Below are positions 1 to 22,400 of a stretch of DNA of 22,400 nt, in pieces; positions within the stretch are counted from its first letter, which is position 1; every line of letters begins with the position of its first letter. Source of the DNA: a virus; IMG/VR virus record IMGVR_UViG_3300028548_001868, positions 1-22,400 of that record, one strand, 5' to 3'. The translations under genes were made by a program, and so were the position numbers. A model generated the notes under the pieces. That model saw nothing but the letters and a program-made list of their open reading frames with translations. It searched no databases and had not been told where the DNA came from.

Positions 1-162
1 GCAGAGGTAGTACCCGAAGCAGTAACAGGTGAGAAAGACGCATTAGATGAAGAAGGAAACCCACAATATCAAGGTATTGACCAATCTAAATTAGTGCCTT
101 TATTGGTAGCGGCTATACAAGAGTTAAAAGCAGAAGTAGAATTACTAAAATTAAACAATTAA
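1..162 (+). CDS. C-terminal end of an S74-type tail fibre/appendage protein (5' partial)
   Basis: The first 53 codons of the window are open in frame 1 and end in TAA. The peptide ends in a segment reading SKLVPLLVAAIQELKAEVEL, after a D-E-E-G-N-P-Q-Y-Q-G linker. The pattern 'tyr/asp-x-x-K-L-V-P-L-L-x-x-A-I-Q-E-L-K' followed by a leucine-heptad helix is the usual end of the Peptidase_S74 intramolecular chaperone domain, which trimerises phage tail fibres and cleaves itself off. The catalytic Ser/Lys part would lie upstream of the window, so autocleavage cannot be judged. The gene sits directly before the lysis genes, as tail fibre genes often do. The assignment rests on the C-terminal helix only. 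Confidence 0.7.
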   Translation, partial: AEVVPEAVTGEKDALDEEGNPQYQGIDQSKLVPLLVAAIQELKAEVELLKLNN

Positions 163-165
163 AAA

Positions 166-312
166 ATGCAAGATTTGAAGATATACGGATTGAATATTGG
201 AGCGATGCTTTTTAGTGTTGTAAATGAGTTTAACCCTGTACTTCAGACAATAGTATTGGTTTTAACAATAATTTATACAGCAGTAAACATATATAAGCAA
301 TTTAATAAATGA
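166..312 (+). CDS. Small one-TM membrane protein, putative holin-like lysis protein
   Basis: A 48-residue ORF starts 3 nt after the tail gene and overlaps the next gene by ATGA (309-312). It reads MQDLKIYGLNIGAMLFSVVN at the start, then has one clear hydrophobic helix at about residues 25-43 (P-V-L-Q-T-I-V-L-V-L-T-I-I-Y) and a short basic tail ending YKQFNK. One short transmembrane helix, the tiny size and the position first in a cassette with an endolysin and a 3-TM holin suggest a holin, antiholin or pinholin-like role in the inner membrane. I know similar tiny membrane proteins in Bacteroidota phage lysis cassettes, but the function is inferred from position only. Confidence 0.62.
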   Translation: MQDLKIYGLNIGAMLFSVVNEFNPVLQTIVLVLTIIYTAVNIYKQFNK

Positions 313-677
313 AGAAAAGGGATTTAATCTATTATTGTGGTGCATCTGGTATTTTTATAGTAGTTATTTTACTACTAATTTACTTGGCAAATAATTCTGT
401 TCCTGCAGAAAATAAAGATATATTTGTATCTATTACAGGAATGATAGTAGGTAGTTTATCGGTGGTTATTTATGCTATAATAGGACGTAATCCAGATGAG
501 GTAGCACAATTGCAATCTAAGGTTGAATCACAACAAAAGCATATTGAAATGCTAGTCGAAGCAAAGGATGCTTATGAGTCGCAAATTATCAGCCTACAAA
601 ACGAAGTTATAGACAAACTATCTTTAGCAGGTTCTGTAGCTTTTGATACTATGTTTGCATTTAAAAACAAAAAATAA
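309..677 (+). CDS. Two-TM membrane protein with C-terminal coiled coil, putative lysis accessory
   Basis: 122 residues. Two hydrophobic segments are visible, at about residues 9-27 (C-G-A-S-G-I-F-I-V-V-I-L-L-L-I-Y-L-A) and 39-59 (F-V-S-I-T-G-M-I-V-G-S-L-S-V-V-I-Y-A-I-I-G). A charged heptad-rich helix follows from about 65 to 105 (V-A-Q-L-Q-S-K-V-E-S-Q-Q-K-H-I-E-M-L), probably a coiled coil. It starts inside the stop codon of the preceding gene and ends 1 nt before the endolysin start, so it is almost certainly cotranslated with lysis genes. It could be a second holin, an antiholin or a spanin-like protein; I see no lipobox. The family is not one I can name. Confidence 0.6.
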   Translation: MKKRDLIYYCGASGIFIVVILLLIYLANNSVPAENKDIFVSITGMIVGSLSVVIYAIIGRNPDEVAQLQSKVESQQKHIEMLVEAKDAYESQIISLQNEVIDKLSLAGSVAFDTMFAFKNKK

Positions 678-678
678 T

Positions 679-1032
679 ATGTTACATTTTGAATTATCTG
701 AATTTGATAGCCCAGACGATAAAGGTTCTGGCAAGTATATGGATGAAAAGTTTTTATATATGCTTGATGATGCTCGTGGTATTGCTGGTATTCCTTTTAC
801 AATCAATAGTGGTTTTAGAACGAAGTCTCATAATGCCTATGTTGGAGGTAAAGAACAAAGCAGCCACCAATATGGATATGCGGCAGATATACATTGCACA
901 GATTCAAGAAGTAGATACACTATTATTGATGCCCTTACAAAAGCAGGATTTAATAGGTTTGGAATTGGAAACACGTTTATACACGTTGACAATGACCCAG
1001 ACAAAAACCCCCGAGTATCTTGGGTTTACTAA
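679..1032 (+). CDS. Peptidase M15-type endolysin (D-Ala-D-Ala carboxypeptidase-like)
   Basis: 117 residues; the start chosen is the ATG at 679, just after the previous stop, because the upstream in-frame start at 643 lies inside the previous gene. The sequence has the M15_3 zinc peptidase signature: S-G-F-R at 44-47, then S-S-H-Q-Y-G-Y-A-A-D at 61-70 (zinc ligands H63 and D70), and I-H-V-D at 101-104 (third zinc ligand H102). Proteins of this family cleave peptide cross-links in peptidoglycan, and in phages serve as endolysins. There is no signal peptide, so release would depend on a holin. The neighbours are three membrane proteins, two upstream and one downstream, which makes a compact lysis cassette. 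The length is normal for the phage form. Confidence 0.9.
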   Translation: MLHFELSEFDSPDDKGSGKYMDEKFLYMLDDARGIAGIPFTINSGFRTKSHNAYVGGKEQSSHQYGYAADIHCTDSRSRYTIIDALTKAGFNRFGIGNTFIHVDNDPDKNPRVSWVY

Positions 1033-1050
1033 TACAGCGGGTAATACATT

Positions 1051-1431
1051 ATGTGGAAAATTCTATTAGGGTTATTAAAAGGAGGTACTAGCGGTAAATC
1101 ACCTGCGGGTAACTTAGCTTGGGAAATACGAGAAGCTATTAAGGGTAAGGAATTAGACCCAAACGAACTAATCCAATTACAAACTAAGATTAACGAAATA
1201 GAGGCAGGGCATAGAACTGTTTTTGTTGCGGGATGGAGACCGTTTATAGGGTGGGTTTGTGGTATTGCTTTGGCTTATAATTTTGTTATACGTGATTTAT
1301 TTATTTGGGTATTACAACCAGAATCAGTTCCTCCTGCTTTACAAATGGAACATTTAATGACTGTACTTTTAGGTATGTTAGGACTCGGTGGTTTAAGAAC
1401 TTACGAGAAGATTAACGATAAGACTAAATAG
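1051..1431 (+). CDS. Holin of the 3-TM (GTA_holin_3TM-like) family
   Basis: 126 residues. The N-terminal half is polar and helical (N-E-L-I-Q-L-Q-T-K-I-N-E-I-E-A-G-H-R). It runs into a hallmark segment A-G-W-R-P-F-I-G-W-V-C-G at 60-71, then hydrophobic helices at about 65-88 and 101-116, ending L-M-T-V-L-L-G-M-L-G-L-G-G-L-R-T. The 'xxGWRPFIGWV...LLGMLGLGGLRTxEK' pattern is that of the GTA_holin_3TM family, found in gene transfer agents and many phages. It would form the inner-membrane lesion that frees the M15 endolysin encoded 18 nt upstream. It is the last gene before an AT-rich control region, so it probably ends the late transcript that starts upstream of the window. Confidence 0.85.
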   Translation: MWKILLGLLKGGTSGKSPAGNLAWEIREAIKGKELDPNELIQLQTKINEIEAGHRTVFVAGWRPFIGWVCGIALAYNFVIRDLFIWVLQPESVPPALQMEHLMTVLLGMLGLGGLRTYEKINDKTK

Positions 1432-1479
1432 TTTTTTAAAATATCTGCAAAAAATCTTTTTTATTTAAAATAAAATATA

Positions 1480-1487
1480 TAACTTTG
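1480..1487 (+). promoter_or_regulatory. Bacteroidota-type promoter -7 box (TAACTTTG)
   Basis: TAACTTTG matches the Bacteroidota -7 consensus TAnnTTTG exactly. No clean TTG lies 17-23 nt upstream; only T-runs do, so the -33 element is weak. It would start a transcript near 1493 with a leader of more than 110 nt carrying the palindrome and the repeats, leading into the gene at 1610 and ninG. Confidence 0.4.
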
Positions 1488-1504
1488 AAGTTTTAAATAG
1501 TTGT

Positions 1505-1520
1505 TATTATTAATAATAAT
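1505..1520. repeat. Copy 1 of a 16-bp palindromic element shared with 7602-7617
   Basis: TATTATTAATAATAAT. Its first 14 bases form a perfect palindrome. The identical 16 bases occur at 7602-7617, upstream of another gene block. Two copies, both in control regions, suggest an operator; AT-rich DNA makes chance a real alternative. Confidence 0.45.
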
Positions 1521-1541
1521 AATTCTAAAAGAATTTATAAA

Positions 1542-1582
1542 TATTAAATTAAATATTAAATTAAAATAATTATTAAATTAAA
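1542..1582. repeat. Three 12-bp direct repeats TATTAAATTAAA
   Basis: Exact copies start at 1542, 1554 and 1571; the first two are adjacent and the third is 5 nt further on. Iteron-like arrays of this kind bind replication initiators or repressors in phages and plasmids. The low sequence complexity limits how much weight the repeat can bear. Confidence 0.6.
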
Positions 1583-1609
1583 ATATAAGTTTTGGGAATA
1601 GATGTAAAG

Positions 1610-1849
1610 ATGCAAAAAACAAACGTACGAGAAAGAGCAGAGAACTATGCAAGAGATTTTGCATTAAGCATACAAGAGAGAACGGATAAGTTGCTTAAAT
1701 TAGATTGTAATGAATATACAAATCTAGGAAGTGATTCGACTAAATCAGAAATATTAGAAGTAAAAAAAAATTCTAAGTTTATCTATAAACAAATAAAAGG
1801 AATAGATGAAGCAGCTGGTAATTTACTTTTAAAATCTTTAGATGCCTAA
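1610..1849 (+). CDS. Small charged protein, unknown function
   Basis: 79 residues from the ATG at 1610; an in-frame TTG at 1592 would add six residues but is the poorer start. The product is hydrophilic, rich in Lys and Glu and mostly helical (V-R-E-R-A-E-N-Y-A-R-D-F-A-L-S-I), with no motif I recognise. It is the first gene after the AT-rich control region and overlaps the start of ninG by 8 nt, so the two are translated together. The position suggests an early gene linked to recombination or regulation. I cannot assign a family. Confidence 0.6.
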   Translation: MQKTNVRERAENYARDFALSIQERTDKLLKLDCNEYTNLGSDSTKSEILEVKKNSKFIYKQIKGIDEAAGNLLLKSLDA

Positions 1850-2228
1850 AAAATTAACTAGAAGCAAACTTGTAAAAAAGTTAGATAATATCTTCAGTCA
1901 ATATATAAGACTAAGCAACTCTAAAAACGGTAACTGTACTTGCGTTACTTGTGGTAAGGTTGGAGACTGGAAAAATGGAGGTATGCAGGCGGGACATTTT
2001 ATGAGTAGAAAACATTACTCGACACGTTGGGATGAGCGAAACGTAAAACCTCAATGCGTGGGCTGTAATATGTTTAAGGCAGGGGAGCAATATAAATTTA
2101 GTTTATATCTTGGTGGAAAACTTTCAGAAGAACTACTAGAAGAAAGTAGAAAAATACGTAAATTTACATCAGACGAATTAGAAGAAATGGTAGTACATTA
2201 TTCAAATGAAGTCAAAAAATATTCTTAA
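1842..2228 (+). CDS. ninG: NinG/Rap-like recombination nuclease
   Basis: 128 residues. It has two cysteine pairs, C34-x2-C37 (C-V-T-C-G-K) and C72-x2-C75 (Q-C-V-G-C-N), around a central G-G-M-Q-A-G-H-F-M-S-R-K-H-Y-S-T-R-W at 46-63. This arrangement, with 'QAGHFxSRxHxSTRxDExNVxxQCxxCN', is that of lambda NinG (Rap), a structure-specific endonuclease with an HNH-like zinc core that acts on recombination intermediates. It lacks an extra N-terminal extension and is somewhat shorter than lambda NinG. The following genes are erf and the SSB-like gene, which fits a recombination role. A terminator follows the stop codon, so this gene closes a two-gene unit. Confidence 0.88.
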   Translation: MPKKLTRSKLVKKLDNIFSQYIRLSNSKNGNCTCVTCGKVGDWKNGGMQAGHFMSRKHYSTRWDERNVKPQCVGCNMFKAGEQYKFSLYLGGKLSEELLEESRKIRKFTSDELEEMVVHYSNEVKKYS

Positions 2229-2255
2229 TTGAATTGTTTGTTTATTATTAAGGTT

Positions 2256-2290
2256 AAAGAGGGTAGGATTAATTTCTTGCCCTTTTTTTT
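2256..2290 (+). terminator. Rho-independent terminator after ninG
   Basis: A stem of nine pairs joins 2260-2268 (AGGGTAGGA) to 2275-2283 (TCTTGCCCT), including two G-T wobbles, with a 6-nt loop TTAATT. It runs into eight T's (2283-2290), and A's at 2256-2258 can extend the stem into the T-run. It lies 28 nt after the ninG stop. Confidence 0.75.
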
Positions 2291-2318
2291 GTTATATTAA
2301 AAATAAGTTATATATTTG
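2289..2318 (+). promoter_or_regulatory. Bacteroidota promoter TTG-N19-TATATTTG upstream of erf
   Basis: The -33 element TTG is at 2289-2291 and the -7 element TATATTTG at 2311-2318, separated by 19 nt. This is the textbook flavobacterial geometry and is repeated exactly at 11319-11348. The expected start is near 2324-2326, giving a short A-rich leader before the erf ATG at 2342. It follows directly on the ninG terminator. Confidence 0.75.
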
Positions 2319-2341
2319 CTTATAACTTTTAAACAAATGAT

Positions 2342-2884
2342 ATGAGTAAAGAATTAACACTAAATGAAAAGTTAGCTACAATACAGACTAACTTAAAAGC
2401 CAAGAAGAGCAGAAGAAATTCCTTTGGGAACTATCTTTTTCGTTCCGCAGAAGACGTTCTAGAAGCAACTAAACCATTCTTAATTGAGTTAGGTGTATCT
2501 ATAACGATTAGAGAAGAAGTTACAGAACTATGTGGGTTACCTATTATGACAAGCACAGCTACATTGTCAGATGGTATTTATGAGATAGCGGCTACAGCTG
2601 TAGTTGGAGTTGATATGAACCAGAAAGGAATGCAAGCACCACAAAAGTTTGGTTCTGCATCATCGTATGCTAAGAAGTATTCTTTAGGAAACCTATTTCT
2701 AATTGATGACACGAAAGATAGTGATGCTACTAATACGCATAATAAAGCAGAACTACCTTTGTTAAATGAAAACACACCACAGTTTAACAGAGTAAAGGAA
2801 GCCTTATCGAAAGGGACTGCAACAATAGCAGACGTACGGACTAAGTACAGAGTAACAACTACAGTAGAAGGACTACTTAAATAA
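2342..2884 (+). CDS. erf: ERF-family single-strand annealing recombinase
   Basis: 180 residues. The signature stretch at 104-123 reads GSASSYAKKYSLGNLFLIDD, followed by T-K-D-S-D-A, which is the core of the ERF superfamily (P22 Erf). N-terminal features typical of the family are the L-x-x-I-Q-x-x-L-K-A helix and Y-x-F-x-S-A-E-D-V-L at 31-40. These proteins bind single-stranded DNA and anneal complementary strands, supporting recombination, circularisation or recombination-dependent replication. The C-terminal 45 residues are less conserved and look like a short helical domain. The gene has its own strong promoter and is followed 14 nt later by an SSB-like gene, the usual partner. Confidence 0.9.
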   Translation: MSKELTLNEKLATIQTNLKAKKSRRNSFGNYLFRSAEDVLEATKPFLIELGVSITIREEVTELCGLPIMTSTATLSDGIYEIAATAVVGVDMNQKGMQAPQKFGSASSYAKKYSLGNLFLIDDTKDSDATNTHNKAELPLLNENTPQFNRVKEALSKGTATIADVRTKYRVTTTVEGLLK

Positions 2885-2898
2885 ATTTAAATTATATT

Positions 2899-3231
2899 AT
2901 GGAAATTACAGGAAACATTAAACAGATTCAAGAACTAGTAACAGGAACATCTAAGGCTGGTAAAGAATGGTCAAAGAGAACAATTATCGTAACAACGACT
3001 GACAAGTATCCGCAAGATATACCAGTTGATTTTCTAGGTGATAGTGTAGAACAACTAAATGACTTTCAAGAAGGCAACCCTGTTACAGTAGGAATCAATC
3101 TAAGGGGTTCGGAGTACAAAGGTAGACACTATGTATCAATTAGTGGCTGGAAGCTATCTAACACTATCGGAAACGTAACCAATGCAGAACAGAATCCTGC
3201 AAGAGAAGTAGCGGCAGATTTGCCGTTTTAA
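2899..3231 (+). CDS. SSB-like DUF3127-type protein with an acidic SSB tail tip
   Basis: 110 residues. The body is a beta-rich OB-fold-like domain: M-E-I-T-G-N-I at 1-7, W-S-K-R-T-I-I-V-T-T at 24-33, V-T-V-G-I-N-L-R-G at 62-70 and H-Y-V-S-I-S-G-W-K at 77-85. A disordered linker leads to a C-terminal A-A-D-L-P-F. The layout fits DUF3127, a Bacteroidota family resembling single-stranded DNA-binding proteins. The last residues match the bacterial SSB tip (acidic-x-P-F), which recruits replication and repair enzymes. It probably coats single-stranded DNA for Erf and the helicase. The family assignment is from memory of the pattern; the tip is directly visible. Confidence 0.82.
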   Translation: MEITGNIKQIQELVTGTSKAGKEWSKRTIIVTTTDKYPQDIPVDFLGDSVEQLNDFQEGNPVTVGINLRGSEYKGRHYVSISGWKLSNTIGNVTNAEQNPAREVAADLPF

Positions 3232-3238
3232 TTTAATT

Positions 3239-3262
3239 GGGGGTTAATAGCCCCCTTTTTTT
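3239..3262 (+). terminator. Rho-independent terminator after the SSB-like gene
   Basis: GGGGGTT (3239-3245), loop AAT, AGCCCCC (3249-3255), then seven T's (3256-3262). The five G-C pairs stand out in this AT-rich sequence. It starts 8 nt after the stop codon and ends the erf/SSB unit; the next start is at 3273. Confidence 0.85.
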
Positions 3263-3272
3263 ATACCTTTAT

Positions 3273-3434
3273 ATGAGAAGACAAGAACTTAAGAATTTAC
3301 CAGAAGGAAAAGATATGCCTTACGATTTTTGGAACTACTTTGTAAATCCTATTACAGGTTACTACGTAGAGCCTAAAGAAAAATACAACAAGAAAAATCA
3401 ATATAAGTATCATAAAACTTCACAAGGCAGATAA
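3273..3434 (+). CDS. Small hypothetical protein
   Basis: 53 residues from the ATG at 3273. A longer in-frame version from TTG at 3237 would run through the terminator hairpin, so I reject it. The protein is basic, with M-P-Y-D-F-W-N-Y-F-V-N-P at about 15-26 and a Lys/Tyr-rich C-terminus. I recognise no domain. It lies 6 nt before the helicase gene, so it is probably cotranscribed with it and may be a helicase-associated early protein, but nothing in the sequence shows a function. Confidence 0.5.
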   Translation: MRRQELKNLPEGKDMPYDFWNYFVNPITGYYVEPKEKYNKKNQYKYHKTSQGR

Positions 3435-3440
3435 CAAACA

Positions 3441-4358
3441 ATGATAGCACAAGCAAGCAAATTAAAGGATAAGATACTAGATATAAAATACGGCAGGGTA
3501 AAGGCTGGATTAAAACTAGGGATACCAGAAATAGATGAGCATATAAGATTTAAGAAAAACCTATTGATAGCAATTGGACACGCCAATGTGGGGAAGACTA
3601 CAACTCTAATTTATTTCTATGTCTTATGGGCAAAGATGCACGGATTAAAGTTTCTTATATGGTCAAGTGAAAACAGTCCAGAATCTATAATGAGAAAGAT
3701 AATAGAATTTAAGATGGGTAAACCTATACAGGAATCTACAGATGATGCGATATCAAATGCAGTAGATTGGTCAAACATACATTTTAAGATAATAGACGTT
3801 GAAGATATGTACACTTATAGGGCTTTATTAAAAGAAGCCCAGTCTATAAAAGACGCTTGGGATTATGATGGCTTGCTTATTGACCCTTACAACTCTTTAG
3901 CTAAAGACCCATCTATTTTAAAGATGGTGGGTAACGCTCACGAATACGATTATCAGGTATTAACTGAATTAAGGATTTTTACTAAAACTAATAATGTACA
4001 AGTTTGCGTCAACGCTCACGGTGTTACTTCTGCACTTCGTCAAGTTCATTACTCTGGACACGAATACGAAGGTTTAACAAGACCTTTAGCAATGAGTGAT
4101 GCTGAAGGAGGTTCTAAGATTTCAAGTAGAGCAGACGACATCTGGACGATTCACAGGTACGTTCAGCACAATACTGAATGGATGTATTCACACCTTCACG
4201 TTTTAAAAACAAAAGAAACAGAAACTGGCGGAAGACCAACTTCATTTGAAGAACCTTTAAAAATGCGAATGACTCAAAACAATGTAGGCTTTGAGTTTAT
4301 GGGCAAAGACATATTACATAGTAAAAAACCAGAAGCAAACAAGATACTTAAATTCTAA
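3441..4358 (+). CDS. DnaB-type replicative helicase core (RecA-like ATPase)
   Basis: 305 residues. The Walker A motif is G46-H-A-N-V-G-K-T-T54. A catalytic-type glutamate lies in S-S-E-N-S-P (E77), and the Walker B strand D-G-L-L-I-D-P-Y-N is at 143-151 (D148). Further on are V-N-A-H-G-V-T at about 190-196 and S-K-I-S-S-R-A-D-D-I-W, as in DnaB C-terminal and RadA-like ATPases. The DnaB N-terminal primase-interacting domain is absent, so this is a helicase core of the short form seen in several phages. It would unwind DNA at the phage fork. Its start follows the A-rich leader ATAACAAACA. RecA/RadA-like function is a less likely alternative. Confidence 0.82.
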   Translation: MIAQASKLKDKILDIKYGRVKAGLKLGIPEIDEHIRFKKNLLIAIGHANVGKTTTLIYFYVLWAKMHGLKFLIWSSENSPESIMRKIIEFKMGKPIQESTDDAISNAVDWSNIHFKIIDVEDMYTYRALLKEAQSIKDAWDYDGLLIDPYNSLAKDPSILKMVGNAHEYDYQVLTELRIFTKTNNVQVCVNAHGVTSALRQVHYSGHEYEGLTRPLAMSDAEGGSKISSRADDIWTIHRYVQHNTEWMYSHLHVLKTKETETGGRPTSFEEPLKMRMTQNNVGFEFMGKDILHSKKPEANKILKF

Positions 4359-4361
4359 ATT

Positions 4362-4583
4362 ATGATTCAATCAATAGCCTTATTATTAATAATAGCAACC
4401 GTATTTATCTTTATAAGCAATCAAGTGGGTGCTGATGTACATATTCAACCTATTATTGGTCTTATGTTTGGAGCGTTATATTCCAAAGAAAGATTTGAAG
4501 AAGAAAACTTAGTACAAAATACCTTGCAATGCTGCATAGGTTTTATAAGTCTAACAGTAATATGGATAGAGAAAAAAGAATAA
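4362..4583 (+). CDS. Small membrane protein with two TM segments, unknown
   Basis: 73 residues. Hydrophobic segments lie at about 2-19 (I-Q-S-I-A-L-L-L-I-I-A-T-V-F-I-F-I) and 52-68 (L-Q-C-C-I-G-F-I-S-L-T-V-I-W-I), with a shorter one around 27-40. It starts 4 nt after the helicase stop and overlaps the sigma-like gene by 22 nt. I do not recognise the family. Being lodged between helicase and sigma genes, it could tether early functions to the membrane or act in superinfection exclusion, but this is guesswork. Confidence 0.55.
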   Translation: MIQSIALLLIIATVFIFISNQVGADVHIQPIIGLMFGALYSKERFEEENLVQNTLQCCIGFISLTVIWIEKKE

Positions 4584-5125
4584 TAGGGCTTGACTGGTTA
4601 AACATTGTAGCTAGTCAGCACGAAGATTGGATTAAAATAGTAAATGGCTTTGGCGAGTTTAATTATGCCGAGGACATCGTACAGGAAGCCTACATAAGAT
4701 TAATTAAATATGCGAAACCATACAACATTATCAAAGATAACAAAGTATCTAGGGGATATATGTTTTTTACTTTACGTTCAGTTTACTTTCAGTATTATAA
4801 TTCTAAAAGAAAAATACAGAAAGTTAGTATTGATGATGATAAAAACTTTTTACAAATAGCCGATGAAACTAATTTGGAAGAACACGAAGCCTTTAATAAG
4901 GTATGCACCCTTATAGATGAAGTTGCAGAGGAATGGAGTTGGTACGATAGGAAGCTATTTAACCTGTACCGAGATACTGATTTAAGTATAAGAAAAATAG
5001 CAGTAGAAACGAATATAAGTTGGGTATCTATATTTAATACATTAAAGAATTGTAAAACCGATGTCCGAAGTAAGTTAGGAGAAACGTACGAGGACTATAA
5101 AAATGAAGACTATGACAGAATTTAA
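4562..5125 (+). CDS. Sigma-70-family (ECF-like) RNA polymerase sigma factor
   Basis: 187 residues from the ATG at 4562; an upstream in-frame start at 4529 falls inside the previous gene. Residues 35-53 (Y-A-E-D-I-V-Q-E-A-Y-I-R-L-I-K-Y) match sigma region 2.1-2.2, where 'AEDxxQExFxxL' binds the beta' coiled coil. Residues 66-83 may be region 2.3-2.4. Residues 129-171 (Y-D-R-K-L-F-N-L-Y-R-D-T-D-L-S-I-R-K-I-A) followed by V-S-I-F-N-T-L-K-N form a region 4-like helix-turn-helix. It could direct host RNA polymerase to phage promoters or act as a transcriptional regulator. The start is in the overlap with the membrane protein gene, and the end overlaps the next gene by 23 nt. Confidence 0.72.
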   Translation: MDREKRIIGLDWLNIVASQHEDWIKIVNGFGEFNYAEDIVQEAYIRLIKYAKPYNIIKDNKVSRGYMFFTLRSVYFQYYNSKRKIQKVSIDDDKNFLQIADETNLEEHEAFNKVCTLIDEVAEEWSWYDRKLFNLYRDTDLSIRKIAVETNISWVSIFNTLKNCKTDVRSKLGETYEDYKNEDYDRI

Positions 5126-5522
5126 AGGAGACAAAAGAAGTAAGGCTTACAAAGAGTGGAAAAAAAACCACGCAGAATCTAACAAGGGGTTAGGAGATGC
5201 GGTAGAAAAATTTACCGAAGCAACAGGAATAAAAGCGTTAGTTAAATTTGTTGCAGGAGATGACTGTGGCTGCGATGAGCGTAAAGAGAAACTAAACTAT
5301 TTATTTCCGAAATACAAACCAAACTGCCTTACAGAAGATGAGTACAATTATTTAAGTGAAAGGGTAGGTAAATTAAACACGATAACAACTGAAGAGCAAA
5401 AGGCTTTATTGAATATATATAATAGGGTTTTCAATGACCGTAGAGAATTAACTGGATGTAGTACTTGCTTCTTAAATGGAGTATGGAAAAAGCTAGAGCG
5501 TATTTTTAACGAATACAAATAG
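5103..5522 (+). CDS. Cys-containing phage protein of unknown function
   Basis: 139 residues. The N-terminus is strongly basic (K-G-D-K-R-S-K-A-Y-K-E-W-K-K). A possible amphipathic helix follows at about 30-50, then D-D-C-G-C-D-E-R-K-E-K-L-N at 53-65, a single Cys at 75 and a late C-S-T-C pair at 119-122. Five cysteines in three clusters suggest a metal site. I recall the 'CGCDERKEKLN' motif from proteins in other Bacteroidota phages, without an assigned role. It overlaps the 3' end of the sigma-like gene by 23 nt, which links the two. A start at the second Met (5112) is also possible. Confidence 0.68.
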   Translation: MKTMTEFKGDKRSKAYKEWKKNHAESNKGLGDAVEKFTEATGIKALVKFVAGDDCGCDERKEKLNYLFPKYKPNCLTEDEYNYLSERVGKLNTITTEEQKALLNIYNRVFNDRRELTGCSTCFLNGVWKKLERIFNEYK

Positions 5523-5903
5523 ATGAAAGAAAAGGATTTATTTGAGTACCTTTTAAATAATTACTATCCAGACTTGGTCAAAGCTAAAAGTAAAATGAGT
5601 AGGTGGGATTGTTATTCCCCTGCTACATCACACAGAATAGAATTAAAATGTAGAGCCACGCATTATGATACTTTAATACTTGAAAAAAAGAAGTATGATG
5701 CTATGGTTTTAAAGTGTAATGATAATTTAGATATTCCTATTTATATTAATTCAACACCAAAGGGAATATATAGTTTTAACCTATTTGAAATAAACCCAAA
5801 CTGGGAAGTTAAGTATCTAAAAAAAACCACTACATTTACAAATAATAATCAGATTGCAAAAGAAATAGCAATGTTGCCAGTAATTGATGCACAGATACTA
5901 TGA
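5523..5903 (+). CDS. Predicted PD-(D/E)XK-fold endonuclease or resolvase-like protein
   Basis: 126 residues. The visible active-site pattern is W-D29-C-Y-S-P-A-T-S-H-R-I-E40-L-K42-C, an acidic residue followed 11 residues later by E-x-K on a beta strand, as in PD-(D/E)XK nucleases. Then comes Y-D-T-L-I-L-E-K-K-K-Y-D-A-M at 48-61, typical of the helix after the catalytic strand. The size suits a Holliday junction resolvase or a small phage exonuclease. It lies directly after the previous stop and overlaps the next gene by ATGA (5900-5903). The fold is inferred from short motifs, so substrate and specificity are open. Confidence 0.6.
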   Translation: MKEKDLFEYLLNNYYPDLVKAKSKMSRWDCYSPATSHRIELKCRATHYDTLILEKKKYDAMVLKCNDNLDIPIYINSTPKGIYSFNLFEINPNWEVKYLKKTTTFTNNNQIAKEIAMLPVIDAQIL

Positions 5904-6232
5904 CACCAAGAGAAGAAATGTTTAGGAAGTTTGAAGTGATGGAAGATTTAGAACTTACTAGCAATCTTTTAATGATACAGCAAAACGTTTTTGATTGGTG
6001 CAAAGCTAAACCAGATAACAAAAAGCTAAACGAAGTAAGGGATGCAATTGTTAAGGTTAGCCTTATCTCTAATAAGATGCAGTTAGACAAAGGCAACTAT
6101 CATTTAGCAATGGAACAATATAGGTCAGAAGCAAGAAGAGCAGTAGAGCGAGCAAGGAGAGCAGAAGCACAGATAGAAGAAATACAAAAGGAATTAGATA
6201 CATATAGAATAAAAGAAGATTTAGGACTATGA
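5900..6232 (+). CDS. Coiled-coil protein, unknown function
   Basis: 110 residues, almost wholly helical. The first half (M-F-R-K-F-E-V-M-E-D-L-E-L-T-S-N-L-L) is a mixed helix. Residues 70-105 form a long basic/acidic coiled coil (R-S-E-A-R-R-A-V-E-R-A-R-R-A-E-A-Q-I-E-E-I-Q). It has ATGA overlaps with the genes on both sides, so three genes (5523-6519) are translationally coupled. I recognise no enzyme motif; it may be a DNA-binding accessory or a scaffold for its neighbours. Confidence 0.6.
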   Translation: MTPREEMFRKFEVMEDLELTSNLLMIQQNVFDWCKAKPDNKKLNEVRDAIVKVSLISNKMQLDKGNYHLAMEQYRSEARRAVERARRAEAQIEEIQKELDTYRIKEDLGL

Positions 6233-6519
6233 GCGATAGTATAAAGAAGTACTTTGAGAACGAAAACAAGAAAGACTATAACGATTGGATGGAGCATCAA
6301 TGGACTAAGAACTCAACACTAGGACTTAATTCAAGAGATGGTATAGTACAAGATGTTAAAGACCTATACGAAGAGCGTAGTCAAGTAGGAATTAAAAAGT
6401 ATAATACAACACTAGAAGATAGTAAAGAGTCCTTAGGAGCGTTCCTAGTACACCTACAAGAAGAGTTGATGGATGCAACATTATATATAGAGAAACTAAA
6501 ACAATTAAATGGTAAATAA
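6229..6519 (+). CDS. MazG-like all-alpha phage protein (putative nucleotide pyrophosphohydrolase)
   Basis: 96 residues. The C-terminal half carries R-S-Q-V-G-I-K-K-Y-N-T-T-L at 50-62 and H-L-Q-E-E-L-M-D-A-T-L-Y-I-E-K-L at 75-90. The 'RxxxGxxKYxTTL...HLQEELMDAxxYIEKL' arrangement is common in small phage proteins related to MazG or dUTPase-like all-alpha pyrophosphohydrolases, where an E-E-x-x-D helix binds Mg2+. The second acidic helix of a full MazG site is not evident, so activity is uncertain. A role in the nucleotide pool would suit its place among replication genes. It overlaps the next micro-ORF by 11 nt. Confidence 0.6.
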   Translation: MSDSIKKYFENENKKDYNDWMEHQWTKNSTLGLNSRDGIVQDVKDLYEERSQVGIKKYNTTLEDSKESLGAFLVHLQEELMDATLYIEKLKQLNGK

Positions 6520-6601
6520 AACTTGGAACTGTATAAGTTGTGGTGCTTTAAATTCAGGCACAAAAACAAATTGTGGAAACTGTAACAAAGAAAGAAAATG
6601 A
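6509..6601 (+). CDS. 30-residue RanBP2-like zinc-finger micro-protein
   Basis: The ORF starts at the ATG at 6509 inside the 3' end of the MazG-like gene and ends in an ATGA overlap with the next ORF (6598-6601). The product has W-N-C-I-S-C-G-A-L-N-S-G at 6-17 and C-G-N-C-N at 22-26, that is W-x-C-x2-C-x3-N-x6-C-x2-C. This is the spacing of a RanBP2-type zinc ribbon or finger, a fold that binds single-stranded RNA or protein. The stop/start coupling and the intact four-Cys pattern support it as a real gene despite its size. Its target is unknown. Confidence 0.6.
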   Translation: MVNKTWNCISCGALNSGTKTNCGNCNKERK

Positions 6602-6714
6602 GAAAGAGAACAACAAAGAAAGAAAACGTATTTAGCTGGAAAGATAATAAGATTAAGTACGTAAAGAAAACAGGAGTGGTACTAACCAAACAAATAATAA
6701 ATGAAAGAAAGTAA
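6598..6714 (+). CDS. Basic 38-residue micro-protein, unknown
   Basis: Starts in the stop codon of the zinc-finger ORF (ATGA) and overlaps the next ORF by 14 nt. The product is very basic (M-R-K-R-T-T-K-K-E-N at the start, then W-K-D-N-K-I-K-Y-V-K-K-T), which suggests nucleic-acid binding. No family is recognised. The coupling on both sides is the main support. Confidence 0.45.
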   Translation: MRKRTTKKENVFSWKDNKIKYVKKTGVVLTKQIINERK

Positions 6715-6823
6715 ATTAATCTGGATGATGAAAGAAGTCCAACAAATGCAAAAAGTTCTAATGGTAATGATTGATAGAATTGAAATAATAGAAAGAAGAG
6801 TATTTGAAGAAGAAGAAGAGTAA
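6701..6823 (+). CDS. Acidic-tailed 40-residue helical micro-protein, unknown
   Basis: Starts at ATG 6701 inside the previous micro-ORF and ends 17 nt before the exonuclease gene. The product is one Met-rich amphipathic helix (W-M-M-K-E-V-Q-Q-M-Q-K-V-L-M-V-M-I) with a run of five glutamates at its end. It may be a small coiled-coil partner of a neighbouring enzyme. No motif points to a function. Confidence 0.45.
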   Translation: MKESKLIWMMKEVQQMQKVLMVMIDRIEIIERRVFEEEEE

Positions 6824-6840
6824 CCTAAAACAAACAAACA

Positions 6841-7557
6841 ATGATATTATTATTCGATGCAGATAGCCTAATATGGTCAAGCTGCTACAAGAAAAGAGAC
6901 ACCCCAGAAGATAGCCCCTACCACGATAACATAGAAGATGCAACTGCTAAGTTTGATGAGGTGTTTATGTCTATTATAAATAAGCTAGAAGACTTATACG
7001 ATGTAGATAGAGTTGTAGTCTTTAGCGGTTCACTAGGAAACTTCAGAAAGCTAATAACACCCAAGTACAAAGCAAACAGAATAAACACTCCTAAGCCCAT
7101 ACTTTTACAAAAGATGCACGATTGGGTAAAAGAAAACTACAACTCGCTCTACGGACACGGCATAGAGACAGACGACCTAGTGGCGAAGTACTGGTACAAT
7201 CTATCAAAAGAAGTAGGAAGGGATAACGTAATGATTATCTCAATAGATAAAGACTATAAACAATTCCCTTGCTTGATGTACAACTACCACCAGAAGCATC
7301 AAGTTGTTTACGATATAACAGAAGAGGAAGCAATGTATAACTTCTATGAGCAAATGATTATAGGAGACACGGCAGACAATGTAAACTACTGTAAAGGTAA
7401 AGGAAAGAAGTTTGCAGAGAAATACCTAGCTGATTGCAATACTCAATACCAATACACAAAGAAAATGTATCAACTCTTTAAAGATACATACAAAGGAAAA
7501 GCAAAGCAAAGATATGTTGAATGCTATAACCTGCTAAAACTTCGTACAGAATTCTAA
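6841..7557 (+). CDS. 5'-3' exonuclease / flap endonuclease (FEN, PIN-like)
   Basis: 238 residues. Metal-binding carboxylates appear in the order expected for FEN nucleases: D6-A-D8 at the N-terminus, Y-K-A-N-R at 76-80, G-I-E-T-D-D at 107-112 (E109, D111, D112), S-I-D-K-D at 134-138, and G-D-T-A-D-N-V at 175-181, leading into a helix-3-turn-helix (K-G-K-G-K-K-F-A-E-K). It resembles T4 RNase H, T7 gp6 and the Pol I 5' nuclease domain, and would remove RNA primers and flaps during replication. It follows the leader AAACAAACA. No linked DNA polymerase is seen in the window, so it is a stand-alone nuclease. Confidence 0.9.
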   Translation: MILLFDADSLIWSSCYKKRDTPEDSPYHDNIEDATAKFDEVFMSIINKLEDLYDVDRVVVFSGSLGNFRKLITPKYKANRINTPKPILLQKMHDWVKENYNSLYGHGIETDDLVAKYWYNLSKEVGRDNVMIISIDKDYKQFPCLMYNYHQKHQVVYDITEEEAMYNFYEQMIIGDTADNVNYCKGKGKKFAEKYLADCNTQYQYTKKMYQLFKDTYKGKAKQRYVECYNLLKLRTEF

Positions 7558-7601
7558 GAATTAAACTGTTATTCTTTAGGTGTTTATAAAATAATTATAA
7601 A

Positions 7602-7617
7602 TATTATTAATAATAAT
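7602..7617. repeat. Copy 2 of the 16-bp palindromic element
   Basis: Identical to 1505-1520 (TATTATTAATAATAAT). Its last base is the first T of the TTG at 7617-7619 that serves as the likely -33 element, so a protein bound here would compete with the sigma factor. Confidence 0.45.
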
Positions 7618-7649
7618 TGTTAATATGTCAGAAATGTTTTGTAGATTTA
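7617..7649 (+). promoter_or_regulatory. Probable Bacteroidota promoter upstream of 7674
   Basis: TTG at 7617-7619 and TAGATTTA at 7642-7649 (consensus TAnnTTTG with A for the last G), 22 nt apart. It lies in the 116-nt gap after the exonuclease gene and would serve the block from 7674 on (micro-protein, ParB-like, methyltransferase, DnaA-like). Confidence 0.5.
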
Positions 7650-7673
7650 CATCATAATTAAAAACAAACAATT

Positions 7674-7841
7674 ATGAATTACACAGACTTTATTTACTCA
7701 CAGTACACAAACCAAGAACTTACAGATATTATAGCTGCAAACAAATACAAAGGAGAGTATTTAGAATCACACGCTAAACGATGCAGGTTAGAAGTAATCA
7801 AAAGACACCACGCAGAACAAGAAACCTTAACACTAAATTAA
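7674..7841 (+). CDS. 55-residue hypothetical protein
   Basis: MNYTDFIYSQYTNQELTDII at the start, then A-N-K-Y-K-G-E-Y-L-E-S-H-A-K-R-C and a charged His-rich end (K-R-H-H-A-E-Q-E). It is helical and soluble, with one cysteine and no recognised motif. It is the first gene after a probable promoter and stands behind an AAAACAAACAATT leader like its neighbours, which supports translation. A small DNA-binding or antihost protein is possible; the sequence does not say. Confidence 0.55.
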   Translation: MNYTDFIYSQYTNQELTDIIAANKYKGEYLESHAKRCRLEVIKRHHAEQETLTLN

Positions 7842-7866
7842 ACACAAACAATTAAAAACAATTATT

Positions 7867-8613
7867 ATGACAAACACAAACATTAAAGTAGGAACGTTTC
7901 AAGGAAGCTATCCTGTATCAGCACTAAAGTTCTCAACAGTAAATAGAGACATAGTAAAAAACCACGCAAGCAACTTCATTAAAAAAATATCTGCATACGG
8001 CTGGATAGTACCGATTGTAATAAATAAAGATGGAAACATAATAGAAGGACACCACAGAGTAAAAGCAGCTATTGAGATGGGTTTAAAGTCCGTCCCTGCA
8101 TATATCATTGACTGGGTAGATACATCAAACCTAAAAGAGTACCAAGAGTATATAATGAATCTTAACGCATCTAACAGAAGTTGGTATGCAATAGATTATT
8201 TAAAGACTACATCTATTAACCAAGATGACTACAAGACTGTTTACGATAAATATATAGAATCTAAAGATATTTTATCAGTAGGTAACGTATTGAATATTTA
8301 TTTTAATTCAGGATGTGACCAAAAATTTAAAGATGGTAAAAGTAGAATCAAAGATGAAGAATTTGCAGATTACTTATTTGATAAGTTTTTTAAACTTAAA
8401 GCACGATACGGAAAAGTAAAGTTCCAAGCGTTTACTATAAATAGAACTACTCAATTTATGTACAGCAAATGTAAAACACGAAGCGAAGTAGATTACATTC
8501 TTGGTCAGTTAGAAATGTTAGCTAAATCAAAAGATAGTAATAGTGCAATACTATCCTCTGTTGAAATGATTAAACCATTTTTAAAAGAGCAGTTAGATTT
8601 AAAAAGAAGTTAA
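7867..8613 (+). CDS. ParB/sulfiredoxin-like N-terminal domain protein
   Basis: 248 residues. Residues 45-72 read G-W-I-V-P-I-V-I-N-K-D-G-N-I-I-E-G-H-H-R-V-K-A-A-I-E, matching the ParB-N core in which 'hxhxDGxxIxGHxRxxAA' binds a nucleotide. E60, H62 and R64 are the expected functional residues. The 170 residues after it are helical, include two Cys (150 and 212), and carry no classical ParB helix-turn-helix that I can see. Stand-alone ParB-N proteins in phages are often next to DNA methyltransferases, as here, where TAATG joins the two. It may help target modification or act as a nuclease or CTPase; partition is less likely because no parA is visible. Confidence 0.8.
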   Translation: MTNTNIKVGTFQGSYPVSALKFSTVNRDIVKNHASNFIKKISAYGWIVPIVINKDGNIIEGHHRVKAAIEMGLKSVPAYIIDWVDTSNLKEYQEYIMNLNASNRSWYAIDYLKTTSINQDDYKTVYDKYIESKDILSVGNVLNIYFNSGCDQKFKDGKSRIKDEEFADYLFDKFFKLKARYGKVKFQAFTINRTTQFMYSKCKTRSEVDYILGQLEMLAKSKDSNSAILSSVEMIKPFLKEQLDLKRS

Positions 8614-9206
8614 TGATTACAAACGAAGATAATATGCAGCTAATGTCTAGGTACGAAGATAACTACTTTGACCTAGCTATTGTTGACCCACCATATAAGG
8701 AAGATGTAAAGGGTTTAAAGGCAGGTTTTAATAGAGTTCATTTTAATTATAAAGCATTATCAACACCACCTATTAAAAGCTATATTGAAGAGTTGTTTCG
8801 TGTATCTAAAGAGCAAATTCTCTGGGGGTTTAATTATTATTTAGAACTTTTACCAAATACAGATTGTTGTATTATATGGGATAAACATCAAAACGGTCAT
8901 TTTAGCGAAGCAGAATTAGCTTGGTCAAGTGTTGGTAAAACAAGAATATTTGATAGACCTTATCAAAAAGACATAGGCAATAAGATACATCCTACTCAAA
9001 AACCTTTTCAATTATACGAATGGCTCTTAATGAACTATGCTAAAGAAGGAGATAAGATATTGGATACACACTTAGGAAGCGGTTCAATAGCTTTAGCTTG
9101 CCATAACTTAGGATATGAACTAACAGCTTGTGAACTTGATACTGAATACTACGATGCAGCAATAAAAAGAATAGAACAACATAAACAACAAATTAGATTA
9201 TTTTAA
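8613..9206 (+). CDS. DNA N6-adenine (or N4-cytosine) methyltransferase, beta-type
   Basis: 197 residues. Catalytic motif IV D-P-P-Y is at 25-28, followed by H-P-T-Q-K-P at 126-131 (motif X), then the AdoMet site D-T-H-L-G-S-G-S at 151-158 (motif I) and C-E-L-D at 173-176 (motif II). Catalysis-before-AdoMet order is the beta class. DPPY fits adenine N6 methylation, with cytosine N4 less likely. At 197 residues it has only a small target recognition region between the motifs. No cognate restriction enzyme lies nearby, so it is probably a solitary phage methylase that protects its DNA from host restriction or marks origins. It is coupled to the ParB-like gene by TAATG. Confidence 0.9.
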   Translation: MITNEDNMQLMSRYEDNYFDLAIVDPPYKEDVKGLKAGFNRVHFNYKALSTPPIKSYIEELFRVSKEQILWGFNYYLELLPNTDCCIIWDKHQNGHFSEAELAWSSVGKTRIFDRPYQKDIGNKIHPTQKPFQLYEWLLMNYAKEGDKILDTHLGSGSIALACHNLGYELTACELDTEYYDAAIKRIEQHKQQIRLF

Positions 9207-9734
9207 ATGAAAGCAAAATACACGCAAGTAGTAGCAAACAAAACAGAATTACTAGAGCATATAATTAAACAAGAACTAAAAAGAGACGTAAACAAAGTAA
9301 GCAGAGATAAACTATTAATAGAAGCTAGGTTTATATATTTTTACATATTAAGAAAGGAAGAACAAATGCCATTTCATAAGATAGGATTAACCGTTGATAT
9401 GAATCACGCTTCTGTTATGCACGGTTGTAATAAAGCAGATTTATGGATTAAGATAGACCACGAGTTTAGAGATAAGTATCTAATGGTTTTGGCAAGCTAT
9501 CATCGAGAGGTTTACGGAATAGAGAAGGAAGCAGAGACGAACGAACTTAGACACAAGCTAAACAAAGAACGAGAAGAGAAAACTAAAATAAAAGAAAAGA
9601 AACTTGGAACTGCACACGACAGACTACATCTATTAATAGACAAGACACCAGAGGAGAAAGCAGAAAGCCTTTTAGAACGTATGGAGGCAATATGTAATAT
9701 GATGCAAATGGATTTAAAACGTAAACGAATATGA
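9207..9734 (+). CDS. DnaA domain IV-like DNA-binding protein with C-terminal coiled coil
   Basis: 175 residues. Residues 36-80 read L-L-I-E-A-R-F-I-Y-F-Y-I-L-R-K, then H-K-I-G-L-T-V-D-M-N-H-A-S-V-M-H-G-C-N-K at 57-76. This aligns with the DnaA C-terminal signature 'R-x-h-x-Y-h-h-R ... IGxxFxxxDHxTVxHAxxK', the helix-turn-helix that reads the DnaA box. There is no AAA+ ATPase domain. Residues 105-140 form a charged coiled coil (E-A-E-T-N-E-L-R-H-K-L-N-K-E-R-E-E-K), perhaps for dimerisation. It begins immediately after the methyltransferase stop. It could bind DnaA boxes on phage or host DNA as an initiator, competitor or regulator. Confidence 0.72.
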   Translation: MKAKYTQVVANKTELLEHIIKQELKRDVNKVSRDKLLIEARFIYFYILRKEEQMPFHKIGLTVDMNHASVMHGCNKADLWIKIDHEFRDKYLMVLASYHREVYGIEKEAETNELRHKLNKEREEKTKIKEKKLGTAHDRLHLLIDKTPEEKAESLLERMEAICNMMQMDLKRKRI

Positions 9735-9838
9735 TGGGAAGTTATTTATTATTGTTCTTTTTAGGATGGGCAATAACACTAGCAAGTATATGGGTGTATT
9801 TTGAGGATTACCAAAACAACAAAGATAGAGACCTTTAA
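9731..9838 (+). CDS. 35-residue single-TM membrane protein
   Basis: ATG at 9731 overlaps the stop codon of the DnaA-like gene (ATGA). The product has one hydrophobic helix at about 4-24 (S-Y-L-L-L-F-F-L-G-W-A-I-T-L-A-S-I-W-V-Y-F) and a polar tail ending K-D-R-D-L. The overlap and clear helix support a real gene. Role unknown; it might anchor or regulate neighbours or act on the host membrane. Confidence 0.5.
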   Translation: MMGSYLLLFFLGWAITLASIWVYFEDYQNNKDRDL

Positions 9839-9886
9839 CAAACACCTTAAAAAGTTATTGTTATAGTATATCATTAATGAAAATAT

Positions 9887-10129
9887 TTGATTGTGGATAA
9901 AAGAAAATTCAACGGAGGTAATAAGAACGCAGGGCGTAAACCTAAGAGCGAAGAGATAAAATTAGTAGAAAGACTAAGCCCATTAGAAGATGATGCCTTA
10001 GCGGCTTTGTCAGAGGGTGTGAAGTCAGGAGATATTAAATGGGTACAGTTGTATTTAAGTTACTACCTAGGTAAACCAAAAGAAACTAGAGACATTACTA
10101 TAAACGAAGACTTACCTTTATTCTTATAG
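9887..10129 (+). CDS. terS: Terminase small subunit
   Basis: 80 residues. It opens with F-N-G-G-N-K-N-A-G-R-K-P-K-S-E-E at 8-23, a motif common at the front of small terminase subunits, followed by helices (L-S-P-L-E-D-D-A-L-A-A-L) and Y-L-G-K-P-K-E-T-R at 60-68. It directly abuts the large subunit gene. Small subunits recognise the packaging site on viral DNA and stimulate the large subunit. There is no ATG in the frame: the possible starts are TTG at 9887 and GTG at 9893, and I give 9887 as the outer limit. An out-of-frame ATG at 9877 would fit after loss of one T (see findings). It is short for the family. Confidence 0.75.
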   Translation: MIVDKRKFNGGNKNAGRKPKSEEIKLVERLSPLEDDALAALSEGVKSGDIKWVQLYLSYYLGKPKETRDITINEDLPLFL

Positions 10130-11299
10130 ATGCAGGTAGCTAGAACCAAAGCATTAGATAAGTTACAAGAATTAGATAGCAGGGTAAAGATAGTAAGAGG
10201 TGGAACGTCCGCTGGTAAGACTATTTGCATTCTGCTAATTCTTATTGATTACGCTATTCGAAACGAAGGTAAAGAGATTAGTGTAGTGAGTGAATCAGTA
10301 CCGCATCTACGTAGAGGTGCTTATAAGGACTTCTTAGGGCTTCTTAAAGGTATGAATAGATACAAAGATAGCCAGTTAAATAAGAGTACCTTAAAATACA
10401 TTTTTACTAATGGCAGTTACATAGAGTTTTTTTCAACTGACCAACCAGATAAACTAAGGGGAGCAAGAAGAACAGACTTATATATTAATGAGTGCAACAA
10501 CATTCCTTTTGATGCATACCAACAATTAGTAGTAAGAACATCTGGTAACGTCTGGTTAGATTACAATCCATCTGCATTGTTTTGGGTAGACAAAGAACTA
10601 ATAGGAAAAGAAGATACAGACTTCATTACACTCACCTATAAAGATAACGACTCACTACCTGAAAGCATTGTAACAGAAATAGAGAAAGCAAAGGATAAAG
10701 CTAAGACCTCAACCTACTGGGCTAACTGGTGGAGGGTGTATGGACTTGGTGAGGTAGGAAGTTTAGAAGGTGCTTGTATACCTGACTGGAAAGAGATAGA
10801 TACAATACCACAAGAAGCAAGGTTACTTGGACACGGACTTGATTTTGGCTATTCGGTAGACCCAAGTACGATTATTTCTTTGTACAAGTGGAATAATGCT
10901 TACATATACGATGAGGTACTATATAAGAAAGGAATGCTTAACAGGGATATAAGTAGATTCTTAGAGTCAAATGATATAAGAGAAGTAATAGTAGCAGATT
11001 CAGCAGAACCAAAATCAATAGCAGAATTGCAGGGATACGGTCACAATATCCACGGTGTAAGTAAAGGAAGGGATTCAGTTGTATATGGAATCAACCTAAT
11101 GAATCAAAACGAGATATACGTTTCAAGCCGTTCTAAGAACCTTAAAAAAGAATTAGGTGGTTATATATGGTCAACCGATAAAGAAGGCAACAAGACACAG
11201 AAGCCTACAGGTCTGCATCCAGATTGTATCGATGCTGCTAGGTACATTCTAACCGATACATTAGAGAACCCAAACAAGGGGCAATACTTCATATACTAA
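10130..11299 (+). CDS. terL: Terminase large subunit (ATPase and nuclease)
   Basis: 389 residues. Walker A is G24-G-T-S-A-G-K-T31, and the Walker B strand and catalytic Glu lie in L-Y-I-N-E-C at 117-122 (E121). The RNase H-like nuclease domain has D238-F-G-Y-S-V-D-P at 238-245, V-A-D-S-A-E-P at 288-294 (D290) and H-P-D-C-I-D-A-A at 363-370 (D365 or D368). This is the Terminase_3/6-like packaging motor that cuts concatemeric DNA and pumps it into the prohead. The first codon follows the terS stop directly. It is slightly short for the family but complete in motifs. A portal gene, the usual next neighbour, is absent here. Confidence 0.95.
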   Translation: MQVARTKALDKLQELDSRVKIVRGGTSAGKTICILLILIDYAIRNEGKEISVVSESVPHLRRGAYKDFLGLLKGMNRYKDSQLNKSTLKYIFTNGSYIEFFSTDQPDKLRGARRTDLYINECNNIPFDAYQQLVVRTSGNVWLDYNPSALFWVDKELIGKEDTDFITLTYKDNDSLPESIVTEIEKAKDKAKTSTYWANWWRVYGLGEVGSLEGACIPDWKEIDTIPQEARLLGHGLDFGYSVDPSTIISLYKWNNAYIYDEVLYKKGMLNRDISRFLESNDIREVIVADSAEPKSIAELQGYGHNIHGVSKGRDSVVYGINLMNQNEIYVSSRSKNLKKELGGYIWSTDKEGNKTQKPTGLHPDCIDAARYILTDTLENPNKGQYFIY

Positions 11300-11304
11300 A
11301 AGTT

Positions 11305-11326
11305 TTTTGTTAATAGTTTTGTTAAT
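11305..11326. repeat. Direct repeat TTTTGTTAAT overlapping the -33 region
   Basis: Exact copies of TTTTGTTAAT at 11305-11314 and 11317-11326, 12 nt apart. The second copy carries the TTG at 11319-11321 used as the -33 element. It may be an operator pair or an alternative -33 site. Confidence 0.35.
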
Positions 11327-11348
11327 TCAAAAAAGAGTTTTATATTTG
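11319..11348 (+). promoter_or_regulatory. Bacteroidota promoter TTG-N19-TATATTTG upstream of 11386
   Basis: -33 TTG at 11319-11321 and -7 TATATTTG at 11341-11348 with 19 nt between, the same elements and spacing as at 2289-2318. Transcription is expected to begin near 11355 and to serve the small-gene block 11386-12232. Confidence 0.75.
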
Positions 11349-11385
11349 TACCAACAAACAGAGATAATAACCTTAAAAAAACAAT

Positions 11386-11646
11386 ATGACAAATTCAATT
11401 ACAACTTTCGAAACAGTACAAATCATTACCGCTCTTAACGCTATAAACGATAAAGAAAGAAACCAAGAAGTATTATTAGATACAGGTATGATAGAAATGT
11501 ACCTTAAAGAGGAGGAAGGTGATTACGATGTTTACTTTACTACATTTGACAAAGATTGTAGATATGCAGGAAGTTCAAACACTAACAGTATGAGCGGAGA
11601 TATTTCAAGAATGTACGATGCAATAATTAAAGTAATAAACGAATAA
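11386..11646 (+). CDS. Small acidic hypothetical protein
   Basis: 86 residues, mixed alpha/beta in appearance: an N-terminal helix (T-V-Q-I-I-T-A-L-N-A-I-N-D-K-E-R), a strand pair (M-I-E-M-Y-L-K-E and Y-D-V-Y-F-T-T-F-D-K) and a C-terminal helix (Y-D-A-I-I-K-V-I-N-E). I recognise no family. It is the first gene behind a consensus promoter and is followed by a hairpin, so it may be transcribed strongly on its own, as host-takeover genes often are. Confidence 0.6.
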   Translation: MTNSITTFETVQIITALNAINDKERNQEVLLDTGMIEMYLKEEEGDYDVYFTTFDKDCRYAGSSNTNSMSGDISRMYDAIIKVINE

Positions 11647-11663
11647 AAGTATAATTAAACAAC

Positions 11664-11684
11664 GGGGGCTAACAACCCCCCTTT
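11664..11684 (+). terminator. G-C hairpin, probable weak terminator after 11386-11646
   Basis: GGGGG (11664-11668), loop CTAACAA, CCCCC (11676-11680), then C and only three T's. The stem resembles the one at 3239-3255, but the short T-tract suggests partial termination or mRNA 3'-end protection. Confidence 0.5.
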
Positions 11685-11699
11685 AAAAACAAACACAAT

Positions 11700-11807
11700 A
11701 TGTACGACCCATCAAACGAACCAAAAGAAAACCAATGCCTAGAATGTCTTAATCCTTGTGATGGAGACTTTTGCAGTAAGCAATGCGACAGGGCTTATAT
11801 GAATTAA
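11700..11807 (+). CDS. 35-residue Cys-rich micro-protein
   Basis: The product has N-Q-C-L-E-C-L-N-P-C at 11-20 and F-C-S-K-Q-C at 24-29: five cysteines with C-x2-C-x3-C-x4-C-x3-C spacing, a plausible zinc site. The ATG follows an AAACAAACACAAT leader, which supports expression. No domain name fits firmly; it recalls small treble-clef or zinc-ribbon domains. It is the second gene of the block behind the promoter at 11319. Confidence 0.5.
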   Translation: MYDPSNEPKENQCLECLNPCDGDFCSKQCDRAYMN

Positions 11808-11840
11808 AATAAATTTTATATATTTACAAAAACAAACGAT

Positions 11841-12011
11841 ATGAAAGATTTAAAAGAAAGTTACGAATACAGGTTAGTAAAGCAATTAACATCAGAAGAG
11901 AATAAAAGCCTTGTAAGGAACACAATAAAGAAAGGTTTAATATTGACAGGCATTTGTATTATAAGCCTGCACGTCTTCTTAAAAGCGTTCCTATGGCTAC
12001 TCAAGTACTAG
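11841..12011 (+). CDS. 56-residue single-TM membrane protein
   Basis: ATG at 11841 behind an AAACAAACGAT leader; TAG at 12009-12011. The first 31 residues are charged (M-K-D-L-K-E-S-Y-E-Y-R-L-V-K-Q-L), then one hydrophobic helix at about 33-54 (L-I-L-T-G-I-C-I-I-S-L-H-V-F-L-K-A-F-L-W-L-L). It overlaps the next gene by 19 nt. Possibly an accessory lysis or exclusion protein; no family recognised. A weak -7-like box TATATTTA (11819-11826) lies just upstream. Confidence 0.5.
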   Translation: MKDLKESYEYRLVKQLTSEENKSLVRNTIKKGLILTGICIISLHVFLKAFLWLLKY

Positions 12012-12232
12012 ATGGCCAAGAGGTGAAAGATATATGCTGGGCTAACGAGGTGTATGTATTTCCAACGCCAATACAATCAGGATATAAAAAGGGAGGTTAT
12101 CCTGTAAGGTTGACAATAGACTTCCAGAAAACATATAGCAAGGGTAAGGAAATCTTTGAGCAGAACAGTAAAGAGTTAGAAGATAAGATTGATGAGGTAT
12201 ATAGATACGTATATGATAACAATTTAAAATAA
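11993..12232 (+). CDS. Small hypothetical protein
   Basis: 79 residues from the ATG at 11993; the longer frame from TTG at 11954 lies inside the preceding gene and is less likely. Residues 14-45 look beta-rich (D-I-C-W-A-N-E-V-Y-V-F-P-T-P and Y-P-V-R-L-T-I-D-F), followed by a C-terminal helix (S-K-E-L-E-D-K-I-D-E-V-Y-R-Y-V-Y). No function can be named. Two terminators stand right after it, marking the end of the transcription unit. Confidence 0.55.
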   Translation: MATQVLDGQEVKDICWANEVYVFPTPIQSGYKKGGYPVRLTIDFQKTYSKGKEIFEQNSKELEDKIDEVYRYVYDNNLK

Positions 12233-12235
12233 GGA

Positions 12236-12270
12236 TTGGCACAACCTTTAAATAGGTGCTAACATTTTTT
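12236..12270 (+). terminator. First of two tandem terminators closing the small-gene block
   Basis: Seven-pair stem TTGGCAC (12236-12242) with GTGCTAA (12256-12262, one G-T pair), 13-nt loop, then six T's at 12265-12270. It begins 4 nt after the stop of the previous gene. Confidence 0.6.
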
Positions 12271-12295
12271 CATAGTTTTTAGATTAGTTAGTAAG

Positions 12296-12322
12296 GGGGT
12301 TGCAGAGATGTAGCCCCTTTTC
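12296..12322 (+). terminator. Second tandem terminator, before the tail genes
   Basis: Nine-pair stem GGGGTTGCA (12296-12304) with TGTAGCCCC (12309-12317, two G-T pairs), GNRA-type loop GAGA, then TTTTCTATTT. It insulates the tail gene cluster from transcription upstream. Confidence 0.8.
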
Positions 12323-12361
12323 TATTTATACAAAACAAGCTAAATATTATTGTATATATAT

Positions 12362-13024
12362 ATGAAAGTAGAAATACAAATACCAAGTAGTTTATCTGAA
12401 ATAACACTAGAGCAATACCAAAAGTTTGCTAAGTTAAATACAGATGAGAACCAAGACAGCAGCTTCTTAATGCATAAGACTGTAGAGCTGTTTTGCAACC
12501 TCAACCTGAAGGATATTGCCAAGATTAAATACATCTACGTCCAAGAGATACTAAACGATATAAACAAACTGTTTGAAACTAAGCAGGACTTGATACCAAC
12601 ATTTACGATGAAGGGTGTTGACTATGGCTTTGTTCCTGTATTGGATGATATGACACTAGGAGAGTATATTGATTTAGATGAGAACTTTACCGATTGGGAT
12701 ATGATGCACAAAGCTATGGCGGTTCTTTACAGACCTATTACATTACAAAAGGGAGACAGATACCAAATAGAAGAATACGAAGGATTAGAGCGAGCTGATA
12801 TGATGAAGCAAATGCCATTGAGTGTGGTAATGGGTTGTATGTTTTTTTTTTACAATTTAAACAACGAACTACTCAAAACTACCCTGAACTATTTGAGTCA
12901 GGAAATACCGAAGGAACTGACTACGGAGCAGCTACAAACTTTGGCAAAAAATGGGGGTGGTACCAGTCACTCTATGGACTCTCTAAAGGCGATGTTAGAA
13001 GATTTGAATATATCACTAAACTAA
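12362..13024 (+). CDS. Tail assembly chaperone, zero-frame product (gpG-like)
   Basis: 220 residues from the ATG at 12362; the in-frame TTG at 12350 is a poorer start. An N-terminal domain (L-S-E-I-T-L-E-Q-Y-Q-K-F at 11-22, V-P-V-L-D-D-M-T-L-G-E-Y-I-D-L at 91-105) is followed by Y-R-P-I-T at 123-127 and a hydrophobic helix with F-F-F-Y-N-L at 161-166. The C-terminal 50 residues are polar and end S-M-D-S-L-K-A-M-L-E-D-L, as in chaperones of other Bacteroidota phages as I recall them. Its place at the head of the tail genes, with an overlapping -1 ORF behind a ten-T run, fits a G/GT-type chaperone pair that loads the tape measure. Family membership is inferred. Confidence 0.68.
   Translation: MKVEIQIPSSLSEITLEQYQKFAKLNTDENQDSSFLMHKTVELFCNLNLKDIAKIKYIYVQEILNDINKLFETKQDLIPTFTMKGVDYGFVPVLDDMTLGEYIDLDENFTDWDMMHKAMAVLYRPITLQKGDRYQIEEYEGLERADMMKQMPLSVVMGCMFFFYNLNNELLKTTLNYLSQEIPKELTTEQLQTLAKNGGGTSHSMDSLKAMLEDLNISLN
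12842..12851 (+). promoter_or_regulatory. Slippery run of ten T's, probable -1 frameshift site
   Basis: Zero-frame codons here are TTT TTT TTT TAC. A slip of -1 after the third TTT gives TTA CAA and opens the frame that runs to 13104. It supplies the X-XXY-YYZ pairing of a classical slippery site on both tRNAs. A sequencing error in the homopolymer is the alternative, weighed in the findings. Confidence 0.65.
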
Positions 13025-13104
13025 ACTTTCACGAGTGCTTTATGTTTTTAGCATTTGAAAAAGAAAAGAACCAACTAGAAGCAAAACTAATTAAGAACAG
13101 ATGA
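12850..13104 (+). CDS. Tail assembly chaperone -1 frame extension (T domain of a GT-type fusion)
   Basis: Starting at 12850 in the -1 frame there are 84 codons before the TGA at 13102-13104. The product ends W-G-W-Y-Q-S-L-Y-G-L-S-K-G-D, then V-R-R-F-E-Y-I-T-K-L-N-F-H-E-C-F-M-F-L-A-F-E-K-E-K, an ordered helical domain with no look of a shadow frame. Joined to the first 163 residues of the zero-frame protein it gives a 247-residue fusion. Its stop codon overlaps the next start (ATGA at 13101-13104), the spacing expected if ribosomes reach that stop. The pair recalls lambda G and GT, in which the T part binds the tape measure and tail tube proteins. Confidence 0.66.
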   Translation, partial: LQFKQRTTQNYPELFESGNTEGTDYGAATNFGKKWGWYQSLYGLSKGDVRRFEYITKLNFHECFMFLAFEKEKNQLEAKLIKNR

Positions 13105-13556
13105 CAGGATTTTATAACGTAACAAAGAAAATAAAGGATGCACTTAATGCCGAGCCTTTTGTTAATACTGTTTCTTATGGCAGCTTAGACGATGTGGATT
13201 TGAATAAGCAGACCATCTTCCCGTTATCTCACATAATAGTAAACAACTGCAACGTTGCATCTAATACAATGACGTTTAACATTAGTATTCTTGCTATGGA
13301 TATTGTAGATGAATCCAAAGACGAGGTTACAGATATATTTGTAGGCAATGACAACGAACAGGACGTACTTAATACCCAGTTAGAAGTTATTAATAGGGTT
13401 GTATCAATACTACAAAGAGGTGATTTATATACTGACTTATTCCAAGTGGATGGAGCGGTAGGATGTGAGCCGTTTGTAGATAGGTTTGAAAACAAGCTAG
13501 CTGGATGGGCTGCAACATTTGATGTATTAGTTAAAAACGATATGACCATATGTTAA
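13101..13556 (+). CDS. Tail completion/terminator-like protein
   Basis: 151 residues, mixed alpha/beta: an N-terminal helix (Y-N-V-T-K-K-I-K-D-A-L), strands with I-F-P-L-S-H-I-I-V at 39-47, N-T-M-T-F-N-I-S-I-L-A-M-D at 55-67, a long helix V-L-N-T-Q-L-E-V-I-N-R-V-V-S-I-L at 88-103, and W-A-A-T-F-D-V-L-V at 136-144. This arrangement and length suit tail terminator or neck proteins. It begins in the stop of the chaperone fusion and overlaps the next gene by 7 nt. The fold is inferred from pattern and position; I would not exclude another head-tail connector. Confidence 0.6.
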   Translation: MTGFYNVTKKIKDALNAEPFVNTVSYGSLDDVDLNKQTIFPLSHIIVNNCNVASNTMTFNISILAMDIVDESKDEVTDIFVGNDNEQDVLNTQLEVINRVVSILQRGDLYTDLFQVDGAVGCEPFVDRFENKLAGWAATFDVLVKNDMTIC

Positions 13557-14056
13557 CCAACACTAAAGAATCTTTAGAGAAGTTTAGAAGGTTTGTTGCA
13601 CAACAATCACGAAGCAGATTAACTAAGGGCAAAAAGAACGTTTCTAAGGGACTCTATAAGAAGTTGGATGGTGTTTTAACGGTTAGCCCTAATTCGTTTA
13701 AACTAAGCTGGGATTTAGGCTATGGTAATTTCCAAGATAAAGGTGTAAGCGGAACTGAAAAGAAGTACGATACTCCTTATAGCTATAAAGGTAAAATGCC
13801 ACCTGTTAAACCATTAGCGGATTGGGCAAAAGCAAAGGGTCTTAAATTAAGAGACTCAAAGGGTAGGTTTCAAAAAGGTGGTTATATGACATTAGGTTTC
13901 TTAATTGCAAGAAGCATACAGAAGAAAGGTTTAAAGCCTAGCCTATTTTTTACCAAACCATTTGAACAGGGTTTTAAGAAACTACCAGATGAACTACTAG
14001 AGGCATACGGTTTAGACGTAGAAGAGTTTTTACAATTTACATTAAATAAAAAATAA
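13550..14056 (+). CDS. Neck / head-tail joining protein, HK97 gp10-like
   Basis: 168 residues. Notable are L-S-W-D-L-G-Y-G-N-F-Q-D-K-G-V at 52-66 and P-Y-S-Y-K-G-K-M-P-P-V-K-P-L-A-D-W-A at 76-93, then L-G-F-L-I-A-R-S-I at 115-123 and P-S-L-F-F-T-K-P-F at 130-138. 'YGxFQDxGV' with a following 'PP...W' and a helix ending 'IxxxGxxPxxFFxxxF' is the usual form of HK97 gp10-like neck or tail-component proteins. It overlaps its upstream neighbour by 7 nt and joins the next by TAATG. It probably sits between portal and tail tube. Confidence 0.72.
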   Translation: MLTNTKESLEKFRRFVAQQSRSRLTKGKKNVSKGLYKKLDGVLTVSPNSFKLSWDLGYGNFQDKGVSGTEKKYDTPYSYKGKMPPVKPLADWAKAKGLKLRDSKGRFQKGGYMTLGFLIARSIQKKGLKPSLFFTKPFEQGFKKLPDELLEAYGLDVEEFLQFTLNKK

Positions 14057-15543
14057 TGAGTACAAAGATAAACGCACGAAGTCCATACTTTATAACTATT
14101 AACGAACCAGTAGAAAGTTTACCTGAGTTTGTATGTCAAGACCCATTAAACGGTGCTAACCCCTTCGGATTTTCAGTAGATAGTAATGGAAATATTACCT
14201 TACCACAATTACAAAGGGGAGAAATATCAAATCAAAGTGATGATTCTTTTCCCGCATTAGCAGCAGGGGCTTCTTCTGTTACAAGGGTGTTAACTTTAAC
14301 TATACAAATACCTGAAAACTTCAGCAACACTCCAGACAGAAGTATAAGCTGCAACGTATCATTTTTACAAACAGCCCCATCTGTTCCGACAAATAACTGC
14401 CCAAGTAAAAGTGGCACTATACCAAATCAAACGCTAACCAAGGGAGCTGCTGCAACAACCTTAAATATCTCAAGTTATTTCACCGCTGGTTCTTCACCGA
14501 TTAACAGGTATTCAGTAAATAATAATAGACCAGATTTTGTTACAACCTCAATAAGTGGATCTACATTATCAATGACACCTTCAACGGTTTGTGCAACTCA
14601 CAGTATAACAATATCTGCTCATTACGATGCGGACAAATGTTCGGTATCTCAAAATATAAGCATAACTATTGGAGGTTGCACCACTTGGACTGATGATTTA
14701 CAAGGTGGAAGTATCGATCAAGATGGAACTATTAACGATCCTAGCACTACTGCTGTACCTATAATTGAAAGAAGATTATCTTCAGGAGGTGCAAATGTTA
14801 CTTCGGTAACACCAAACAATACAACCAATAATATAACTATTCCAATGTGGTTTTTAGTAACCGTTCCAGATGGTTATGATAATGCAGGTAGCTTAGAGGT
14901 TTATCATCCTTTAGTGCAAGCAGGAACTACATTAAAAACTGTAATATGTTCAGGAGAAACCTTTTCCGGGCCTTCGATTACACCTCAATTTACTGGATGG
15001 AGGATCACGACATCTGGTTCTGTAGATGTAGGAAATGCTTTTGTAAATGGAGAAGCCGCAACGGTAACAGCCTACACTACACCAATACCTAGAAACACAT
15101 CAACAAGTACAGTTCCAAGGACATTGCAAATATCCTTTACAGTTCCTGATGGATATGCAAATAGTGGGGTTACTAAGGTTTGTTCGCACGTAGTAAACCA
15201 AGATGCGGCAGAACTTGTTTGTGGAACTTACGGATTGGCAATAACCCAGCCAGCTGGAACTCCGGGTGATCTTTGCAGCAATAGCTTTACGGCAGGGAAT
15301 GTAGTAGTTTCTTTTGTTGATGGTGTAGGAACCGCATTAATAGGCACAAGAATATGTCGAGGTGGAACACCATTTGATGGAGGTAACAATTATTACGGAT
15401 TTTCAAATTACGTAGTAAGCCCTTTAACGGGTGTGGGTAAAACATTTTTTTACGGGCAAATAAGTACTACTGGATATGTTTTAAATCTTAGTCAAAAGAC
15501 CTGTGCATCAAGTACTGATGACACTGATGGAGTTCAATTTTAA
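14056..15543 (+). CDS. Large Ig-like/repeat tail surface protein
   Basis: 495 residues, low in Lys/Glu and rich in Ser, Thr and Asn, with a beta-sandwich appearance. Three similar modules are visible at about 30-107, 213-290 and 313-385. Each ends in a strand with I-P-E-N-F-S, V-P-D-G-Y-D or V-P-D-G-Y-A, then 10-15 residues and L-V-Q or V-N-Q. Between modules 1 and 2 is a putative Ig (He_PIG-like) domain with I-P-N-Q-T-L and S-I-S-G-S-T-L-S at about 118-207. Cys residues recur between strands. The place after the neck gene and before the tape measure suggests a tail tube or decoration protein with host-binding domains. I cannot separate these from the sequence. Confidence 0.6.
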   Translation: MSTKINARSPYFITINEPVESLPEFVCQDPLNGANPFGFSVDSNGNITLPQLQRGEISNQSDDSFPALAAGASSVTRVLTLTIQIPENFSNTPDRSISCNVSFLQTAPSVPTNNCPSKSGTIPNQTLTKGAAATTLNISSYFTAGSSPINRYSVNNNRPDFVTTSISGSTLSMTPSTVCATHSITISAHYDADKCSVSQNISITIGGCTTWTDDLQGGSIDQDGTINDPSTTAVPIIERRLSSGGANVTSVTPNNTTNNITIPMWFLVTVPDGYDNAGSLEVYHPLVQAGTTLKTVICSGETFSGPSITPQFTGWRITTSGSVDVGNAFVNGEAATVTAYTTPIPRNTSTSTVPRTLQISFTVPDGYANSGVTKVCSHVVNQDAAELVCGTYGLAITQPAGTPGDLCSNSFTAGNVVVSFVDGVGTALIGTRICRGGTPFDGGNNYYGFSNYVVSPLTGVGKTFFYGQISTTGYVLNLSQKTCASSTDDTDGVQF

Positions 15544-15552
15544 AATAAATAA

Positions 15553-16539
15553 ATGTCATTAAAAAGAATAGTAGCAGATGTATATGTTTATTCAGGCACC
15601 GAAGGGAGCTATGTTTCAACCGATAAAAGATACACAATACAAAAGGAGAAAATATCTTCTAAGGACAACATAGTTTTAGAGATAGCTGATTTAGTTAGAG
15701 ACTATTTAAGCCTGAAATTTAACAACGATTATTTAAGTGAAACCGTATGGGTTAGTACATCAATAACTATGTACAAAGAAAACGATGAGCTAGTTGTAGG
15801 AAACAATCCGAAGATTGATCACTTTTTAGCAATGGATGGCTATGGTTATTTTGAAGATGCGGCTAACCCTCAATTAAGCACAAACGCTTTGATAACAACA
15901 AACCAACTTTATGTTCCAGAAAACACAGCTAGTAAGCTACCTATTTTTGCTGAGGGTGTTGGTAAGGTTAAAGTAGATTCTACTGATATACAAATAACAG
16001 ATTCAGGAGATTCAAATCAAAAAATACAATATGTAGATATTCCTCAAAACACAAACGAGATTAAGGTTTATGCAATTGATGACACTAATTTATTAAAAAC
16101 AATTAAGGTTGCGAATGTATGCGAACCAAAGTACACCACCTATAAAGTAACTTTTGTAAATAAATACGGGGCTTATCAAGATGTACATTTCTTTAAGAAA
16201 TCAGTAGAGGCTTTACAGGTTACAGAAGAAGACTATAAAACTAATATTATAAATCATAGTAACGTAAACTACAATACTTACGAAGGTCAGAAGCAAAGGT
16301 ACAATGTAAATGGAAGTACCTCAATTAGTTTGAATACAGGATTTGTAAACGAAGAATTTAATTCTGTTATAGAGGAATTGTTTCTAGCAGAAAATGCTTG
16401 GATCAGATTTGAAAATAAAACATTACCTGTAATTACTAAATCAAAATCACTAACATTTAAAAACTCAGTAAACGATAAGTTAATAAACCACACCGTTGAA
16501 TTAGACTTTGCTTTTGACAAAATAAACAATGTAAGATAA
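15553..16539 (+). CDS. Structural tail protein, unknown family
   Basis: 328 residues. Beta-rich: D-V-Y-V-Y-S-G at 9-15, N-N-P-K-I-D-H-F at about 84-91, and a later W-I-R-F-E-N-K-T-L-P-V. It starts 9 nt after the preceding stop and overlaps the following gene by 1 nt. The last 80 residues (S-I-S-L-N-T-G-F-V-N-E-E and H-T-V-E-L-D-F-A-F-D) look like an attachment or tube domain. The position within a coherent tail cluster makes a tail role likely; no motif gives more. Confidence 0.55.
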   Translation: MSLKRIVADVYVYSGTEGSYVSTDKRYTIQKEKISSKDNIVLEIADLVRDYLSLKFNNDYLSETVWVSTSITMYKENDELVVGNNPKIDHFLAMDGYGYFEDAANPQLSTNALITTNQLYVPENTASKLPIFAEGVGKVKVDSTDIQITDSGDSNQKIQYVDIPQNTNEIKVYAIDDTNLLKTIKVANVCEPKYTTYKVTFVNKYGAYQDVHFFKKSVEALQVTEEDYKTNIINHSNVNYNTYEGQKQRYNVNGSTSISLNTGFVNEEFNSVIEELFLAENAWIRFENKTLPVITKSKSLTFKNSVNDKLINHTVELDFAFDKINNVR

Positions 16540-18698
16540 TGGTAGGCATACAACTATATATAGAGGGTGAGCTGGTTGAAATGTTTAAGGACGAGAGCTT
16601 AACTCTTACACAAACCCTTCAGGATGTTCTGGATATATCTAAAATATTTGCAGACTTTTCAAGAACATTTAATGTACCTACCTCAAAACAGAATAATAAA
16701 ATATTTAAGCACTTTTATGATTTCCACATTGATGGATTTGATTCAAGGATTAAAAAAGATGCTGAGATACACCTAAACTATAAGCTGTTTAGAAAGGGTA
16801 AAATTAAACTAGAAGGTTCCACCCTTAGAAATAATAAAGGTTACACCTACAAACTTACCTTTTATGGTAATACAGTAAACATTAAAGACGTAATAGGAAC
16901 TGATACCCTTGGAGTTTTACCATTTTTAAGCGCACAAGACCTTCAATTTGATTACAATTCCACTAATGTTATAAATTACCTGAAAGATGGTAAGGATATA
17001 TTCATAGGAGAAACGATAGAGAAGGCGGTTATAGTGCCTTTAATTACCCACACCGACAGACTATACTACGACACATCCGAAGACACGGCAGGAACGTTTA
17101 ATTTAAGCCCTGGGTCAACGGTAAAGGGTGTTTTCTATGACCAATTAAAACCTGCTTTAAGAATACATACTATAATTAAGTCAATAGAGCAATATTATAG
17201 TAAAATTAATTACCCAGATCGAGTAGATAAAAGCATTAAATTTAGTACAGACTTTTTTAATGTAAACAATAAAAGATACTATGACCTTTATATGTGGCTG
17301 CACAAGAAAAAAGGAAAGGTTGCTGAAGATGACGAACCTTCTACTGGAATGATAACGAGCATTTCACCAACTGGCGGTAGTGAAGATAGAAGGGGTCTTG
17401 GTGTAGCAGGCGATAGCTTGTCTTTAGATGGTAGTGTTCCACAAAGTACAGATAGGATATTAGAGTTAAAGATAGATACCACTTCAACAGACTATAATTT
17501 TATAGTTAAAAAAGATAATCAGATATTCCATCAATTAGAAGGTTTAAGCGGCAGTCAAACAGTAATGGCTTTCACAGACTATCAAGATATTGGAGGTGGT
17601 ACTTTTCAATTCTATGTATCATCAAACACGGCTTCTACCTACACGATGAGAGGCACCCTTAGGGAAGTTCGTTTTAATGGTGATACAAGATTTGTAACCT
17701 TCGCAGGAACGACTACTGTAACAAATGAATTTAAATTTATTGTAGGCGAACAGATACCAAACATTGGTGTTTTAGACTTTCTTAGTGGGTTATTTAAGAT
17801 GTTTAATCTAACAGCTTATTATAATGATCTTACCAATGAAATACAAGTAATGCCCTTAGATTCTTTTTACGCATCAAGTACAAAGAGTTATGACATAACA
17901 GAACACATTGACAAGGAATCTTCACAGGTAGATAGTCTTTTGCCTTACAAGGAAATTGATTTTAAATACCAAGGGTTAGATACTTTTTTTGCTATTGATC
18001 ATCTAGATAGATTTAATAAAGGATGGGGAACAGAAAGATATCACAACGGAAATAAATTTGATGGAGAAGTTTATAGCGTAGAGTTACCATTTGAACACCA
18101 TAAGTTTGAAAGGTTAAGGGATGGATTTACACCTACTTCTGCACAATGGGGATGGAGTGTAGATAAAGATAGAAATAGTGTTTTAGGGAAACCGTTATTG
18201 TTTTATCCAATAAATAATACAGGGAATAACATCTCTGTAATGAAAACCACTTCAACAAAAGAAAGTGTTGCAAATTATTATATTCCATCCAACTCATTAG
18301 AATTAACAGATTCAGCTAATATTAATTTCTTTAGTGAGTTTAATGAATATGCAGGTAACGTGTTTAAAAATACACTTTACCAAGATTATTACAAAACATA
18401 TATTGAGCAAACCTTTGATCCAAAAAGAAGACTAACAACATTAAAAGCATATTTACCGTTAAGCGTAATCTTAAACTTAAAGTTAAATGATTTAGTAATA
18501 GTATTTGATACTGTTTATTCGATAAATAAAATTACTACAAACTTTGAAACAGGGTTATCATCTTTAGAATTGATAAACAAGTCTAAGGATTTAAACGTTA
18601 AAGCAGATCTTTCAAGTGAAGCAAGAACGGCAGACAATACAACAGTAACTGCTGACAATACTATAATATTAGCATCTAATGGAATTTTTGATTTATAA
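16539..18698 (+). CDS. Large tail/baseplate protein
   Basis: 719 residues. The first 130 residues (D-I-S-K-I-F-A-D-F-S-R-T-F-N-V-P-T at 32-48, then a beta-rich block) look like a conserved domain of Bacteroidota phage tail proteins. Middle parts contain loops rich in Gly and Ser (P-T-G-G-S-E-D-R-R-G-L-G) and a domain I-P-N-I-G-V-L-D-F-L-S-G-L-F-K-M-F-N near 405-422 that resembles hub proteins. The C-terminus ends in a Thr/Asn-rich strand repeat. It is probably a distal tail or baseplate hub protein that also carries receptor contact. It precedes the tape measure gene, unlike the usual order (tape measure first). Confidence 0.6.
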   Translation: MVGIQLYIEGELVEMFKDESLTLTQTLQDVLDISKIFADFSRTFNVPTSKQNNKIFKHFYDFHIDGFDSRIKKDAEIHLNYKLFRKGKIKLEGSTLRNNKGYTYKLTFYGNTVNIKDVIGTDTLGVLPFLSAQDLQFDYNSTNVINYLKDGKDIFIGETIEKAVIVPLITHTDRLYYDTSEDTAGTFNLSPGSTVKGVFYDQLKPALRIHTIIKSIEQYYSKINYPDRVDKSIKFSTDFFNVNNKRYYDLYMWLHKKKGKVAEDDEPSTGMITSISPTGGSEDRRGLGVAGDSLSLDGSVPQSTDRILELKIDTTSTDYNFIVKKDNQIFHQLEGLSGSQTVMAFTDYQDIGGGTFQFYVSSNTASTYTMRGTLREVRFNGDTRFVTFAGTTTVTNEFKFIVGEQIPNIGVLDFLSGLFKMFNLTAYYNDLTNEIQVMPLDSFYASSTKSYDITEHIDKESSQVDSLLPYKEIDFKYQGLDTFFAIDHLDRFNKGWGTERYHNGNKFDGEVYSVELPFEHHKFERLRDGFTPTSAQWGWSVDKDRNSVLGKPLLFYPINNTGNNISVMKTTSTKESVANYYIPSNSLELTDSANINFFSEFNEYAGNVFKNTLYQDYYKTYIEQTFDPKRRLTTLKAYLPLSVILNLKLNDLVIVFDTVYSINKITTNFETGLSSLELINKSKDLNVKADLSSEARTADNTTVTADNTIILASNGIFDL

Positions 18699-18707
18699 TA
18701 AAATAAT

Positions 18708-18854
18708 ATGATAGAAAACATTTTACAAATGCTAGAGATAGCAAAGAGAGAAAAGCAAATAGGGAAATTAACTCACATTGCATTAGGTAAAAACAAATAT
18801 CCTGAATCAATAAAAGAAGCATACAAACAATTTAAAAATGAATTATGTCAGTAA
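18708..18854 (+). CDS. 48-residue micro-protein before the tape measure
   Basis: ATG at 18708, 9 nt after the previous stop; TAA at 18852-18854 overlaps the tape measure start (18845). The product is a charged helical pair (I-L-Q-M-L-E-I-A-K-R-E-K-Q-I-G-K-L-T and Y-P-E-S-I-K-E-A-Y-K-Q-F). The overlap makes translational coupling likely. It might be a tape measure helper; no family recognised. Confidence 0.5.
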   Translation: MIENILQMLEIAKREKQIGKLTHIALGKNKYPESIKEAYKQFKNELCQ

Positions 18855-20509
18855 CAAAGACCATTGAGATAGAAGCTAGGGTAGATAAAGCTGAAAAAGA
18901 CTTAGAAGGTGTTGCAAAATCTGTACAAAAGATAGATAAGAACTTAGAAGATGTAAAGGATTCGTCTAACGTAGCAGCTAAAGGTATTAAGGGAATTGGT
19001 ACGGCTTTAAAAGCTGCAGGTATTGGTTTAGCGATTGCAGCATTTGGAAAGCTAGTATAAGTTTTTAATCAAAACCAAAAAGTTGCAGATGCATTTAATA
19101 TAACCTTTGAAACACTTAGTTTAGGATTTAATGATTTCTTTAATTTTTTAGATAGAAATATAGGTAATGTAATTGATTATTTTAAGGCAATATTTGATAA
19201 TCCTTTAGAATCGGTTAAAAATTTAGGTAAAGCAATACAGGATAACATTACAGAAAGAGTTCGAAGTGCCATTGAGATGTTTGGGTTTTTAGGTAAAGCA
19301 ATAAAACAAGTGTTTGAAGGAGACTTTGAAGGAGCTTTAGATTCTGCTAGTGAGGCTTATAGCGAATATATTGATGTATGGACTGGTGTCGACAATACTG
19401 TTGGTAAAGTAAGTAAAGCATTTTCAGATGCTTCAACATCAATTTCAGGCTATGTTAAAAACACGGTTGCTGCGGCTAAATCAAATGTAGACCTAACTAA
19501 ATCCGCAGAAGTTGCAGCGGTTATGCAACAAGGGTTGATTGAAAAATACGATAGACAGGCAGAACTTCAAAGACAGATTAGAGATGATGAATCTAAAAGT
19601 ATTGAAGAACGTATAGCGGCAAATGTTGAACTTGGTAGAATTTTAGACGAACAAGAAACATCAATGCTAGAACTTGCAGATTTGCAATTAGCGGCTGCTC
19701 AAGCACAATTTGATAAAAACCAGAATCAAGAAAACTATATAGCTTTATTAGAAGCACAAAACGAAAAGGAAGCGGTACAAGCACAAATTGCAGGTTTCCG
19801 TTCAGAACAGCTAACTAACATAAATTCTTTAGAAAGAGAACGTGTAGACTTAATAAAAGAAGAGCGAGAAAGTGATTTAGAATATTTTGCAGGGGAAGCT
19901 GACCGAAAAGCAAAAAAAGATGAAGATAAAAAGAAATCACACGAGGAAGATTTAAAACAAAAGGAAGAGATAAGACAAGCTGCCTTAAACAACTTAGATA
20001 CTATAATTGCCGTAGCAGGTCAAGAAACAAAAATAGGTAGAGCATTATTTATTGCTAAACAAGCGATGCTGGTTAAAGAACAAATTGCTAGAGCTAAAGC
20101 AACATTAAATGAAATAACTTTAAAAGGTGTTGCCGCAGGTGTTGATGCAGGGGCTGGATTTATGAAAACTGCAGCTGCTGGTTTTCCAGGAAACATTCCT
20201 TTACTAATTGCTTTCGGAACGCAAGTAGCAGGAATATTTAGCACAATTAAATCAGCATCAAATGCAGCTAAAGGTAGTGCATCTAAAATGGGAGCAAGCG
20301 GTGGAGGTTCTGTTTCTATGCCTAGAATGTCTGCTGCCGCATCAGCACCACCTGCGTTTAACGTTGTAGGAGCGAGCGAAACAAACCAACTAGCACAATC
20401 CATCGGGCAAGACGAGAAACAGCCTATAAAAGCCTTTGTGGTGTCTAATGATGTAAGTAATGCACAAGCACTAGATAGAAATATTGTTGAAAGTGCTTCA
20501 ATAGGATAA
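18845..20509 (+). CDS. Tail tape measure protein gene, interrupted by an in-frame TAA
   Basis: One frame runs from the ATG at 18845 to the TAA at 20507-20509, 554 codons plus stop, but for a TAA at 19058-19060. Part 1 (71 residues) has an N-terminal helix of the V-D-K-A-E-K-D-L-E-G-V-A-K-S-V-Q-K-I-D type and a hydrophobic segment L-K-A-A-G-I-G-L-A-I-A-A-F-G-K-L-V. After the TAA the frame reads on (V-F-N-Q-N-Q-K-V-A-D-A-F-N) with no other stop for 482 codons; the first ATG comes at 19277. The rest is coiled-coil (Q-A-Q-F-D-K-N-Q-N-Q-E and a K/E-rich block near 20% from the end) and a hydrophobic C-terminal part at 20110-20260. Tape measure proteins set tail length. The break could be a mutation, a recoding site or an error. 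Confidence 0.72.
19058..19060 (+). other. In-frame TAA splitting the tape measure gene
   Basis: Sense codons flank it on both sides (CTA GTA TAA GTT TTT), and the frame is open far downstream. A GAA, CAA or AAA codon would be changed to TAA by one base, and the Val-x-Val-Phe-Asn context would suit Glu. Other genes here end in TAA, so a general TAA reassignment is excluded. Confidence 0.85.
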
Positions 20510-20538
20510 CAAAAACACTAAAAAATTATTGTATTAAT

Positions 20539-21135
20539 ATGGACATAATAGAATTATTTATTGACGAAGAAGATGAGGTTTCTGGAATAGAAGCTGTATC
20601 AATAGTAGAATCCCCTGCAATTGAAAGCGACTTCATAGCATTGAAAAACCAAGAGTTTAAGTTTGCAGAAGTGAACAAAGAGAAGCGTATTCTAATGGGT
20701 GCAGCTTTGATTCCTAATAAGCCTATATATCGTAAGAACGAAGAAAACGAGTACTATATATATTTCAGCAAAGCAACCGTAAGGAAAGCATCTGAACTAT
20801 TCTTTATACGTGGCAATCAAAACAATTCTACACTAGAACACAATGTTCCTTTAACTGGATTAACTGCGGTTGAAAGTTGGATAGTAGAAGATGAGAAAGA
20901 TAAAACAAGATTCTATGATTTAGATGTACCTATCGGAACTTGGATGTTATCAATGAAAGTTCAAAACGATGAAGTTTGGAATGATTACGTTAAAAGTGGA
21001 AAAGTAAAAGGCTTTAGTATTGAAGGCTACTTTGCTGATAAATTAGAACGACCAAACGAACCTGTAAAACAATCTGCTGAATTAGAGGCGGAACAATTAC
21101 TATCTAAATTAAAAGACCTTTTTAAAAATGAGTAG
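20539..21135 (+). CDS. Prohead serine protease, XkdF-like
   Basis: 198 residues. N-terminal G-I-E-A-V-S-I-V-E-S-P-A-I-E at 16-29, then I-L-M-G-A-A-L-I-P-N-K-P-I-Y-R at 51-65, I-Y-F-S-K-A-T-V-R-K-A at 74-84, T-L-E-H-N at 98-102 and S-G-K-V-K-G-F-S-I-E-G at 153-163. These are the marks of the Phage_XkdF family, a herpes-protease-like fold in which H101 and S160 are probable catalytic residues. It matures head proteins by removing scaffold or N-terminal peptides. The next genes are small structural proteins and an acidic scaffold candidate, a natural head module. Confidence 0.88.
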   Translation: MDIIELFIDEEDEVSGIEAVSIVESPAIESDFIALKNQEFKFAEVNKEKRILMGAALIPNKPIYRKNEENEYYIYFSKATVRKASELFFIRGNQNNSTLEHNVPLTGLTAVESWIVEDEKDKTRFYDLDVPIGTWMLSMKVQNDEVWNDYVKSGKVKGFSIEGYFADKLERPNEPVKQSAELEAEQLLSKLKDLFKNE

Positions 21136-21319
21136 AATACCTAGCCCACAAAACGACAAGCGTGCGTGCCTTTGTAAGGATAATAAATATTCTCGTAAGT
21201 GTTGCGATGGAAGTCTACGCTCGCAGGGGATAGGTAACATAACTAAAAGCAGTTGTTCAATCCTTTTAGAAAGTAGTGGTAGAATGCTACAAGAAAATAA
21301 TAGTAAAATAATTTTATAA
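21128..21319 (+). CDS. Small Cys-rich structural-region protein
   Basis: 63 residues, beginning M-S-R-I-P-S-P-Q-N-D-K-R-A-C-L-C, then Y-S-R-K-C-C-D-G-S-L-R-S-Q-G-I-G. Four cysteines in two pairs (14/16 and 25/26) and one later Cys suggest a small metal or disulphide site. I recall very similar short proteins next to head genes in Bacteroidota phages, so it is probably real and virion-associated, but the function is not known. It overlaps the protease gene by 8 nt and joins the next by TAATG. Confidence 0.58.
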   Translation: MSRIPSPQNDKRACLCKDNKYSRKCCDGSLRSQGIGNITKSSCSILLESSGRMLQENNSKIIL

Positions 21320-21792
21320 TGTCAGATAAAAAAATATCACAATTAACATTGGTTAGTGCTTCTAATATTACAGGAGCAGAGGATTTACCAATAGTACAAG
21401 GTGGAACTACTAAGAAAACAACCTTACAAAATGTACAACACTACATTGTAAATCATTTAGAGCCTACTGCCTTAACTGTAAATTTGGGTCAAACGATAGA
21501 TTTAGATGCTTCTACTTATGATGAATCTGAATTAATTGTATTGTCTTGGAGTGGAGGTAACGGAATTATGACTTTAACGCTTCCTGATGCAACTGATGTA
21601 AAAAACCTAAACAGGGTTAAAAGAATTATAAGTGATTCTACATTTCATAACTCAACAAAAGCACGAGTTACTCCTTTTGGTTCTCAAAATTTAGATGGTG
21701 CAAATTCACACTACGAGGTAAATAAGGCTTACGAGGGTATTCAAGTTTGGTGTAATGGTACAGAATGGTTTATTATCCAGAAGAAGGGATAG
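21319..21792 (+). CDS. Head/appendage structural protein with fibre-like N-terminus
   Basis: 157 residues. The N-terminus K-K-I-S-Q-L-T-L-V-S-A-S-N-I-T-G-A-E-D-L with P-I-V-Q-G-G-T-T-K-K-T-T-L matches the N-terminal tip motif 'ISxLxxxxxxxxxDxxPIVQGGxTKK' common in phage fibre and appendage proteins. The C-terminal 80 residues form a beta-rich domain (L-I-V-L-S-W-S-G-G-N-G-I-M-T-L-T-L-P-D-A) ending W-F-I-I-Q-K-K-G. It may be a head decoration fibre or a stalk attached to the capsid. Linked to head genes on both sides. Confidence 0.62.
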   Translation: MSDKKISQLTLVSASNITGAEDLPIVQGGTTKKTTLQNVQHYIVNHLEPTALTVNLGQTIDLDASTYDESELIVLSWSGGNGIMTLTLPDATDVKNLNRVKRIISDSTFHNSTKARVTPFGSQNLDGANSHYEVNKAYEGIQVWCNGTEWFIIQKKG

Positions 21793-21807
21793 TTAAAGTA
21801 CTGAAAA

Positions 21808-21825
21808 TCTAACACTATAGTTAGA
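21808..21825 (+). promoter_or_regulatory. Small hairpin in the gap upstream of the scaffold gene
   Basis: Perfect 6-bp inverted repeat TCTAAC (21808-21813) and GTTAGA (21820-21825) with loop ACTATA. No T-run follows, so it is not a normal terminator. It may stabilise or process the mRNA for the abundant scaffold and capsid products. Confidence 0.35.
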
Positions 21826-21854
21826 ACCAGTTAATTTATAAAATTATCTTAAAT

Positions 21855-22382
21855 ATGAACAATCCAAAAGCAACTAGTATTCTCAATGAGATTCTAACAA
21901 AGCTATCTGCGATTACTTCAGTTGAAGATTCTCCTGCAAGCGAGCAAGTAGACGCTGTAGTCGAAGAATTATCAGAAGAAGTTGTTGAAGAGGTTTTGGT
22001 AGATGCCATTGAAGAATCAACAGAAGTTTCTGAGGAAGTGGTGGAAGCTGCTCCAGAAGGAAGCGAAGAGGTTTTATCTGAGGAATCAGAAGGAGCTGAA
22101 TTAAGCGGTGCTTATGTTACGGAAGAAGCGTTTGCAACTAAGGTTTTAGAGATGGAAGCTCAATTAGCTGAAATGAAATCTTTAATCGAAGTTGAAATGA
22201 GTTCGCAGAAGATGCAAAAAGAAAAACTAGCTGCACAAGTGCTAGAGCTTTCTGCTCAACCTGCTGCCGAAGCAATCACCCACAACCCAGAAGCTGGAAC
22301 AGAAAAGAAATCTGTATATAACTTCGGAACACAAAGAACTTCGTCTACACTAGACAGAGTATTCAATAGATTAAACAAATAA
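21855..22382 (+). CDS. Putative capsid scaffolding protein
   Basis: 175 residues. Residues 20-85 are extremely acidic, with repeated V-V-E-E, S-E-E-V-V-E and E-E-V-L motifs. Residues 94-132 form a heptad coiled coil (V-L-E-M-E-A-Q-L-A-E-M-K-S-L-I-E), and the C-terminus is short and basic (T-S-S-T-L-D-R-V-F-N-R-L-N-K). An acidic, coiled-coil protein with a basic helical end placed right before the capsid gene and after a prohead protease is the typical plan of a scaffold. The Glu/Val/Ser low-complexity stretch explains its composition. No enzymatic domain. The role is inferred from composition and position. Confidence 0.65.
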   Translation: MNNPKATSILNEILTKLSAITSVEDSPASEQVDAVVEELSEEVVEEVLVDAIEESTEVSEEVVEAAPEGSEEVLSEESEGAELSGAYVTEEAFATKVLEMEAQLAEMKSLIEVEMSSQKMQKEKLAAQVLELSAQPAAEAITHNPEAGTEKKSVYNFGTQRTSSTLDRVFNRLNK

Positions 22383-22394
22383 ACAAAAAGAAAA

Positions 22395-22400
22395 ATGTCT
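22395..22400 (+). CDS. Start of the next gene, probable major capsid protein (partial)
   Basis: ATGTCT, the first two codons, 12 nt after the stop of the scaffold-like gene and behind an A-rich leader (AACAAAAAGAAAA). The scaffold-protease context predicts the major capsid protein next. Only two codons are in the window, so this is inference from order alone. Confidence 0.4.

Follow-up and report, generated by a model that had tools for sequence, protein, structure and literature searches.

The window, by which we mean the whole stretch of DNA analysed, is a viral record of 22.4 kb, and the features of the locus under study are collected in Table 1. When the sequence is read directly, the zero frame starts with an ATG at 12362, reads ATG TTT TTT TTT TAC through a run of ten T's and stops with a TAA at 13022-13024. 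Past the run, the -1 frame is open from 12850 up to a TGA at 13102-13104, which overlaps the ATG at 13101 of the next gene. The initial annotation had proposed a 220-aa zero frame and an 84-codon -1 frame overlapping at this run, with the -1 stop and the following start joined as ATGA, and the direct reading bears out both points; the -1 stop also lies inside an ATGA in 152 of the 168 complete relatives, whose -1 extension spans 81-88 codons. The predicted sizes of the two products, 220 and 247 aa, are likewise sound as arithmetic, since a -1 shift gives 163 + 84 = 247 aa for the extended form. The rapid closure of the +1 frame (Table 1) recurs, after the same two codons, in 77 of the 84 non-redundant relatives.

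Table 1. Positions in the window of the probable chaperone gene, its putative slip site and the neighbouring genes discussed in the text
Feature	Position	Strand	Remarks
Zero-frame ORF, probable tail assembly chaperone	12362..13024	+	Short (gpG-like) form, 220 aa; read directly
Putative slip site, T10	12842..12851	+	Zero frame TTT TTT TTT T(AC), in-phase U_UUU_UUU inside; read directly
-1-frame extension	12850..13104	+	84 codons and TGA; gpT-like domain, helical, KWGWY motif
Overlap in which both frames appear to code	12852..13024	+	From third-position diversity
+1 frame past the run	12852..12860	+	ACA ATT TAA, closed after 2 codons
Next gene, 151 aa	13101..13556	+	ATG overlapping the -1 stop
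168-aa gene	13550..14056	+	P12024L homologue matches HK97-gp10_like weakly, below the Pfam cut-off
Tape-measure-like gene	18845..20509	+	In-frame TAA at 19058-19060

The window and its relatives share the gene order terL, chaperone, 151-aa gene, gp10-like gene and, further downstream, tape-measure-like gene and protease, an order that is found in outline also in phage P12024L. The 151-aa gene is perhaps a tail terminator. Some 5.8 kb separate the chaperone gene from the tape-measure-like gene downstream of it; hence, the position in the tail cluster claimed previously holds in part, in that the gene belongs to a tail block upstream of the tape measure, but it follows terL instead of standing between the major tail protein and the tape measure. 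The TAA in the tape-measure-like ORF, a single one falling after 71 codons, would be a private mutation or a sequence error; the ORF is open in nine relatives (530-585 aa). Elsewhere in the window, an endolysin (Peptidase M15) is encoded at 643-1032 and is followed by a holin-like gene (1051-1431), and the only other A/T homopolymer of at least nine is an A9 run at 1762-1770, in an 85-aa ORF (1592-1849).

The product of the gene is probably a tail assembly chaperone of the lambda G/GT type, the identity that best fits its layout, its tail neighbours and some weak fold matches. Sequence searches of both products in Pfam, NCBIfam, PHROGs and PDB gave no functional match. The zero-frame product has a predicted fold with a mean pLDDT of 83, and the -1 domain is predicted to be helical (pLDDT 82). 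In BFVD, the zero-frame model matches proteins of P12024S and of uncultured phages, as well as the Flavobacterium phage 6H protein R9VW65 (E 5.7e-5), taken to be gp10 of that phage on the basis of protein length; a protein annotated as a tail assembly chaperone is matched too, but weakly (E 0.043, prob 0.97, TM ~0.4). The search of PDB folds with the same model returned nothing significant, and the matches obtained with VIA-align were set aside as generic helices. The lambda G/GT scheme, reportedly due to Xu, Hendrix and Duda, had been invoked in the initial annotation. The frame arrangement, its conservation and the gene block agree with that scheme; as to relationship, the comparison with the lambda G/T profiles gave no sequence match, and the fold match to the annotated chaperone is weak.

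The relatives were collected by scanning IMG/VR, which yielded 65 close relatives and then several hundred more from diverse queries. In the survey of the junction, the -1 domain was located by profile HMM and the longest homopolymer was taken, no T run being required beforehand. An unbroken T run was found at the junction in all the 262 unique relatives (T9 in 216, T10 in 44 and T12 in two), runs of 7 or 8 T's being absent from these sites, and a later scan added 12 loci, all with T9. The sole non-T match of the survey (L316) was recognised as a chance match and is not among the 262. The T9 run is kept even in contigs with a GC content of 51-57% (L237, L238 and L319). In the 259 unique loci in which both domains could be scored, the N-terminal and the -1 domains lie in frames -1 apart, and neither among these nor in the later 12-locus scan were they found in the same frame. 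Thus, the comparison suggested in the initial annotation, concerning run length and the occurrence of a single continuous ORF, speaks for a genuine frame switch, as the close relatives of the window also carry T10 and no continuous ORF exists in the 259. Beside these, one odd locus (L042:1946-2700) has an N-terminal half of the window's gene family and a C-terminal half that belongs to a distant family of chaperones, carries a T10 where they meet, and looks like a recombinant or a chimeric assembly. Genome scans at the phylum and family level with the -1 domain retrieved few contigs (L312, L314 and L315), L317 being, like L316, a chance match. The most distant -1 domains had diverged too far for their alignment to seed another scan.

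The named relatives are the Nonlabens phages P12024L and P12024S, a Flagellimonas onchidii contig, and Winogradskyella and Bacteroidetes MAG contigs; therefore, the hosts of the phages harboring the T-run gene are most likely Bacteroidota. A fifth contig with the gene belongs to a MAG labelled Epsilonproteobacteria. The window also encodes a sigma-factor-like protein at 4529-5125 (PHROG 1740, E 5.7e-10), and a protein with sigma-70 region 2 is found in P12024L. Since both genomes carry sigma-like proteins, these phages seem to rely on the RNA polymerase of the host.

The idea that both frames are functional had led to the expectation of low synonymous change in the overlap, which is what we found. 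Indeed, among the 84 non-redundant relatives, third-position diversity amounts to 0.55 for the zero frame upstream of the slip and to 0.45 for the -1 frame downstream of the zero-frame stop, and it drops within the overlap to about 0.35 in both frames (0.35 and 0.34). Moreover, the zero frame stays open past the slip for a median of 57 codons (range 54-78), whereas in synonymous re-draws of the -1 frame it stays open for a median of 6 codons, and only 3.6% of these reach 50. The openness of the zero frame thus exceeds what coding in the -1 frame alone yields, and both overlapping frames look constrained. These patterns support a genuine, conserved and programmed frame transition, leading to a short and an extended predicted product. 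Of the programmed -1 frameshift originally proposed, the frame transition conserved in 259 relatives stands; a slip of the ribosome is not established, and the data lean to transcriptional slippage.

We suggest, with a probability of roughly 0.6, that the switch at the T run is due to slippage of the RNA polymerase with insertion of one U. According to this model, the polymerase would slip on nine or more uninterrupted T's, giving rise to mRNA with one additional U, whose ordinary translation would enter the -1-frame domain and yield a minor product of 247 aa whose C-terminus differs. The templated mRNA would give the major 220-aa short form, and translation of transcripts in the remaining wrong frame would terminate after about two codons. 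The two frames, their conservation, the constant minimum length of the run and the lack of a stimulator are observed, whereas we infer that it is the polymerase that slips, that the short product predominates and that the gene serves tail assembly. The strongest competing reading, tentative in our opinion, is that the two products are made by ribosomal -1 slippage, with tandem tRNA-Phe on U_UUU_UUU, as in lambda G/GT. All the 262 sites contain this heptamer in phase, as any run of nine T's does, and known tail chaperone frameshifts have been described as ribosomal, some of them without stimulatory signals and with low efficiency (PMC5009743); the lambda gpG:gpGT ratio is about 30:1 (PMC5009743). 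It is also possible that ribosome and RNA polymerase both slip here.

The length of the run is a first element on which the two readings differ. A ribosomal heptamer requires just seven T's, yet runs of seven or eight are found at none of the 262 sites. The run occurs in three codon phases, while its length remains at least nine: the L062/L303 group, L115 and L314 have one T to the left of TTT TTT, and all of them have two T's to the right, and the L224 lineage has no T to the right and three to the left. If left and right extensions were paired at random, the probability of obtaining no run shorter than nine would be P=0.00065 among 33 clusters (60% identity) and P=0.004 among 12 clusters (50% identity), in what is less than a full phylogenetic test and with the phase-shift argument resting on four lineages. 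A dual-frame amino-acid constraint may explain part of the run, as F-F is preceded by a hydrophobic residue in the zero frame and the -1 domain starts with Leu or Phe.

The codons used at the junction and its surroundings point in the same direction. U_UUU_UUC is an effective ribosomal frameshift motif in E. coli (PMC4066793) and should be tolerated by ribosomal slippage, yet TTC, which accounts for about 20% of the Phe codons of the chaperone gene, is found within the TTT TTT pair in none of the 84 non-redundant relatives. Neither kind of ribosomal stimulator sought was found, as a downstream stem-loop is absent from the 84 sequences, with folding z close to 0 and no consensus structure from RNAalifold, and Shine-Dalgarno-like motifs upstream of the slip occur in 4 of the 84 relatives, more rarely than in the background. 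The window's own hairpin begins about 32 nt past the slip. The anti-Shine-Dalgarno sequence plays a much smaller role in Flavobacterium than in E. coli (PMC8710568); nonetheless, the frameshifting of Flavobacterium prfB uses a Shine-Dalgarno-like element.

Long runs are also avoided elsewhere. In 862 other phage genes, compared with synonymous shuffles, T runs of at least nine were observed three times against 18 expected, and A runs of at least nine 11 times against 53; two of the four T runs of at least nine listed in phage genes belong to additional copies of the chaperone gene. Against this background, the presence of such a run at every junction surveyed goes beyond chance. In 260 kb of the Flagellimonas genome, there is no T run and one A run of at least nine, against 4.3 and 13 expected, respectively, and T7 is not avoided (36 versus 41.5 expected). 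In many bacterial genomes, too, avoidance sets in at nine (PMC1088944). The avoidance of long runs may reflect indel mutation of the DNA. The depletion of T7 elsewhere in these phages is no greater in phase than out of phase, a finding that does not favour the ribosome. Lastly, unstimulated heptamers in E. coli reach at most about 10 times a background of 0.055% (PMC4066793), and E. coli RNA polymerase gives about 5% and 10% of insertion-type rescue on T7 and T8 (PMC6260861), all these efficiencies having been measured in E. coli, whereas the hosts here are probably Bacteroidota. Because a run length of at least nine is kept, TTC is absent, stimulators are lacking and long runs are avoided elsewhere, and in view of the E. 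coli efficiencies, we favour slippage of the polymerase; apart from run length, these lines of support are circumstantial.

Much less probable is the idea that the -1 ORF stands alone as a gene translated from a start codon of its own, with no fusion product. A TTG does exist upstream in the -1 frame, at 12835 of the window, and P12024L is annotated with two unlinked genes. However, in 47 of the 84 non-redundant relatives, no ATG, GTG or TTG is present in the -1 frame from the upstream stop to residue 12 of the domain, an ATG start candidate exists in only four of the 84, and a separate gene would have no need of the invariant run at the junction. The weakest explanation, a pseudogene or a single ORF that seems interrupted because a homopolymer was miscounted in sequencing or assembly, may appeal to the error-prone nature of homopolymers and to distant viral proteins of 226-267 aa that in Foldseek seem to cover both domains in one ORF, but it is highly improbable, given the identical frame difference in 259 unique relatives, which come from isolate records and from numerous independent metagenomes, the open and constrained zero frame past the slip and the T10 shared with close relatives. 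Since both frames are constrained and no conserved -1 start codon exists, both an independent downstream gene and an assembly error are very unlikely. The BFVD proteins in question (A0A516L611, A0A6J5SVK3, A0A516L5A8 and similar ones), which match the models of the zero frame and of the -1 domain, are possibly distant relatives with one fused ORF, in which slippage might make the short form.

On this basis, it appears somewhat better than an even chance that polymerase slippage on nine or more T's fixes the proportion of the two chaperones in a large and diverse group of Bacteroidota phages, and that selection acts on the length of the run and not on a ribosomal heptamer. Tail chaperone frameshifts are textbook cases of ribosomal recoding. 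Both frameshifted tail chaperones and slippage on T9 are already known; in the open-access literature, we found neither a tail chaperone described as switching by transcriptional slippage nor an account of this T-run family of Bacteroidota phages. If true, slippage of this kind would be the transcriptional equivalent of the ribosomal frameshift in lambda G/GT, found in hosts that make little use of Shine-Dalgarno sequences, and would show a recoding arrangement in Bacteroidota, where Shine-Dalgarno pairing counts little. A widespread phage group appears to obtain both products with nothing more than a T9-T12 run, at which the alternative between polymerase and ribosome is directly testable. 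In addition, standard annotation misses or splits the T-run gene, as with the two hypothetical proteins of P12024L.

As for known systems, the locus resembles lambda G/GT in having a short N-terminal product and a C-terminal extension reached via the -1 frame, here predicted from the genes, and in lying in a tail block upstream of the tape measure gene. The lambda slip heptamer is G_GGA_AAG, whereas the slip site here is a T9-T12 homopolymer; unlike in lambda, moreover, the overlap spans about 57 codons and is apparently dual-coding, and the gene follows terL at about 5.8 kb from the tape-measure-like gene, so that the lambda position is only loosely matched. With no detectable sequence relation, the working would be analogous and common descent is not implied.

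Flavobacterium phage 6H gp10 is similar in profile (123 columns, prob 78) and has an annotated tape measure gene downstream of it, but it has only a T6 at its 3' end, where the -1 frame stops at once; since 6H gp10 lacks both the long run and an open -1 frame there, the T-run device is not universal in the wider family. The Nonlabens (Persicivirga) phages P12024L and P12024S share about 30% aa identity with the window's gene; P12024L has the same T9 site (CTT TTT TTT TAT), -1 domain and gene order, and differs in its annotation, in which genes 40 and 41 are separate hypothetical proteins (L067:12001-12695, JQ823123.1).

Transcriptional slippage on A9/T9 has been described for Shigella mxiE and spa13, Thermus dnaX and IS elements (PMC1088944, PMC5009743). 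Unlike these, the present case would concern a phage tail gene, and slippage is putative; like them, it has an A/T run of nine or more that is kept where two ORFs meet and avoided elsewhere, in a layout in which an inserted base would yield a fusion product.
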